A DNA stretch of 64,000 bases. Origin: Mycolicibacterium goodii. Its GTDB lineage: Bacteria > Actinomycetota > Actinomycetes > Mycobacteriales > Mycobacteriaceae. The stretch covers positions 2,542,001 to 2,606,000 of the forward strand of contig NZ_CP012150.1 in NCBI RefSeq assembly GCF_001187505.1, read 5' to 3'. Position numbers and translations under genes: made by a program. Below, piece after piece: positions 1 through 64,000 of this stretch. Positions within the stretch are counted from its first letter, which is position 1; every line of letters begins with the position of its first letter. The notes below the pieces were generated by a model, which saw only the letters and a list, made by a program, of their open reading frames with translations, was not told the origin of the DNA and did not search any database.

Positions 1-803
1 CCCTCACTGGCCGAACCGGCGTAGATGCCAAGGAAGTTCGGTGAGCTCTCGTCGACCAGGCTTTTGCCCCACATCAACGTCGCGTGCGGCACGGTGTCGG
101 CGGTCAGCAGCTTGTCGAGCTCCTCGACGCATCCCATGCGGTGCACCAGGAAGTCGGCCAGCACGGTCAACCGGTGCTCGCCGATGACCTGCGCGGCGGC
201 CTTGGTGAACAGCGACAGCGCCCGGGGGCTGGTGCCGCCGGAGTAGCGCGGCAGCGGCGTGTGCGGGGGTTCGGTGGGGAAGCGGGCGACGTCGGTGGCG
301 AGCAGCAGGTAGCCGGGCCGCTTCTGCTCGCGCACCTCCGACAACACGCGGTCGATCTCCCGGGTGGCGGTCGCGGGCACCAGATTGGCCTGGGCGCAGG
401 TGATTTCGCGGCTCATACGCAGGAAGTGCTCGAAGTCGCCGTCACCGAGAGTGTGGTGCACGATGCGGCGCGCGGCCTGCGAGTCCTTCGACGGCGCGCC
501 CACAATGTGCACGACGGGAACGTGCTCGGCGTAGCTGCCCGCGATGGCGTTGGCCGCCGAGAGTTCGCCGACGCCGAACGTTGTGACCAACGCCGCCATG
601 CCCCGCAACCGGCCGTAGGCGTCGGCGGCGTAGCCCGCGTTGAGTTCGTTCGCGCCGCCGACCCAGGTGAGGTGCGGGTGCGCCACGATGTGGTCGAGGA
701 ACTCCAACTGATAGTCGCCGGGGACGCCGAAGACCTCGGTCACGCCGAGTTCGGCGAGCCGGTCCAGCAGGTAGTCACCGACGGTGTAGCCGTCATCGGT
801 CAT
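1..803 (-). CDS. Alpha-keto-acid (indolepyruvate-type) decarboxylase, 3' end outside window
   Basis: N-terminal 267 codons of a thiamine-diphosphate enzyme; the gene runs off the left edge. The N-terminal Pyr domain is clear: it starts [16 protein letters not shown], continues with [11 protein letters not shown] and carries the activating glutamate in [17 protein letters not shown]. The second part matches the central domain of pyruvate/indolepyruvate/branched-chain keto-acid decarboxylases. Family knowledge: these decarboxylate 2-oxo acids to aldehydes with Mg-ThDP. M. tuberculosis has a homologue (Rv0853c) next to the racemase gene far, the same arrangement as here, with the racemase divergent 18 bases away. 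The ThDP-pyrophosphate-binding C-terminal domain is not in the window, so substrate choice cannot be judged. Confidence 0.88.
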
Positions 804-821
804 GCCGCTAGTCTGCCTCGC

Positions 822-1904
822 ATGACGAAGACCGGTCCCCTGACTGGCGTGCGCGTTGTCGAACTCGGCGGAATCGGTCCCGGGCCGCACGCCGCGATGA
901 TGTTGTCCGACCTGGGGGCCGACGTGGTCCGGGTGCGCCGCCCGGGCGGGCTGACCATGCCAGCCGAGAACGTCGACCTGCTGCACCGCGGCAAACGCAT
1001 CGTCGATCTCGACGTCAAGGCCGAACCCGGCAGGCTGCTCGACCTGGTCGCCAAGGCCGATGTGCTGCTGGACTGTTTCCGCCCCGGCACGTGCGAGCGC
1101 CTGGGCATCGGCCCGAAGGAGTGCGAGGCGGTCAACCCGCGGCTGATCTTCGCGCGCATCACCGGCTGGGGCCAGGACGGCCCGCTCGCGCAGACCGCGG
1201 GCCACGACATCAACTACCTGTCCCAGACGGGTGCGCTGTCGGCCATCGGGTACCGCGACCGGCCGCCCGTCGCGCCGATGAACCTGGTGGCCGACTTCGG
1301 TGGCGGGTCGATGCTGGTGCTCGTCGGCATTGTCGCGGCGCTGTACGAACGGGAGCGGTCCGGCAAGGGGCAGGTGATCGACGCCGCGATGGTCGACGGC
1401 GTGAGCATGCTGGCGCAGATGATGTGGACCATGCGGGCCACCGGGACGCTGCGCGACGAGCGCGAATCCTTCCTGCTCGACGGCGGTGCCCCGTTCTATC
1501 GCTGCTACGAGACCGCCGACGGCGGCCATATGGCGGTCGGGTCGATCGAACCGCAGTTCTTCGCGCAGCTGATCGCGGGCCTGGGGCTGGGTGCCGACGA
1601 GATCCCAGGCCAGTTCGAGCCGGCCCGCTATGACGAGATGCGGGCGATCTTCACCGAACGGTTCAAGTCGAAGACACGTGCGCAGTGGACCGAGATCTTC
1701 GCGGGCACCGACGCCTGTGTGACGCCCGTGCTGACGTGGGGTGAGGCCGCCGAGAACCCGCATCTGCGGGAGCGTGCGACGCTGATCGACCTCGACGGCG
1801 TCGCGCAGGCCGCAGCGGCGCCGCGGTTCTCGCGCACCCCGGCCTCCGCGCCGGGCAGACCGCCGCAGGAGTCGACGAGCATCGACGACATCGGCTGGGA
1901 TTAG
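822..1904 (+). CDS. mcr: Alpha-methylacyl-CoA racemase (CoA-transferase family III)
   Basis: 360 aa, the usual length of mycobacterial MCR. It should epimerise 2-methylacyl-CoA esters so that branched-chain and sterol side-chain acyl-CoAs can enter beta-oxidation. All three catalytic residues known for MCR can be placed: His128 in GHDINYLS, Asp158 in LVADFGGG and Glu243 in GSIEPQFF, each two positions later than in M. tuberculosis MCR. The N-terminal CoA-binding segment ([21 protein letters not shown]) is intact. The ATG at 822 is chosen because upstream in-frame sequence is antisense to the neighbouring decarboxylase. Its place next to the decarboxylase matches Rv0855 (far). Acts in the cytoplasm. 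Confidence 0.93.
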
Positions 1905-1966
1905 GCGTTTCGATTAGGGACTTTCGGCCGTTGTCGGTGGCCCCCGCCGACCAGCAGGATCGAGGT

Positions 1967-2845
1967 ATGAGCACATCGAACGCCCCGGTCGTGGTCGGTA
2001 TCGACGGCAGCGACAGCGCGGTGAACGCCGCGCGCTGGGCAGGTGCGGTGGCCGAGAAACTCGGCGCACCGCTGCACATCCTGCACGCCCTGCCCACGCT
2101 GGGCCGCAACCTGACCGACAGTGCGGGCGCGCTGCTCGCGGCGATGATGACCTACCAGCAGGACTGCGCCGAGATCTTCCTCAAGGCCGCGGTCGATTCG
2201 GTCGCCGCCGAGCGGCCGGGCCTGACCGTCACCACGGCGTCGCTCAACCAACCGGCCGACGGGGCGCTGATCGAGGTGAGCGGGCGGGCCCGCCTGGTGG
2301 TCCTGGGCGGCAAGGCCGTGACACCGGCCGCGGCGCTGCTGGTCGGGTCGACCTCGCTGTCGGTGGCCACCCATGCCGCGTGTCCCGTGGTGGCCTACCG
2401 GGGTGACCGGCCCGAACCCGGCGACGGGCCGATCGTCGTCGGCGTGGACGGCAGCCCGGCCGCCGAGCACGCGCTTGCGGCGGCGCTGGAACTGGCCGAC
2501 CGGCTCGGGGCGCCGCTGCGCGCGGTGCGGTCGATGTCGTTGCACGTGCCCGCCGAAACCGGCGTGACCATCCCGTTCGTCATCGACTGGGAGGCGCTGG
2601 AGGCCGCCGAACTCACCGCGCTCACCGAGACGGTGGACAAGGCCGCGCGCCGGTACCCGAACGTCGACGCGAAGTGCTTCGTCGAGGTCGCCTCACCGGC
2701 CAAGGCGCTCATGCAGCATGGCGCCGACGCACAACTCGTCGTCGTCGGCACCCGTGGCCGCAATGCGCTGGCCGGGGTGTTGCTGGGCTCGACGAGCCTG
2801 AACATGCTGCACCACAGCCGCGTTCCGGTGATGATCTGCCGGTAG
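1967..2845 (+). CDS. Tandem-domain universal stress protein
   Basis: 292 aa made of two Usp domains: residues ~6-145 begin VVVGIDGSDSAVNAARWA, and ~155-290 begin PIVVGVDGSPAAEHALAAA. The second domain ends with the ATP-binding signature GTRGRNALAGVLLGSTS (G-2x-G-9x-G-S/T). The first has a similar but degraded loop (GGKAVTPAAALLVGSTS). The ATG at 1967 follows CGAGGT, a plausible ribosome site. Two-domain Usps are common in mycobacteria and many belong to the DosR dormancy/hypoxia regulon. No convincing DosR box was identified upstream here, so regulation is open. The LLM oxidoreductase 44 bases downstream may be cotranscribed. Confidence 0.9.
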   Translation: MSTSNAPVVVGIDGSDSAVNAARWAGAVAEKLGAPLHILHALPTLGRNLTDSAGALLAAMMTYQQDCAEIFLKAAVDSVAAERPGLTVTTASLNQPADGALIEVSGRARLVVLGGKAVTPAAALLVGSTSLSVATHAACPVVAYRGDRPEPGDGPIVVGVDGSPAAEHALAAALELADRLGAPLRAVRSMSLHVPAETGVTIPFVIDWEALEAAELTALTETVDKAARRYPNVDAKCFVEVASPAKALMQHGADAQLVVVGTRGRNALAGVLLGSTSLNMLHHSRVPVMICR

Positions 2846-2889
2846 CGGCTCGGCGGAATAGTGCCCCGGGTCACCCGGTTGGTGTGAGC

Positions 2890-3804
2890 ATGTCAACCGG
2901 AGTGATGCTCAGAGTCAACCCGTCCGCCTCCAACGCCGTCGACAGGCTGATCGACGACGCCCGCCGGGCCTACGACATCGGGGTCCGCCAGATCTGGCTG
3001 GCCCAGCAGGCCGACATCGACGCGATCGCCGCGGCCGGTCTGATCGGCGCCGCGGTGCCGGGATTGGGCGTGGGAACCGCGGTGGTGCCGATCAACCCGC
3101 GCCATCCGCTGCTGGTCTCCGCGGCCGCCCAGACCGCGCAGGCCGCCGCGCACGGCAACTTCACCCTGGGACTCGGCCTCGGCGCGCGGGTGATCGAGCA
3201 CCACGCGTTCGGCATCGACCGCACCAACACCGTGGGCCGGCTGCGCGAATACCTGCAGGTGCTGCGCGGGGCGTTCGAGAAGGGTGACGCCAACTTCCAC
3301 GGCGACGAGTACTCGATCGAGGTGCAGTGGCCCGTGCGCGTGGCCGGCGGGACGCCGATCCCGATTCACGTCGCGGCCATGGGGCCCAAGGCGTTACGGG
3401 TGACCGGTGAACTGGCCGACGGCACCCTGCCGTATCTGGCGGGCCCGCGCACCGTCGGCGAGTTCATCGTGCCCACCATCAACGACGCGGCCGAGGCCGC
3501 GGGCCGGCCGCAGCCGCGCGTCACCGCGATGGTGCCGGTCGTGATGTCCGACGACGTCGAGGCGGCCAGGAAGACCGCCGCCGAGCAGCTCGCGTTCTAC
3601 ACGACCATCCCGTCGTATCAGAAGGTCATTGCCCGCGAGGGGGTTTCGGATATCACCGATCTGGCGGCCATCGGGTCCGAGGACCAGGTGCGCACCAAGC
3701 TGCAGACCTACCTCGACGCAGGCGCCACCGACATCGTCCTGAGCCCGTTGCAGCCCGACACCGCCGACCTCGAAAGGATATGGGCGGTCGTGGCGTCGCT
3801 GTGA
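2890..3804 (+). CDS. LLM-class F420-dependent oxidoreductase
   Basis: 304 aa luciferase-like monooxygenase fold protein. Visible hallmarks are the barrel strands IWLAQQADIDAIAAAG and LGVGTAVVPINPRHPLL, the conserved FTLGLGLGARVIEHHAFG segment, RLREYLQVLRGAF in the middle and HVAAMGPKALRVTGELADG late in the chain. The last two are typical of the F420-binding mycobacterial branch. Family knowledge: such enzymes use coenzyme F420 or FMN to reduce or oxidise small organic molecules, and most mycobacterial paralogues have no known substrate. The ATG at 2890 is preferred over upstream in-frame starts, which overlap the stress-protein gene. The downstream GntR gene begins 48 bases later in the same direction. 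Confidence 0.88.
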   Translation: MSTGVMLRVNPSASNAVDRLIDDARRAYDIGVRQIWLAQQADIDAIAAAGLIGAAVPGLGVGTAVVPINPRHPLLVSAAAQTAQAAAHGNFTLGLGLGARVIEHHAFGIDRTNTVGRLREYLQVLRGAFEKGDANFHGDEYSIEVQWPVRVAGGTPIPIHVAAMGPKALRVTGELADGTLPYLAGPRTVGEFIVPTINDAAEAAGRPQPRVTAMVPVVMSDDVEAARKTAAEQLAFYTTIPSYQKVIAREGVSDITDLAAIGSEDQVRTKLQTYLDAGATDIVLSPLQPDTADLERIWAVVASL

Positions 3805-3852
3805 ACGCGCTCGACGCGCGCAGGCCGCACCGGTGACCTAGCATGAGCGCAC

Positions 3853-4548
3853 ATGCGGCCCCCTCGGCGTTCGGTACTGCTGCAGCAGTTGGTCGCCGTG
3901 GCGCCGTCGCAGCAGGCCGTGCTCGACGAGCTGCGCCGCGCCATCCTCGACGGTGGTGTGCCGCCGGGAACACCGATCCCGCTCGCCGAGGTGGCCGAGG
4001 TGTTCGGGGTCAGCCAGATCCCGGTGCGTGAGGCGCTCAAGACGCTCATCGGGGAAGGTCTGGTGGCGCACCGCCGCAACGCCGGTTACACGGTCGCGCT
4101 GCTCACCGCCCAGGAGCTGCGCGAAATGTACATCGTGCGTGAGACTTTGGAGTCCGCGTCGCTGATGGCCGCGGTGGCCAACGCGACCGACGCCGACCGG
4201 GACGCGGCGGTCGCGGCCAACGCGGTCCTGGAGCGGGCGATCGCCGACGACGACGCCGCCACCTACCACCGGGAGAGTCGCCACTTCCACGCCGCGCTGA
4301 CCGCACCGTCGCGCATGCACCGGTTGCTGCACATGCTCCAAGCGGCGTGGAATGTCACCGAACCGGTGCAGTCGATGGTGCATGTCAGTGCCGCCGACCG
4401 CGCGCAACTGCACGCCGATCACCGCGAGATGCTCGACGCGTTCCTGATGCGCGACGCCGAACGCCTGGTCGCGGCGTCCGAGGCGCATGCGGCCCGGCTC
4501 AACGCCGTCATCGCGGTGCTGCCCATCGGCACCGGCCTGCTGGCCTGA
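3853..4548 (+). CDS. GntR-family regulator (FadR/FCD subfamily), probably controlling the allantoin genes
   Basis: 231 aa. The N-terminal winged helix (~20-85) contains the GntR pattern LRRAILDGGVPPGTPIPLAEVAEVFGVSQIPVREAL and then GLVAHRRNAGYTV. The rest is an all-helical FCD ligand domain with REMYIVRETLESASL and a histidine-rich patch (RESRHFHAAL, ADHREMLDAF) typical of metal-assisted carboxylate binding. It lies 74 bases upstream of the NCS1 permease and in line with the permease-racemase pair, which suggests it is a local regulator answering to a purine-degradation intermediate such as allantoate or ureidoglycolate; that ligand is inference from position. The ATG at 3853 follows CATGAGCGCAC without a strong ribosome site. 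Confidence 0.85.
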   Translation: MRPPRRSVLLQQLVAVAPSQQAVLDELRRAILDGGVPPGTPIPLAEVAEVFGVSQIPVREALKTLIGEGLVAHRRNAGYTVALLTAQELREMYIVRETLESASLMAAVANATDADRDAAVAANAVLERAIADDDAATYHRESRHFHAALTAPSRMHRLLHMLQAAWNVTEPVQSMVHVSAADRAQLHADHREMLDAFLMRDAERLVAASEAHAARLNAVIAVLPIGTGLLA

Positions 4549-4577
4549 AATATATCTTTCCCGAAATTGATGCATAG

Positions 4578-4620
4578 CCCCGACGAAATGCAGGGGAAAC
4601 ACATCGTTCCTAGCGTCGGG
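4578..4620. promoter_or_regulatory. Spaced inverted repeat before the NCS1 permease (possible GntR operator)
   Basis: CCCGACG (4578-4584) and CGTCGGG (4614-4620) are perfect inverted arms 29 bases apart in the 74-base gap between the GntR regulator and the permease start at 4623. The gap is A+T-rich at its left end (AATATATCTTTCC), as a promoter would be. Either a looped operator pair or a weak leader stem is possible. No second copy was noticed near the convergent allantoinase operon, so assignment to GntR is a guess. Confidence 0.3.
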
Positions 4621-4622
4621 CC

Positions 4623-6143
4623 ATGACAGAAACCGCGGTACCCAACGCAAGCGGCGACCTCGTCGAAGCGGCCGGTCACCCGATCGGCGGCGGCGAGATC
4701 AAACCGGGTTATGACCCGAGACTGACCAACGAGGACCTCGCCCCGCTGCGCAGCCAGAAGTGGGGCGCCTACAACATCTTCGCGTTCTGGATGTCCGATG
4801 TGCACAGCGTCGGCGGCTACGTCACGGCGGGCAGCCTGTTCGCGTTGGGCCTGGCCAGTTGGCAGGTGCTGGTGGCGTTGCTGATCGGCATCACGATCGT
4901 CAACTTCTTCTGCAACCTGGTCGCCAAACCCAGCCAGCAGGCCGGTGTGCCGTACCCGGTGATCTGCCGCACCGTGTTCGGTGTGCTGGGGGCCAACATC
5001 CCGGCCATCATCCGCGGCCTCATCGCCGTCGCGTGGTACGGCATCCAGACCTTCCTGGCCTCGGCGGCGCTGGACATCGTGCTGGTCAAGATGTTCCCGT
5101 CGCTGGCGCCGTACGCCGTGGTCGACAACTACGGTTTCGCGGGCCTGTCGCTGCTGGGCTGGGGGTCGTTCCTGCTGCTGTGGGTGCTGCAGGCGTGCGT
5201 GTTCTGGCGCGGCATGGAGTCGATCCGCAGGTTCATCGACTTCTGCGGGCCCGCGGTGTACGTGGTGATGTTCCTGCTGTGCGGTTATCTGATCTACAAG
5301 GCCGGTTGGGGTGCGATCGACCTGAACCTCGGCGACGTCACCTACACCGGGTGGTCGTCGATCCCGGTGATGCTCGGCGCGATCGCCCTTGTGGTGTCGT
5401 ACTTCTCCGGACCGATGCTCAACTTCGGTGACTTCTCGCGCTACGGAAGGACGTTCGCCGCGGTCAAGAAGGGCAACTTCCTCGGTCTGCCGGTCAACTT
5501 CCTGGTGTTCTCGGTGCTGGTGGTGGTCACGGCATCGCTGACGCTGCCGGTGTTCGGCGAGTTGATCACCGACCTGGTCGAGACCGTCGCCCGCATCGAC
5601 AGCACCTTCGCGATCGTGCTGGGCGCCTTGACGTTCGCGATCGCGACGATCGGCATCAACATCGTCGCCAACTTCATCTCACCGGCGTTCGACTTCTCCA
5701 ACGTCAGCCCACAGCGGATCAGCTGGCGGGCCGGCGGCATGATCGCCGCGGTCGGTTCGGTGCTGATCACGCCGTGGAACCTCTACAACAACCCTGAGGT
5801 CATCCATTACACGCTGGAGACCCTCGGCGCGTTCATCGGCCCGCTGTTCGGTGTGCTGATCGCCGATTTCTACCTGGTGCGCAAACAGCGGGTCGTCGTG
5901 GACGATCTGTTCACCCTCGACGAGTCAGGAAAGTACTGGTACACCAAGGGCTACAACAAGGTTGCGGTGATCGCGACCGTGGTCGGCGCGGTTCTCGCGG
6001 TGGTCCCGGTGCTGCTCGGCGGCTCCGTGGTCGGCATGCACACCGCCGCCCAGTACAGCTGGTTCATCGGCTGCGGTGTCGCGTTCGGCCTGTACCACCT
6101 GCTGGCCAAGCGGGACGCGGTGGTCGCAGAGTCGCTCACATGA
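4623..6143 (+). CDS. NCS1-family nucleobase/allantoin permease
   Basis: 506 aa integral membrane protein with about 12 hydrophobic segments. The NCS1 signature region near the N-terminus is clear (LAPLRSQKWGAYNIFAFWMSDVHSVGGY), followed by the conserved GVPYPVICRTVFGVLGANIPAIIR in the third/fourth helices and FGDFSRYGR in the middle. Family knowledge: NCS1 proteins (PucI, Mhp1, FurD) import allantoin, hydantoins, purines or pyrimidines with H+ or Na+. Because its stop overlaps the start of a hydantoin/allantoin racemase (ATGA) and allantoinase and allantoicase lie just downstream on the other strand, allantoin is the likeliest substrate. Located in the cytoplasmic membrane. Confidence 0.9.
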   Translation: MTETAVPNASGDLVEAAGHPIGGGEIKPGYDPRLTNEDLAPLRSQKWGAYNIFAFWMSDVHSVGGYVTAGSLFALGLASWQVLVALLIGITIVNFFCNLVAKPSQQAGVPYPVICRTVFGVLGANIPAIIRGLIAVAWYGIQTFLASAALDIVLVKMFPSLAPYAVVDNYGFAGLSLLGWGSFLLLWVLQACVFWRGMESIRRFIDFCGPAVYVVMFLLCGYLIYKAGWGAIDLNLGDVTYTGWSSIPVMLGAIALVVSYFSGPMLNFGDFSRYGRTFAAVKKGNFLGLPVNFLVFSVLVVVTASLTLPVFGELITDLVETVARIDSTFAIVLGALTFAIATIGINIVANFISPAFDFSNVSPQRISWRAGGMIAAVGSVLITPWNLYNNPEVIHYTLETLGAFIGPLFGVLIADFYLVRKQRVVVDDLFTLDESGKYWYTKGYNKVAVIATVVGAVLAVVPVLLGGSVVGMHTAAQYSWFIGCGVAFGLYHLLAKRDAVVAESLT

Positions 6144-6856
6144 TCCGGATCCGGATGGTCAATCCGAACACCACCACATCGATGACCGAGGGGATCGGCC
6201 GCTGCGCCAGTGCAGTGGCCGGTCCCGATACCGAGATCACCGCCGTCACCTCACAATTCGGGCCACCGTCCATCGAGAGCCACTACGACGAGGCGATGAG
6301 CGTTCCCGGACTGCTCGACGCGATCGCCGACGGCGAGCGGGCCGGGGCCGACGGGCATGTGATCGCGTGCTTCGGCGATCCGGGACTCGACGCGGCGCGT
6401 GAGATCGCAACCGGTCCGGTGATCGGCATCGCCGAGGCCGCGATGTACGCCGCGAGCCACCTGGGCCGGGGTTTCTCGGTGGTGACGACGCTCGCGCGCA
6501 CCACGGGCCGGGCCGCCGAACTTGCCGAACGCTATGGCATGCAACGCTTCTGCCTCGGCATCCATGCGTGCGAGATCCCGGTACTCGACCTGGAGACCGA
6601 TCCGACCGCGCAGAAGGTGGTCACCGAGGCGTGCCGCGAGGCCGTCGAACACGACCGGTCCGACGCGATCGTGCTGGGGTGTGCGGGCATGGCGCAGATG
6701 TGCCGGGCCATCTCCGAGGAACTCGGCGTTCCCGTGGTCGACGGCGTGAGTGCGGCGACGCTCACGGTGCAGTCACTCGTGGCGATGGGGCTCAGCACCG
6801 GCAAGCGCGGCGAGTACGCGACACCGCCGGCCAAGCGGTACATCGACCGGCGCTAG
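6140..6856 (+). CDS. Allantoin/hydantoin racemase (Asp/Glu racemase superfamily)
   Basis: 238 aa, normal for the HyuE/HpxA family. The two catalytic cysteines are visible in ACFGDPGLDAAREI and VLGCAGMAQMCRAI, and the N-terminal IRMVNPNTTTSMT is the family's substrate-binding loop. It should interconvert the enantiomers of allantoin (or other 5-substituted hydantoins) so that a stereospecific allantoinase can use both. Translation is probably coupled to the permease: the ATG overlaps the permease stop by four bases. Its stop codon (6854-6856) overlaps the stop of the convergent allantoinase gene (6853-6855), so the two operons meet with no terminator between them. Confidence 0.9.
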   Translation: MIRIRMVNPNTTTSMTEGIGRCASAVAGPDTEITAVTSQFGPPSIESHYDEAMSVPGLLDAIADGERAGADGHVIACFGDPGLDAAREIATGPVIGIAEAAMYAASHLGRGFSVVTTLARTTGRAAELAERYGMQRFCLGIHACEIPVLDLETDPTAQKVVTEACREAVEHDRSDAIVLGCAGMAQMCRAISEELGVPVVDGVSAATLTVQSLVAMGLSTGKRGEYATPPAKRYIDRR

Positions 6857-7767
6857 CTGGGGTGCACTTGCCGCCAGTGCTCGGCGATCTCGATCCGCCG
6901 AGCCAGCCACACCCGGTCATGGGACTGCACGTGATCCAGGAAGCGTTGCAGTGCGGCGGTTCTCGCGGGACGTCCGACCAGCCGGCAGTGCAGGCCGACC
7001 GAGAGCATCTTGGGTGCACCGGAAACCCCCTCGGCGTAGAGCACGTCGAACGCGTCGCGCAGATGCGCGAAGAACTCCTCGCCGTTGGCGAAGCCGGCCG
7101 GTGAGGCGAATCGCATGTCGTTGGTGTCGAGCGTGTAGGGCACCACGAGGTGGTCGGTGCCGTTGACGGCCACCCAGTACGGCAGATCGTCGGCGTAGGA
7201 ATCGGAGTCGTACACGAATCCGCCGTGCTCGACGACCAGTTCACGCGTGTGCGGCGAGTCGCGGCCGGTGTACCAGCCCAGCGGTGCGGAGCCGGTGAGC
7301 TCTTCGAGGATCCGCACCGCCTCGGCCATGTGCTCACGTTCGGTGTCGCGGTCGGTCAACTGATAGGACTTCCACCGCAGCCCGTGGCAGGCGATCTCGT
7401 GGCCCAGTTCGGTGAACGCCGCGACCGCCTCGGGATTGCGCTGCATGGCCCGGGCCACCGCGAAGATCGTCAGCGGTATGCCGCGCTGCTCGAAAACCCG
7501 CAGCACACGCCACAATCCGGCCCGGGAGCCGTACTCGTAGAGCGATTCCATGCTCATGTGCCGGTTGCCGAACGCCTCGGCGGGCGTCATCTCCGACAGG
7601 AACGTCTCCGACGCCGGATCGCCGTCCAGCACGCAGTTCTCCGCGCCCTCTTCGTAGTTGAGCACGAACTGCACCGCGATCACCGCGTCGCCGGGCCACC
7701 GTGGATTCGGGGGCGTACGACCGTAGCCCACCATGTCTCTCGGATAGCTGTCCCTCGGATTGCTCAT
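6853..7767 (-). CDS. puuE: PuuE-type allantoinase (polysaccharide-deacetylase fold)
   Basis: 304 aa. It has the NodB/polysaccharide-deacetylase fold and PuuE landmarks: PRDMVGYGRTPPNPRWPG at the N-terminus, FGNRHMSMESLYEYGSRAG, the helix GHEIACHGLRW, then WYTGRDSPHTRELV and YDSDSYADDLPYW. PuuE proteins hydrolyse allantoin to allantoate without the metal site of classical AllB allantoinases. The start ATG (7765-7767) overlaps the stop of the allantoicase gene (ATGA), so alc and puuE are translationally coupled and form one minus-strand operon. The coding frame stays open far upstream, but that part is only the complement of alc. Confidence in function is high because substrate, transporter, racemase and next enzyme are all adjacent. 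Confidence 0.9.
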   Translation of the reverse strand: MSNPRDSYPRDMVGYGRTPPNPRWPGDAVIAVQFVLNYEEGAENCVLDGDPASETFLSEMTPAEAFGNRHMSMESLYEYGSRAGLWRVLRVFEQRGIPLTIFAVARAMQRNPEAVAAFTELGHEIACHGLRWKSYQLTDRDTEREHMAEAVRILEELTGSAPLGWYTGRDSPHTRELVVEHGGFVYDSDSYADDLPYWVAVNGTDHLVVPYTLDTNDMRFASPAGFANGEEFFAHLRDAFDVLYAEGVSGAPKMLSVGLHCRLVGRPARTAALQRFLDHVQSHDRVWLARRIEIAEHWRQVHPS

Positions 7768-8726
7768 GCCAGTTCTCCGTACAGTCGCAGGCGCGCGAGG
7801 CCCCCGTCGGGGTAGATGTCCAGACGCACCTGCGACACCACATCGGCGACGTCGACGAGGAAGCGGTGCCGGGTATCGGGCAGCAACGCGGTGCGCGGCA
7901 ACACCTGCACCCACTGCCCGTCGGCGCGCAACCCGCTCAAGGCGGCCTCGCCCGGGCAGTTGCCCACGAAGTAGGAGGTGTCGATCTCGGCCAGCCGCAC
8001 CCGTCCGGCTCCGGCCAGACGGATTCGCACCCAGTCGTTTCCACCGTCGCGACGACGCGCGGTCTCCCAGCCGTCGCCCATCACCTGGGCCAGGCCCGGG
8101 AAGATCAGGTTGTGCGGCGAGCTGTAGAAACGGTTCGAGCAGTCCAGTACCAGCGCGCCGTTCTCCAGGGCCGCGAGATCCAGCGGCCCGATCCCCATCA
8201 ACCGCTTGTCGGGGCGGCCTTCTCCGTGCACGCGCAGGCGCGCCACGCCGCCGTCGGGATAGATGTTGAGCCGCACGTGTGTCCAGCGGTCCTCGGATCG
8301 CACCTCGAAGTTGTTGCGGGTGTCGCCGTAGACGCGGCAACGTTCGATGATCGGCGTCCAGTCGGCGCTGGTGGCCAGTTGCTCCGCGGTGGGATAACCG
8401 TCGGCCTCGATGGCGTCGACCGACACCTCGGGCGGGTAGTTGCCCTTGAACCATGCGGTGTCGACGACGATGCCGCGGATCACCCCGGGCACGCCGAGCC
8501 GCACGATCGCCGAATCGTGCCCGGGCTGACGGCGCCTGCGGGTCTCCCAGCCGTCGTAGATCTGACCCTTGTGTCCGAACGTCGCCGGTCGGTACTGCGA
8601 CGGCCCGGGGGAGATCAGGTTCTCCTTCTCGGCGAACGTCTCGTCGTTGGCCCACACCACCGCGCCACCCAACGACCGCAGGGCCAGATCGGGTAGCCAG
8701 ATGAAATCCGGTGGGGTTTCGGTCAT
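7764..8726 (-). CDS. alc: Allantoicase
   Basis: 320 aa from ATG 8726 (a GTG lies just before it). Two repeats of the allantoicase jelly-roll domain are visible. Each starts with a DGWETRRRR(Q/D)GG or GH motif (DGWETRRRRQPGHDSAIVRLG near residue 60 and DGWETARRRDGGNDWVRIRLAG near 220), continues with a D-T-(A/S)-x-F-x-G-N-x-P-x-x-(V/A) strand (DTAWFKGNYPPEV, DTSYFVGNCPGEA) and ends in YPDGG(V/L)ARLR. The enzyme hydrolyses allantoate to ureidoglycolate and urea. It is first in the minus-strand operon with puuE. Upstream lies the wreck of a DUF6986 gene that belongs to the same pathway neighbourhood in other actinobacteria. Confidence 0.93.
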   Translation of the reverse strand: MTETPPDFIWLPDLALRSLGGAVVWANDETFAEKENLISPGPSQYRPATFGHKGQIYDGWETRRRRQPGHDSAIVRLGVPGVIRGIVVDTAWFKGNYPPEVSVDAIEADGYPTAEQLATSADWTPIIERCRVYGDTRNNFEVRSEDRWTHVRLNIYPDGGVARLRVHGEGRPDKRLMGIGPLDLAALENGALVLDCSNRFYSSPHNLIFPGLAQVMGDGWETARRRDGGNDWVRIRLAGAGRVRLAEIDTSYFVGNCPGEAALSGLRADGQWVQVLPRTALLPDTRHRFLVDVADVVSQVRLDIYPDGGLARLRLYGELA

Positions 8727-8739
8727 CACGTTCCGCTCT

Positions 8740-9133
8740 CTAGATCCGGTTCTTCAGGTTGTGCAGCACCTCGACGGTGGCGCCGGGAGCGAGCGCCAGC
8801 ACATCCGCGGCATCGAACGCGCCGCAGTCGAGCCCGCGCAGCACCACGGTGGCCAGTGCCTCGGCGGTGGCCGGTTCGTCGACGATCGCGCCGCCGCGGT
8901 CTGCATCACGGCCTTGGCGTGGTCGGCGATCGGATGGTCCAGGAACCGGTGTTGCGGTGCGATACCGCAGGCCGCGCTGTAATCGTAGGTACCGTAGTGC
9001 AATCCGGTGCGGCGATGGTCGGCGCGGTGACCTGCTCGGCGTCCACCTGCGTCAGCAGCGCGTCGATGTGGGCGTGTACGTCGGGCGGGACCCGGTGTGT
9101 GGGGACCCGGTGTGTGGGTACTGGCACCGACAC
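8740..9133 (-). pseudogene. Decayed DUF6986 (HpcH/HpaI aldolase-like) gene
   Basis: Three fragments of one protein family remain in two or three frames. The N-terminal piece begins at a possible GTG (9133) and reads VPPDVHAHIDALLTQVDAEQ. The central piece is LHYGTYDYSAACGIAPQ followed by HPIADHAKAVMQ, the hallmark of DUF6986 proteins. The C-terminal piece (DEPATAEALATVVLRGLDCG) ends at TAG 8740-8742, just before alc. Family members are about 400 aa, but here fewer than 400 bases remain, so two large internal deletions are needed. A 15-base tandem duplication also sits in the N-terminal piece. Family knowledge: intact copies accompany allantoin-degradation genes in Streptomyces and relatives. 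The other-frame reading of this DNA has no recognisable family. Confidence 0.75.
9088..9117. repeat. 15-base direct tandem duplication in the decayed gene
   Basis: GGACCCGGTGTGTGG occurs twice back to back (9088-9102 and 9103-9117). On the minus strand this duplicates the residues THRVP near the start of the decayed DUF6986 gene. The length is a multiple of three, so the duplication itself keeps frame. Confidence 0.9.
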
Positions 9134-9155
9134 ATCGTCTCGCGTCACGCCCTTT

Positions 9156-10328
9156 TCAGCACCTTCGCAGCACCTGAAGCCGGCGGATCGCCTCGTCGAG
9201 CGTGCCGTCACGCTTGCAGAACGCGAAGCGCACCAAGTGATTCCACACATCGGCGTGTGGTGCGTCGGGATCGCAGAACGCCGACATGGGGATGGCCGCG
9301 ACGCCGGCCCTGGTGGGCAGTTCGGCGCAGAACGCGGTGCTGTCGTCGTAACCGAGTGGACGCGGGTCGGCGCACAGGAAGTAGGTGCCGCGGCTGTCGT
9401 GTACCTCGAACCCGATCTCGGCCAGCGCCGAACCCAGCCGGTCGCGTTTGGCCTGGAACGAATCGCGCAGGTCGCCGACCCAGCCGTCCTCGTGGTTGAG
9501 CGCATGCGCGATGGCGGGCTGGAACGGGGCACCGCCCACGTAGGTGAGGTACTGCTTGGCCGCGCGCACCCCGGCGATCAGCTCGGGCGTGCCGCAGGCC
9601 CAGCCGATCTTCCAGCCGGTCGCGTTGAACATCTTGGCCGCACTGGAGATCGTGACGGTGCGGTCGCGCATGCCCGGGTATCCCGCCAGCGGCCGGTGCT
9701 CGTAGCCGTCGAACACCAGGGCCTCGTAGACCTCGTCGGTGATCACCAGCAGGTCGCGTTCGACGGCCAGGGCCGCGACCGCGCGCAGCTCGGCGTCGGA
9801 GGCCACCGCGCCGGTGGGGTTGTGCGGCGAGTTGAGGATCAAGGCCTTGGTCGCGGGGGTGACCGCGGCACGCAGTGCGTCGACGTCGATGGCGAACCCT
9901 CGCCCGTCGGGCACCAGGGGCACCGCGCGGCGCTCACAGCCCGCCATCGCGATCGCCGGAGAGTAGGAGTCGTAGAACGGCTCGATCACCAGCACCTCGG
10001 AGCCCGGTTCGACGAGCCCGATGAGTGACGCCGCGATCGCCTCGGTGGCGCCGACGGTGACCAGCACCTCGGTGTCGGGGTCGTACTCGATGCCGTAGTG
10101 ACGCTTTCGCTGCGCGGCGATCGCCTGCCGCAGCTCCGGCACCCCGAGGCCCGGCGGGTACTGGTTGACGCCGTCGGCGATGGCGTTCTGTGCCACCTTG
10201 AGCATCTCGGCAGGCCCGTCCTCGTCGGGGAAACCCTGGCCCAGGTTGACCGCGCCGAGGCGCGTGGCCAGCGCCGACATCTCGGCGAAGATGGTCACGG
10301 CGAACGGCTGCAGTCTGCGCACGGTCAT
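9156..10328 (-). CDS. dapC: DapC-type pyridoxal-phosphate aminotransferase
   Basis: 390 aa class I/II aminotransferase from ATG 10328. Fold-type I features are complete: VNLGQGFPDEDGP near the start, NQYPPGLGVPELRQAIA, the cofactor-stacking YDSY segment, NSPHNPTGAV, ITDEVYEALVFDG with the PLP-nitrogen aspartate, and the Schiff-base lysine in ISSAAKMFNATGWKIGW. Mycobacterial homologue Rv0858c is annotated as N-succinyldiaminopimelate aminotransferase (lysine/meso-DAP synthesis), but relatives (kynurenine and methionine aminotransferases) have the same motifs, so substrate is by synteny only. Upstream there is about 140 bases to the divergent lacI gene, and one LacI-type palindrome lies in that gap. 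Confidence 0.88.
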   Translation of the reverse strand: MTVRRLQPFAVTIFAEMSALATRLGAVNLGQGFPDEDGPAEMLKVAQNAIADGVNQYPPGLGVPELRQAIAAQRKRHYGIEYDPDTEVLVTVGATEAIAASLIGLVEPGSEVLVIEPFYDSYSPAIAMAGCERRAVPLVPDGRGFAIDVDALRAAVTPATKALILNSPHNPTGAVASDAELRAVAALAVERDLLVITDEVYEALVFDGYEHRPLAGYPGMRDRTVTISSAAKMFNATGWKIGWACGTPELIAGVRAAKQYLTYVGGAPFQPAIAHALNHEDGWVGDLRDSFQAKRDRLGSALAEIGFEVHDSRGTYFLCADPRPLGYDDSTAFCAELPTRAGVAAIPMSAFCDPDAPHADVWNHLVRFAFCKRDGTLDEAIRRLQVLRRC

Positions 10329-10377
10329 AGCTGTCCAGCCTAGAACCGGCGCGGAACCGCGATCCGGCGCGCCCGGC

Positions 10378-10391
10378 TGCGATCGATTGCA
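10378..10391. promoter_or_regulatory. LacI operator upstream of lacI (one mismatch)
   Basis: TGCGATCGATTGCA differs in one base from the palindrome TGCAATCGATTGCA found twice between the aldehyde dehydrogenase and ABC operons. It lies in the 139-base gap between dapC and the divergent lacI gene, 77 bases before the lacI start. The sequence type (14 bases with a central CG) is the normal operator form of LacI-family proteins. Likely role: autoregulation. Confidence 0.7.
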
Positions 10392-10467
10392 CCATGGCGC
10401 GTGGCGCCGCGGGCAGCGCGGTAACCTCGTGCGATGAGCCCAACAGCGCGGGCTCGCTGGAGGGTCT

Positions 10468-11502
10468 GTGGGGAAGCCGAACACGCCGAGACGGGTGACG
10501 ATCGACGACGTGGCGCGCCTGGCCGAGGTGCACAAGGCCACGGTGTCGAGGGCGCTCAATGCCCGGACCCGCGATCAGGTCAACGCCGAGACGCTCAAAC
10601 GCGTCAAGCGGGCCGCGCGTCAACTCGGCTACGTTCCCAACGCGATGGCGCGCAGCCTGCGCACCAGCCGCTCGATGACCATCGGGGTGATCATCCCCGA
10701 CTTGATGAACCCGATCTTCCCGCCCATCATCCGCGGTATCGAGTACGTCCTGCAGGCCCAGGGCTACACCGTGCTGATCGCCAACACCGATTCTCACGAC
10801 GACGTGGAGATCTCGGTGTTCGAATCGATGCTGCAGCGCCGCGTGGACGGATTCATCCTCGCCACCGGCCGCCTGGACGACCAGCCGGTGGTCAACGAGG
10901 CGGCCGCGGCGGAGGTGCCGGTGGTGCTGGTCAACCGCGGCGCGGGCATCGGCGACTACCCGCTGGTGGGCGGTGACAACGCGCGCGGCATCGAGTTGGC
11001 CGTCGAGCATCTCGTCGAACTCGGGCACCGCCGCATCGTGCACGCGGCCGGCCCGCTGAACTTCTCCACCACCCGCACCAGGGCCGAGGCGTTCGAGACG
11101 GCGGCGACCAAGGCGGGTGTGGCGCATCAGACCGTGCACGCGTCGGCGCTGACCATCGACGCGGGTGTCGAAGCAGCCGAACATCTGCTGGCGCACAACG
11201 AGGTTCACCCGACCGCACTGGTCGCGGGCAACGATCTGGTGGCGCTCGGGCTGATCCGGCGGCTGCGCGCCGAGGGGTTGCACTGCCCGCAGGACGTGTC
11301 GGTGGTCGGATTCAACGACATGCCGTTCGCCGAGGACTTCTCGCCGCCGCTGACCACGGTGCACATGCCTCTGCGCGAGATCGGCGCCGAGGCCGCCCGG
11401 CTCATGCTGCGCGGCATCGAGGTCGGTGAGCAGGAGGCCGTGACGCTGACGTTGCCGGTGTCGCTGGTGGTGCGCAGTTCCACCGGGCCGGCCAAAACCT
11501 AA
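10468..11502 (+). CDS. LacI-family transcriptional regulator of the adjacent catabolic island
   Basis: 344 aa from GTG 10468. The N-terminal HTH is canonical: VTIDDVARLAEVHKATVSRALN, then the hinge helix region GYVPNAMARSLRTSRS. Residues ~65-340 are a periplasmic-binding-like effector domain starting IGVIIPDLMNPIFP and with FNDMPFAEDFSPPLTTV at the usual place. Palindromes of LacI operator type occur upstream of this gene (10378-10391) and twice in the 277-base gap between the divergent aldehyde dehydrogenase and ABC operons (15096-15109, 15261-15276). A half-site (CGATTGCAG) lies directly after its stop. The natural reading is a local repressor released by the island's substrate; the ligand is unknown. 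Confidence 0.92.
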   Translation: MGKPNTPRRVTIDDVARLAEVHKATVSRALNARTRDQVNAETLKRVKRAARQLGYVPNAMARSLRTSRSMTIGVIIPDLMNPIFPPIIRGIEYVLQAQGYTVLIANTDSHDDVEISVFESMLQRRVDGFILATGRLDDQPVVNEAAAAEVPVVLVNRGAGIGDYPLVGGDNARGIELAVEHLVELGHRRIVHAAGPLNFSTTRTRAEAFETAATKAGVAHQTVHASALTIDAGVEAAEHLLAHNEVHPTALVAGNDLVALGLIRRLRAEGLHCPQDVSVVGFNDMPFAEDFSPPLTTVHMPLREIGAEAARLMLRGIEVGEQEAVTLTLPVSLVVRSSTGPAKT

Positions 11503-11511
11503 TCCCTACAA

Positions 11512-11520
11512 CGATTGCAG
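11512..11520 (+). promoter_or_regulatory. LacI operator half-site before the next gene
   Basis: CGATTGCAG matches exactly the right half of CTGCAATCGATTGCAG. The left half (CCCTACAA) is poor, and a one-base gap would be needed to improve it. It overlaps the TTG at 11515 and ends four bases before the ATG at 11524, so binding there would block the start region. Confidence 0.35.
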
Positions 11521-11523
11521 GTC

Positions 11524-12426
11524 ATGGATCACATCACGCTCGGCGTCTTCAGCCCATCGGTCCTGCTCGACGTCGCCCGGGACACCGGACGGCTCACCGA
11601 CGCCGGGCTGCGGGTGCGTGACGTTCCGGTACCGTCCTCACCCGCGCAGTTCACCTCGCTGCGCGACGGCGAGTTCGACGCCGTGTTCACCAGCCCGGAC
11701 AACGTTCTCGCATACCGGTTCCTGCCCGCGAACCCGCTCGGGGAACTGCTCGACGTCGAGATCGTCGCGGGCATCGACCGCGGCCTGCGGTTGTGTCTGG
11801 CGGCGCGCCCGGATGTCACCGGGCTCAGCGAGATCGCGCGCGGGCGGCTCGGGGTCGACGTGCCGAACTCGGGGTTCGCCTTCGTCGGCTACGCGCTTCT
11901 CGACGAACTCGGGATCTCCCGTGACGATCTGGAGATCGTCACGCTGGGCTCGACACCCAAGCGCGCCAAGGCGCTGTCCGGCGGCGGCTGCGATCTGACG
12001 GTGCTCAACGCCGGCAACGAACTGAGCGCGCGGGCCGACGGTTGCCTGCTGCTCGCCGACGTCAGCCGGCTGGGACCCTATCTGGGCACCGTGGTGGCCC
12101 GGCTGCGTGACGGCAACGGTGCGGCTGCGGTGGACCGGCTGGTCGGGGTTCTCGGTGACACCGCCAGGGCCATACGTTGCGGGGCACTCGATGCCGAGGC
12201 CGCGGCGTCCGCGGCGCGCCTGCTAAATCTCGACGCCGAGCTGGCCGCCGAACATGTCGGGGTGCTGAGGAGTCCGCTGCACGGGCTGATCGGCGACGGC
12301 GCGGTGGACGTCGCCGCGCTGGGCACCCTCGTCGCGTTGCGCAGGCGGTTCCTGCCGATGCCCGAACTCGACGGGCTCACCGAACGGTTCGACGTGGTGG
12401 TGCGTCCGGACGCGCTGGTGGGCTGA
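11524..12426 (+). CDS. Periplasmic-binding-protein-like protein (NMT1/PhnD type) without signal peptide
   Basis: 300 aa from ATG 11524 (TTG 11515 would add three residues). The chain starts ITLGVFSPSVLLDVARDTG, then DGEFDAVFTSPDNVLAYRF and later LGVDVPNSGFAFVGYALL and GGCDLTVLNAGNELSARADG. This is the order of an NMT1/SsuA-like type II binding protein that scans for a small ligand. No signal peptide or lipobox is present, so it is either cytoplasmic (a ligand sensor or enzyme such as a THI5-like protein) or its export signal has been lost. It sits 21 bases after lacI and is probably cotranscribed with it. Function is not known. Confidence 0.7.
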   Translation: MDHITLGVFSPSVLLDVARDTGRLTDAGLRVRDVPVPSSPAQFTSLRDGEFDAVFTSPDNVLAYRFLPANPLGELLDVEIVAGIDRGLRLCLAARPDVTGLSEIARGRLGVDVPNSGFAFVGYALLDELGISRDDLEIVTLGSTPKRAKALSGGGCDLTVLNAGNELSARADGCLLLADVSRLGPYLGTVVARLRDGNGAAAVDRLVGVLGDTARAIRCGALDAEAAASAARLLNLDAELAAEHVGVLRSPLHGLIGDGAVDVAALGTLVALRRRFLPMPELDGLTERFDVVVRPDALVG

Positions 12427-12428
12427 GG

Positions 12429-13556
12429 TCACTCGCGCACCACGTAGCGGGCGCGGGCCACCGTGGTGACGGCCGCGTAGCCCACCGACACCACCGCCGC
12501 CAGCGTGAACAGCGCACCGAAATGCCCTGCGCCTGCGGCGATGTTGCCCGCCGCGGTCCCGGCGGAGGTTCCGACGAACAGGGCGATGGAGAACAGCGAC
12601 ATCCCGATCGCGCGGCTGTCGGCGGCCGCATCGGTCATCCAGGTCTGCATGGTGGTGTGACCGCACGCCCACGCCACCCCGAGCAAAATCGCCGCGGCGA
12701 GCACCGTCCCCAGCGAGATCCGCACGGCCACCGCGACATACGCGCCGATGATGGCAACGCCGGCGAGCAGCATCAACACCCAGGTCGGCCACCGGTCCAG
12801 GATCAGCTTCATCACCTGGCTCGCGGCCACGACCGCCGCGCCGAACATCGCGGTCGCCGCACCCGCGGCCAGCACCGAGGCCCCGGTGGTCTGCAGGGCC
12901 ACCGCGAGATAGTTGAAAACCCCGATCAGCAGCACCCCCTCCGCGACGGTGAAGGCCAGGATCGCCAGGGCCCACCGATTGCCCGCCAACCTGTGCAGTG
13001 ACGGGACGAGTCGCTCCCTGGCGCTGGTGTCCGACTCCCGCAACCGGGTGAACCCGAGACCGAGGGCCAGCGCGGACACCGCGATCACCACGTAAGCCCA
13101 ACGCCAACCCCACCATTGGGCGATGACGCCCGCGCCCACCGTTCCCGCGGCCAGGCCGAGTGCGATGGCGGCCGCGAGGTTGGCGGTGGCGACGGCTCGC
13201 TGCCGGATGGTCAGGGTCTCCCCGTAGTAGATGAGCACCGTGGTGATGGTCGCCGCGAACGCCGCCGCCGACACCGCCCGGGTGATGCCGTAGCTGACCG
13301 GCTCGTGGGTGAACGCCGTTGCCAGGTTGGCCAATCCGGCCAACGCCGTGGAGATGATCAGGATGCGGACCCGGCCGTAGCGGGCGGCGAGGGTGCTCCA
13401 CGCCAGCTGGAACGCCGCATAGGCCACCGCGTACACCGTCAGTGAATGGCCGATCGCCTCGATCGGGACACCGAAGTCCGCCGCGATCACCGGGATGAGC
13501 GGCGCCATCACCGAACGGTCGACCAGTGATACGAAGGCGCCGATGATCAGAATCAT
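12429..13556 (-). CDS. MFS transporter in operon with aldehyde dehydrogenase
   Basis: 375 aa, about 11-12 hydrophobic helices. The first helix begins directly at the start (MILIIGAFVSLVDRSVMAPL) and the loop AARYGRVRILI after helix 2 is the MFS motif A region. The short length and absent N-terminal tail are slightly unusual. The start ATG overlaps the stop TGA of the aldehyde dehydrogenase gene (13553-13556), so translation is coupled and the two form one operon. Its stop lies two bases from the stop of the convergent binding-protein-like gene. It could import or export a product of the island's pathway; the substrate is unknown. Confidence 0.85.
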   Translation of the reverse strand: MILIIGAFVSLVDRSVMAPLIPVIAADFGVPIEAIGHSLTVYAVAYAAFQLAWSTLAARYGRVRILIISTALAGLANLATAFTHEPVSYGITRAVSAAAFAATITTVLIYYGETLTIRQRAVATANLAAAIALGLAAGTVGAGVIAQWWGWRWAYVVIAVSALALGLGFTRLRESDTSARERLVPSLHRLAGNRWALAILAFTVAEGVLLIGVFNYLAVALQTTGASVLAAGAATAMFGAAVVAASQVMKLILDRWPTWVLMLLAGVAIIGAYVAVAVRISLGTVLAAAILLGVAWACGHTTMQTWMTDAAADSRAIGMSLFSIALFVGTSAGTAAGNIAAGAGHFGALFTLAAVVSVGYAAVTTVARARYVVRE

Positions 13557-15058
13557 CGAGGGGGCCAGACCGGCACCTCTCCACGGCCGGACCGGAACCG
13601 GACCGCCTTGGACCGGACGAACTCGCGCAGTGTCTCCGGGGCGTTCTCGCGGCCGAACCCGCTGCCCTTCTGACCCCCGAACGGCGAACCCAGGAACGAG
13701 CGGCGCATGTAGTTGTTGACGAAGACCATGCCGGCCTCCAGGCGGCCCGCGATATGCCAGGCCGCCGCCTCGTCACGGGTGATCATCGCGGCGGTCAGTC
13801 CGTAGGCGGTGCCGTTGGCGATCTCGATCGCCTCGTCCAGGGTCGAGTAGCGCATCAACAGGGCGATGGGGCCGAAGATCTCCTCCTGACCCGCGGTCGA
13901 ATCCGGGGCCACATCGGCCAGCACGGTGGGCGCCACCCAGTAGCCGTCGGCGAACGGGCCCTCGGTGGGCACGCTGCCCTGCCCGACGATGCGGGCGCCC
14001 TCGTCGAGCGCGGTCTGCAGGTAGGCGAGCACCCGGTCGCGGTGTGTGGCGTCGACCATCGGGCCGACGTCGGTGCGCGGGTCAAGGCCGTCACCGACCA
14101 CCAGGGCGGTCGCGGCGGCGGTGAACCTCGCCTCGAACTCGTCATAGACATTGTCGTGCACCAGGATTCGTGCCGTCGACGTGCACGCCTCGCCCTGGTT
14201 GTAGAACATCGCCTCGATCGACACGGTGACGGCGAGATCCAGATCGGCGTCCGGGAACACCATCAGCGCGTTCTTGCCGCCGAGTTCCATCGTCGCGTAG
14301 GTGAGGTGCTGCGCCGCCGATCGGAGCACCTTCCGGCCGGTGGCGGTGGCGCCGGTGAAGCTGATGCGCTCGACACCGCGATGGCCGGCCAACGACGCGC
14401 CGGCCGCCAGGCCGGGGACCGCGTTGAGCACACCCGGCGGCAACACCTCATTGGCGATCTCGACGAGCCGCAACACCGTCAGCGGTGCCTGTTCACCCGG
14501 CTTGATCACCACGGTGTTGCCGGTGATCAGCGCCGGTGCCCCCTTCTTGGCGAAGTGGATGGGCGGCCAGTTGAACGGCAGGATGCACGCGACGACGCCG
14601 TAGGGTTCGTAGATCACCCTGGTCTCGATTGGACCCTGGTCGATGATCTCGCCGGGCAGGCTGTCGCCGAGGCCGGAGAAGAACTCGAAGCAGTTCGACG
14701 AGAACGCCACGTCGTTGGCGAGGGCATCGCGTCTGGGTTTGCCGTTCTCGCGGGACACCAGTTCGCCGAGTTCGTCGGCATGCGCGCGGATGCGGTCGGC
14801 GACCTGTTTGAGGTAGGCGCCGCGTTGCCGTCCGGTCAGCGCCCGCCAGGCGGGCAGCGCCGCGCGGGCAGACTGCACGGCCCGGTCGACGAGCGCGTCG
14901 TCGGCCGAGACGACGGTGGCCAGCACCGTCGCGGTCGAGGGCTCGACGACCTCGAATGTGGGCAGGTCATCCGGCAGAACGAAGTGGCCGTCGATGAACG
15001 CACCCCATTCGGTGCGGGCCAGCGGCGGCCGCAGGGCCGCGGTGTGGGTGATGGTCAT
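13553..15058 (-). CDS. NAD(P)-dependent aldehyde dehydrogenase
   Basis: 501 aa, full length for the ALDH superfamily. Catalytic set complete: Asn163 in PFNWPP, Lys186 in VIKPGEQAP, Glu258 in MELGGKNA and the nucleophile Cys292 in NQGEACTSTAR. The motif EEIFGPIA and the C-terminal PFGGQKGSGFGRE are also intact. It oxidises an aldehyde to the acid in the cytoplasm; the exact aldehyde is unknown. First gene of the minus-strand operon with the MFS gene. Its promoter region carries two LacI-type palindromes, one 38 bases before its start, so it should be co-induced with the divergent ABC operon. The upstream frame remains open to 15337 but overlaps the operators, so ATG 15058 is preferred. Confidence 0.93.
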   Translation of the reverse strand: MTITHTAALRPPLARTEWGAFIDGHFVLPDDLPTFEVVEPSTATVLATVVSADDALVDRAVQSARAALPAWRALTGRQRGAYLKQVADRIRAHADELGELVSRENGKPRRDALANDVAFSSNCFEFFSGLGDSLPGEIIDQGPIETRVIYEPYGVVACILPFNWPPIHFAKKGAPALITGNTVVIKPGEQAPLTVLRLVEIANEVLPPGVLNAVPGLAAGASLAGHRGVERISFTGATATGRKVLRSAAQHLTYATMELGGKNALMVFPDADLDLAVTVSIEAMFYNQGEACTSTARILVHDNVYDEFEARFTAAATALVVGDGLDPRTDVGPMVDATHRDRVLAYLQTALDEGARIVGQGSVPTEGPFADGYWVAPTVLADVAPDSTAGQEEIFGPIALLMRYSTLDEAIEIANGTAYGLTAAMITRDEAAAWHIAGRLEAGMVFVNNYMRRSFLGSPFGGQKGSGFGRENAPETLREFVRSKAVRFRSGRGEVPVWPPR

Positions 15059-15095
15059 GAGCGCTCCGGAAGGGTCGGCGGGTGACACGGGATTC

Positions 15096-15109
15096 TGCAA
15101 TCGATTGCG
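15096..15109. promoter_or_regulatory. LacI operator, aldehyde dehydrogenase side
   Basis: TGCAATCGATTGCG: the twelve inner bases GCAATCGATTGC (15097-15108) are a perfect palindrome identical to the core of the site at 15261-15276. It lies 38 bases upstream of the aldehyde dehydrogenase ATG, where a repressor would block the promoter. Confidence 0.8.
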
Positions 15110-15260
15110 GATGACTATAGACCGAGGTCCTTCCGCGGGGAAGGGTTCGCCCCGGGCCGGTCCGGCCCCTTGTTGTGTTGCACGACGTAGCTGACCGGGA
15201 GTTCGCCGACGGCCGGCCGTGGGAACTGTTGACACCTCCGGTGCGCTGTGTGACGATTCA

Positions 15261-15276
15261 CTGCAATCGATTGCAG
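15261..15276. promoter_or_regulatory. Perfect LacI operator, ABC-operon side
   Basis: CTGCAATCGATTGCAG is a perfect 16-base palindrome with the central CG typical of LacI-family operators. It is 60 bases upstream of the binding-protein start at 15336 and 165 bases from the twin site at 15096, so a looped repression complex between the divergent promoters is possible. Confidence 0.85.
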
Positions 15277-15335
15277 GTGATGTGAGCAACACCGCGCTAC
15301 CGCGTTGGGCAATCGGTCTGACAGAGAGGTTGGAC

Positions 15336-16547
15336 ATGCGTTTTCACCATGTATTTCGCGCGTTCGCCGCGACGGCGGCGATCGCGTTGACCGTTTCGGC
15401 GTGTTCGGCGGACAGCGGCGGCGACAGCGACACCCTGCGGATCGGTGCGTCGCTACCGCTCACCGGTGAGTTCAGCCAGGGTGGGCTGGACACCCAGCGG
15501 GGCTACGAGACCTGGGTCGAGATGACCAACGAAGCCGGTGGGCTGCTCGGCAAGAAGGTCGAGATCGTCATCAAAGATGATGCGACACAACAGGAAACGG
15601 CCGTCAGCAACTACAACAACCTGATCTCGCAGGACAAGGTGAACCTGCTGCTGGGCAGCCAGTCCTCGCTGCTGAACATCCCGGCGTCGGCCATCGCGGA
15701 GAAGAACAAGATGCTGTTCGTCTGCCCGTCCTGCGGCTCACCCGACATGTTCAACCGCGGCTTCGAGTACATCTTCTTCTCGCAGCAGGCCATCGCCACC
15801 GACCAGGCCAAGGTGTTCGCCCAGTGGATCGCCGCGCTGCCTCCCGAGCAACGGCCCAAGACCGCGGCCTATCCGACGCTCGACGACCCGTTCGCGGGTC
15901 CGGTGGTCGAGGGCGCCGAGAAGATCCTGTCCGCCGCGGGCATCCGGACGGTGTACAGGGACCAGTACCCGGCCACCACCAAGAACTTCGACTCGGTGGT
16001 CAACGCCATGCGCGATGCCGGCGCCGAGATCGTGGTGCAGGGTGCGCAGTTCGAGGACGGCGTCAACATGATCCGTGCGATGAACCGGGCCAACTACCAG
16101 CCCACCATCCTGTACCAGAGCAGTTCGCCCACCTACGGCCAGCAGTATCTCGACGCGGTCGGGCCCCAGAACGCCGAGGGCGTGTTCTTCTCCTCCAGCT
16201 ACAGCCCGCTGTCGGACACCCCCCAGAACAAGGAGTTCGTCGAGCGCTTCGAGAAGAAGTTCGGCCAGAGCCCGCCCGAGGACGCCGCGGACGGTTTCGC
16301 CGCCGGGCAGGTGCTCAAGGCGGCCGTCGAGGCCGTCGGCTCGATCGACGACCAGGCGAAGCTCGCGGACTGGTTGCACAACAACAGCGTCGACACGCTG
16401 CTGGGCACATTGAGCTGGAACGCCGACGGCAGCCCCAAGGGCGACTTCCTGGTCGGCCAATGGCAAGCCGGCGTCTCCCAGGTCGTGCTCCCCACCGCGG
16501 TCGCGACGTCCGACCAGATCATGCGCTGGCGCGGCGGCGACCTGTGA
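15336..16547 (+). CDS. Branched-chain-type ABC transporter substrate-binding lipoprotein
   Basis: 403 aa. N-terminal signal peptide with lipobox V-S-A-C; the lipidated cysteine is Cys23. The mature part is a type I periplasmic-binding fold (LIVBP/Peripla_BP_6): LRIGASLPLTGEFSQGG at its start, then EVIVKD-like EIVIKDDATQQETAVSNYNN and LLLGSQSSLLN. Such proteins bind amino acids, amides, urea or aromatic acids outside the membrane. GAGAGG 9 bases before the ATG is the ribosome site. It is the first gene of a six-gene operon (binding protein, LivH, LivM-LivG, LivF, dehydrogenase, M24 hydrolase) behind a perfect LacI operator, so it captures the inducer-related substrate. Confidence 0.92.
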   Translation: MRFHHVFRAFAATAAIALTVSACSADSGGDSDTLRIGASLPLTGEFSQGGLDTQRGYETWVEMTNEAGGLLGKKVEIVIKDDATQQETAVSNYNNLISQDKVNLLLGSQSSLLNIPASAIAEKNKMLFVCPSCGSPDMFNRGFEYIFFSQQAIATDQAKVFAQWIAALPPEQRPKTAAYPTLDDPFAGPVVEGAEKILSAAGIRTVYRDQYPATTKNFDSVVNAMRDAGAEIVVQGAQFEDGVNMIRAMNRANYQPTILYQSSSPTYGQQYLDAVGPQNAEGVFFSSSYSPLSDTPQNKEFVERFEKKFGQSPPEDAADGFAAGQVLKAAVEAVGSIDDQAKLADWLHNNSVDTLLGTLSWNADGSPKGDFLVGQWQAGVSQVVLPTAVATSDQIMRWRGGDL

Positions 16548-16589
16548 TCCGACGGCGCTGCGTCACAACCGGTTAGGAGCACGAAACCC

Positions 16590-17471
16590 ATGAGTTCCCT
16601 TGTCCAAACGCTCATCCTGGGCCTGCTGGTCGGTGCGCTCTATGCACTGATGGCCTCCGGCCTGACCCTGATCTTCGGGGTCATGCGGGTGATCAACCTC
16701 GCCCACGGCGCGTTCGCCGTGCTGGCGGCATTCCTCACCTACACGCTGTGGCGCAACCTCGGGCTGGACCCACTGCTGTCCATCCCGATCGTGATGGCGG
16801 TGATGTTCGCCTTCGGCTGGCTGGTCTACGTCCTGGTCATCCGGCACGTGCGCGGTGCGCACGTCACCATGACCGTCCTGGCCACCTTCGGCGTCGCGCT
16901 CATGCTCGAAGGCATCATGGGCTTCATCTGGGGCAACACCTCATCGACGGTGGTGGTGTCCTACACCGACGCGTCGATGTCGTTGGGCTCCATCTACATT
17001 CCGCAGGCGATGCTCATCGCCGCGATCATCGCGGTGGTGGTGATGGGTGGGCTCTACCTGCTGCTCAATCACACCTGGGCGGGCCGCGCCATCCGCGCCG
17101 CGTCGTCCAATGAGAACGGCGCGCTGCTGGTGGGTGTCAGCGTCGCGACCATCGCCGCGCTCACCTTCTCGATCGGCGTGGCCACCCTCGGGGCAGGCGG
17201 GGCGATGCTCTCCACCATCTACCCGTTCCTGCCAGGCACGCACTACCAGTGGATCGCCCGGCTGTTGGCCATCGTCGTGCTCGGCGGCCTGGGCAGCCTG
17301 CCCGGCGCGGTGCTCGGTGCGCTGGTGATCGGCGTCGGCGAGATCGCGGCCACCGCCTACGTCGGCGCGGCCTGGCCGGTGGCGGTGCCGTTCCTGGTCA
17401 TCATCATCGTGCTGATCACCCGGCCGCAGGGCCTGATGGGCACCCGGCTGCGAGAGGACGCGGTGGCATGA
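16590..17471 (+). CDS. ABC transporter permease, LivH type
   Basis: 293 aa with about eight hydrophobic helices. It starts SSLVQTLILGLLVGALYALMASGLTLIFG, the classic LivH N-terminus, followed by VMRVINLAHGAFAVLAAFLTY. The coupling-helix region (AIRAASSNENGALLVGV) and LGGLGSLPGAVLGALVIG near the end are conserved. It forms half of the membrane channel together with the LivM domain of the next gene. Its stop overlaps the next start (ATGA at 17468-17471), so stoichiometric translation is likely. Confidence 0.93.
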   Translation: MSSLVQTLILGLLVGALYALMASGLTLIFGVMRVINLAHGAFAVLAAFLTYTLWRNLGLDPLLSIPIVMAVMFAFGWLVYVLVIRHVRGAHVTMTVLATFGVALMLEGIMGFIWGNTSSTVVVSYTDASMSLGSIYIPQAMLIAAIIAVVVMGGLYLLLNHTWAGRAIRAASSNENGALLVGVSVATIAALTFSIGVATLGAGGAMLSTIYPFLPGTHYQWIARLLAIVVLGGLGSLPGAVLGALVIGVGEIAATAYVGAAWPVAVPFLVIIIVLITRPQGLMGTRLREDAVA

Positions 17472-19324
17472 CGACCCAAACCCCGCTCAGGGCAAAGCTT
17501 CTCGATCCCACCCTGCACACGTGGGCCGCCCGCGCGGTGATCGCGGCCGCGGCCGCGGTGATCCTGCTCTTCCCGCTGTCGCCCAGCATCTCCGCGCAGA
17601 ACATCGTCATCCTGTCGCTGGTGCTGGCCATCGGCGCGAGCGGACTCAACATCATCACCGGGTTCACCGGCTACCTGTCGCTGAGCCAGGGCGCCTTCGT
17701 CGGTATCGGCGCATACACCGGGGCCATTCTGTCCAAACGTTTCCCCGACGTCGACCCCTTCCTGTGGGCGCCGTTGGCCGGCGTGGTCGCCGCCGTCGTC
17801 GCGATGCTGCTCGGCCTGGTCACCTACCGGTCCAGGGGCCCGGCGTTCGTCATCATCACCGTGGCGTTCCTGTTCCTGATCCAGTTCGTGGCCATCGAAT
17901 GGGTGCCGGTGACCAACGGCACCTCCGGGCTCACCCTGCCGTTGCCGGATTGGCCCGACGCATGGGGCAACTGGCCGTTCCATCTGGCGCTCGTCGCGTT
18001 GCTGGCCGCGTCGCTTCTCATGACGTGGTGGATCCGGCGCACCAAGTTCGGCATGGGGCTGATCGCCATCCGCGAGGATGAGGGCAAGGCCGGCACCATC
18101 GGCGTCAACGCCCCCGTCTACAAACTGCTGGCGTTCGGACTGTCCGCGCTGTTCGTGGGCATGGCGGGTTCGGTGTACGGCTACTACCTGTCCTTCGTCG
18201 ACCCGATCGGCATGTTCTCCATCATCACCAGCGCGCTGATCGTGCTCGCGGTGATCCTCGGTGGTCGCGGCACCCTGTGGGGTCCGGTGTTGGGCGCGTT
18301 CATCATTCAGCCGGTCAACATCTACGCCAACCAGGCCTTCGGCGGCGGCAACGCACGCCTGGTCCTGTTCGGAGGCCTGCTGGTACTGCTGGTCATCCTG
18401 CTGCCCAAGGGCATCCTGCCGACGCTGGCGTCGCTCATCGAGAAGGCCAGGACCAGGGGCACGGTCGGGCTTTCCGGCGCCCGGCTCAACCCGCTGGACA
18501 GCCCGCTGGTGGTCAACGAGATCCGCAGGCCCGAACCGAGCGGGCGCACCCTGCTCGAAGTGCGGGGCCTGCACAAGAGTTTCGGCGGCAACCACGCCGT
18601 CAACGACTGCAGCTTCACCGTTCCCGAGGGCTCGATCACGGCACTGATCGGTCCCAACGGTTCCGGCAAGACCACGGTGTTCAACCTGATCTCGGGCACC
18701 ATGACCCCGGACCGGGGCGAGATCCTGCTGGGCGGGGAACACATCGAGAAGGGCTCCCCGTGGTCGCGGGCCCACCACGGCCTGGGCCGCACCTTCCAGA
18801 TCACCCGCCTGTTCCGGGAGATGACGGTGCTGGAGAACGTCGTCGCGCCGCTGCGCAGCTTCTCGGTCGGACAGCTGGGACTGGGTGCGGTCAGCGGCTC
18901 GGAGGCCGCACGGGCAGAAGAACTCCTGAGCTTCGTAGGCATGTCGGCCTACCGCGACGCGCGCGCGGGCGCGCTGTCCTACGGTCAGCAGAAGCTGGTG
19001 GAACTGGCGCAGGTGCTCATGCTCGATCCGAAACTGATCCTGCTCGACGAGCCCGCAGGCGGTATCAATCCGACGCTGATCGAACGGATGGGGGACCTGA
19101 TCCGCGAACTCAACGCGGACGGCAAGACCTTCCTGCTCGTCGAACACAACATGCCGTTCGTGGTCGGGTTGTGCGACCCGATCCGGGTGCTGGCCCGCGG
19201 CGCGGTGATCGCGCAGGGCACGCCCGAACAGATCCAGAAGGACCCGCTGGTGCTCGACGCCTACCTGGGCGACGACTACCTGCTGACGGCGCCGTCCAAG
19301 GTCGCGGAGAGGAACCCGGCATGA
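17468..19324 (+). CDS. LivM permease fused to LivG ATPase
   Basis: 618 aa in one frame. Residues ~1-325 are a LivM-type permease ([24 protein letters not shown] is its signature, [15 protein letters not shown] [16 protein letters not shown] the coupling region). After a linker of ~30 residues rich in charged residues, ~360-615 are a LivG ATPase: Walker [11 protein letters not shown]-loop near [14 protein letters not shown], signature LSYGQQKL and Walker [11 protein letters not shown] followed by the H-loop VEHNM. In most bacteria these are separate genes; fusions occur in some proteobacteria and actinobacteria. No frameshift is needed. Start and stop overlap both neighbours (ATGA). Confidence 0.93.
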
Positions 19325-20091
19325 TCAGGCTCGAAGGGGTGGTCGCCGGCTACGGCGGCGGCAACGTGCTGCAAGGTGTCGACCTGGAGGTCGGCGCGGG
19401 CGAGCTGGGCTGCATCGTCGGCCCCAACGGCGCGGGCAAGTCCACCGTGCTGCGCGCCGTGAGCGGGCTGCTGAAACCCAGCTCGGGCCGGATCATGCTG
19501 GACGGCAAGAACATCGCGGGCCTGGCGCCGGATGAGGTGCTCGGCTGCGGGGTCACCCAGGTGCCGCAGAGCGACGGGCTGTTCCCGACGCTCACGGTCA
19601 AGGAGAACATCCTGATGGGCGCCTACGTGATCCGCCGCAGGCGGGCGCTGGTCAAGCAGCGCTACGACGAGGTGCTCGACATGTTCCCGCTGGTGCGCGA
19701 CAAGACCGGGATCCGGGCGGGCAACCTGTCCGGCGGCCAGCGCCGCATGGTGGAGTTCGCCCGCTCGCTGATGCTCGACCCGAAGCTGGTGCTGCTCGAC
19801 GAACCCTCACTCGGGCTGGACCCCAAGTCGCTCACCGTGATCGATGAGGCCGTGGCGATCATGCGCGCCAACGGCAAGGCCATCCTGATGGTGGAACAGA
19901 ACGTCCGGTTCGGTCTGCGGATGGCCTCCACCGGCATCGTCATGGAGAGCGGCCGCGTGCTGCTCACCGGTCCGGCCACCGACGTCCTCAACAACCCCGA
20001 GATCGCCGACCTGTACTTCGGCGGCGCGGTGCACGCCGAATCCGCCCCCGCCGCTTCACCGTCGGGCGACGCAGCGCAACCCACGGCCTGA
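19321..20091 (+). CDS. ABC transporter ATPase, LivF type
   Basis: 256 aa. Walker [10 protein letters not shown] at ~34-42, the Q-loop in [17 protein letters not shown], signature [15 protein letters not shown], Walker [12 protein letters not shown] and H/Q-switch region VEQNVRFGL (the usual histidine of the H-loop is Gln here, a substitution typical of LivF). A C-terminal tail of about 20 residues ([18 protein letters not shown]) is an Ala/Pro-rich extension not needed for the fold. It completes the importer with the LivG domain of the preceding fusion. The ATG overlaps the preceding stop. Confidence 0.93.
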
Positions 20092-20143
20092 TCAGCTCCT
20101 GGCACGCCCGGAACACAACACAAAGAAGAGGAACTGAAACGAT

Positions 20144-21088
20144 ATGTCCCCCACAGACCTGAAGATCGGCTGGATAGGTGCCGGCCGCATGGGAGCCCAG
20201 CTCGTCCTGCGGCTGCTCGACGCCGGTTACGACGTCACGGTGTACAACCGCACCGCCGCCAAGGCGGAGCACCTGGCCGAGCGCGGCGCATCGGTGGTGA
20301 GCCGGCCGGTCGATCTGGCGGACCGGGACCTGGTGTTCTCGATGGTGTCGTCGTCGAAGGACCTGGAGCAGGTGATGCTCGGAGAGGGTGGGCTGCTGAC
20401 CGGTACACAGTCACCGCGCATCATCGCCGACTCCTCGACCGTCTCCGCCGACGCCAGCACGCTGATCCGGGAGGCCGCCAACGCGCGCGGCAGCGACTTC
20501 CTGGCCGCCCCGGTCAGCGGCAACCCGAAAGTCATTGCCGCAGGCAAGCTCACGGTCGCGGTGTCCGGACCGCGCGAGGTGTTCGAATCGATCGAACCGG
20601 TGCTCGCCGTGTTCGGGCGCAGTGTCACATATGTCGGCGAAGGCGAGGTCGCCCGCCTGGTCAAGATCGCGCACAACCTGATGCTGGGCGTGGTGACCCA
20701 GTGCCTGGCCGAGATCACCGTGCTGGTCGAGAAGGGCGGGGTGAGTCGCGCCGACTTCCTGGCCTTCCTCAACGACTCGGTGATGGGATCGGTGTTCACG
20801 CAGTACAAGTCGCCGGCGTTCGTGAACCTGGACTTCACGCCCACCTTCACGATGGAGTTGCTGCAGAAGGACTTCGACCTCGGCCTTGAGGCGGCGTATC
20901 AGCTCAAGTCGCCGATGCCGATCGCATCTGCCACCCGGCAGATCGTCGCGCAGGCCGTCGGCGCGGGCATCGGCATCGAGGAGGATTTCGCGACGCTGCT
21001 GCTGGAAGTGGCCCGCGGCGCCGGTGTCGAACTCAAGCCCGAGAACGTGACCGTCGACGACGGCCTGAACCCGCCGGTGCACTCGTGA
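20144..21088 (+). CDS. 3-hydroxyisobutyrate dehydrogenase-like beta-hydroxyacid dehydrogenase
   Basis: 314 aa. Rossmann motif IGWIGAGRMG at residues 8-17 (GxGxxG) is followed by VYNRTAAKAEHL, which suggests NADP rather than NAD because of the Arg after the second strand. Substrate loop APVSGNPKVIAAGKL (family consensus has GG after the Ser; here GN) and the catalytic lysine, Lys174, in VKIAHNLML are present. The family oxidises beta-hydroxy acids (3-hydroxyisobutyrate, tartronate, 3-hydroxypropionate, glycerate) to semialdehydes. Fifth gene of the ABC operon, which suggests the imported compound, or the product of the next gene's hydrolase, is turned into a beta-hydroxyacid. The paired aldehyde dehydrogenase across the divergent promoter would take a semialdehyde. 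Confidence 0.87.
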   Translation: MSPTDLKIGWIGAGRMGAQLVLRLLDAGYDVTVYNRTAAKAEHLAERGASVVSRPVDLADRDLVFSMVSSSKDLEQVMLGEGGLLTGTQSPRIIADSSTVSADASTLIREAANARGSDFLAAPVSGNPKVIAAGKLTVAVSGPREVFESIEPVLAVFGRSVTYVGEGEVARLVKIAHNLMLGVVTQCLAEITVLVEKGGVSRADFLAFLNDSVMGSVFTQYKSPAFVNLDFTPTFTMELLQKDFDLGLEAAYQLKSPMPIASATRQIVAQAVGAGIGIEEDFATLLLEVARGAGVELKPENVTVDDGLNPPVHS

Positions 21089-22350
21089 CCGCGCTGGTGG
21101 CTCCTCCGGTGGCCGCGCGTCCGCTCGGTGCGCCCGGCCACATGGGGGTGGATTACGAGGAGCGTGTGGATTTCGCGCGGTTGCGGGAGTACCGGATCGG
21201 TCGGGCCAAGGCGGCGTTGGAGGCCAGTGGGTGTGGGGCGTTCCTGCTGTTCGACTTCTACAACATCCGCTACACCACCCAGACCTGGATCGGGGGTGCG
21301 CTGGGCGACAAGATGATCCGGTACTGCCTGCTGACCCGTGACGGGGATCCGATCCTGTGGGATTTCGGCTCGGCCGTGCGGCATCACAAGCTGTACTCGC
21401 CGTGGCTGCCGCAGGAGAACTGGCGGGCCGGGTTCCTCGGTTTCCGGGGTGCGGTGGCCCCGGATGCGGGACTGATGCGGGATGCGGTCACCGAGATCAA
21501 GAGCATCCTGGTCGAGGCTGGCGTGGCCGGCGAGCCGGTGGGTATGGACATCGTCGAGCCGCCGTTCCTGTTCGAGATGCAGCGTCAGGGGCTCGAAGTC
21601 GTTGACGCGCAACAGAGCATGCTCGATGCCAGGGTGATCAAGTCCGTTGACGAGATCATGCTGCTCAACCAGGCCGCGGCCATGGTCGACGGGGTGTATC
21701 AGGACATCGTGGAGGCGCTCAAGCCCGGTGTGCGGGAGAACGAGATCGTCGCACTGGCCAACAAGCGGCTCTATGAGCTGGGCTCGGATCAGGTCGAGGC
21801 GGTCAACGCGATTTCGGGGGAGCGGTGCAATCCGCATCCGCACAACTTCACCGACCGCATCATCCGCCCGGGTGATCAGGCGTTCTTCGACATCATCCAC
21901 TCCTACAACGGGTATCGGACGTGCTATTACCGCACCTTCGGCGTGGGCAGCGCGACGCAGAGCCAACGCGACGCCTACAAGCAGGCCCGGGAGTGGATGG
22001 ACCGCTCGATCGAGGCGATCCGTCCCGGTGGCGGTTCCGATCAGATCGCCCGGTTGTTGCCCAAGGCGCAGGATTTCGGTTTCGAAAACGAGATGGCGGC
22101 GTTCGGTCTGCAGTTCGCGCACGGGCTGGGGCTGGGTCTGCATGAGCGGCCGATCATCTCACGGCTGAACTCGCTGGAGAACCCGTTGGAGATCCAGGCG
22201 GGCATGGTGTTCGCGATGGAGACCTACTGCCCGGCCTCGGACGGCACGTCGGCCGCGCGGATCGAGGAGGAGGTCGTGGTCACCGACGACGGCCCGGTGA
22301 TCCTCACCAAGTTCCCCGCCCAGGAACTGTTCGTCGCCAACCAGTACTAA
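21085..22350 (+). CDS. M24-family (creatinase/prolidase-fold) hydrolase with an altered metal site
   Basis: 421 aa. The N-terminal creatinase domain (~30-165) contains FLLFDFYNIRYTT and a DxxEP-type DIVEPP; the C-terminal pita-bread domain (~185-405) is clear. Four of the usual metal ligands can be seen: Asp269 (FFDIIHSYNGY), His346 (AHGLGLGLHERP), Glu379 (FAMETYCP) and a glutamate in ARIEEE (394-396). The position of the second aspartate, in the normal xDxxRTF, is Cys280 (RTCYYRTF). Loss of that ligand is seen in creatinase-like and ectoine-hydrolase (DoeA) branches, which do not need a metal pair. It also resembles DddP (DMSP lyase) around the start (ARLREYRI) and end. Its stop ends the operon. 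Substrate not known. Confidence 0.8.
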   Translation: MTALVAPPVAARPLGAPGHMGVDYEERVDFARLREYRIGRAKAALEASGCGAFLLFDFYNIRYTTQTWIGGALGDKMIRYCLLTRDGDPILWDFGSAVRHHKLYSPWLPQENWRAGFLGFRGAVAPDAGLMRDAVTEIKSILVEAGVAGEPVGMDIVEPPFLFEMQRQGLEVVDAQQSMLDARVIKSVDEIMLLNQAAAMVDGVYQDIVEALKPGVRENEIVALANKRLYELGSDQVEAVNAISGERCNPHPHNFTDRIIRPGDQAFFDIIHSYNGYRTCYYRTFGVGSATQSQRDAYKQAREWMDRSIEAIRPGGGSDQIARLLPKAQDFGFENEMAAFGLQFAHGLGLGLHERPIISRLNSLENPLEIQAGMVFAMETYCPASDGTSAARIEEEVVVTDDGPVILTKFPAQELFVANQY

Positions 22351-22386
22351 CGGTTTCGTGCGCGTCGGGGCGGTCCGGCTCTCGCG

Positions 22387-22434
22387 CGTAACGCCACGGC
22401 GGAAATCCGGCCGATTTTCCGCCGTGGCGTTACG
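22387..22434. terminator. Perfect 19-bp stem-loop after the M24 gene
   Basis: CGTAACGCCACGGCGGAAA (22387-22405) is inverted perfectly at 22416-22434, with a 10-base loop. It lies 37 bases after the stop of the ABC operon. There is no long T-run afterwards, as is usual in mycobacteria. It probably ends the transcript; it may also be a copy of a dispersed intergenic palindrome. Confidence 0.7.
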
Positions 22435-22445
22435 AACGGCGCGCA

Positions 22446-22625
22446 TCAGGTCGCGAACAGCCTGGCCGTGCGCACCTCGTGGCCCATTGCACTGATCTCC
22501 AATGTGGGTGCGGTGCTGTACACGTCGTCGGGTGAGCGACGGCATGCCTGCTCGGCGAGGTCGACGACCGCGGCGACGGTGCGCAGCTGGATCCGCTGGC
22601 CGTCGTCGGAGCGACACGACGTGTG
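22446..22625 (-). other. Possible small protein fragment with no visible start codon
   Basis: The minus strand reads about 57 residues in a good codon pattern (G/C third positions) and protein-like composition: SDDGQRIQLRTVAAVVDLAEQ near its start, then PTLEISAMGHEVRTARLF, stop TGA at 22446-22448. No ATG, GTG or TTG lies at the expected place; the frame continues open only through sequence complementary to the divergent small gene. It may be the 3' remnant of a gene, or use an unusual start. No family recognised. The rest of this roughly 300-base gap holds the stem-loop at 22387-22434. Confidence 0.3.
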
Positions 22626-22655
22626 AAGTGGCCCGGTCGTGGCAACTCCACCGCC

Positions 22656-22844
22656 ATGGCTACCTATCGCGTGCTCAATCCCAAAGGTGACGTCGTCGAC
22701 ACCAAGGACATCGAAAGCGCCGACGACGCGCATGCCTGGTTCGTCGACCAGCGCGCCGACAACACGGAGCTGGGCTGGCGCATGGAGGTCCAGCACGACG
22801 GCGAATGGCACTTCTTCGACGACACCGAGGGCGCCTCGAACTAG
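22656..22844 (+). CDS. Small conserved mycobacterial protein of unknown function
   Basis: 62 aa from ATG 22656. The sequence begins MATYRVLNPKGDVVDTKDI and has a compact, acidic, tryptophan-containing body (DAHAWFVDQRADNTELGW, VQHDGEWHFFDDTEG). It looks like a small folded alpha/beta domain, with alternating hydrophobics in the strand HFFD. There is no membrane segment or signal. I recognise it only as a type of short protein conserved in mycobacteria upstream of fadA; function unknown. It lies 116 bases before fadA, and the gap holds a 7-bp-arm palindrome that may be the fadA operator. Confidence 0.65.
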   Translation: MATYRVLNPKGDVVDTKDIESADDAHAWFVDQRADNTELGWRMEVQHDGEWHFFDDTEGASN

Positions 22845-22868
22845 GACGTGCACCACATCTCCCGGTGT

Positions 22869-22886
22869 CCCAACCAAGCGGTTGGG
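22869..22886. promoter_or_regulatory. Palindrome in the fadA promoter region (candidate TetR-type operator)
   Basis: CCCAACC (22869-22875), spacer AAGC, GGTTGGG (22880-22886): perfect 7-base arms, 75 bases before the fadA ATG. The core AACCAAGCGGTT resembles operators bound by TetR-family fatty-acid regulators in actinobacteria (recalled, not searched). A regulator for fadA-fadB is expected; none is encoded beside it. Confidence 0.5.
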
Positions 22887-22960
22887 TGACCCTGCTAGGC
22901 TCGCGCTCAGAGCGGGTTGCAGCCCGTCATACCAACCCTTGACAGGACCTGGAGATCCAC

Positions 22961-24172
22961 ATGTCCGAAGAAGCCTTCATCTACGAGGCTATTCGTACGC
23001 CACGCGGCAAGCAGCGTGGCGGAGCCCTCAACGAGATCAAGCCCGTCAACCTGGTCGTCGGCCTGATCGACGAAATCCGTGCCCGGTTCCCCGACCTGGA
23101 CGAGACGCTGATCAGCGATTTGGTGCTGGGCGTGGTGTCCCCGGTGGGTGACCAGGGCGGCGACATCGCCCGCACCGCGACCCTGGTCGCGAACCTGCCG
23201 GAGACGACCGGTGGTGTGCAGCTCAACCGCTTCTGCGCGTCCGGCCTGGAGGCCGTGAACATCGCCGCGCAGAAGGTGCGCTCGGGCTGGGATGACCTGG
23301 TGCTCGCCGGTGGTGTCGAGTCGATGAGCCGCGTCCCGATGGGTTCCGACGGCGGCGCCTGGGCAGGCGATCCGGAGACCAACTACCGCATCGGCTTCGT
23401 CCCGCAGGGCATCGGCGCCGATCTGATCGCCACCATCGAGGGCTTCTCCCGCGAGGATGTCGACGCCTACGCCGCACGCTCGCAGGAGCGCGCCGCCGCG
23501 GCCTGGTCGGGCGGCTACTTCGCCAAGTCGGTGGTGCCGGTCAAGGACCAGAACGGACTGGTCGTGCTGGATCACGACGAGCACATGCGTCCGGGCACCA
23601 CCGTCGAGAGCCTGGGCAAGCTCAAGCCGGCGTTCGAGGGCATCGGCGCGATGGGCGGCTTCGACGACGTGGCGCTGCAGAAGTACCACTTCGTCGAGAA
23701 GATCAACCACGTCCACACCGGCGGCAACAGCTCGGGCATCGTCGACGGCGCCGCGCTGGTGCTCATCGGCAGCGAAAAGGCAGGCAGCTCACAGGGTTTG
23801 ACGCCGCGGGCGCGCATCGTGGCGACCGCGACCTCCGGTGCCGACCCGGTCATCATGCTCACCGGTCCGACCCCGGCCACCCGCAAGGTGCTCGACCGCG
23901 CAGGCCTGACGGTCGACGACATCGACCTGTTCGAGCTCAATGAGGCGTTCGCCTCGGTGGTGCTGAAGTTCCAGAAGGACCTGGGCATCCCGGACGAGAA
24001 GCTCAACGTCAACGGTGGCGCCATCGCGATGGGCCACCCGCTCGGCGCCACCGGCGCCATGATCACCGGAACCATGGTCGACGAGCTGGAGCGCCGCGGC
24101 GCTCGGCGTGCGCTGATCACGCTGTGCGTGGGCGGCGGCATGGGCGTGGCCACCATCATCGAGCGGGTTTAG
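22961..24172 (+). CDS. fadA: Acetyl-CoA acyltransferase (3-ketoacyl-CoA thiolase), beta-oxidation
   Basis: 403 aa thiolase. Nucleophile Cys92 in [13 protein letters not shown], the second catalytic pair in [11 protein letters not shown] (His) and [13 protein letters not shown] (Cys), and the Gly-rich C-terminal signature are present. It cleaves 3-ketoacyl-CoA to acetyl-CoA and the shortened acyl-CoA, last step of beta-oxidation. It is followed after ten bases by fadB, so the two form the FadAB trifunctional-type complex, in the same order as Rv0859-Rv0860. The N-terminal [16 protein letters not shown] is the family start. Cytoplasmic. Confidence 0.95.
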
Positions 24173-24182
24173 GGGAAAACAC

Positions 24183-26330
24183 ATGGCAGAGAACACGATT
24201 CAGTGGGACAAGGATGCCGACGGCATCGTCACCCTGACGCTGGACGACCCGACCGGTTCGGCCAACGTGATGAACGAGCACTACAAGGCTTCGATGCACA
24301 ACGCTGTAGAAAAGCTTGTTGCCGAGAAGGATTCGATCACCGGTGTGGTGATCGCCAGCGCCAAGAAGACCTTTTTCGCCGGCGGTGACCTCAAGGGCAT
24401 GATGAAGATCGGCCCCGACAACGCCGCCGAGGCGTTCGAAGAGGTCGAGACCATCAAGGCCGACCTGCGCAAGCTGGAGACCCTGGGCAAGCCCGTCGTC
24501 GCCGCCATCAACGGCGCCGCGCTCGGCGGCGGCCTGGAGATCGCGCTGGCCACCCATCACCGCATCGCCGCCGACGTCAAGGGCGTGGTGATCGGTCTGC
24601 CCGAGGTCACCCTGGGCCTGCTGCCCGGCGGTGGCGGCGTGGCCCGCACCGTACGCATGTTCGGCATCCAGAAGGCCTTCATGGAGGTCCTGAGCCAGGG
24701 CACCCGGTTCAAGCCCGCCAAGGCCAAGGAGGTCGGGCTGGTCGACGAACTGGTCGACAGCGTCGAGGAATTGATCCCGCGCGCCAAGGCATGGATCAAA
24801 GCCAATCCGGAGGCACACACGCAGCCGTGGGATGCCAAGGGCTACAAGATGCCCGGCGGTACGCCGAGCAGCCCCGGCCTGGCCGGGATCCTGCCGTCGT
24901 TCCCGGCGCTGCTGCGCAAGCAGCTCAAGGGTGCCCCGATGCCCGCGCCCCGGGCCATCCTGGCCGCCGCGGTCGAGGGTGCGCAGGTGGACTTCGACAC
25001 CGCGACCCGCATCGAGAGCCGCTATTTCGTCAGCCTCGTCACCGGCCAGACCGCCAAGAACATGATCCAGGCGTTCTTCTTCGACCTGCAGACCATCAAC
25101 GGCGGCGGTTCGCGTCCCGAGGGCATCGCCAAGCAGGAGATCAAGAAGGTCGGCGTCCTGGGTGCGGGCATGATGGGCGCGGGCATCGCCTACGTGTCGG
25201 CCAAGGCAGGCTTCGACGTCGTGCTCAAGGACGTCAGCCTGGAGGCCGCGCAGAAGGGCAAGGGCTACTCCGAGAAGCTGGAGGCCAAGGCACTGGAGCG
25301 GGGCCGCACCACGCAGGAGCGCTCCGAGGCGCTGCTGGCCCGGATCACGCCGACCGCCGACCCTGCCGACCTCAAGGGTGTCGACTTCGTCATCGAGGCG
25401 GTCTTCGAGAACTCCGAACTCAAGCACAAGGTGTTCCAGGAGATCGAGGACATCGTCGAGCCCAACGCGATCCTCGGCTCGAACACCTCCACGCTGCCGA
25501 TCACCGGTCTGGCGACCGGCGTGAAGCGCCAGGAGGACTTCATCGGCATCCACTTCTTCTCACCGGTCGACAAGATGCCGCTGGTGGAGATCATCAAGGG
25601 CGAGAAAACCTCCGACGAGGCGCTGGCCCGGGTGTTCGACTACACGCTGGCCATCGGCAAGACCCCGATCGTGGTCAACGACAGCCGCGGCTTCTTCACG
25701 TCGCGCGTCATCGGCACGTTCGTCAACGAGGCGCTGGCCATGCTCGGTGAGGGTGTGCCCGCGGCCAGCATCGAGCAGGCCGGCAAGCAGGCCGGTTACC
25801 CGGCCCCGCCGCTGCAGCTGTCCGATGAGCTCAACCTCGAGCTCATGCAGAAGATCGCGACCGAGACCCGCAAGGCCGCCGAGGCCACCGGCGCCGCCTA
25901 CCAGCCGCATCCGGCCGAGGTGGTGGTGAACAAGATGATCGAGATCGGTCGGCCGTCGCGTCTGAAGGGCGCAGGCTTCTACGAGTACGCCGACGGCAAG
26001 CGCGTGGGTCTGTGGGAGGGTCTCGCCGAGACCTTCGGCTCGGGCAACACCGAGATCCCGCTGCAGGACATGATCGACCGCATGCTGTTCGCCGAGGCGA
26101 TCGAGACCCAGAAGTGCATCGACGAGGGTGTCATCACCTCGACCGCCGACGCGAACATCGGCTCGATCCTGGGCATCGGCTACCCGCCGTACACCGGCGG
26201 CAGCGCGCAGTTCATCGTGGGCTACCAGGGTGCGCTGGGTGTCGGCAAGGCGGCCTTCGTGGCCCGCGCCAAGGAACTGGCCGCCAAGTACGGCGACCGC
26301 TTCCTGCCGCCTGCCTCGCTGGAGTCCTGA
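24183..26330 (+). CDS. fadB: Bifunctional enoyl-CoA hydratase / 3-hydroxyacyl-CoA dehydrogenase
   Basis: 715 aa. Residues 1-~190 are a crotonase domain with the oxyanion loops FFAGGDLKGM and INGAALGGGLEIALA, and a catalytic glutamate in GLPEVTLGLLPGGGG. After a linker, ~310-500 is the NAD-binding dehydrogenase domain (VGVLGAGMMGAGIAYVSAKAG) with IGIHFFSPVDKMPLVEII, and ~505-700 the C-terminal 3HCDH domain (NDSRGFFTSRV; GIGYPPYTGG near the end). It converts enoyl-CoA through 3-hydroxyacyl-CoA to 3-ketoacyl-CoA, the step before FadA. Length equals Rv0860-type proteins. The 23-bp hairpin 20 bases after its stop ends the operon. Confidence 0.95.
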   Translation: MAENTIQWDKDADGIVTLTLDDPTGSANVMNEHYKASMHNAVEKLVAEKDSITGVVIASAKKTFFAGGDLKGMMKIGPDNAAEAFEEVETIKADLRKLETLGKPVVAAINGAALGGGLEIALATHHRIAADVKGVVIGLPEVTLGLLPGGGGVARTVRMFGIQKAFMEVLSQGTRFKPAKAKEVGLVDELVDSVEELIPRAKAWIKANPEAHTQPWDAKGYKMPGGTPSSPGLAGILPSFPALLRKQLKGAPMPAPRAILAAAVEGAQVDFDTATRIESRYFVSLVTGQTAKNMIQAFFFDLQTINGGGSRPEGIAKQEIKKVGVLGAGMMGAGIAYVSAKAGFDVVLKDVSLEAAQKGKGYSEKLEAKALERGRTTQERSEALLARITPTADPADLKGVDFVIEAVFENSELKHKVFQEIEDIVEPNAILGSNTSTLPITGLATGVKRQEDFIGIHFFSPVDKMPLVEIIKGEKTSDEALARVFDYTLAIGKTPIVVNDSRGFFTSRVIGTFVNEALAMLGEGVPAASIEQAGKQAGYPAPPLQLSDELNLELMQKIATETRKAAEATGAAYQPHPAEVVVNKMIEIGRPSRLKGAGFYEYADGKRVGLWEGLAETFGSGNTEIPLQDMIDRMLFAEAIETQKCIDEGVITSTADANIGSILGIGYPPYTGGSAQFIVGYQGALGVGKAAFVARAKELAAKYGDRFLPPASLES

Positions 26331-26350
26331 ACCGCGCGTGCCATAGCGCG

Positions 26351-26404
26351 AGAAGACGCAAACCTGCCCTTTTTCCTGCGGAAAAGGGCAGGTTTGCGTC
26401 TTCT
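26351..26404. terminator. Perfect 23-bp stem-loop between fadB and the LuxR gene
   Basis: AGAAGACGCAAACCTGCCCT plus TTT (26351-26373) is inverted perfectly at 26382-26404; loop 26374-26381. Stem T/A tracts flank the loop. It starts 20 bases after the fadB stop. Very stable and suited to termination, yet it ends only 30 bases before the next start codon, so it lies in that gene's leader or promoter too. Confidence 0.75.
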
Positions 26405-26434
26405 GGGCCGAAGAAACCGACGTACGCTCCAAAC

Positions 26435-29095
26435 GTGCGCCTTCTGTGGCCGCTGACCGGCCGCTCGGCAGCGATGCGGTCCATCCACACCGCCATCGAC
26501 GCGGGCGATCTGGCCGGGATCGTGATCGGCGGGCCCGCCGGGGTGGGCAAGAGCCGGATCGCCCGGCAGGCGCTGTCCGACGCGAAAGCGCGCGGGTTCG
26601 AAGGCCGATGGGTGGTCGGAGCCACGTCGGCGGCGAAGGTTCCGCTCGGCGCGTTCACCGTGTGGGCGCCACCGGCCGTCACCGACACCGTCCACCTGCT
26701 GCGCGGGGTGATCGCGTCGCTGACCGCCGCGCCGTCCGGCGCGCCGATCCTCATCTGCGTCGACGACGCGCACCTGCTCGACGACCTCTCGGCGTTCGTC
26801 GTCCACCAGATCGTGCAGCGCGGCGCGGCCAAGGTCGTGTTGACGCTGCGCGACGGTGAACCGGTGCCGCCCGCGGTCGAGGAGATCACCGCCGCCGGGC
26901 AGTTCGACCGGCTCGATCTGGCCCCGCTGACCCCCGACGAGACCACGTCGCTGCTGGCCGCGACGCTCGGGGGCACGGTCGACCCGGACACCGGCCGCCG
27001 GTTGTGGACGCTGACCCGCGGCAACGTCCTCTACCTGCGCAACATCGTGGAACGCGAGGTGGCCGACGGCCGCATCGTGTCCCAGCGCGGCTGCTGGCGC
27101 TGGGTGGGGGACCCGGTCATGCCGCCCGGTCTGGTGCAGTTGATCGAATCCCGCATGGGCGCGCTCCCCGCGTCGGTCGACGACGTCATCGACGTGTTGG
27201 CGGTCGGTGAACCGATCGCATTGGCGGCCCTCGAACGCATCGTCGACGCGGCGGCGGTCGAGGAGGCCGAGAGCCGCGGCCTGGTCGTGCTCGAACCGGT
27301 CATGGGCGGTGTGCAGGTGCGGTTGACGCATCCGCTCTACGGCGAGGTGCGGCGCAGGCGCGCACCCGCGACGCGGCTGCGGCGGTTCCGCGGCCTGGTG
27401 GCCACCGAACTCGCCCGCAGCGCCGATGCCGACGACATCGGTGTGCTCGTGCGGCGCGCCACGCTGAGCCTCGAATCCGATCTGCCGGTCGACGCCGACC
27501 TGCTGGTCAAGGCGAGTTACGGCGCCGTCTGGTTGGCCGACCTGCACCTCGCCGACCGGCTCGCCGCGGCGGCCGTGGGTGCCGGTGCGGAGCCGAATTT
27601 CATCCGGGCCCATGCCCTTTCGTGGCTGGGTCGGGGTGAGGAGGCCGACGCGGTGCTGGCCGCGATACCGCCGGACGGGCTCAGCGACGTCGAGCGGGGC
27701 AAGCTGGCGTTCCTGCGGGCCAGCAACATGTTGTGGTCGCTGGCCGATCCGGTGCGGGCCAAACAACTCGTCGACGACGCGGCACGTGACGTCTCCGCGC
27801 AGGCGCGCGGCTACATCGACGCCTTCCTCACCGTTTACTGGTTCGCGATGGACCATCCCGACCAGGCCAGCCGTATCGCGAAAAAGCTTGCGGTGAAGGA
27901 ACTTCCCGCGATCGTCGGCGCGGAGATCGCCTGGGTGCTCACGGTGATCGACGCCGACGCGGGCCGACTCGCCGAAGCTGTCGCGATCGCCGATACCGGC
28001 TATGCCGTGGCGGCCCGTTCCCTCGACGCCCCGCAGATGCGTTTCAACATCGCCGATGCCCACGTCGGCGCGCTGCTGCTGGCCGGGCGTATCGATCAGG
28101 CGGGTGCGGTCGCCGCAGGGGTGCGCAGGCAGGCCGCCGACCTGCCCGGGGTGGCGCAGACCCTGGGTGCTGCCGTGGCTGCCCGCGTCGAACTCGCTGC
28201 GGGACATGTCGATACCGCGGCGGCCGGGTTGGGTGATGCGGCGGCGGCGTTGTCCGAATCGGGGCATGCCACCGGCTGGGGGTACCGTTACGGCCTGCCG
28301 TATGTGATGGCGCTCGCGATGCGCGGTGACCTCGATGAGGCGGACACGGCGCTGAGTGCGCTGCAGACCCTTCGCAGGCCGTTCCGTGCGCTGCACTACG
28401 AGCGCGCGCTGGCCCGTGCCTGGGTGGCCGCGGCTTCGGGTGCGGTCACCGAAGCGATCGCGACGGTGACCTCCGCCGCGCAGAAGGCAAGGGAAGTGGG
28501 GCAGTACGCCGCCGAGGTGCTGTGCCTGCAGACCGCGGCCCAGTTCGGTGACAGCACCGGCGCCGCGCGGTTGGCCGAACTCGAAACCGTCGTGCAGGGT
28601 CCACGGGTCAGGTTGGCCGCCCGGTTCGCCGCGGGCCTGCGCGACGGCGACGCCGAGGGACTGTCGCTGGTGTCAACGGATTTCGAGGAGATGGGGGATC
28701 GGGTCGCCGCGGCGGACGCGGCCGCGCACGCGGCGTTGGCGCATCGCTACGCGGGTCGCCGCGGCTCGGCGCTGACCTGCGCAAGCCGTGCGACGGCCCT
28801 GGCCGACGAGTGCGGCGGACTGGCCACCCCGGCGCTGCGTCACGCCGTGACGCCGCTGCCGCTGACCGAGCGGGAACGCGAGATCGTGATGCTGATCGGT
28901 GCCGGGCTGTCCAACCGCGCGATCGCGCAGCGCCTGACCCTGTCCGTCCGCACCGTGGAAAGCCATATCTACCAGGCGATGTCGAAGACCGGCACGGCCA
29001 CGCGTGAGCAGCTCGCGGCGCTGCTGCCCACATCCGTGCACCGCGCGGCTCACCCCGTTGCGAATGCGGGCCGGTTCGACGACGGGCAGGTGTAG
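26435..29095 (+). CDS. Large LuxR-type (LAL) ATPase transcription regulator
   Basis: 886 aa from GTG 26435. Residues 25-130 hold an STAND-like NTPase with Walker A GGPAGVGKSR (33-42) and Walker B ICVDDAHLLDD. A long helical middle (~300-800, with repeated LA(D/E)xxxA segments resembling TPR units) is followed by a C-terminal LuxR HTH: PLTEREREIVMLIGAGLSN and then RTVESHIYQAMSK. Family knowledge: LAL/MalT regulators bind a ligand and ATP and activate nearby genes. Upstream in-frame sequence is the complement-phase of fadB, so the earlier frame is ignored. No ligand or target is evident; the neighbours are fatty-acid and F420-type oxidoreductase genes. Confidence 0.88.
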   Translation: MRLLWPLTGRSAAMRSIHTAIDAGDLAGIVIGGPAGVGKSRIARQALSDAKARGFEGRWVVGATSAAKVPLGAFTVWAPPAVTDTVHLLRGVIASLTAAPSGAPILICVDDAHLLDDLSAFVVHQIVQRGAAKVVLTLRDGEPVPPAVEEITAAGQFDRLDLAPLTPDETTSLLAATLGGTVDPDTGRRLWTLTRGNVLYLRNIVEREVADGRIVSQRGCWRWVGDPVMPPGLVQLIESRMGALPASVDDVIDVLAVGEPIALAALERIVDAAAVEEAESRGLVVLEPVMGGVQVRLTHPLYGEVRRRRAPATRLRRFRGLVATELARSADADDIGVLVRRATLSLESDLPVDADLLVKASYGAVWLADLHLADRLAAAAVGAGAEPNFIRAHALSWLGRGEEADAVLAAIPPDGLSDVERGKLAFLRASNMLWSLADPVRAKQLVDDAARDVSAQARGYIDAFLTVYWFAMDHPDQASRIAKKLAVKELPAIVGAEIAWVLTVIDADAGRLAEAVAIADTGYAVAARSLDAPQMRFNIADAHVGALLLAGRIDQAGAVAAGVRRQAADLPGVAQTLGAAVAARVELAAGHVDTAAAGLGDAAAALSESGHATGWGYRYGLPYVMALAMRGDLDEADTALSALQTLRRPFRALHYERALARAWVAAASGAVTEAIATVTSAAQKAREVGQYAAEVLCLQTAAQFGDSTGAARLAELETVVQGPRVRLAARFAAGLRDGDAEGLSLVSTDFEEMGDRVAAADAAAHAALAHRYAGRRGSALTCASRATALADECGGLATPALRHAVTPLPLTEREREIVMLIGAGLSNRAIAQRLTLSVRTVESHIYQAMSKTGTATREQLAALLPTSVHRAAHPVANAGRFDDGQV

Positions 29096-29101
29096 CACAG
29101 C

Positions 29102-29542
29102 TCAGGACGGGTTGGAGTACACCCGCGTCGGGGTGATCAGCACCGCGGCGCGCCGCTCCTCGCGCATGACCCGGTCGTAGGTGTCCCAGTCGTCGTGGGT
29201 GCCGCCCGCTGCCTCGAACACGTTGCGCAGCAACACCCGCAGCGATTCGGCGTCGATGTCGCCGTCGTCGGGGCCGAGGATTTCCGCGGTGCCCTCGACC
29301 GTCGCCCATTCCCACCCGGCCCGGGCCGCGACCGTGGCCCGCGGGTTGGCGCGCAGATGACGCAACTTCAGCGACCCGCCGATGGCGACAAGCGCCACGA
29401 CCGGCTCTGCGGTGCGCGGATGCACCATGACACCCGCGTTGACCACCGACGACTGGATGCTGTCGTCGCGGCGCAGTGTGCTCAGCACGCACAACCCGTG
29501 ATCACGTGACAACAGTTCGGCGAATGACGACAGATCGGTCAT
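29102..29542 (-). CDS. PPOX/split-barrel F420-type protein
   Basis: 146 aa pyridoxamine-5'-phosphate-oxidase-like split barrel. The order LLSRDHGLCVLSTLRRDDSIQSS, PVVALVAIGGSLKLRHLRANP and TVEGTAEILGPDD matches the FDOR-B (F420-binding) mycobacterial group. These small proteins reduce various compounds with F420H2 or act in flavin/heme binding. ATG 29542 begins MTDLSSFAELLS. It is convergent with the LuxR gene (six bases apart at the stops) and may be transcribed with the downstream-neighbour PPOX gene at 29630, on the same strand, 87 bases upstream. Confidence 0.82.
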   Translation of the reverse strand: MTDLSSFAELLSRDHGLCVLSTLRRDDSIQSSVVNAGVMVHPRTAEPVVALVAIGGSLKLRHLRANPRATVAARAGWEWATVEGTAEILGPDDGDIDAESLRVLLRNVFEAAGGTHDDWDTYDRVMREERRAAVLITPTRVYSNPS

Positions 29543-29629
29543 GGGGTCACGCTACCCCTGCACGGCCGCGCGTCCACCCGCCGCGTTGTGGCACAACGGC
29601 GTTGGCCGGGCGATTCCCCGGTTGATCGG

Positions 29630-30058
29630 TCAGAGCGAACCGAGGTCGGCCGACAGCCAGTGCTCGGGCGTCAGGTGCACGATGACGCTCTCGCCGTGCT
29701 CGCGCCGGGCGAACTCCAGATACCCCTCGACCTTCTCGGGCGCCAGATAGCGCTTGGTCATCTCGACGAGGTGGTCGTCGGTGGCGGGTTCGATACTGCG
29801 GACGGCACCGTCGACCGCGACGTACCGCACCGTCGGCTCCAGGCGCTCCACCATCAAAGTGAACCGGCCCGCCGACTCGATGAGCCGGTGCTTGCGCGAG
29901 CCGTTGCCGGTGAGCACCCATGGCTCGCCGCCGGGGGAGTACTGGTACCAGATGGGAACCGTGAGCGGTCCGCGCTTGTCGCCTGCATACACCGAGAGGG
30001 CCGCGATGTGCGGTTCGGCGAGGAACTGTTCGCGTTCTTCTTTGGAGAGGGCCATCAT
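29630..30058 (-). CDS. PPOX-class split-barrel protein, second copy
   Basis: 142 aa (a second ATG directly follows the first). Split-barrel pattern: AALSVYAGDKRGPLTVPIWYQ, then GEPWVLTGNGSRKHRLIESAG, VRYVAVDGAVRSIEP and the acidic/aromatic tail. This is more like the FMN/F420 TIGR03618 or DUF385-unrelated group than true PdxH, whose gene is elsewhere (61577). Divergent from the LLM-class gene at 30165, and a common intergenic region of 106 bases between them contains CTGGACATCCAG (30128-30139), a small palindrome that could be an operator. Substrate not known. Confidence 0.78.
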   Translation of the reverse strand: MMALSKEEREQFLAEPHIAALSVYAGDKRGPLTVPIWYQYSPGGEPWVLTGNGSRKHRLIESAGRFTLMVERLEPTVRYVAVDGAVRSIEPATDDHLVEMTKRYLAPEKVEGYLEFARREHGESVIVHLTPEHWLSADLGSL

Positions 30059-30164
30059 CTCAATCTAGCCAGATGCTGTGACATACGCCGCTCTGCCGGG
30101 GATGAAGTGCAGGAAAACGCCTGGGGACTGGACATCCAGTTTTTGGGTCCTAGAGTCGAGTGTC

Positions 30165-31157
30165 ATGCGCTTTGGATTGTTCATCCCGCAGGGCTGGCGT
30201 CTCGATCTCGTCGACATCCCCACCGATCGGCACTGGGCGGTGATGCACGATCTGGCTGCCTACGCCGACGGCTCGGATGCCTGGGATTCGCTGTGGGTCT
30301 ACGACCACTTCCACACCGTCCCGGTGCCGACGGGCGAGGCCACCCACGAGGCGTGGACGCTCATGGCCGCCTACGCGGCCACGACGTCGCGCATCAAGCT
30401 CGGGCAGATGTGCACCGCGATGTCGTACCGCAACCCGGTCTACCTCGCGAAGGTGGCCGCCACCACGGACGTGATCTCCGGCGGTCGCGTGCAGATGGGC
30501 ATCGGCGGCGGCTGGTACGAGCACGAATGGCGGGCCTACGGTTACGGATTCCCGTCGGCCGGGGAACGCCTCGCACGGCTCGACGAGGGTGTGCAGATCA
30601 TGCGCGACGCGTGGCGCGACGGCCGGGTCAGCTTCGCGGGCAAGCAGTACCAGGTGGACGGCGCGATCGTGTCCCCCACGCCGCTGCAGGACAACGGCAT
30701 CCCGCTGTGGATCGCCGGCGGCGGGGAGAAGGTCACGCTGAAGATCGCCGCCAAGTATGCGCAGTACACCAACTTCACGTCCGAGCCCACGGCGTTCCAG
30801 CACAAGTCGCAGGTCCTCGCCGAGCACTGCCGCAACGTCGGCACCGATTTCGACGCGATCGTGCGTTCGGCCAACTTCAACGCCGTGATCGGGGAGTCCG
30901 AGAAGGACGTCAAGGAACGCATCCAGCGGTTGCGGGCCCGGCAGGCCCCGGTCGCAGGCGAGGACGCGGTCGACGCCATGCTCTCGACCATGAGTGCGCC
31001 CGAATCCGCCTCGGGCACACCCGAACAGGTCGTCGAGAAGCTCAAGCGCCTGCGCGACCTCGGTTGCGAGTACGCGATCCTCTACTTCCCCGAGGCCGCC
31101 TACGACCGGTCCGGCATCGAACTGTTCGAGCAGAAGGTCATCCCGGCGCTGAGCTAG
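30165..31157 (+). CDS. LLM-class F420-dependent oxidoreductase
   Basis: 330 aa. Features of the F420-dependent TIGR03560-type group: MRFGLFIPQGW at the start, LWVYDHFHTVP, then AYAATTSRIKLGQMCTAMSYRNP, GRVQMGIGGGWYEHEWRAYG and GIPLWIAGGGEKVTL in the second half. ATG 30165 begins the fold exactly; upstream frame is filler. Paired with a PPOX protein across a divergent promoter, as in several mycobacterial clusters. Its 3' end overlaps by 20 bases the 3' end of the convergent NTF2-like gene. Substrate unknown. Confidence 0.87.
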   Translation: MRFGLFIPQGWRLDLVDIPTDRHWAVMHDLAAYADGSDAWDSLWVYDHFHTVPVPTGEATHEAWTLMAAYAATTSRIKLGQMCTAMSYRNPVYLAKVAATTDVISGGRVQMGIGGGWYEHEWRAYGYGFPSAGERLARLDEGVQIMRDAWRDGRVSFAGKQYQVDGAIVSPTPLQDNGIPLWIAGGGEKVTLKIAAKYAQYTNFTSEPTAFQHKSQVLAEHCRNVGTDFDAIVRSANFNAVIGESEKDVKERIQRLRARQAPVAGEDAVDAMLSTMSAPESASGTPEQVVEKLKRLRDLGCEYAILYFPEAAYDRSGIELFEQKVIPALS

Positions 31158-31521
31158 CGGGACTGGCTTCGTAGAAGCCGATCCGCCACCGGCCTTGCGC
31201 GCCGACCACCAGCACACCGAGGTTCAGGTGCACCGGGTCGCGGTCGACGTAGGAGAACTCGGCGGCCACGTACCCGAGCACCACCTCCGGTGCGGGCCGC
31301 CGGGTCTCGCTGATGCGGTAGTCCACGGTCATGCCGAGCGGTTGTGCCGCGTAGTAGTCCTGAACGCCTTGCGGCCCAACGCTGTAGGGGCGCAGACCCT
31401 GGAAGATCGCGTCGTCGGCGAACACCGCGGCAACCCGCGCGGGATCGTGGGCGTCGATGCCTGCCTTCCACTGGTCGAGCACACCGCGCAGCACGGCTTC
31501 GGTGTCATCCTCAGAGCCCGG
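31138..31521 (-). CDS. SnoaL/NTF2-like protein, possibly coupled to the SDR
   Basis: 127 aa from GTG 31521 (an ATG at 31554 would add 11 residues and overlap the SDR more). The chain has the NTF2-like cone fold: VLRGVLDQWKAGIDAHDPARVAAVFADDAIFQGL at the start, then strands PEVVLGYVAAEFSYVD and WRIGFYEA. Polyketide-cyclase/dehydratase-like domains of this kind often bind small hydrophobic molecules. It overlaps the stop of the upstream SDR gene (31511-31513), so both are probably cotranscribed. Its own stop overlaps the LLM gene tail-to-tail by 20 bases. Confidence 0.75.
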   Translation of the reverse strand, partial: PGSEDDTEAVLRGVLDQWKAGIDAHDPARVAAVFADDAIFQGLRPYSVGPQGVQDYYAAQPLGMTVDYRISETRRPAPEVVLGYVAAEFSYVDRDPVHLNLGVLVVGAQGRWRIGFYEASPASSAPG

Positions 31522-32209
31522 CACTTTGACCACCGTCGACGTGCAGGATCTCACCGGTCACGAACTTCGCCTGCTCCAGGTACAGCACCGCGTCCACGGC
31601 GTCGTCGATTCCGCCCAGCTCGCGCATCGGGTTCAGTGCGGCCAGCGCGTCGTAGGACGACGGGTCGTGCATCGGCGTCTTGATGCTGCCCAGCGCCACC
31701 GCGTTGACCCGGATCCGGCGGGCGGCGTTCTCGACCGCCAGCGCCCTGGTGGCGGCGTTCAGGCCGCCCTTGGTCAGCGACGCCAACGCCGACGGCACCC
31801 GCGAGTTGGCCTGATCCACCAGGCTGGTGGAGATGTTGACGATGTGGCCGCCTGCAGGCAGCGCCCGCAGCGCCGCACGGGTGAGTTCGAAGAAGCCGCG
31901 CAGGTTCACGCCCGTGATGGCGTCGTAGTCGGCGTCGGTGTAGTCGGTGAACGGTTTGGCGATGAAGATGCCCGCGTTGTTCACGACGGTGTCGACGCGT
32001 CCGAAGCGTTCCAGTGCGGCGTCGACGAGGCGCTGCCCGACGCCCGGTTCGCCGATGTCGCCCGCCACGGCCAGCACCATCGGATCGTCGCTGGGGCCGA
32101 TGCTGCGGGAATTGGCCACGACGGCGTAGCCCAGCTTGCGGTAGCCGGCGACGAGGCCCGCGCCGATGCCCTGCGATGCGCCGGTGATGATGACGGCTGG
32201 TGTGTTCAT
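31511..32209 (-). CDS. Short-chain dehydrogenase family protein lacking the catalytic Tyr
   Basis: 232 aa from ATG 32209 with an AGGAGG ribosome site (complement of 32216-32221). Classical SDR parts are visible: TGASQGIGAG (NADP-binding), NNAG, catalytic-serine strand NISTSLVDQ, and NPMRELGGIDDAVDAVLYL towards the C-terminus. Where the catalytic YxxxK should be, the sequence is SRVPSALASLTKGGL: the lysine is there but the tyrosine is Ala (A-S-L-T-K). The same replacement is known in a group of SDR-like proteins. Activity may be changed or absent. Divergent from a LysR gene, which is a likely regulator. Confidence 0.82.
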   Translation of the reverse strand: MNTPAVIITGASQGIGAGLVAGYRKLGYAVVANSRSIGPSDDPMVLAVAGDIGEPGVGQRLVDAALERFGRVDTVVNNAGIFIAKPFTDYTDADYDAITGVNLRGFFELTRAALRALPAGGHIVNISTSLVDQANSRVPSALASLTKGGLNAATRALAVENAARRIRVNAVALGSIKTPMHDPSSYDALAALNPMRELGGIDDAVDAVLYLEQAKFVTGEILHVDGGQSAGL

Positions 32210-32339
32210 GATGTCCCTCCTGGTCGAGTGCCGGTGTGTCCCGGTTGTCCTGCTCAACGACAGGTGCGCGCACGCCGATGTCCGGTTTCGGCGATCTGCT
32301 TTCTCTCTGCTGAGAGGTTTTGCCTACTACGCTGCAACG

Positions 32340-33272
32340 GTGGAACTGCGCCAGCTGCGCTATTTCGTCACCGTGGCCGAGGAGCTCAACTTCGGCCGTG
32401 CCGCCGAGCGTCTGCGTATCGCCGGGCCGTCACTGTCGCAGCAGATCAAGGCGCTCGAACGCGATCTGAAGGTCGTGCTGTTCGACCGCGACCGCCGGTC
32501 GGTGACCCTGACCACGGCCGGTGCCGCGCTGCTGCCGGGAGCACGGGCCCTGATCACCCAGGCCGACGAGTTACGTAGGCAGGCAAGCGGTCTGGCGGTG
32601 TCGGATCCGGTGCGCATCGGGTACGTGAACTGGTGCCCGACGGACTGGGCCGAGCGCGCGGCGGGGGTCGCCGAGCTGCGCGTGGACACCTGGGTGATGC
32701 CGTCGCACGCGCAGGCCGCCCGCGTGGCCGACGGGACCCTTGACCTCGCGATCTGCTGGGTGCAGAACGCCGACCTGCGGTCGCTGGACCTGTCGGCGCG
32801 GCTGATCGGGGTGGACCAGCTGTACGCCCTGGATGCCGGGGCAGGCACCGGTCCGGTGCGGGCCGCCGACGCGCTCGTGCTCGTCGACGACGACGCCGCG
32901 AGCTGGTCGTCGTGGAACCGCTACGCCGAACAGTTCGCCGCGGCCACCGGGGCGCGCGTCATGCGCACCGACGACGGTGGGGTGACCGGGCCGACGTTCT
33001 TCGAACACGTGCGGCAGCTGCGTCGTCCGGTGCTCAACAACCCCAAGGGGCAGGATGCGGTGCTGCCGACCGGACTGATCCGGCGTGCGGTGGTCGATCC
33101 GTCACCGTTGTGGACGTGGTCGCTGGTGTGGCGACGTGGCGACGACCGCCCCGCCGTCCGCGCCGTCATCGACGAATTCACCCGCGATGTCGGTGAATTC
33201 GGTCTCGACGGGCCCGCGGTCTGGCTTCCCGACGACGATCCGCACCACCCCCGCCACCAGCGCGGCGACTGA
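32340..33272 (+). CDS. LysR-type transcriptional regulator
   Basis: 310 aa from GTG 32340. HTH segment MELRQLRYFVTVAEELNFGRAAERLRIAGPSLSQQIKALERDLK is the canonical LysR N-terminus, and the rest is the two-lobed inducer domain (VRIGYVNWCPTDWAERAA, LDLAICWVQNADLRS). Divergent from the SDR/NTF2-like operon with 130 bases between starts, the standard LysR layout. The C-terminal ~25 residues (WLPDDDPHHPRHQRGD) look unlike the family and overlap the antisense MFS gene by 171 bases. Confidence 0.87.
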   Translation: MELRQLRYFVTVAEELNFGRAAERLRIAGPSLSQQIKALERDLKVVLFDRDRRSVTLTTAGAALLPGARALITQADELRRQASGLAVSDPVRIGYVNWCPTDWAERAAGVAELRVDTWVMPSHAQAARVADGTLDLAICWVQNADLRSLDLSARLIGVDQLYALDAGAGTGPVRAADALVLVDDDAASWSSWNRYAEQFAAATGARVMRTDDGGVTGPTFFEHVRQLRRPVLNNPKGQDAVLPTGLIRRAVVDPSPLWTWSLVWRRGDDRPAVRAVIDEFTRDVGEFGLDGPAVWLPDDDPHHPRHQRGD

Positions 33273-34333
33273 CACCACGACCGCGCCCACCACCAGCGCC
33301 GGGCGGAACCCGTGGTGCAGCGTGGGCGCCACCACCAGCGGCCCGAGGATCTGGCCCACCGAGTAGCCCGCGGTGAGCAGCGCGACGGCGCGCGGATAGC
33401 GCAGCAGCCGCCCGGCCGCGAGCGCCAGCGTGCTGATGGCGACGAAGGTGCCGCCGAAGAGCACCGCACCGACCAGCGCCGCCGGGACACCGCCCGCCAC
33501 CCCGGCCGCCGCGATCCCGACCGCCTGCACGAACAGCGCCGCGGTCAACAACGCGGGATGGGACCACCGCGTGCTCATCGCCGCCCACAGCGCCGCGGAC
33601 GGCACGGTGGCCAGGCCGACCACCAGCCAGGTGCTGCCGCCCAACCACCCCGGTGCGTCCTGACCGACCGCCGCCACCAGGAAGGTGCCCGCGATGATGT
33701 AGCCGACGCCTTCCAGCGTGTAGCTGACGAGCAACAGCGAGAAGGGCCCGTGCGGTGGACGTTCGTCGTCGTCGACCGCCGTCGGCGCGCCGGCGGGGCC
33801 GGTCGGATTCCCCAGGCCAGCGCGCACAGCACCGCGGCCACCGCCGCCGACGCCCACCACGCCGCCTTCCAGTCGCTGACCGCCAGCACCAGCACCGCCG
33901 ACAGGGCGATCCCGGCGCCCACCCCGCCGAACCCCCAACCCGCCAGGTGCGCGGGATGGGAATGCAGGTGTTCGAGCATCGTGTTGACCGCGATCACGAA
34001 CACCAGCGCGCTCACCGCACCCGCGATCGCGCGCAGCGTCATCCACTCGATCGTGGTGGTGGCCAACGGCATTACCGCCAGGCTCGCGACGAGCACCAGC
34101 AGCGACACCCGGCACGCCAACGGCGAGCGGGCCAACCGCGGCCAGATCGACCCGGCCACCGCGCCCACGAGGTAGCCCACGTAGTTGGCGGTGGCCAGAT
34201 CGGCTGCGGCGTGCGCCGACATCCCGGCCTGTGCGGTCATCAGCGGCAGGATGGGCGTGTAGACGAAGCGACCGATCCCCATCGCGGCGGCCAGCGCCGC
34301 GGCGGTGCGGGCAACATGCGCGTGGTGTTGCAT
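33102..34333 (-). pseudogene. YbfB/YjiJ-type MFS transporter with a single-base frameshift
   Basis: The N-terminal half (ATG 34333, AALAAAMGIGRFVYTPILPLM, first six helices) is in one frame; the C-terminal half (GPFSLLLVSYTLEGVGYIIAG, last six helices, stop 33102) is in another. Both are clean, hydrophobic and in the family's order. The change occurs near 33810-33813, a run of four C; one more base there gives a continuous reading WGNPTGPAGAPTAVDDDERPP. About 410 aa if repaired. The last ~55 codons overlap the convergent LysR gene (33102-33272), a very long antisense overlap. The indel is either a sequencing error or a real mutation. Confidence 0.8.
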
Positions 34334-34473
34334 CGGTCCATCCTGTGCCGGTGACCGACGGCCCGGCCACGATCCAGATCCTCGCAGCTGCAAGGCAATG
34401 TCTTACACGCGGGGGAGCTCATCCGGCCCGCTGTCGGTGTTGTGCCGGGACACCGACAGACAGGAGAACTGCC

Positions 34474-35145
34474 ATGACAGACAACATCGTCGCGCTGGTG
34501 ACCGGAGCCAACCGCGGTCTGGGCCGCAGGCTCGCCGCCGAACTACTCGCCCGCGGCGCGAAGGTATATGCCGCGGCGCGGCGTCCGGAAACCGTCGACC
34601 TGCCCGGCGCCGTGCCGATCCAACTCGACATCACCGACGCCGAGTCGGTGCGACGCGCCGCCGAGATCGCCGGGGACGTCACGGTACTGGTCAACAACGC
34701 CGGGATCTCGACGCGTGCGAACCTGCTCACCGGCCCCATCGCCGACATCCGCGCCGAGATGGAGACCCACTACTTCGGCACGCTCAACGTCACGCGCGCG
34801 TTCGCGCCGATCATCGAACGCAACGGCGGGGGTGCCATCCTCAACGTGCTGTCCGTGCTGTCCTGGATGCACCCGCCGACATCGGGTGCGTACGCGTCGG
34901 CCAAGGCCGCGGCGTGGGCGCTGACCGACGCGGTGCGGACCGAACTCGCGCCCCGCGGAATCCACGTCGCGGCACTGCACGTCGGCTACATGGACACCGA
35001 CATGGTGTCCTACGTGCCCGCCGATCAGAAGAGCGATCCGGCCGTGATCGCGGCCCAGGCCATCGATGGCCTGCTCGACGGAGCCGACGAGATCCTCGCC
35101 GACGAGTGGGCGCGCACCGCGAAAGCGCAGTTGTCGACGCGATAG
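34474..35145 (+). CDS. SDR-family oxidoreductase
   Basis: 223 aa. Complete classical SDR: TGANRGLGRR (cofactor loop), NNAGIS, serine strand LNVLSVLSW, and the catalytic YASAKAA (YxxxK). The TDNIVALVTGANRG start is preceded by CAGGAGAACTGCC, a good ribosome site. In contrast to the SDR at 31511 its active site is intact. The cofactor loop plus AARR after strand 2 favours NADPH. Divergent in style from its neighbours: the MFS gene before it is on the other strand, with 140 bases between. Substrate unknown. Confidence 0.88.
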   Translation: MTDNIVALVTGANRGLGRRLAAELLARGAKVYAAARRPETVDLPGAVPIQLDITDAESVRRAAEIAGDVTVLVNNAGISTRANLLTGPIADIRAEMETHYFGTLNVTRAFAPIIERNGGGAILNVLSVLSWMHPPTSGAYASAKAAAWALTDAVRTELAPRGIHVAALHVGYMDTDMVSYVPADQKSDPAVIAAQAIDGLLDGADEILADEWARTAKAQLSTR

Positions 35146-35194
35146 CATGACTGGCAGTTTGCTGCGCCGGTCGAGGGGGCGCAAAGGGAGACAG

Positions 35195-35812
35195 ATGAAT
35201 ACCACACCGCCGGGTTGGTATCCGGCGCCCGATGATCAACGGCAGCTCCGTTACTTCGACGGTCAGAGTTGGACGGACCAAACGGCACCTGTCGCAGCTG
35301 CGGCGCGTCCTCGTGGCGGCATGCCGACCTGGGCCTGGATGCTGATCGCAATGGGTGTGATCGTCCTCTTGGTAACCATTGTCGCGAGCGTCATCGTGTT
35401 CCGCGTAGCTCCGCCGATAGGCGTCGACGCTCTCGAAACATCGACCAGTTCTGTCGACGAATCGTCGTCTCAACCCCGACTCATTCCTGGTCTGACTCTT
35501 CCCGACGGCGCGAAGCTCACGAACGAGCAGCCGGGGGAATGGGAGCAGTGGATCGTGCAAATGGGGTACTCAGAGACGGTCGATAACCTTCGACAACAGC
35601 TGCCGATCGGCCGGTCCTACGACGGTTTGGCGTGGTGCACGGAGTTCGTGTCGTCGCAGGAGATCGATGGTGAGAGCCACGAGTTGACCATGTGGAGTTG
35701 GGGCACGGAAGCGGATTTCCTATCCGTCACGGCGAGTCCAGCTCCTCTTGAGAAAACGCACACCGAAGTCATGGTGAGTCGCAGTCCCAAAACGTCCGGC
35801 TGCGTTCGATAG
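35195..35812 (+). CDS. DUF2510-domain membrane-anchored protein of unusual composition
   Basis: 205 aa. N-terminal DUF2510 motif PPGWYPAPDDQRQLRYFDGQSW TDQT at ~5-30 (written in two parts), a single membrane helix (WAWMLIAMGVIVLLVTIVASVIVF) at ~48-70 and an extracytoplasmic tail (DALETSTSSVDESSS..., then WIVQMGYSETVDNLRQQL). A late segment resembles a secreted ligand-binding domain but no family is recognised. Third-codon positions are clearly lower in G+C than in the neighbouring genes, and it is flanked by conserved genes, so recent acquisition is possible. Probably cell-envelope or stress related. Confidence 0.75.
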   Translation: MNTTPPGWYPAPDDQRQLRYFDGQSWTDQTAPVAAAARPRGGMPTWAWMLIAMGVIVLLVTIVASVIVFRVAPPIGVDALETSTSSVDESSSQPRLIPGLTLPDGAKLTNEQPGEWEQWIVQMGYSETVDNLRQQLPIGRSYDGLAWCTEFVSSQEIDGESHELTMWSWGTEADFLSVTASPAPLEKTHTEVMVSRSPKTSGCVR

Positions 35813-35891
35813 GGAGTCCACCGCGCGAACCCGGTTGGGGCTGAGGTGAGATGGTCAACCCCCGCACACCAGGCGCTCCAACGGTGGGACG

Positions 35892-36245
35892 ATGCTCGGT
35901 ATGGAGAAGATGTCGCTCACCGCGCTCGCCCGTCAGCAACTGGCCGCAGCCCGCACCGCCAGCGCGGGCCGCAGCGCCCACACCGTCTACGGCGGGCATG
36001 AGCACAATCTGCGTCAGACGCTGATCGCGCTCGTCGACGGCACCGGCCTCGACGAGCACGAAAGCCCCGGCGAGGCGACCCTGCAGGTGATCGAGGGCCG
36101 GGTCAAGCTGACCAACTCCGCGGCGAGCTGGGAGGGGTCACCGGGCGATCTGCTGGTGATCCCGCGCACGAGGCATTCTCTGCAGGCACTGGCCGATTCG
36201 GTGGTGCTGCTGACCGTCGTCAAGCCCGTTGGGCCGCACGCGTAG
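35892..36245 (+). CDS. Cupin-domain small protein
   Basis: 117 aa from ATG 35892 (a second ATG at 35901). Cupin motif 2-like segment is near GEATLQVIEGRVKLTNSAASWEGSPGDLLVIPRTRHSL, giving the beta-barrel with G-x5-P-x-G-type turn; motif 1 residues are GLDEHESPGEATLQV. His and Glu residues could bind a metal. Such small cupins are found as sensors or isomerase-like stress proteins. It is convergent with the XPB helicase gene, two bases apart at the stops. Function unknown. Confidence 0.8.
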   Translation: MLGMEKMSLTALARQQLAAARTASAGRSAHTVYGGHEHNLRQTLIALVDGTGLDEHESPGEATLQVIEGRVKLTNSAASWEGSPGDLLVIPRTRHSLQALADSVVLLTVVKPVGPHA

Positions 36246-36248
36246 CGC

Positions 36249-37898
36249 TCAGATGGCCGGGCCCAGCAGGTCGTCGGCGTCCTTGATGATGTAGCCGTAG
36301 CCCTGCTCGGCGAGGAACCGCTGCCGGTGCGCGGCGTACTCGGCGTCCAGGCTGTCGCGCGAGACCACCGAATAGAACACCGCGCCGCCGCCGTCGGCCT
36401 TCGGGCGCAGCAGCCGACCCAGGCGCTGGGCCTCCTCCTGACGTGACCCGAAGGTGCCCGACACCTGCACGGCCACCGACGCCTCGGGCAGGTCGATGGA
36501 GAAGTTGGCGACCTTCGACACCACCAGCGTCCTGATCTCGCCGCGGCGGAACGCGTCGAACAGCGCCTCGCGCTCTGAGTTCTTGGTCGACCCTTGGATC
36601 ACCGGGGCGTCCAACTCCTGGCCCAGTTCCTCGAGCTGGTCCAGGTAGGCGCCGATCACCAGGGTTGGCTCGTTGGGGTGACGCTCCAGGATCGAGCGCA
36701 CCACCGCGATCTTGGTGTGCACCGTCGAACACAGCTTGTAGCGCTCGTCGGGTTCGGACGTCGCGTAGAGCATGCGTTCGTTGTCGGTCATCGTCACGCG
36801 CACCTCGATGCACTCGGCCGGTGCGATCCAGCCCTGCGCCTCGATGTCCTTCCACGGCGCGTCATAACGTTTCGGCCCGATCAGGCTGAACACATCGCCT
36901 TCGCGGCCGTCCTCACGGATCAACGTCGCGGTCAGGCCGAGCCTGCGGCGCGACTGCAGATCGGCGGTCATCCGGAACACCGGCGCCGGCAGCAGGTGCA
37001 CCTCGTCGTAGATGATCAGGCCCCAGTCGCGGCTGTCGAAGATCTCCAGGTTCTTGTACTCGCCCTTGGTGCGGCGCGTGATCACCTGGTACGTGGCGAT
37101 GGTGACCGGCCGGATCTCCTTCTTCTCCCCGGAGTATTCGCCGATCTCGTCCTCGGTGAGCGATGTGCGCGCCACGAGTTCACGCTTCCACTGCCGCCCG
37201 GCGACGGTGTTGGTCACCAGGATCAGCGTGGTCGCCCCGGCCTTGGCCATGGCGGCGGCGCCGACGAGCGTCTTGCCCGCGCCGCACGGCAGCACCACCA
37301 CACCGGAACCGCCCGCCCAGAACGAGTCGGCGGCCATCTCCTGGTAGTCGCGCAGCGCCCAGCCATCCTGTTCCAGCGTGATCGGGTGGGCCTCGCCGTC
37401 GACGTAACCCGCGAGATCCTCGGCGGGCCAACCGATTTTGAGCAGCATCTGCTTGACCCGGCCGCGCTCGCTGTTGTGCACGATCACGGTGTCGTCGTCG
37501 ATACGCGCACCGAGCATCGGCGCGATCTTCTTGTTGCGCAGCACCTCTTCGAGCACCGCGCGGTCGAGGCTGACCAGCGTCAGCCCGTGCGCCGGATGCT
37601 TGACCAGCTGCAGGCGGCCGTACCGCGCCATGGTGTCGACGATGTCGACCAGCAGCGGCTGCGGCACCGGGTAGCGGGAGAACGACACCAGCGCGTCGAC
37701 CACCTGCTCGGCGTCGTGGCCCGCCGCGCGGGCGTTCCACAACGCCAGCGGCGTGATGCGGTAGGTGTGGACGTGTTCGGGGGCGCGTTCGAGTTCGGCG
37801 AACGGGGCGATCGCCGCGCGGGCCGCGCCGGCCAGCTCGTGGTCGACCTCAAGCAGCACCGTCTTGTCGGACTGCACGATCAGCGGGCCGTCGGTCAT
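36249..37898 (-). CDS. ercc3: XPB-type DNA helicase
   Basis: 549 aa. A damage-recognition-like N-terminal part is followed by superfamily 2 helicase motifs: Walker A LPCGAGKT at 203-210, DEVH box IYDEVHLLPA near 297, motif III LTATLIRED at 322-331, which also contains the XPB RED motif, and motif VI QRLGRLLRPK near 500. Mycobacterial XPB (Rv0861c) unwinds DNA 3'-5' and is thought to take part in repair or transcription-coupled functions. It follows the Rv0862c-like gene on the same strand; the gap between them (37899-38036) holds an inverted repeat. ATG 37898 begins MTDGPLIVQSD, the family start. Confidence 0.94.
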   Translation of the reverse strand: MTDGPLIVQSDKTVLLEVDHELAGAARAAIAPFAELERAPEHVHTYRITPLALWNARAAGHDAEQVVDALVSFSRYPVPQPLLVDIVDTMARYGRLQLVKHPAHGLTLVSLDRAVLEEVLRNKKIAPMLGARIDDDTVIVHNSERGRVKQMLLKIGWPAEDLAGYVDGEAHPITLEQDGWALRDYQEMAADSFWAGGSGVVVLPCGAGKTLVGAAAMAKAGATTLILVTNTVAGRQWKRELVARTSLTEDEIGEYSGEKKEIRPVTIATYQVITRRTKGEYKNLEIFDSRDWGLIIYDEVHLLPAPVFRMTADLQSRRRLGLTATLIREDGREGDVFSLIGPKRYDAPWKDIEAQGWIAPAECIEVRVTMTDNERMLYATSEPDERYKLCSTVHTKIAVVRSILERHPNEPTLVIGAYLDQLEELGQELDAPVIQGSTKNSEREALFDAFRRGEIRTLVVSKVANFSIDLPEASVAVQVSGTFGSRQEEAQRLGRLLRPKADGGGAVFYSVVSRDSLDAEYAAHRQRFLAEQGYGYIIKDADDLLGPAI

Positions 37899-37972
37899 GC
37901 GCGGTCCGGTCGGTGGAAACTCATCCTGTCCATTATTCCGAACCCGCGGACATGCCGTCCGACCGCGCCGTG

Positions 37973-38034
37973 CGCCGAGATTGCAGTGAGGGACAAAACC
38001 GCAGCTCAGGATGTGCGTGGAAGCAATCTCGGCG
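37973..38034. repeat. 12-base inverted repeat between the helicase and its partner gene
   Basis: CGCCGAGATTGC (37973-37984) is inverted exactly at 38023-38034, with a 38-base centre. It lies in the 138-base gap between the Rv0862c-like gene and xpb, both read leftward, ending three bases before the stop of the first. The wide spacing is unusual for a terminator; a regulatory or repeat-family origin is possible. Confidence 0.6.
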
Positions 38035-38036
38035 AA

Positions 38037-40547
<2,511 letters not shown>

Positions 40548-40549
40548 CG

Positions 40550-41023
40550 GTGGGCCTGTCGCACCTCGACGATTCCGGCGCGGCGCACATGGTCGACGTC
40601 ACGGGCAAGGACGTCACCAAACGCACCGCGGTGGCCGCGGGCACCCTGCTGACCAGACCGGACGTCGTGGCGCTCATCGCCTCCGGAGGCCTGCCCAAGG
40701 GTGATGCCCTGGCCACCGCGCGGGTGGCGGGCATCCTGGCGGCCAAGCGGACGCCCGATCTGATCCCGCTGTGCCACCAGTTGGCGCTCACCGGTGTCGA
40801 TGTGGATTTCGACGTGCGTGCAGACGCCGTCGGCATCACCGCCACGGTGCGCAGTACCGGCCGCACGGGCGTCGAGATGGAGGCGCTCACCGCCGTCAGC
40901 GTGGCCGCCCTGACCCTCTACGACATGATCAAGGCCGTCGACCCCGCCGCACGTATCGACAACATCCACGTGGTGCGCAAAGAAGGCGGTAAAACGGGGT
41001 TGTGGGAAAGACCAACGCAGTGA
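40550..41023 (+). CDS. moaC: Cyclic pyranopterin monophosphate synthase
   Basis: 157 aa from GTG 40550. MoaC motifs: [23 protein letters not shown] at the start, the catalytic [34 protein letters not shown] and [29 protein letters not shown] at the C-terminal half (Lys/His active-site segments intact). It acts with MoaA to convert GTP-derived 3',8-cyclo-GTP into cyclic pyranopterin monophosphate, first part of molybdopterin synthesis. It overlaps mog by 22 bases (41002-41023), indicating coupled translation. Cytoplasmic. Confidence 0.93.
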
Positions 41024-41499
41024 CCCGGTCGGCCCGGGTGGTCATCGCATCGACCCGGGCGGCGGCCGGGGTGTACGACGACCGGACCGGCCCGCTGATC
41101 GTCGAATGGCTGGCCCGGCGCGGCTACGACGTCACCGAGCAGATGGTGGTTCCCGACGGCGACGAAGTCGCCGGTGCGCTGCGGGCCGCGCTGTCCGAGA
41201 ACGTCGACCTCATCATCACCTCGGGTGGCACCGGCATCTCGCCGACCGACGCCACCCCGGAAGCCACCAGGGCCGTGCTGGACTACGAGGTGCCCGGCCT
41301 CGCCGACGCCATCCGGCGCTCCGGGCTTCCCAAGGTGCCCACCTCGGTCCTTTCCCGCGGTGTGTGCGGGGTGGCGGGACGCACGTTGATCGTCAACCTC
41401 CCCGGCTCACCAGGCGGGGTCAAGGACGGCCTCGGCGTGCTCGACCACGTCCTGGAGCATGCGCTGGATCAGCTTGGCGGCCAAGACCATACGCGTTGA
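41002..41499 (+). CDS. mog: Molybdopterin adenylyltransferase (MogA/MoaB family)
   Basis: 165 aa from GTG 41002. MogA/MoaB fold: [28 protein letters not shown], then [16 protein letters not shown], the ligand loop [18 protein letters not shown] and [16 protein letters not shown], the last two being the family signatures that bind molybdopterin and the adenylate. It adenylates molybdopterin before molybdenum insertion. Position two in the moaC-mog-moaE transcript, as in Rv0864-Rv0866. Confidence 0.9.
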
Positions 41500-41531
41500 G
41501 TGACTGCGCGCCGACACAGGAGACAGCTGCG

Positions 41532-41960
41532 ATGAGCGCTGAAATCGTCCGGGTCGAACTCACCGAGGACCCGATCTCGCTGACCGAATACGAGGCGCTC
41601 GTCGCGCACGAGGCCGCTGGCGCGGTCGTCGGGTTCGCGGGGGTGGTGCGCGATCACGACGGCGGCCGCTCGGTGCTGCGGCTCGAATACTCCGCGCACC
41701 CGACAGCACAACGCACGCTCGAAGACGTCGCCGCCGAGATCGCGGCCCAGGCCGACGGGGTCCGCGCGATCGCGGTCAGCCACCGCATCGGCGCCCTGAA
41801 AATAGGAGACGCCGCCCTGGTGGCCGCCGTGGCGGCCGACCATCGCAGGGCGGCGTTCGAAACCTGTGCCCGTCTCGTCGACGTCGTCAAGGAGCGGCTG
41901 CCGGTGTGGAAGCATCAGCACTTCGCCGACGGAACCGACGAGTGGGTCAACTCCGCCTGA
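41532..41960 (+). CDS. moaE: Molybdopterin synthase large subunit
   Basis: 142 aa. MoaE signatures: [16 protein letters not shown] (start of the fold), then [48 protein letters not shown], and the catalytic lysines in LKIG and [19 protein letters not shown]. It transfers sulfur from the MoaD C-terminus to cyclic pyranopterin monophosphate. Its partner moaD lies on the opposite strand, beyond rpfA. ATG 41532 follows CTGCG without a strong ribosome site; the gene follows mog by 32 bases. Confidence 0.92.
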
Positions 41961-41982
41961 ACCGGCTCGCGCCGGACCCGGC

Positions 41983-43712
<1,730 letters not shown>

Positions 43713-43894
43713 GGGTCGGCTGACTTGGGAATGAACGGTAACCGGTAGGTCCGGAGGAGTCATCTTTTGCGCCACACGGCGTTTCAGGCCCCGGCAAAAC
43801 TTAAAAGAGCGTTAAAGGCGCAGGTTGCCGAAGTGTTCTCGCAGGAAAACAAGCCGCCTCACTGCGGTACAGCCAGCTCGTTACCATTCCGTGA

Positions 43895-43910
43895 TGTGAC
43901 GCATATCACG
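43895..43910 (-). promoter_or_regulatory. CRP-type binding site upstream of rpfA
   Basis: TGTGA-CGCATA-TCACG agrees with the mycobacterial CRP consensus TGTGA-N6-TCACA except for the last base. It lies directly before the moaD stop (43911) and about 418 bases upstream of the rpfA start, just upstream of the riboswitch leader. Known: rpfA of M. tuberculosis is under control of CRP (Rv3676). The region 43713-43894 between site and riboswitch should contain the promoter; no clear -10/-35 assigned. Confidence 0.75.
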
Positions 43911-44177
43911 TTATCCACCGGCGAACGGTGGTAACACGTCAACGGTTTGCGGCGTTACCAACCGCTTGCCCATGTCCCGCACCGCGATCTCGTCGCACAG
44001 ATATGAGCAGCGCTTGAGCACCCGCGCGAGCTCGTCATCGCGCGCGCCGAGCTGCTCGACGAGCTCGGCCACCGTCGTCCCCGTCGCGATGTCCAACGTT
44101 TCGGTATCGATTCCGGCTGCGGCCGCCGCGGCCGCGAAATATCGGACCGTCACCCGAACTGTTGTCGCCGTCGTCAT
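43911..44177 (-). CDS. moaD: Molybdopterin synthase small subunit (sulfur carrier)
   Basis: 88 aa. Ubiquitin-like ThiS/MoaD fold: TTVRVTVRYFAAAAAAAGIDTETLDIATGTTVAELVEQL, then DELARVLKRCSYLCDEIAVRDM, and the invariant C-terminal PPFAGG, the Gly-Gly being the thiocarboxylate site. It carries the sulfur for MoaE. Its ATG follows directly after the moaA stop (TAG-ATG), so moaA-moaD is a coupled operon. An Ala-rich extension (AAAAAAAG) early in the chain is unusual. Confidence 0.92.
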   Translation of the reverse strand: MTTATTVRVTVRYFAAAAAAAGIDTETLDIATGTTVAELVEQLGARDDELARVLKRCSYLCDEIAVRDMGKRLVTPQTVDVLPPFAGG

Positions 44178-45263
44178 CTATCCGCCGATCGCACTCATCG
44201 GCCGGACCGGCTGCACGAAGTCCGGATCGTTGATGCCGTGCCCGGCCGGCTTGCTCCACATCGCCGCGCGCCAGGCCGCCTCGAGCGCGGCGTCGTCGGC
44301 GCCGCCGCGCAGCAGGCGCCTGAGGTCCGTCTCCTCGCGCGAGAACAGGCAACTGCGGATCTGACCGTCGGCGGTCAACCGCGTGCGGTCACAGGCCGAA
44401 CAGAAGGCATGCGACACCGATGCGATCACACCGACCGTGCCCGCGGCGTGCGTGGGCCCCTCGGCCACCTGCCACAGCTCGGCGGGTGCGGAGCCGCGCG
44501 GACGCGAATCGGGGGTGAGCTCGAAGTGCTTCTGCAGGGTCTGCAGGATCCGGTCGGCGTCGATGACGTTGTCGCGCTGCCAGCTGTGGCCCGCGTCCAG
44601 CGGCATCTGCTCGATGATGCGCAGCTGATATCCGTGCTGCAGGCAGTACCGCAACAGCTCAACGGCGTCGTCGAGTCCCGACGCCGGGTCGAGGACCGCG
44701 TTGACCTTCACCGGCTCCAGTCCGGCCGCCTTCGCGGCGGCCAGCCCGGCCAGCACGTCGGGCAGGCGGTCGCGGCGCGTGATACGCGCGAAATGTGCGG
44801 CATCGACGCTGTCCAGTGACACGTTGATGCGGTTCAGGCCGGCCTGCTTGAGGCTTTCGGCGCGACGCGCCAACCCGAGGCCGTTGGTGGTCAGGGTGAT
44901 CTCCGGGCGGGGTTCGAGCGCGGCGGCCGCGGCGATGACCTCCTCGAGGTGGCGCACCACCAACGGCTCGCCGCCGGTGAACCGCACGCTGGTGATGCCC
45001 AGCCGCGTCACCGCGATGCGCAGCAGCCGCGCCAGTTCGGCCGGGGTGAGCAGCGCGTCGCCGGGCAGCCAGTCCAGACCCTCGGCGGGCATGCAGTAGG
45101 TACAGCGCAGGTTGCAGCGGTCGGTCAGCGACACGCGCAGGTCGGTCGCGGCGCGGCCGTAGGTGTCGACCAGGGGTCCGTCGGCGGGCGCCGCAGACGG
45201 CCCAGCGACGCCGTCGCCCGGGGTCCGGGCGACGGTGGGTAGGCCGAGCGCCGTCACGGTCAT
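44178..45263 (-). CDS. moaA: GTP 3',8-cyclase (radical SAM)
   Basis: 361 aa from ATG 45263. Radical-SAM motif RCNLRCTYCMP near residue 50 (three cluster cysteines), GGEPLV (substrate strand) and the C-terminal second [4Fe-4S] site (CSACDRTRLTADGQIRSCLFS). It cyclises GTP in the first step of molybdenum cofactor synthesis. It starts four bases inside the stop of the yccF gene (ATGA), so yccF-moaA-moaD is one transcript on the minus strand. The C-terminus ends PVRPMSAIGG, with the Gly-Gly required in MoaA family members. Confidence 0.94.
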   Translation of the reverse strand: MTVTALGLPTVARTPGDGVAGPSAAPADGPLVDTYGRAATDLRVSLTDRCNLRCTYCMPAEGLDWLPGDALLTPAELARLLRIAVTRLGITSVRFTGGEPLVVRHLEEVIAAAAALEPRPEITLTTNGLGLARRAESLKQAGLNRINVSLDSVDAAHFARITRRDRLPDVLAGLAAAKAAGLEPVKVNAVLDPASGLDDAVELLRYCLQHGYQLRIIEQMPLDAGHSWQRDNVIDADRILQTLQKHFELTPDSRPRGSAPAELWQVAEGPTHAAGTVGVIASVSHAFCSACDRTRLTADGQIRSCLFSREETDLRRLLRGGADDAALEAAWRAAMWSKPAGHGINDPDFVQPVRPMSAIGG

Positions 45264-45670
45264 GTGATCACCCGCTCCGTGTTGACGTTGTTGAACTGGT
45301 CCACCGGCACGATCTCCTTGCCCAGCGGCACCAGCGACACCGGGATCATCTTGAGATTGGCCAGCGCCAGCGGGATCCCGATGATCGTGACCGCCATGGC
45401 GATGGCGCTGGCGATGTGGCCGATCGCCAGCCAGATGCCGAACAGGATCACCCAGATGACATTGCCCACCATGGCGCCCGGGCGGGGTCCCGGCTTCTCG
45501 ACGATGGTGCGGCCGAACGGCCACAGCGCATACGACGCGATGCGCAGCGACGCGAAACCGAACGGGATCGTGATGATGAGGACGAAGCAGATCAGCGCGG
45601 CCAGCAGGTATCCCAGCGCCAGCCACAGGCCGCCGAAGATCAACCAGATGATATTAAGTAGCACTCGCAT
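45260..45670 (-). CDS. YccF-domain membrane protein
   Basis: 136 aa. Two YccF repeats, each a hydrophobic helix pair: [49 protein letters not shown] at ~5-53 (given in overview) and [48 protein letters not shown] at ~70-118. Pattern ends in PFG/PLG, the family's loop. Functions are unknown. Same order as Rv0870c-moaA2-moaD2. Its stop overlaps the moaA start, giving coupled translation; the start ATG 45670 begins [12 protein letters not shown]. Confidence 0.9.
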
Positions 45671-45761
45671 ATCTGGGGCATCTTCTCCTTCAGCGGTGGT
45701 CCAAGCCTACCGAGTATTCGGGGTGAAGGCGCAGTCCTGATCCGAGTAGGATCTGCTCATC

Positions 45762-45786
45762 GCGTCCCGGCGCAGACGGGACGCGA
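45762..45786 (+). promoter_or_regulatory. Stable stem-loop in the cspB leader followed by a T-rich tract
   Basis: CGCGTCCCG (45762-45770), 7-base loop, CGGGACGCG (45778-45786), a perfect 9-bp stem, followed by AACTTTGTGTGTTTTTGTT. It resembles an intrinsic terminator but lies 47 bases before the cspB start codon, between it and the divergent yccF gene. An attenuator or a cold-sensitive mRNA structure would fit. Confidence 0.6.
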
Positions 45787-45832
45787 ACTTTGTGTGTTTT
45801 TGTTGGCCGAGAACGACGAGCGGGTGAGGACA

Positions 45833-46243
45833 GTGCCGACCGGCAAGGTTAAGTGGTACGACGCCGAAAAGGGCTTCGGCTTTCTGTCGCAGGAGGACGG
45901 CGAGGACGTCTACGTCCGGTCCTCGGCGCTGCCTGCCGGCGTCGAGGCGCTCAAATCCGGCCAGCGCGTGGAGTTCGGCGTCGCCGCGGGCAGGCGCGGT
46001 CCGCAGGCGTTGAGCCTCAAGCTCATCGACCCGCCGCCGAGCCTGACCCGGGCGCGCCGTGAGGCCGAGCGCCCCGAGCACAAGCACACCCCCGACGAAC
46101 TGCACGGCATGGTCGAGGACATGATCACGCTGCTGGAGAGCGCGGTGCAGCCGGAGCTGCGCAAGGGGCGCTACCCGGACCGCAAGGTCGCGCGGCGTGT
46201 CTCGGAGGTCGTGCGGGCGGTCGCTCGCGAACTCGACGCCTGA
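45833..46243 (+). CDS. cspB: Cold-shock-domain protein with C-terminal extension
   Basis: 136 aa from GTG 45833, which starts exactly at the cold-shock domain ([19 protein letters not shown]). RNP1-like KGFGFL and RNP2-like DVYVR are intact; the domain ends near residue 67. A helical extension follows ([26 protein letters not shown]), as in M. tuberculosis CspB (Rv0871). The protein binds single-stranded nucleic acid. The leader holds a perfect stem-loop. Upstream in-frame sequence to 45794 is unlikely to be coding because it would place the domain after ~12 extra residues. Confidence 0.9.
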
Positions 46244-46284
46244 GTCGTCACATGTGCGCGCCGCGGTAGGCGCAAGATGGAGTG

Positions 46285-47307
46285 ATGGCTCAGGGCACCT
46301 ACGTCGCCGACAAGACCTCCGGCGGCGAGTTCAACCGCGACACCGCCTACATCACCACCCGCATCACTGCCGACGGCCGCGACGGCTACCCCGTCGAACC
46401 GGGCCGGTACCGGCTGATCGTGGCGCGGGCGTGTCCGTGGGCCAACCGCACCATCATCGTGCGACGGCTGCTCGGTCTCGAGGACGTGCTGTCCATCGGG
46501 TTCTGCGGGCCGACGCACGACGAGCGCAGCTGGACCTTCGACCTCGATCCCGACGGTGTCGATCCGGTGCTGAAGATCCCGCGGTTGCGCGACGCCTATC
46601 TCACGCGGTTCCCCGACTATCCCAAGGGCATCACGGTGCCTGCGATCGTCGAGGTCGCCACGGGTGAGGTGGTCACCAACGACTTCGCGCAGATGACCCT
46701 GGACTTCTCCACCGAGTGGATAGCCCATCACCGCGAGGGCGCACCGGACCTGTACCCCCACGCGTTGCGCGACGAGATCGACGAGGTCGCCCAACGCATC
46801 TACACCGAGGTCAACAACGGGGTGTACCGCTGCGGGTTCGCGGGTTCACAGGAGGCCTACGAGCGCGCCTACGACCGGTTGTTCACCGCGCTGGACTGGC
46901 TCTCCGAACGGCTCGCCACGCAGCGTTACCTGGTGGGGGACACCATCACCGAGGCCGATGTGCGGCTGTTCACCACACTCGCCCGCTTCGATCCCGTCTA
47001 CCACGGCCACTTCAAGTGCAACCGCTCCAAGCTCAGCGAGATGGATGTGCTGTGGGCCTACGCGCGGGATCTGTTCACCACCCCCGGTTTCGGCGACACC
47101 ATCGATTTCGTGCAGATCAAGCAGCACTACTACATCGTGCATTCCGACATCAATCCCACGCAGATCGTGCCGAAGGGCCCGGACCTGTCGTCCTGGTTGA
47201 CCCCGCACGGGCGGGAAGCCTTGGGCGGCAGGCCGTTCGGGGACGGAACCCCGCCGGGGCCGACGCGGGAGGGCGAGCGGGTGCCCGCCGGGCACGGGGC
47301 GGGCTGA
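46285..47307 (+). CDS. Xi-class glutathionyl-hydroquinone-reductase-like protein (GST superfamily)
   Basis: 340 aa from ATG 46285 (a GTG directly precedes it). ECM4/YqjG features: N-terminal GGEFNRDTAYIT, a thioredoxin-like half with Cys50 in ACPWANRTIIVRRLLGLED (the xi-class nucleophile), then VPAIVEVATGEVVTNDFAQM and a long all-helical C-terminal half (YLVGDTITEADVRLFTTLARFDPVYHGHFKCN, IKQHYYIVHSDINPTQIVPKGP). Typical enzymes use glutathione to reduce glutathionyl-hydroquinones. Mycobacteria have mycothiol instead of glutathione, so an equivalent mycothiol-dependent role is suggested. Its stop is four bases from the convergent DUF2771 gene. Confidence 0.87.
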   Translation: MAQGTYVADKTSGGEFNRDTAYITTRITADGRDGYPVEPGRYRLIVARACPWANRTIIVRRLLGLEDVLSIGFCGPTHDERSWTFDLDPDGVDPVLKIPRLRDAYLTRFPDYPKGITVPAIVEVATGEVVTNDFAQMTLDFSTEWIAHHREGAPDLYPHALRDEIDEVAQRIYTEVNNGVYRCGFAGSQEAYERAYDRLFTALDWLSERLATQRYLVGDTITEADVRLFTTLARFDPVYHGHFKCNRSKLSEMDVLWAYARDLFTTPGFGDTIDFVQIKQHYYIVHSDINPTQIVPKGPDLSSWLTPHGREALGGRPFGDGTPPGPTREGERVPAGHGAG

Positions 47308-47311
47308 CCCG

Positions 47312-47800
47312 TTACGACCAGACGGTGCTGATCGACCATTCGGCGTGGGGGAGCGCGAACTCCTCGCCGTTCTGATCGCGCACCAGGGTCAGCAACTGCA
47401 CCGCCAGGCCGGTCAGCCGTCCGCGCTGCGGATCCACCGTCGGGATGGTCACCGCCAGCGTGGACTTCGGCCGGTACACCGAAACCGTTGTGTCGATGGG
47501 GTTTTCGTACACCCGCAGCAGCCGCCACGGCGCACGGCCGATCGCCGACGGCACCGAGAGCTGCACCGGGTGCTTCTCGTTGACCGGCAGTTCGGCGGCC
47601 TCGCGCGGGTCGAGGCAGTTGTCGAGGTCGAGCACCGGGCAGTACTGGAACGGGCCGGTGCGGACCAGGTGCCCGTTGGAGTAGGCGCTGATCTGCGGCA
47701 GCTTCTCGCCGTGGGAGCTGCTCAGCCGCCACACCCCGATCCCGGTGCCTGCGATCGCGAGCACGACGACGGCCGCGAGGATCGCGACGGTGCGCTTCAC
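47312..47800 (-). CDS. DUF2771 membrane-anchored protein (Rv0875c-like)
   Basis: 162 aa from GTG 47800. N-terminal signal-anchor KRTVAILAAVVVLAIAGTGIGVW (one helix), then an extracytoplasmic domain (PQISAYSNGHLVRTGPFQYCPVLDLDNC... two cysteines likely disulfide-bonded; WRLLRVYENPIDTTVSVYRP...). DUF2771 is a mycobacterial envelope protein of unknown function. Translation start GTGA overlaps the stop of the MFS gene before it, so the pair is coupled, as in Rv0876c-Rv0875c. Confidence 0.86.
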   Translation of the reverse strand: MKRTVAILAAVVVLAIAGTGIGVWRLSSSHGEKLPQISAYSNGHLVRTGPFQYCPVLDLDNCLDPREAAELPVNEKHPVQLSVPSAIGRAPWRLLRVYENPIDTTVSVYRPKSTLAVTIPTVDPQRGRLTGLAVQLLTLVRDQNGEEFALPHAEWSISTVWS

Positions 47801-49477
47801 CGGGCCTCCCGCGCCATCGTCCCCTCCTGCTCCGCCAGCACCGGGCGGTTGCCGCCGAAGCCGGGGATGAGGGATTCGCCGCGGTAGCTCACGATGGTCT
47901 GGGCCAGGCCGAGTATCAGCACGGCCGTGATCGTAGTGAACCCGACTGAGAGGTCCGTGTAGATCAGGACCCCGACGGCGCCGCCGGCCACCCAGGCCAG
48001 CTGCAGCACCGACTCGGAGCGTCCGAACGCCGAGGCGCGCGACGCCTCGGGGAGGTCGTCCTGCAGCGACGCGTCGAGGGAGGCCTTGCCGATGGCGCTG
48101 GCGCCCGAGGTCACCAGCGTCGCGAGCGCGGCCACCAGCAGCGTGCCGGTCAGCGCGGTGATGAGCGCGAACGCGGTGACGACGACGGCAAGGCGCACGA
48201 CCATCGTGCGCCGGGTGGCCCAGTTCGAGCCGCGCCGCGGTCATGTTCCCGGCGAAGTTACCGATCCCGGCGGCCGCGCCGATGATGCCGAGGATCAGCA
48301 GTTGCTCCCAGCCGCTGGCGTCGTGCGATTTGGCGACGAACGCCGGGTAGAGGAACAGGAACCCCACCATCACCTTGATGGTGCAGTTGCCCCACAGCGC
48401 GGTGATGGTGTTGCGCCCCATGGGCTGCCGCACGGCCTGCGGTTTCTCGGACCTGCCGGTCCTGTCGCGCTCCGGGCGGCGCAGTTCTCCGGTGCCGCCG
48501 TGGTAGCTCAGCGTCGTGGGCACCTCGCCCTCGGTGACCTCGACCCATTTGGGGATCCGCATCGACAGCACCGCGCCGGCGACGCTGACCGCGACGATCA
48601 CGTACAGCGCGCCGGGCAGGTTCACGAGCCCGAACAGGTACTCGGCGCCCGCCGCGACGCCGCCGCCCGCGATCGTTCCGCCCAGCAGGCCGAATGTGGT
48701 GAGCCGCGAGTTGACCCGCACCAGGTCGATCGACGGGGGCAGCACGCGCGGGGTGACCGCGCTGCGCAGCACCGAGAACGATTTGGACAGCACCATCATG
48801 CCCAGCGCGCACGGGTAAAGCACCCATGACGGGAAGTTGCCGGTCGCACCGTCGTAGTTGGCGATCAGCACCACGATCAGCACGGTGCGCAGCGCGAACG
48901 ACGCCGCCAGCGCGACCCGCCTGCCGTGCTGCAGGCGGTCCAGCGCGGGTCCGATGAGCGGCGCGATCACCGCGAACGGCGCGATGGTGATCAGCAGGTA
49001 CAGCGCGACGCGGCTCTTCGACTCGCCGCTGGCGGCCGCGAAGAACAACGTGTTGGCCAGCGCGACGGCCATGGCCGCGTCGACGGCGAAGTTGGCCACC
49101 ACGGGCCAGGTGAGCGCGGTCAGACCGGATTTGTCGGCGCCGTCGGCGGTCGCGGCGCGGTGCACCAGGCCGTACATCCGCGAGCCCATCTCGCGGCTGC
49201 GCGCGGCCGCCGCGCGGGTGACGGTGACGCGTTCGCCGGCAGCGGCATCCGAGCCGCGGGTGCGCCATGAGCGTTCGGAACTCTCCGAGTGGCCGGTCTC
49301 CCCGGAGAACCGCGTGTTCCCGGAGGCGGGCTGCTCGTCCAGCGGTGGGAGCCAGCGGTTGGAGCTGGGCGTCGAGGACCTGCGCGGCCTGCGGTGCGTC
49401 GCGTCGCTGGGATAGTTGGCCATGCCGGGATGCTCCGCGCCGCGATCGCCTGGCGGCCGCGGCGGGTAATAGGTCAC
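47797..49477 (-). pseudogene. Rv0876c-like MFS protein interrupted by a one-base insertion
   Basis: Frame 1 starts at GTG 49477 (YYPPRPPGDRGAEHP) and encodes a long cytosolic N-terminus (~110 aa), then 10 helices up to GNMTAARLEL; frame 2 (MVVRLAVVVTAFALIT to the end at 47797) encodes the rest. The switch is at 48219-48221, a CCC triplet. Deleting one C joins the frames as RLELATRRTMVVRL, in agreement with the family. About 559 aa if repaired. N-terminal residues are unusually Arg/Ser/Pro-rich. Coupled to DUF2771. The break is either sequencing error or a real mutation. Confidence 0.82.
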
Positions 49478-49553
49478 GTCTCGATTCTCTCTTATCGGAT
49501 CGCGCAAGGCTCACAGGCGACCGGTGTGGTTTGTGTTGTGCCGGTCAGGCACT

Positions 49554-50357
49554 ATGGACGCGATGGAAAGTGTGACCGAACCCGCCGACCGGGCCGCAGG
49601 CAGCGACCTCGGATCCGCTGCGGCGCCCGAGGCGGCGGACCTGGAGTCGGTGCTGCGGGGCGCCGTCGACCTGGCCCGTACCGCGCTGACCGAGTTCAGC
49701 GGTGCGGACACGGTCGGTGAATATCTGGGCGTGACGCTTGAGGACCAGAGCTCGGCGACGCACCGCTTCCTGGCCAACATGCCCGGTTACCGCGGTTGGC
49801 AGTGGGCCGTCGTGGTCGCCGCCTACCCGGGTTCGGACCACGCCACGATCAGCGAACTTGTGCTCGTGCCCGGCCCGACCGCACTGCTCGCACCGAAGTG
49901 GGTGCCGTGGCAGGACCGCGTCCGGCCCGGCGATCTGGGCCCGGGCGACCTGCTCGCCCCGCCGCCCGAGGATCCGCGACTGGTGCCGGGTTACTCGGCG
50001 ACCGGTGACCCGCTGATCGACGACGCAGCCCTCGAACTGGGACTTGGGCGTCGTCAGGTGCTCAGCGAGTGGGGCCGCGCCGCGGCCGCCCAGCGCTGGC
50101 ACGACGGCGATTTCGGTCCCGACTCCCCGATGGCCCGCGCGACCCGCCGGGTGTGCCGCGACTGTGGTTTCTACATCCGGCTCGGCGGTGCGCTGGGCCG
50201 CATGTTCGGCGTGTGCGCCAACGAACTGTCCGCCGACGGTCATGTTGTCGACGCCGAGTACGGCTGCGGTGCCCATTCGGACACCCCGCAGCCGCCCGGT
50301 TCGGGTTCCCCGCTCTACGCACCCTTCGACGACGGGGTGCTCGACCTCGCCGACTGA
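49554..50357 (+). CDS. DUF3027-family protein (Rv0877-like)
   Basis: 267 aa from ATG 49554 (a second ATG at 49563). Conserved DUF3027 body: ALTEFSGADTVGEYLGVTLED, then HRFLANMPGYRGWQWAVVVAAYPGSD and WVPWQDRVRPGDLGPGDLL. A zinc-ribbon-like part is at ~205-235: RRVCRDCGFYIRLGGALGRMFGVCANE, with further Cys in YGCGAHSDTP. Known role of the family is not established; homologues may be linked to DNA processes in actinobacteria. After its stop comes a 9-base tandem repeat, then the convergent SRPBCC gene. Confidence 0.87.
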   Translation: MDAMESVTEPADRAAGSDLGSAAAPEAADLESVLRGAVDLARTALTEFSGADTVGEYLGVTLEDQSSATHRFLANMPGYRGWQWAVVVAAYPGSDHATISELVLVPGPTALLAPKWVPWQDRVRPGDLGPGDLLAPPPEDPRLVPGYSATGDPLIDDAALELGLGRRQVLSEWGRAAAAQRWHDGDFGPDSPMARATRRVCRDCGFYIRLGGALGRMFGVCANELSADGHVVDAEYGCGAHSDTPQPPGSGSPLYAPFDDGVLDLAD

Positions 50358-50360
50358 TCG

Positions 50361-50405
50361 GCCGTTGAGGCCGTTGAGGCCGTTGAGGCCGTTGAGGCCG
50401 TTGAG
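50361..50405. repeat. Five tandem copies of a 9-base unit (VNTR-like)
   Basis: GCCGTTGAG is repeated five times without interruption (50361-50405) in the 58-base gap between two convergent genes. No strong terminator stem was noticed in the same gap. Copy number could differ between strains. Confidence 0.92.
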
Positions 50406-50415
50406 GCTACTGCGG

Positions 50416-50868
50416 CTACCGTTCGGCCGCGGCCTTGATGCGGGCCAGTGACTGGTTCATGCCATCGACGAGTTCGCCCTCGAAGCCGGGCACACCACCG
50501 AAGAACGCCGTGATCGCCGCGTTGGACACCGCGGTGGTGCCGTTCTCGGCGTGCCGGCTCTCGGTCACCCGGGTGCCGTTCTCGGTCGGTTCGAGTTCAT
50601 AGCTCCACACCGTCTTGTTGACGTCGACGCGGAACGCCAGCTTCTGCTCGGGGATCACCTCGAGGATGTGGCAGGTGGTCGGCCAGAACATGAACTTGCG
50701 GCGGTTCAGGTTGATCGTCAGCGCACCCGGGCGCAGCGGACCGATCGTCTTCATCAGCCGGCACTGCGGGCTCCACTCGGGCATGCGGCTCAGGTCCGAG
50801 ATCAGCGACCAGACCTTGCCGACGGGTGCGTTGATGTCGATCTGGGCTTGCAGCAACGGTGCGGCCAT
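50416..50868 (-). CDS. SRPBCC/START-like protein
   Basis: 150 aa from ATG 50868. Bet v1/polyketide-cyclase fold: LLQAQIDINAPVGKVWSLISDLSRMPEWSPQC at the start, then PGALTINLNRRKFMFWPTT, VNKTVWSYELEPTENGTRVTESR and a C-terminal helix GMNQSLARIKAA. Such proteins bind hydrophobic molecules or act in lipid handling. Ends in a conserved helical C-terminus; opposite neighbour DUF2530 lies eight bases upstream on the same strand, so they may be cotranscribed. Confidence 0.87.
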   Translation of the reverse strand: MAAPLLQAQIDINAPVGKVWSLISDLSRMPEWSPQCRLMKTIGPLRPGALTINLNRRKFMFWPTTCHILEVIPEQKLAFRVDVNKTVWSYELEPTENGTRVTESRHAENGTTAVSNAAITAFFGGVPGFEGELVDGMNQSLARIKAAAER

Positions 50869-50876
50869 GTGTCTCC

Positions 50877-51146
50877 TCAGGTCAATCCGCTTTGGGCGCC
50901 CCGTGATCCGCGACGCACCGCCCGACGTTGCCACAGGAAGATCGACGTGCCAAGCACTCCGACGCCGAGGCCCGCGACGGTATAGGGCCGCCATTCCTGC
51001 AGATTCGGCAACGCGAACGCCGCGATCGTCGCGATGAGCCAGCCCACCGCGATCACGATGATCACCGGGCGCGGATCGAGCAGCGCGCGGGGCAGTTGCG
51101 GGGGCACGGGGGTGTCGTCTGGGTTCCGTTCTGGCGCACCGGTCAC
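50877..51146 (-). CDS. DUF2530 membrane protein (Rv0879c-like)
   Basis: 89 aa from GTG 51146 (an ATG at 51179 would add 11 residues). Two transmembrane helices: PVIIVIAVGWLIATIAAFAL and YTVAGLGVGVLGTSIFLW after the conserved LPRALLDPRP N-terminus. Basic tail (RRAVRRGSRG). The 91-aa size of Rv0879c supports the shorter start. Function unknown. It is divergent from the MarR gene. Confidence 0.82.
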   Translation of the reverse strand: MTGAPERNPDDTPVPPQLPRALLDPRPVIIVIAVGWLIATIAAFALPNLQEWRPYTVAGLGVGVLGTSIFLWQRRAVRRGSRGAQSGLT

Positions 51147-51228
51147 CGCCTCAACGTAACCGATGGCTCTGTCCCACATCGGCCCTGGCTCTGGGCCGTT
51201 GGGCCGTTCGCTCAGTACTATTTGCGTT

Positions 51229-51660
51229 GTGAAACATCTGGACGCGCGGGTCGCGAGCGACCTGGCACTGGCCGTTGTTCGGTTTGCCCGCCAATTGCGG
51301 ACGCGCCGTTCGGATTCCCCGGTCACGCTCACCCAGCTGTCGGCGCTGTCGACGCTGGCCAAGGAGGGCGCCATGACGCCGGGCGCGCTCGCGGTTCGTG
51401 AGCGCGTGCGCCCTCCGTCGATGACGCGGGTGCTGACGTCGTTGACCGAACAGGGCCTGGTGGTGCGCACGGCACATCCCGTCGACGGCAGGCAGATCAT
51501 GGTGTCGGCCTCGCAGGCCGGTATGGAACTCGTCGAGGTGGAGCAGCGCGCCAGCCAGGAATGGCTGCTGGAACAATTGGGCAAACTTGATCCCGATCAG
51601 CGTCAGACGTTGATCGCCGCGGCCGATCTGATGACGGCCATGGTCGACGAGAAGGTGTGA
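51229..51660 (+). CDS. MarR-family regulator (Rv0880-like)
   Basis: 143 aa from GTG 51229. Winged helix-turn-helix: [40 protein letters not shown], then the wing [20 protein letters not shown]. Helices at both ends form the dimer ([39 protein letters not shown]). In M. tuberculosis this protein was linked to envelope and stress-related regulation, ligand not known. Its stop overlaps the start of the RNA methylase gene (GTGA at 51657-51660), so it is coupled with that gene. Confidence 0.9.
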
Positions 51661-52478
51661 GCCCGCTGCAAGTAATCGACATCGACGATCCCGCCGATTC
51701 CCGCATCGACGACTTCCGTGACCTCAACAGCGTCGACCGCAGGCCGGATCTGCCCACCGGAAAAGCTCTGGTGATCGCCGAGGGTGTGCTGGTGGTGCAG
51801 CGCATGCTGGCCTCCCGCTTCCAACCCCGCGCCCTGCTCGGCACCGACCGCAGGCTCGGCGAACTCGCCGCCGACCTCGAGGGGGTCGACGTGCCGTTCT
51901 ACCGCGCGAGCGCCGAGGTGATGGCCGAGGCGATCGGCTTCCACCTCAACCGCGGTGTGCTGGCCTCGGCGCCGCGCGCTGCCGAACTCACCGTCGAGAA
52001 GGTGCTCGCGGGCGCGCGCACCGTGGCGGTGCTCGAAGGTGTCAACGACCACGAGAACCTCGGCTCGATCTTCCGCAACGCCGCCGGGCTCGCCGTCGAC
52101 GCCGTGATCTTCGGGGCCGGATGCGCCGATCCGCTGTACCGGCGGGCGGTGCGGGTGTCGATGGGCCACGCCCTGCTGGTGCCCTTCGCGCGGGCGATGT
52201 CCTGGCCCGCTGATCTGGAGATGTTGCGGGACAACGATTTTCGTCTGCTCGCGATGACCCCGGCCGGGTCAGCGGCGACACTGTCGGATGCGATGGTGCA
52301 ACTCGGCGCCGAGCGTGTCGCGATCCTGGTGGGTGCCGAGGGGCCCGGCCTGACCGAGCGCACCATGCGTGCCAGCGACGTGCGGGTGCGCATCCCGATG
52401 TCCCGCGGCACGGATTCGCTCAACGTCGCGACGGCGGCGGCGCTGGCGTTCTACGAGCGGGCCCGGCTGGCGCACTGA
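51657..52478 (+). CDS. SpoU/TrmH-family RNA 2'-O-methyltransferase
   Basis: 273 aa from GTG 51657. An N-terminal substrate-binding domain ([16 protein letters not shown]...) is followed by the SPOUT knot with the three motifs: [17 protein letters not shown] (motif 1), [12 protein letters not shown] (motif 2) and [22 protein letters not shown] (motif 3). It methylates ribose of rRNA or tRNA with SAM. Target not predictable from sequence. Same order as Rv0880-Rv0881. Cytoplasmic. Confidence 0.92.
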
Positions 52479-52498
52479 CGAGGCGCTAAGTTGGCAGC

Positions 52499-52774
52499 GT
52501 GACCGACGATTCGACGCCGTGGGGGACCGGCCTGACGGTGGCCGGGTTCGTCGCGGTGGTGCTCGCCGCCGCGATCGTGGTGCTGGGGGTCGGCCTGCTG
52601 CGGGTGCATCCCCTGCTGGCGATCGGGCTCAACATGGTCGCGGTCGGCGGGCTGGCGCCCACGGTGTGGGGTTGGCGACGCAGGCCGGTGTGGCGCTGGT
52701 TCGTCCTCGGCGCCGGGGTCGGCGTCGTCGGCGGCTGGATCGCGCTGCTCGCGGTGGCGCTGACGGGTGTCTGA
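52499..52774 (+). CDS. DUF2537 membrane protein (Rv0882-like)
   Basis: 91 aa from GTG 52499. Three hydrophobic helices: GLTVAGFVAVVLAAAIVVLGVGLLRV, then LLAIGLNMVAVGGLAPTVWGW and RWFVLGAGVGVVGGWIALLAVAL. Typical small membrane protein, unknown function, always before sepH on the opposite strand. Its stop TGA (52772-52774) directly abuts the sepH stop TCA (52775-52777), forming TGATCA; there is no terminator between the convergent genes. Confidence 0.85.
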   Translation: MTDDSTPWGTGLTVAGFVAVVLAAAIVVLGVGLLRVHPLLAIGLNMVAVGGLAPTVWGWRRRPVWRWFVLGAGVGVVGGWIALLAVALTGV

Positions 52775-53578
52775 TCAGCGCTGGGTGCCCGAGGACCGCA
52801 CACCCAGCAGCACGTCCTCCCAGGCCGGCACGGTCGCCCTGGCCTTGCGGCTGCGCTTGGGTGCGGGAGCGGGCTCGGGTTCCGGTTCCGGTGTCGGAGC
52901 GGGTGGCTGCTCCGCCTGCTCAGGCTGGACCTGCGGCTGGGGCGCCTCGAACTCCAGCTGCGGAACCGCGGCGACGGGCCGCAGCGGACGCGCGAAATCC
53001 GGGTTGACCAGCTGGTGTGCGGCGTCGTCGGAGGCCGTCACCAGCCCGCCGTGGGAGCCGGGGGTGAACCGGAAGTGCGCGAGGTTGTCGGAGCGCCCCG
53101 CCTTCCAGGCCAGCTGCACGGTCCAGCGGCTGTCCTCGTTGCGCCAGGCGTCCCACGCGACGGCGTCCGGGTCGAGGCCACGTGCCACCAGCGCCTTGGT
53201 CACCGTCTCCAGCAGCGTCAGCACCGAGGGACCGTCGGCCAGCACCGGGTGCGCCGCGGTTGCCAGCTCGGCCGCCCGCGCACGTTCCAGCAGCACCGGG
53301 TGGGCGAACCGCTCGACCCGCTCGACGGGAACGCCTGCCGCGGCGGCCAGCTGCTCGACCGATGCACCGGCGCGGATTTTCGCTTGAATTTCCTTGGGAC
53401 GCAGCACGCTTTGAACCTCTAGATCGATCTCGGTCTGGTTCGAGGCGACCCTGTCACCGCGCACAGCGGCCCGCAGCCGGTCGTCCACACGCAGAGTGAA
53501 CATTTCCGCGGAGTCGGCGGTCTCGCAGATGATGCGTTTGCCGTCTACATCCAGTCCGACGACCCTGAGTTCTCGCAT
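52775..53578 (-). CDS. sepH: Septation protein SepH
   Basis: 267 aa from ATG 53578 (MRELRVVGLDVDGKRIICET). N-terminal DUF3071 with a helix-turn-helix of a Lsr2-like type (~70-110: RPKEIQAKIRAGASVEQLAAAAGVPVERVERF), a middle of helices (VTKALVARGLDPDAV, WKAGRSDNLAHFRFTPG) and a C-terminal Pro/Glu tail (PAPTPEPEPEPAPAPK) ending in a conserved short motif (PAWEDVLLGVRSS). Known: SepH stimulates FtsZ polymerisation in actinobacterial cell division and is Rv0883c in M. tuberculosis. The start is preceded by AGGAGGTCGGT, a good ribosome site. Confidence 0.92.
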   Translation of the reverse strand: MRELRVVGLDVDGKRIICETADSAEMFTLRVDDRLRAAVRGDRVASNQTEIDLEVQSVLRPKEIQAKIRAGASVEQLAAAAGVPVERVERFAHPVLLERARAAELATAAHPVLADGPSVLTLLETVTKALVARGLDPDAVAWDAWRNEDSRWTVQLAWKAGRSDNLAHFRFTPGSHGGLVTASDDAAHQLVNPDFARPLRPVAAVPQLEFEAPQPQVQPEQAEQPPAPTPEPEPEPAPAPKRSRKARATVPAWEDVLLGVRSSGTQR

Positions 53579-53666
53579 ACCGACCTCCTGGGCGCACCCT
53601 ACTGCGTTATCGGCTCGTAACCGCGCTGACACGCGGGACGGCCGGCGGACGGTTCGGTTCGGACCT

Positions 53667-54788
<1,122 letters not shown>

Positions 54789-54871
54789 CTAAAGGGAGCG
54801 TCCGCACCGTCGAGTGTGGGCCCTGTGCACGCAAAACCGCCGCACGGCGTGCACACGGCCCACGGTCGGCC

Positions 54872-55636
54872 TCACAGCGTCAGGATGCGCGGGCCTTGCG
54901 CGGTGATCGCGACGGTGTGTTCACTGTGCGCGGCGCGGGCCCCGCTCGCGGTGCGCAACGTCCAGCCGTCGGCGTCGTGCAGGTAGTCCTCGGTGGCGTC
55001 GGCGATCAGCATCGGCTCGATCGCGATCACCAGGCCGGGGCGCAACCGCATGCCCTCGCCGCGTCGTCCGACGTTGGGGACGTGCGGCGCCTCGTGCATC
55101 GTGTGGCCGATGCCGTGGCCGCCGTGGTCGGCCAGCAGCGCGTAACCGGCGTCGCGCACGGTCGAGGAGATCGCGTATCCGATGTCGCCGAGCGTGTTGC
55201 CGGGGCGGGCCGCGGCGATGCCCGCGGCCAGGGCCGCGTCGGTGGCCTCGATGAGCGCGAGGTCGGCCTGCGTCGGGGTGCCGACGACGACGCTGCGCGC
55301 GGCGTCCCCGCACCACCCGTTCAAGATTGCTCCGAAGTCCACCGAGACCAGGTCGCCGTCGGCGAGCACCCGGGGTCCGGGGATGCCGTGCACGACGGCG
55401 TCGTTGACGCTGACGCACAGCACCGCGGGGAACGGGCCGGGCGCCCAGTTGGGGTGGTAGCCCTTGAACGGCGAGGTGGCGCCGTGATCGGCCAGGATCT
55501 GGGCCGCGATGCTGTCCAGATCGGCGGTCGTACGCCCGGCGGCGGCGTGCGCGGCCACCTCCCGCAACGCTTCTGCGACGACGGCACCTGCGGCTGCCAT
55601 GGCGTCTATCTCGGCTTCGGTTTTCATTTCGACCAC
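54872..55636 (-). CDS. map: Methionine aminopeptidase, type I (extra copy)
   Basis: 254 aa. Metal ligands are visible: Asp in SVDFGA, Asp in GDAARS, His in GGHGIGHTMHE, Glu in IAIEPML and Glu in HSEHTV, all in order and intact. N-terminus VEMKTEAEIDAMAAAGAVVAEALREV is typical of short MetAPs with no extension. It removes the initiator methionine. In M. tuberculosis the two map genes are elsewhere, so this copy is an addition to the syntenic block, placed between serC and the Rv0885 homologue. Upstream it is divergent from that gene by 122 bases. Confidence 0.92.
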   Translation of the reverse strand: MVEMKTEAEIDAMAAAGAVVAEALREVAAHAAAGRTTADLDSIAAQILADHGATSPFKGYHPNWAPGPFPAVLCVSVNDAVVHGIPGPRVLADGDLVSVDFGAILNGWCGDAARSVVVGTPTQADLALIEATDAALAAGIAAARPGNTLGDIGYAISSTVRDAGYALLADHGGHGIGHTMHEAPHVPNVGRRGEGMRLRPGLVIAIEPMLIADATEDYLHDADGWTLRTASGARAAHSEHTVAITAQGPRILTL

Positions 55637-55701
55637 CGCGGGGAACTCCTCCGCAAACTTCCCAAATCGGGCATGGACTTTTACTCGATACCTGCGGTAC
55701 C

Positions 55702-55711
55702 GTTGTACAAC
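55702..55711. promoter_or_regulatory. Palindrome GTTGTACAAC before the diiron gene
   Basis: GTTGTACAAC is a perfect 10-base palindrome centred about 52 bases before the Rv0885-like start, followed by GTAGATGTAAAC that could supply a -10. It lies in the divergent intergenic region with map, and could be an operator for a TetR/AraC-type protein, but none is encoded nearby. Confidence 0.35.
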
Positions 55712-55758
55712 AAGTGGGTAGATGTAAACCTCAACACGAGAGCGAGAGGTTCTGCAAC

Positions 55759-56775
55759 ATGGCTCGGACCAAGATGGTCAGGCGTTGGCGCCGCAACATG
55801 GATGTCAGCGACGACACCCAGTACGTGGACATGCTCACCACACTGTCCGAGGGGTCGGTGCGGCGCAACTTCAACCCGTACACCGACATCGACTGGGATT
55901 CGCCGGAGTTTGCCGTCGTCCCCAACGACCCGCGCTGGATCCTGCCGGCGACCGACCCGATGGGCGGCCACCCGTGGTACCAGGCGCAGTCACAGGAGCG
56001 GCAGATCGAGATCGGCATGTGGCGCCAGGCCAACGTCGCCAAGGTCGGTCTGCACTTCGAGAACATCCTCATCCGCGGCCTGATGGAGTACTCGTTCTGG
56101 GTGCCCAACGGCTCACCGGAGTACCGGTACTGCCTGCACGAGTCCGTCGAGGAGTGCAACCACACCCTGATGTTCCAGGAGATGGTGAACCGCATCGGCA
56201 AGGACGTCCCCGGCATGCCGCGGTTGCTCAAGTGGGTGCAGCCGCTGATCCCGCTGGCCGCAGGCCCGCTGCCGGTCCCGTTCTTCTTCGGCGTGCTCGC
56301 CGGCGAGGAGCCCATCGACCACACGCAGAAGAACGTGCTGCGCGAGGGCAAGTCCCTGCACCCGATCATGGAGCGGGTCATGGCGATCCACGTGGCCGAG
56401 GAGGCGCGCCACATCTCGTTCGCGCACCAGTACCTGCACAAGCGCGTGCCGCACCTGCGTCGCCGCCAGCGCTGGATGCTGTCGTTGTTCGTGCCGCTGA
56501 CCATGCGCATCCTGTGCTCGGCGATCATCGTCCCGCCGCGCGCGTTCTGGAAGGAATTCGACATCCCGCGCTCGGTGCGCAAGGAGCTGTTCTTCGACGC
56601 GCCGGAGTCGCGGAAGATGTTGCGGGACATGTTCGGTGACGTCCGGATGCTGTGCTACGACACCGGTCTGATGAACCCGCTCGCCAAGCTGATGTGGAAG
56701 ATCTGCAAGATCGACGGGCCACCCAGCCGCTACCGCAGCGAGCCGCAGCGCGAGCACCTGGTCTCGGCGGCCTAG
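55759..56775 (+). CDS. AurF-like diiron oxygenase family protein (Rv0885-like)
   Basis: 338 aa from ATG 55759. Four-helix ferritin-like fold with diiron ligand pattern: HFENILIRGLMEYSFW (E/H), ESVEECNHTLMFQEMV (E-x2-H type), MERVMAIHVAEEARHISFAHQYL (E-x-x-R-H in the third/fourth ligand helix). Long C-terminus (LFFDAPESRKMLRDMFGDVRML...). In M. tuberculosis Rv0885 is a membrane-associated diiron protein; homologues in Streptomyces are N-oxygenases (AurF) or act in alkane metabolism. Two positively charged segments near the N-terminus (RRWRRN). The next gene fprB, 25 bases later, supplies ferredoxin/reductase domains, a likely electron source. Confidence 0.86.
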   Translation: MARTKMVRRWRRNMDVSDDTQYVDMLTTLSEGSVRRNFNPYTDIDWDSPEFAVVPNDPRWILPATDPMGGHPWYQAQSQERQIEIGMWRQANVAKVGLHFENILIRGLMEYSFWVPNGSPEYRYCLHESVEECNHTLMFQEMVNRIGKDVPGMPRLLKWVQPLIPLAAGPLPVPFFFGVLAGEEPIDHTQKNVLREGKSLHPIMERVMAIHVAEEARHISFAHQYLHKRVPHLRRRQRWMLSLFVPLTMRILCSAIIVPPRAFWKEFDIPRSVRKELFFDAPESRKMLRDMFGDVRMLCYDTGLMNPLAKLMWKICKIDGPPSRYRSEPQREHLVSAA

Positions 56776-56800
56776 TCCGCACGCCTGGTTCGGGAGACTC

Positions 56801-58474
56801 ATGCCCCACGTCATCACCCAGTCGTGCTGCAGCGACGGGTCCTGTGTGTACGCGTGCCCGGTGAACTGCATCCATCCGTCGCCGGATGAGCCGGGCTTCG
56901 CCACCGCCGAGATGCTCTACATCGATCCCGATGCGTGCGTCGACTGCGGTGCGTGCGTCAGCGCCTGCCCGGTCGGCGCGATCGCGCCGGATACCAAGCT
57001 GGCGCCCGAGCAGCTGCCGTTCATCGAACTGAACGCGTCCTTCTATCCGAAGCGCGAGGGCAAGCTGCCGCCGACGTCGAAGCTCGCACCGGTGCTGCCC
57101 GCACCGAAGATCACCCGCAACGGCCCGCTGACGGTTGCGATCGTCGGCTCCGGGCCTGCGGCGATGTACGCGGCCGACGAACTGCTCACCCAGCGCGGCG
57201 TGCGGGTCAACGTGTTCGAGAAGCTGCCGACGCCCTACGGGCTGGTGCGCGCCGGGGTGGCGCCCGACCATCAGAGCACCAAGCGCGTCACCGGGCTGTT
57301 CGACCGCATGGCCCAGCAGCGGGGCTTCACCTTCTATCTCAACGTCGAGGTCGGCAGGCACCTCACGCACGCCGATCTGCTCGATCACCACCACGCCGTG
57401 CTCTACGCGGTCGGCGCGCCCAACGACCGGCGCCTGGACATCGAGGGCATGGATCTGCCGGGCACCGCGACCGCCACCGAGGTGGTCGCGTGGATCAACG
57501 GACATCCCGGGTACACCGATCTGCCGGTGCGCCTGGACCACGAACGCGTCGTTATCGTCGGCAACGGCAACGTCGCGCTCGACGTCGCGCGCGTGCTCAC
57601 CAGCGATCCGGATGCGTTGGCCCGCACCGACATCGCCGATCACGCGCTGGCGGCCCTGCGGTCGTCGGCCGTGCAGGAGGTGGTGATCGCGGCCCGCCGC
57701 GGACCGGCGGCCTCGGCGTTCACGCTGCCCGAGCTGATCGGCCTGACCGCCACCTGCGATGTGGTGCTCGACGCGGCCGATCACGATCTGGTGCAGCGCG
57801 ATCTGGCGCAGCAGACCGATCCGCTGACCCGCAACAAACTGGAGATCCTGGCCAAGCTCAACGACGCGTCCGCGCCGATCACGCGTCCGCGCATCCGGTT
57901 GGCCTATCGGCTCACGCCGCGGCAGGTGATCGGCGAGAACCGGGTCACCGCGATCGAGTTCGGGGTCACCGGCACCGACGAGGTGCGCAGGCTCCACACC
58001 GGCCTGGTGCTGACGTCGATCGGCTACCGCGGCAGGGCCATCGCCGACCTGCCGTTCGACGAATCGGCCTCGGTGGTGCCCAACGACGGCGGACGCGTGA
58101 TCGATCCCGCGACCGCAAGCCCCGTGCCGGGCGCCTATGTGGCGGGCTGGATCAAGCGCGGACCCACCGGGTTCATCGGCACCAACAAGTTGTGCGCGGC
58201 CGAGACCGTGCACCACCTGGTGGACGACTTCAACGCGGGTGTGCTCGCCGACCCGCCGCGCAGGCAGGCCGCGCTGGACAAGCTCGTTCGGTCGCGGCAA
58301 CCCGAGGTCGTCGACGCCGCGGGGTGGCGCGCGATCGACGCCGCCGAGACCGCCCGCGGCGGCCAGGACCGGCCGCGCGACAAGTTCACGAACGTGTCGG
58401 ACATGCTCGCCGTGGCCGCGACGGCACCGAAACCCTCGATGCGTCAACGGCTCACGGCAGGCCTGCTCGGCTGA
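56801..58474 (+). CDS. fprB: FprB-type ferredoxin-NADP reductase with N-terminal ferredoxin
   Basis: 557 aa. N-terminal 7Fe/8Fe ferredoxin: CCSDGSCVYACPVNC and CVDCGACVSACPVGA at ~8-65. Then a linker and an adrenodoxin-reductase-type flavoprotein: FAD site VAIVGSGPAAMYAADELL, NADP site VVIVGNGNVALDVARVL, and the C-terminal AYVAGWIKRGPTGFIGTNK. It moves electrons between NADPH and ferredoxin/[FeS] partners. Following the diiron gene suggests that it reduces that protein. Same order as Rv0885-Rv0886. ATG 56801 starts exactly at the ferredoxin (PHVITQSCCSD). Confidence 0.94.
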   Translation: MPHVITQSCCSDGSCVYACPVNCIHPSPDEPGFATAEMLYIDPDACVDCGACVSACPVGAIAPDTKLAPEQLPFIELNASFYPKREGKLPPTSKLAPVLPAPKITRNGPLTVAIVGSGPAAMYAADELLTQRGVRVNVFEKLPTPYGLVRAGVAPDHQSTKRVTGLFDRMAQQRGFTFYLNVEVGRHLTHADLLDHHHAVLYAVGAPNDRRLDIEGMDLPGTATATEVVAWINGHPGYTDLPVRLDHERVVIVGNGNVALDVARVLTSDPDALARTDIADHALAALRSSAVQEVVIAARRGPAASAFTLPELIGLTATCDVVLDAADHDLVQRDLAQQTDPLTRNKLEILAKLNDASAPITRPRIRLAYRLTPRQVIGENRVTAIEFGVTGTDEVRRLHTGLVLTSIGYRGRAIADLPFDESASVVPNDGGRVIDPATASPVPGAYVAGWIKRGPTGFIGTNKLCAAETVHHLVDDFNAGVLADPPRRQAALDKLVRSRQPEVVDAAGWRAIDAAETARGGQDRPRDKFTNVSDMLAVAATAPKPSMRQRLTAGLLG

Positions 58475-58481
58475 GTGCGGC

Positions 58482-58937
58482 TCAGCTCGGCATGCTCTTC
58501 ATGGCCTCCTCGATCTCGTCCATGCTGACCTCGCGAACCGGTTGCCCCATCGACCACTGGTGCCCGAACGGATCGCGCAGCATGCCGTAACGGTCGCCCC
58601 AGAACTGGTCGGCCAGTTCCATGACCACCTCGGCGCCGGCCTCGACGGCCTTGGCGAACTTGGCGTCGACGTCGGTCACGGTGAGGTGGATGGTCACCGG
58701 GGTGCCGCCGAAGGCCTTGGGGGTCTGGGACTTGCCGTTGTCGAACTCGGGGAAGTCGTCGTTGAGCATGACCGTCGAGCCGTTGATGGTCACCGCGGCG
58801 TGGATGATCCGGCCGTCGGGCCCGGGCACGCGGCCCAATTCGGTGGCGTCGAACGCCTTGACGTAGAAGTCGATCGCGGCAGCGGCGTTGTCGACGCAGA
58901 GGTGGGGGATGACGGCCGGGGTGATCTCGATTGCCAT
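58482..58937 (-). CDS. VOC-superfamily protein (Rv0887c-like, YdhR/PhnB type)
   Basis: 151 aa from ATG 58937, with AGGAGGC ribosome site (complement of 58943-58948). Two VOC beta-alpha-beta-beta-beta modules: AVIPHLCVDNAAAAIDFYVKAF...; second VTIHLTVTDVDAKFAKAVEAG... ending in YGMLRDPFGHQWSM. It resembles PhnB/3-demethylubiquinone methyltransferase-like VOC proteins, with few of the metal ligands of true glyoxalases (HL, E/H in positions not clear). Substrate unknown. Same order as Rv0886-Rv0887c. Confidence 0.88.
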   Translation of the reverse strand: MAIEITPAVIPHLCVDNAAAAIDFYVKAFDATELGRVPGPDGRIIHAAVTINGSTVMLNDDFPEFDNGKSQTPKAFGGTPVTIHLTVTDVDAKFAKAVEAGAEVVMELADQFWGDRYGMLRDPFGHQWSMGQPVREVSMDEIEEAMKSMPS

Positions 58938-59055
58938 GGATGCCTCCTGGTGATAGTGGGCGGACACAATGCAGACCCGCCGTGTGGGCCGATCTCATCG
59001 CTGCGGCATGACCCATGCAACCACGAGGGTCTGACAGCGTCACCGATATTGACAT

Positions 59056-59071
59056 GCAAGTCGCTACTTGC
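59056..59071. promoter_or_regulatory. Candidate ArsR operator (GCAAGT/ACTTGC)
   Basis: GCAAGT-CGCT-ACTTGC is a perfect 6-bp-arm inverted repeat 15 bases before the ArsR start (59087) and in the intergenic region of the VOC gene (58937). Short dyads overlapping the promoter are typical for ArsR-type autoregulation. Confidence 0.6.
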
Positions 59072-59086
59072 CTATTGTTTGGCGGT

Positions 59087-59401
59087 GTGGGTGACGTCTT
59101 CAAGGCCTTGGCCGATCCCACCCGCCGGACGATTCTCGACGAGCTGACCGAACGCGATGGTCAGACGCTGTTCGAAATCTGTGCCCGGCTGCTGACCAAC
59201 CACGGCCTGTCCTCGACCCGGCAGGCCATCTCGCAGCATCTCGACGTGCTCGAGGGTGCGGGCCTGATCGAGACAAGACGCGAGGGCCGGTACAAGTTCC
59301 ACCACATCAACACCGCACCGCTCGAACCGATCGTCGAGCGGTGGCTCAAGCAGCCCCGCGACAAGAACACCGAAACCGATGGGGGAGAGGGACCGATATG
59401 A
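59087..59401 (+). CDS. ArsR-family regulator paired with VOC protein
   Basis: 104 aa from GTG 59087. Winged helix: FKALADPTRRTILDELTERDGQTLFEICARLLTNHGLSSTRQAISQHLDVLEGAGLIETRREGRYKFHHINT, the SdpR-like form without the classical metal-binding cysteines (the Cys in FEICARL is not part of an ELCVCDL box). This ArsR-type is probably a sensor of an organic ligand. Its stop ATGA overlaps the start of the VOC gene (59398-59401), and a dyad lies upstream, so they form an autoregulated two-gene operon. Ligand unknown. Confidence 0.87.
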   Translation: MGDVFKALADPTRRTILDELTERDGQTLFEICARLLTNHGLSSTRQAISQHLDVLEGAGLIETRREGRYKFHHINTAPLEPIVERWLKQPRDKNTETDGGEGPI

Positions 59402-59784
59402 GAATCAATCTGACGAGCGTGTTCGTGGACGACCAGGAGAAGGGCCTCCGCTTCTACACCGACGTGTTGGGATTCGTTCTCAAACACGATGTTCCGGTGG
59501 GCGTCGATCGGTGGATCACCGTGGTGTCCCCGCAGGACCCCGACGGCACGGAACTGCTGCTCGAACCTAGCGGGCATCCCGCGGCCAGGCCGTTCAAGGA
59601 CGCGCTGGTCGCCGACGGAATCCCGTTCACCTCGTTCGCGGTCGACGACGTCGAGGCCGAGTACCGGCGCCTGCGCGGACTCGGTGTGCGGTTCACCCAG
59701 GAACCCACCGAGATGGGCCCGGTCACCACCGCGGTGTTCGACGACACCTGCGGCAACCTGATCCAGATCGCGCAGCAGAACTGA
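59398..59784 (+). CDS. VOC-superfamily (glyoxalase/bleomycin resistance-like) protein
   Basis: 128 aa. Two VOC repeats: MRINLTSVFVDDQEKGLRFYTDVLGFVLKHDVPVGVDRWITVVSP at the start, then PFTSFAVDDVEAEYRRLRGLGVRFTQEPTEMGPVTTAVFDDTCGNLIQIAQ. It can bind a metal by E/H residues, not assigned exactly. Coupled to an ArsR regulator. ArsR-VOC pairs in actinobacteria are linked to detoxification of small reactive carbonyls or antibiotics; this is inference from family. Confidence 0.87.
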   Translation: MRINLTSVFVDDQEKGLRFYTDVLGFVLKHDVPVGVDRWITVVSPQDPDGTELLLEPSGHPAARPFKDALVADGIPFTSFAVDDVEAEYRRLRGLGVRFTQEPTEMGPVTTAVFDDTCGNLIQIAQQN

Positions 59785-59801
59785 GCGGGCGAACCGCGAA
59801 C

Positions 59802-60404
59802 TCAGACCACCGAGTACCCGTCGGGCAGCGGCGCCCGGCCGGTCAGTGCCAACAGCAGTGCCTCACCGTCGCCGAAGCGCGCCGCGGTCGACGCCGCCAG
59901 CAGCGTCGCGCTGGACAGCACATCGGCGGGCAGGCCGGCCGGGACGCCGGTGGCGCGGGAGATGTCGAGGCTGTGCACGGCCAGCTCGAATATCCGGGTG
60001 TCCAGGTAGTCGCTGAGCCGGATGCCGTGCCCGCCGAACACCTTGATGATCGGATCGCCGACCCCGTCGATGTCGGAGAGTGCCTGTGCCACAAGCCGAT
60101 CCACCTCACCGGCGGGATCGTCGCCGAGCGCGAGGCCGGCCTGCACGCCGCGTTCGATGACCCCGGCCGCGTCCGCGCCCGCGAGGTGCTCGCGCACCGC
60201 GGCGTAGTAGTCGACGGCGTCGGCGAGGTCGGCGGTCTCGGCGGGAGTGTGCACATACGTGCTCACGGTCACCAGCGAGCGCGACGTGTGCCCGACGAGT
60301 GCGCGCAGATCCCAGTCCCCGAGGCCGGGGCCGTCGAACGTGGCAAGCGCGCGCACGAGCCGCGCGAAAGCCGCTGCGGCCGAAGCGAACACCTCGGCTG
60401 TCAC
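59802..60404 (-). CDS. Mycothiol-type maleylpyruvate isomerase/DinB-like protein
   Basis: 200 aa from GTG 60404. The MDMPI/TIGR03083-like fold is suggested by the N-terminal helix AAFARLVRALATFDG, the WDLRALVGHTSRSLVTVSTYV helix with a His that can bind metal, and DTRIFELAVHSLDISRATG (His-x3-Asp pattern of the metal site). These proteins use mycothiol or are DinB-like. Start GTG 60404 overlaps the stop of citA (60401-60403; GTGA), so the gene is downstream in the citA transcript. Substrate unknown. Confidence 0.83.
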   Translation of the reverse strand: MTAEVFASAAAAFARLVRALATFDGPGLGDWDLRALVGHTSRSLVTVSTYVHTPAETADLADAVDYYAAVREHLAGADAAGVIERGVQAGLALGDDPAGEVDRLVAQALSDIDGVGDPIIKVFGGHGIRLSDYLDTRIFELAVHSLDISRATGVPAGLPADVLSSATLLAASTAARFGDGEALLLALTGRAPLPDGYSVV

Positions 60405-61534
60405 GCCTGTTCGGCCCCGGCGTTCGCGATCTGGTCCCAGCCCTGGACCGACGTTGCGCTGCGCGGTTCGGGGCCGACGTAGATCGCCGACGGACGCACC
60501 AGCTTGCCCAGCCGTTTCTGCTCGAGGATGTGCGCGCACCAGCCCGCGGTGCGGCCGCAGGTGAACATCGCCGGCATCATCGCCGCGGGCACCTGCGCGA
60601 AGTCGAGCATCACCGCGGCCCAGAACTCGACGTTGGTCTCGATGGCGCGGTCGGGCCGGCGCTCGCGCAACTCGGCCAGTGCGGCCTGCTCCAGGGCGGC
60701 GGCCACCTCGTAGCGCGGCGCGCCAAGCCGCTGCGCGGTCGCCCGCAGCACCCGCGCCCGCGGATCCTCGGCGCGGTACACCCGGTGCCCGAACCCCATC
60801 AGCTTGTCGCCGCGGTCCAGGATGGCCTTGACCACCGCGCGGGCGTCGCCGGTGTTCTCGACCTCTTCGATCATCGGCAGCACCCGCGCGGGCGCACCGC
60901 CGTGCAGCGGACCGCTCATCGCGCCCACCGCACCCGAGAGGGCGGCGGCCGCGTCGGCACCCGTGGAGGCGATGACGCGCGCGGTGAACGTCGAGGCGTT
61001 CATGCCGTGCTCGGCGGCGGTCACCCAGTAGGCGTCGATGGCCTCGATGTGGCGGGGATCCGGCTCGCCCTGCCAGCGCGTCATGAACCGGGCTGTGACG
61101 GTGGGGCATTCGTCGATGGTGCGTTGCGGCACCGCGGGCCGGTAGATGCCGCGGGCCGACTGCGCGACGTAGGACAACGCCATCACCGACGCGCGGGCCA
61201 GCTGCCCGCGGGCGGTCTCGTCGTCGATGTCGAGCATCGGTGCGTAACCCCAGATCGGGGCGAGCATCGCCAGGCCGGCCTGCACGTCGACGCGCACGTC
61301 GCCACTGTGGATGGGCAGTGGGAACGGTTCGGCGGGCGGTAGGCCCGCACCGAATCTGCCGTCGACCAGCAGTCCCCACACGTCACCGAAGGTGACCTTC
61401 CGGTCGACGAGTTCTTCGATGTCGACGCCTCGGTAGCGCAGCGCGCCACCGTCCTTGTCGGGTTCGGCGATCTCGGTGGTGAAGGCGACGACGCCTTCCA
61501 ACCCGGCGATGAAGTCGTCCGGTACGGCTGCCAT
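60401..61534 (-). CDS. citA: Citrate synthase
   Basis: 377 aa. Citrate synthase signature [15 protein letters not shown] (His), [17 protein letters not shown] and the C-terminal Arg/Asp residues are in the right order. N-terminus [35 protein letters not shown] is typical of short bacterial type I (2-methylcitrate/citrate) synthases. It condenses oxaloacetate with acetyl-CoA; substrate specificity (citrate versus methylcitrate) cannot be decided from sequence. Divergent to pdxH with 42 bases between starts. M. tuberculosis has a homologue (Rv0889c). Confidence 0.92.
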
Positions 61535-61576
61535 GCGCCGATTCTCGCACCCGGGGCCAGGGGTAGCGTTGGCGCG

Positions 61577-62269
61577 GTGGGGATACCGGACGATCCGGCG
61601 GAATCAGCACCGGAAGACGTTGATCTGGCGACCATGCGCGTCGAGTACGTCGAGAAGGACGGCTGCGGCGATCTCGACGTCGACTGGCTCGGCGACGACC
61701 CGGCATCGGGGTGGCTGACCCTGCTGCAGCACTGGATCAACGACGCCTGGAAGGCCGGCCTGCCCGACGCCAACGCCATGGTGGTCGGCACCGTTGATGC
61801 CGACGGCAGGCCCGTGACGCGGTCGGTGCTGTGCAAGAGCGTGGAGCCCACCGGCATCACCTTCTACACCAATTACGACTCCGCCAAGGGCGAGCAGCTG
61901 GCCGTCAATGCCCATGCGTCGGCGACGTTCCCGTGGTACCAGCTGGGCCGTCAGGTGCACGTGCGCGGCGCGGTGACGAAGGTGTCGCCGCAGGAGACCG
62001 CCGAGTACTGGTCGAAGCGTCCGCGCGGTTCCCAGCTGGGGGCGTGGGCCTCGCAGCAGTCGCGCCCGATCGCCTCACGCGGGGCGCTGCTGCGGCAACT
62101 GGCCGAGGTGACCGAGCGGTTCGCCGATCTGGACCAGGTGCCGGTGCCGCCCAACTGGGGTGGCTACCGCATCGCGCCCGAGGTCGTGGAGTTCTGGCAG
62201 GGCCGCGAGAACCGTGTGCACAACCGCATCCGGGTCGTCGGCGGCCGGGTCGAGCGGCTGCAGCCCTGA
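61577..62269 (+). CDS. pdxH: Pyridoxamine-5'-phosphate oxidase
   Basis: 230 aa from GTG 61577. True PdxH motifs: [92 protein letters not shown] (given by segments), [36 protein letters not shown] and the C-terminal [13 protein letters not shown] and PLP contacts (RP, SQ, W, R) intact. It produces PLP from PNP/PMP. N-terminal acidic tail is longer than in E. coli. The MFS gene follows four bases after its stop and is probably cotranscribed. Confidence 0.93.
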
Positions 62270-62272
62270 CAC

Positions 62273-63586
62273 GTGGGACGGTTCTTCGCCGACACCGCGC
62301 CGCTGCGTTCGCCGGATTTCCGGCGACTGTGGCTGGCCGGTATCCCGACGGTCATCGGCGCCAATCTGACGATCTTCGCGGTGCCGGTGCAGCTGTATGC
62401 GCTGACGCAGAATTCGGCCTATGTGGGGCTGGCCGGTCTGTTCGCGCTGGTGCCGCTGGTCGTGTTCGGGTTGTGGGGCGGGGCATGGGCCGACGCCATG
62501 GACCGCAGGGTGCTGTTGATCATCGCCTCGGTGGGTCTTGCGGTGTCCTCGGTGCTGCTGTGGCTGCAGGCCGCGCTGGCGCTCGACAACGTGTGGCTCG
62601 TGTTGTCGATGCTGTCGGTGCAGCAGGCGTTCTACGCGATCAACAGCCCGACCCGCTCGGCGGCGATCCCGCGCATGGTGCCGGGTGAGCAACTGCCCGC
62701 GGCGAACTCGCTGAACATGACCGTGATGCAGTTCGGCGCGATCGTCGGGCCGCTGCTGGCCGGGTTGCTGCTCAGCTGGGTCGACCTGTCGACGCTGTAT
62801 CTGATCGACGCGATCACCTGCCTGGCGCCGATCTGGGCCACGGTCCGGCTCACCCCGATGCCCGTGGACAATGCCGAGCGCGGTTCGGCGCGCTGGGGTT
62901 TCGGCGCGGTGCTGGAGGGCTTCCGTTATCTCGCGGGCAACCGCGTGGTGTTGATGTCGTTCGTCGTCGACCTCATCGCGATGATCTTCGGGATGCCACG
63001 CGCACTGTTCCCGCAGATGTCGCACGAGAGCTTCGGCGGACCGGTCGACGGCGGCACCGTGATGGCGCTGCTGGCGGCCGCGATGTCGGTGGGTGCCGTT
63101 GTGGGCGGGGTGTTCTCGGGGTGGTTGCCGCGCGTGCGGCGCCAGGGTCTTGCCGTGGTGGTGGCGATCGTGGTGTGGGGTGCGGCGATGGTCGGCTTCG
63201 GCATCGCGGGCGGCATGGCGCACGGCCGCACCGGGCTGGTGTTGTGGACGGCGTTGGCGTTCTTGGCCGTTGGCGGCGCGGCCGACATGGTGTCGGCGGC
63301 GTTCCGTTCGACCATCCTGCAGCAGGCCGCCTCGGATGATCTGCGCGGGCGTCTGCAGGGCGTGTTCACCGTCGTGGTCGCGGGCGGACCGCGGCTTGCC
63401 GACACCGCCCACGGCGCCGCGGCGGCGGCCGTGGGCACCACGGTGGCCGCCGCCGGTGGTGGTGTGCTGGTGGTCATCGGGGTGGTGGTCGCGGCGCTCG
63501 CGGTGCCTGCCTTCGTGCGCTACCGGGTGTCGGTCATCGGGACGCGGACCGTGCGCGATGCGGAATCCGAACCCGACTCGGTGTGA
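62273..63586 (+). CDS. MFS transporter (EntS-like MFS_3 type)
   Basis: 437 aa from GTG 62273. 12 hydrophobic segments. N-terminal PLRSPDFRRLWLAGIPTVIG is the classic start of EntS-type exporters; GLWGGAWADAMDRRVLLI holds the MFS motif A; ALAFLAVGGAADMVSAAFRSTILQQAASDDLRGRLQGVF near the C-terminus is the family's second-half signature. Likely a drug or siderophore exporter, substrate not known. Follows pdxH directly, so same transcript. The TetR gene downstream (63652) reads in the same direction and could regulate it. Confidence 0.9.
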   Translation: MGRFFADTAPLRSPDFRRLWLAGIPTVIGANLTIFAVPVQLYALTQNSAYVGLAGLFALVPLVVFGLWGGAWADAMDRRVLLIIASVGLAVSSVLLWLQAALALDNVWLVLSMLSVQQAFYAINSPTRSAAIPRMVPGEQLPAANSLNMTVMQFGAIVGPLLAGLLLSWVDLSTLYLIDAITCLAPIWATVRLTPMPVDNAERGSARWGFGAVLEGFRYLAGNRVVLMSFVVDLIAMIFGMPRALFPQMSHESFGGPVDGGTVMALLAAAMSVGAVVGGVFSGWLPRVRRQGLAVVVAIVVWGAAMVGFGIAGGMAHGRTGLVLWTALAFLAVGGAADMVSAAFRSTILQQAASDDLRGRLQGVFTVVVAGGPRLADTAHGAAAAAVGTTVAAAGGGVLVVIGVVVAALAVPAFVRYRVSVIGTRTVRDAESEPDSV

Positions 63587-63651
63587 TCGGCAAATTTCTG
63601 CAAATCCGCGTTAGCGGGCAGACCCTGCGGTTATACCGTTAACATCCGTCT

Positions 63652-64000
63652 GTGGCATACCGTTCGCAGCAGCTGGGTCGTCGTGAGCGCAAGAAGCAGC
63701 GGACCCGCACATTGCTGGTCAATGCCGCGATCGACCTGTGCGCCCGGCAGGGCTTCCAGCAGACGACGGTCGAGCAGATCGCCGTCGCGGCCGAGGTGTC
63801 GGCGCGCACGTTCAGCCGCTATTTCGCCACCAAGGATGCCGTGATGCTGGCGTTCCTCGACGACGTCATCGAGCTGCTTGCCGGGGCGCTCGCCCAGCAG
63901 CCGCCCGATCTCGGCGATCTCGACGCGCTCCTGCACGCGCACATTGCGGCGTTCGAGAAGACCCGGGTCGCGGAGCCTGGGCAGCTGACCGACGAACGGT
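63652..64000 (+). CDS. TetR-family regulator, 3' end outside window
   Basis: 116 codons from GTG 63652, cut by the window end. N-terminal TetR HTH: RRERKKQRTRTLLVNAAIDLCARQGFQQTTVEQIAVAAEVSARTFSRYFATKDAVMLAFL. Start of the ligand domain (DDVIELLAGALAQQPPDLGD). Promoter-like TATACCGT and GTTAACAT lie within 20 bases upstream of the start. It follows the MFS gene by 65 bases in the same direction and may regulate it. The ligand-binding part is not visible, so no further subgroup is given. Confidence 0.88.
   Translation, partial: MAYRSQQLGRRERKKQRTRTLLVNAAIDLCARQGFQQTTVEQIAVAAEVSARTFSRYFATKDAVMLAFLDDVIELLAGALAQQPPDLGDLDALLHAHIAAFEKTRVAEPGQLTDER

Follow-up and report, generated by a model that had tools for sequence, protein, structure and literature searches.

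A predicted LacI-family regulon in Mycolicibacterium goodii joining import genes to an M24-fold enzyme with a cysteine in its presumed metal site

Genes of the locus

The locus considered here lies in a window of 64,000 nucleotides (the whole stretch that was analysed of DNA from Mycolicibacterium goodii, a soil-type mycobacterium) and raises two linked questions, namely whether a single LacI-family repressor controls the transport and catabolism genes around it, and upon what compound these genes act. The initial annotation had described lacI, a divergent pair of aldehyde dehydrogenase (ALDH) and MFS transporter genes and a six-gene row at 15336-22350, and had proposed that one repressor governs about ten linked genes of import and catabolism for a compound that it could not name. 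The gene layout proved right (Table 1), and the idea of one repressor gains support from the conserved predicted operators described below. Its reticence about the compound stands, as for the enzymes of the locus no NCBIfam equivalog that names a substrate scored above its cut-off, and no description of the pathway was found in the open-licence literature (titles and abstract starts).

LacI1 combines a LacI HTH (51.9 bits against a cut-off of 27) with a periplasmic-binding-protein-like domain (135.1 against 26.5). In the six-gene row neighboring genes overlap by four bases in three cases and are 42 and 52 bases apart in the other two, which gives it the appearance of a single operon. An alignment of its LivK with the LIV-binding protein, which is too weak to use, retains the Ser and an acidic residue and lacks the Thr among the residues that presumably hold the alpha-amino acid in the latter. 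The product of the 11524 gene is probably cytoplasmic, since no signal peptide was seen when looked for by eye. The ALDH is a variable member, missing from three of 11 orthologous loci, and reached the cut-off of none of the best 25 NCBIfam equivalogs. Similarly, the HIBADH-like protein falls under the cut-offs of all 18 NCBIfam families among the matches listed, the nearest equivalogs being 2-hydroxy-3-oxopropionate reductase (160.6 of 340.75 bits) and 3-hydroxyisobutyrate dehydrogenase (140.8 of 291.6 bits).

Table 1. Genes and predicted control elements of the locus (window coordinates)
Feature	Position	Strand	Remarks
O1, predicted operator before lacI	10377..10392	.	predicted autoregulation
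lacI (LacI1), LacI/GalR-family repressor	10468..11502	+	PF00356, PF13377
O2 remnant CTACAACGATTGCAG, one base short	11506..11520	.	before 11524 gene
Substrate-binding-protein-fold protein (NitT/TauT/SsuA/Thi5 type)	11524..12426	+	
MFS transporter	12429..13556	-	PF07690
Aldehyde dehydrogenase (ALDH)	13553..15058	-	PF00171
O3, predicted operator of leftward promoter	15095..15110	.	adjoins conserved ACTATA
Promoter-like boxes of six-gene operon	15229..15257	+	conserved TTGACA-17-GACGAT
O4, predicted operator	15261..15276	.	three bases after -10-like box
livK-type substrate-binding protein	15336..16547	+	PF13458; lipobox LTVSAC by eye
livH-type permease	16590..17471	+	PF02653
livM-livG fusion, permease + ATPase	17468..19324	+	PF02653, PF00005, PF12399; one 618-aa protein
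livF-type ATPase	19321..20091	+	PF00005
HIBADH-like (3-hydroxyisobutyrate-dehydrogenase-family) oxidoreductase	20144..21088	+	PF03446, PF14833
M24-fold enzyme	21085..22350	+	PF00557; Cys280 at metal-ligand Asp position

A palindrome that accompanies the regulator

A scan of the window with up to three mismatches recovered three matches to one palindrome, CTGCAATCGATTGCAG at O4 (no mismatch), CTGCAATCGATTGCGG at O3 (one) and CTGCGATCGATTGCAC at O1 (two), against 0.13 expected and with none of 100 shuffles reaching three. A coordinate check bore out the positions at which the initial annotation had placed these palindromes and a half-site, CGATTGCAG (11512-11520); the nature of the latter has to be revised, as it belongs to an operator one base short rather than to a half-site. 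The genome-wide search that had been proposed, with up to two mismatches, gave four sites, three of them at this lacI locus, and the motif is rare and local in the genome. The fourth (5,326,142) falls inside a 389-aa open frame, at its helix-turn-helix, and this frame reads as a LacI-type protein, the family being assigned by eye. At up to three mismatches the genome (7,105,933 bases) holds 24 sites against nine for the reversed-pattern control. Across 11 orthologous mycobacterial loci there are 38 sites with up to two mismatches, against 0.9 in shuffles, and these occupy four positions only, preceding lacI, livK, the 11524 gene and either ALDH or, in loci that lack it, MFS. The count covers these 11 of the 15 LacI1 loci of other genomes; the remaining four are a rearranged locus with two sites (L087) and three on short contigs, with four sites in L089, one in L090 and none in L091. 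LacI1 itself was found in 14 further genomes of the 396 examined, with 75-89% identity for the best match per genome. Chance palindromes are ruled out by the window, genome-wide and orthologous-locus counts against their controls.

Examined one by one, the elements show that a recognisable site, mostly TGCGAACGATTGCA-like, is present at the O1 place in 11 of the 12 aligned species (the exception being G372), while nine of the 11 other aligned species have a full-length site such as CTACAATCGATTGCAG where the window has the O2 remnant. As this remnant sits just 5' of the 11524 gene, that gene appears to belong to the regulon as well. The ACTATA beside O3 (TATAGT on the minus strand) is present in 10 of 12 aligned regions. 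Before the six-gene operon, TTGAC occurs in all 12 and TTGACA in 11 of 12, and O4 is ATTCACTGCAATCGATTGCA in 12/12, abutting the conserved promoter; the promoter-operator arrangement is kept in all 12 species. A plain consensus promoter scan flagged no promoter, the TTGACA-17-GACGAT boxes included, and it is from conservation that we call this a candidate promoter. No RNA element was detected in the livK leader (15050-15450; Rfam, up to E 0.1).

Conservation of the operators with the regulator has one exception, a relative (G232) without lacI and ALDH at the locus, in which three operators are nevertheless kept, suggesting that some other regulator can read the same motif. The reader of these sites is perhaps a LacI paralogue of 50% identity, which has, within the same 19.5-kb stretch of that genome, a perfect site. 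As far as sequence allows, these observations favor a LacI regulon, and it is very probable that a single local repressor switches the gene set by way of the repeated palindrome.

The M24 subfamily, its companions and candidate substrates

The metal site of Xaa-Pro dipeptidases (M24B) consists of Asp, Asp, His, Glu and Glu. The M24 protein of the locus keeps D269, H346, E379 and E394, whereas the second Asp is replaced by Cys280, which aligns with what we take to be the second metal-ligand Asp of the Pyrococcus prolidase; ligands were mapped by sequence alignment, the structure model being mediocre (pLDDT 69.8). A Cys occupies this position in 106/106 aligned relatives (from 111 cluster members, five having been dropped for length), 105 of which differ from one another over the last 250 residues. 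An M24 relative occurs on 39 plasmid records, eight of which were aligned, and among the 28-38% relatives the Cys was checked in one haloarchaeal protein. The public plasmid records examined label the subfamily only as peptidase.

The neighbors of these M24 genes in 80 named loci, as grouped from a rough ORF caller by single-linkage clustering at 38% identity, include HIBADH (63 loci), E1 (47), ALDH (37), E2 (22) and VOC (21), with LacI called in only 37; several of the loci are shortened by contig ends and one is without an M24 call. Labels in the fetched loci (dipeptide-type, ribose-type and tripartite transporters, YtcJ-type hydrolase) were given by eye. The same kind of palindrome accompanies the HIBADH-M24 pair in loci of Diaminobutyricibacter, Aeromicrobium and Reyranella, which are remote from the mycobacteria, and nine of 21 strict sites in the 80 loci lie at a called HIBADH or M24 start, a count based on rough ORF starts and taken without a shuffle control. 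Mycolicibacterium chubuense and Aquiluna have the two halves of the pathway together in a single stretch, and five Roseobacter-group plasmids carry in one row M24, E1 alpha, E1 beta, a lipoyl/E2-type protein, a semialdehyde dehydrogenase and E2. In the present genome E1, E2, VOC, GntR and ALDH genes are found at 2.931-2.938 Mb, 0.37 Mb from the locus, and share 48-65% identity with their M. chubuense counterparts, the ALDH-type gene being a second semialdehyde-dehydrogenase-like gene. No palindrome site with up to three mismatches occurs in this stretch, so that the sites do not support joint control of the whole pathway, part of which probably lies outside the LacI1 regulon, at 2.93 Mb beside the GntR gene.

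A near-identical second M24 copy lies beside another LacI (LacI2, 4.95 Mb). Ureide genes occur near both M24 loci, puuE and allantoicase in the window and allB and ureidoglycine aminohydrolase at 4.94 Mb; relatives of the six query proteins among the called proteins of 124 fetched loci were found only in the genome's own second locus and in locus L095, and an allantoin link is treated as coincidence.

Several other readings of the substrate have to be weighed. Among these a catabolism of N-heterocycles or cyclic amides, in which variable front-end enzymes would open the ring and a core of HIBADH, M24, semialdehyde dehydrogenase and E1 would take an amide or enamine to acyl-CoA, is possible, if doubtful. 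It draws on the molybdenum hydroxylase subunits and FrsA-like hydrolases beside part of the loci, on the RidA, amidase, flavin reductase and LLM oxidoreductase of the plasmids, and on 2-hydroxymethylglutarate dehydrogenase as the second of the solved relatives listed for the HIBADH protein. However, each such partner is in a minority (XDH-like in 11/80 loci, FrsA-like in 23/80), none occurs within the window's own regulon, and the sugar-type ABC importers of the Roseobacter plasmids point elsewhere. For a Paenarthrobacter plasmid with an M24 relative and a sulfonamide link, the papers searched by term mention neither the peptidase nor RidA. An unlikely reading is that the M24 protein eliminates from a sulfonium or betaine acid in the manner of the DMSP lyase DddP, itself of the M24 fold, yielding acrylate or 3-hydroxypropionate for oxidation by HIBADH and ALDH. 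The M24 protein indeed matches no NCBIfam family better than DddP, which also comes first among the solved structures matched by the profile, but its score of 100.9 bits falls far short of the cut-off of 600 (NF043017), Cys280 aligns with what is presumably a metal-ligand Asp of DddP, and the position of Asp377, which we take to be a catalytic residue, is His, Trp or Tyr in 9/9 aligned M24s. Asp377 was located from the mutant structure entry 4s01.

Were the M24 protein an ordinary Xaa-Pro dipeptidase, the operon would import and split proline-containing dipeptides; the invariant Cys, the low score of the top peptidase model (PepQ, 74.5 of 630 bits) and the prevalence of dehydrogenases and E1/E2 among the frequent partners make this very unlikely. 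Still less do we favor pantoate- or pantothenate-like branched hydroxy acids, for which E1/E2 would have a 2-oxo acid as substrate: ketopantoate-reductase-like genes adjoin the module (a cluster of four proteins, one at 138.1 bits, the cut-off being 141.35), but such loci are very few, the known amidase of the pantothenate pathway is of another type, and a literature search for such a pathway gave nothing useful. As for the regulator, the palindromes could be read mainly by LacI2, with LacI1 a minor player, as its own locus carries ATGCAAACGATTGCAC, ATGCAAACGATTGCTC and ATGCAAAGGTTTGCAC, which resemble the sites considered here, and ATGCAAAGGTTTGCAC directly precedes the second M24 copy; LacI2, however, scores above cut-off in only two of the 396 genus genomes, this one included, while TGCAATCGATTGCA sites accompany LacI1 in 11 loci, and we regard this as quite improbable. 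Our preferred explanation, a LacI1 regulon for an import and breakdown pathway that is completed by the E1/E2 set at 2.93 Mb, appears likely as a whole.

Proposed mechanism and relation to known systems

LacI-family repressors act as dimers. We propose that a LacI1 dimer would bind even palindromes with a central CG, which overlap the start regions of two divergent promoters, and thereby block leftward transcription of ALDH-MFS and rightward transcription of livKH-MG-F-HIBADH-M24; it would also occupy O1, in front of lacI itself, and the site preceding the 11524 gene. On binding the substrate or an intermediate the repressor would be released, and the derepressed LIV-type ABC and MFS transporters would import a small polar compound. 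Inside the cell this may be converted by the HIBADH-family dehydrogenase, the M24-fold enzyme and the semialdehyde dehydrogenase, with the M24-fold enzyme cleaving the imported compound or an intermediate, and the separately encoded 2-oxoacid dehydrogenase (E1/E2) would finish the product to acyl-CoA.

The switch itself is of an ordinary kind; the interest lies in the switched set, with its M24 subfamily, which often travels with one dehydrogenase set and keeps the Cys of its presumed metal site in mycobacteria and as far afield as a haloarchaeal relative. We see about an even chance that the Cys280 M24s constitute a new enzyme family whose activity is new for the fold and whose metal site probably contains the Cys, and that with HIBADH and E1/E2 they form an undescribed catabolic pathway for a compound common in both soil and water, present in many Actinomycetota and Proteobacteria and in MAGs labelled Acidobacteria and Eremiobacterota, with relatives bearing the same Cys extending to Rokubacteria records and haloarchaeal plasmids, and with its import half run by LacI1 in mycobacteria. 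The operators offer a handle, since the compound that frees LacI1 from O4 would be the substrate or an intermediate, and a reporter screen could thus name a pathway that is beyond the reach of sequence.

Among characterized enzymes, DddP, prolidase and ectoine hydrolase are ruled out as identities of the M24 protein by cut-offs and residues, the ectoine hydrolase models DoeA (TIGR02993) and EutD giving 58.3 of 613 and 54.9 of 575 bits; with creatinase it shares the fold and a weak sequence match (E 2e-10). The dehydrogenase has both HIBADH-type Pfam domains of the family that includes tartronate semialdehyde reductase and 3-hydroxyisobutyrate dehydrogenase. As regards the regulator, the main text of PMC4052901, in which 'mycobacteri' has no occurrence, reports an even palindrome with central CG for 1173 of 1303 LacI-family regulators, and the operator form that the initial annotation had assigned to this family agrees with it. 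According to the same text more than 75% of sites lie in the -140 to -30 zone, within which O1, O3 and O4 also fall. In comparison with those regulons the controlled genes here are not recognisable as sugar genes, but the palindrome, the site before the regulator gene and the linkage of transport with catabolism genes are the same.

Palindromes and genes of the lacI locus

The three palindromes and the half-site are present where the initial annotation had placed them, among the genes tabulated below. With up to three mismatches the palindrome has 3 matches in the window against 0.13 expected. The genome-wide search at up to two mismatches, which had been proposed as a check, came out in favor of a local role: 4 sites were found, of which 3 lie in the window and the fourth falls within the open frame that encodes a different LacI-type protein.

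Genes of the putative LacI-controlled set, in window positions
Feature	Position	Strand
lacI	10468-11502	
11524 gene (300 aa)	11524-12426	
MFS	12429-13556	minus
Aldehyde dehydrogenase (ALDH)	13553-15058	minus
Six-gene row: livK, livH, livM-livG fusion, livF, HIBADH-like, M24	15336-22350	

Three junctions of the six-gene row are four-base overlaps, and the other two measure 42 and 52 bases. The LivM permease and LivG ATPase form a single 618-aa fused protein (17468-19324), whose length is equalled in orthologous mycobacterial loci. The 3-hydroxyisobutyrate-dehydrogenase-family (HIBADH), ALDH and M24-fold proteins match Pfam families above cut-off and fall below the cut-off of every listed NCBIfam equivalog; therefore no model names the substrate. 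The product of the 11524 gene has a good predicted model (pLDDT 93.8), whose fold is shared by NitT/TauT/SsuA binding proteins and by three enzymes, Thi5, MqnD and DszB; as no signal peptide is visible in its sequence, the protein could act in the cytoplasm as an enzyme, or be a sensor. Upstream of the regulon (6856-8726) lie ureide-pathway genes for the allantoinase PuuE and an allantoicase, both exceeding an NCBIfam cut-off.

Conservation of the putative operators across mycobacteria

LacI1, the product of the window's lacI, has a match at cut-off in 24 of the 396 genus genomes examined. Besides the genome of the window itself, these are 14 with 75-89% identity and 9 in which identity is about 50%. 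Across 11 orthologous loci (214,510 bases) the palindrome TGCAATCGATTGCA occurs 28 times with up to one mismatch and 38 times with up to two, against means of 0.0 and 0.9 in 20 rounds of shuffling. All 38 sites are confined to four places, namely ahead of lacI (8), the 11524-type gene (9), ALDH or MFS (10) and livK (11). The half-site is one base shorter than the full-length site aligned with it in 9 of 11 other species. On the livK side ATTCAC and the operator core are invariant in 12 of 12 aligned species, with TTGAC upstream of the core in all 12 and TTGACA in 11; on the divergent ALDH/MFS side ACTATA adjoins the operator in 10 of 12. A plain consensus scan returned no promoters. A repressor bound at the palindromes would cover promoter start regions, and the proposed interpretation as a LacI-controlled regulon is supported on sequence grounds.

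Directly before the livK start, 26 bases (GGCAATCGGTCTGACAGAGAGGTTGG, 15308-15333) are likewise invariant in 12 of 12 aligned species, third positions included, and the window's frame is open across them. Rfam gave no match for this region, which perhaps serves translational control.

An exception is the genome G232. Its transporter-HIBADH-M24 operon shares 83% DNA identity with the window's, and lacI and ALDH are missing at that place, yet ATGCAATCGATTGCAG, CCGCAATCGATTGCAC and CTGCAATCGATTGTAG are still there. Its nearest LacI is 50% identical to LacI1 and has a perfect palindrome site in its neighborhood; thus this paralogue may have taken over the role of LacI1.

Genomic partners of the M24 enzyme

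Within about 10 kb of M24 genes, in 80 named loci that were the best-scoring among at least 568 confirmed stretches of the genome collection, we found HIBADH (63), the 2-oxoacid dehydrogenase component E1 (47), LacI (37), ALDH (37), LivH (24), the E2 component (22), VOC (21) and the 11524-type protein (21). Some M24 loci, two Rokubacteria records among them, had no such partner called. In M. chubuense a single stretch has the gene order lacI, 11524-type gene, MFS, ALDH, liv genes, HIBADH, M24, and then CMD-like, semialdehyde dehydrogenase, GntR, VOC, E1 fusion and E2. Five Roseobacter-group plasmids carry in one row SDR, M24, E1 alpha, E1 beta, a lipoyl/E2-type protein, semialdehyde dehydrogenase and E2. 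The transporters differ by locus (LIV, MFS, dipeptide-type, ribose-type and tripartite, typed partly by eye). With a front end that varies and a core that stays constant, these loci suggest that several parent compounds may converge on a single intermediate. A Paenarthrobacter sp. R1 plasmid (L214:11181-18449) has the row RidA, M24, oxidoreductase, SDR, lpdA, with the flavin reductase SulR a few genes away.

The window's own genome encodes an E1 fusion at 2,934,377-2,936,527, 0.37 Mb from the window's operon and sharing 64% identity with its M. chubuense counterpart, beside VOC, GntR, semialdehyde dehydrogenase and E2. The palindrome, at up to three mismatches, is absent from the 20 kb around this set. 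Adjoining alcohol-dehydrogenase-like and amidohydrolase-like genes (L204:13221-16065) may resemble the propane/acetone monooxygenase cluster known from mycobacteria that grow fast.

A second M24 copy lies in an unrelated locus (4,953,954-4,955,186 of G000:C1; L020:3924-5189), and differs from the window's M24 gene at two bases in 1,225 (99.76% over 1,231 aligned bases). The first codons differ and the identity runs from about codon 12 to the stop codon. This pattern would be expected either if a pre-existing relative underwent gene conversion or if the gene was copied very recently. A similar palindrome stands directly ahead of the second copy, and upstream are this locus's own LacI gene (LacI2), an MFS transporter and an alcohol dehydrogenase. 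Across the 396 genomes LacI2 turned up once more, in G336; there it adjoins GntR, VOC, E1 and E2, and this ties it to the same pathway. A transporter gene that looks truncated by eye follows the second copy. Nearby is a second ureide group (L019:5627-10341), with AllB and ureidoglycine aminohydrolase above cut-off and an allantoin-permease-like gene below it, and an integrase-like fragment recognized by eye (L019:11812-12498).

No description of the pathway or of the M24 reaction was found in the open-licence papers searched, PMC4052901, PMC10873849 and PMC10903153 among them; the kind of regulon itself is already well known.
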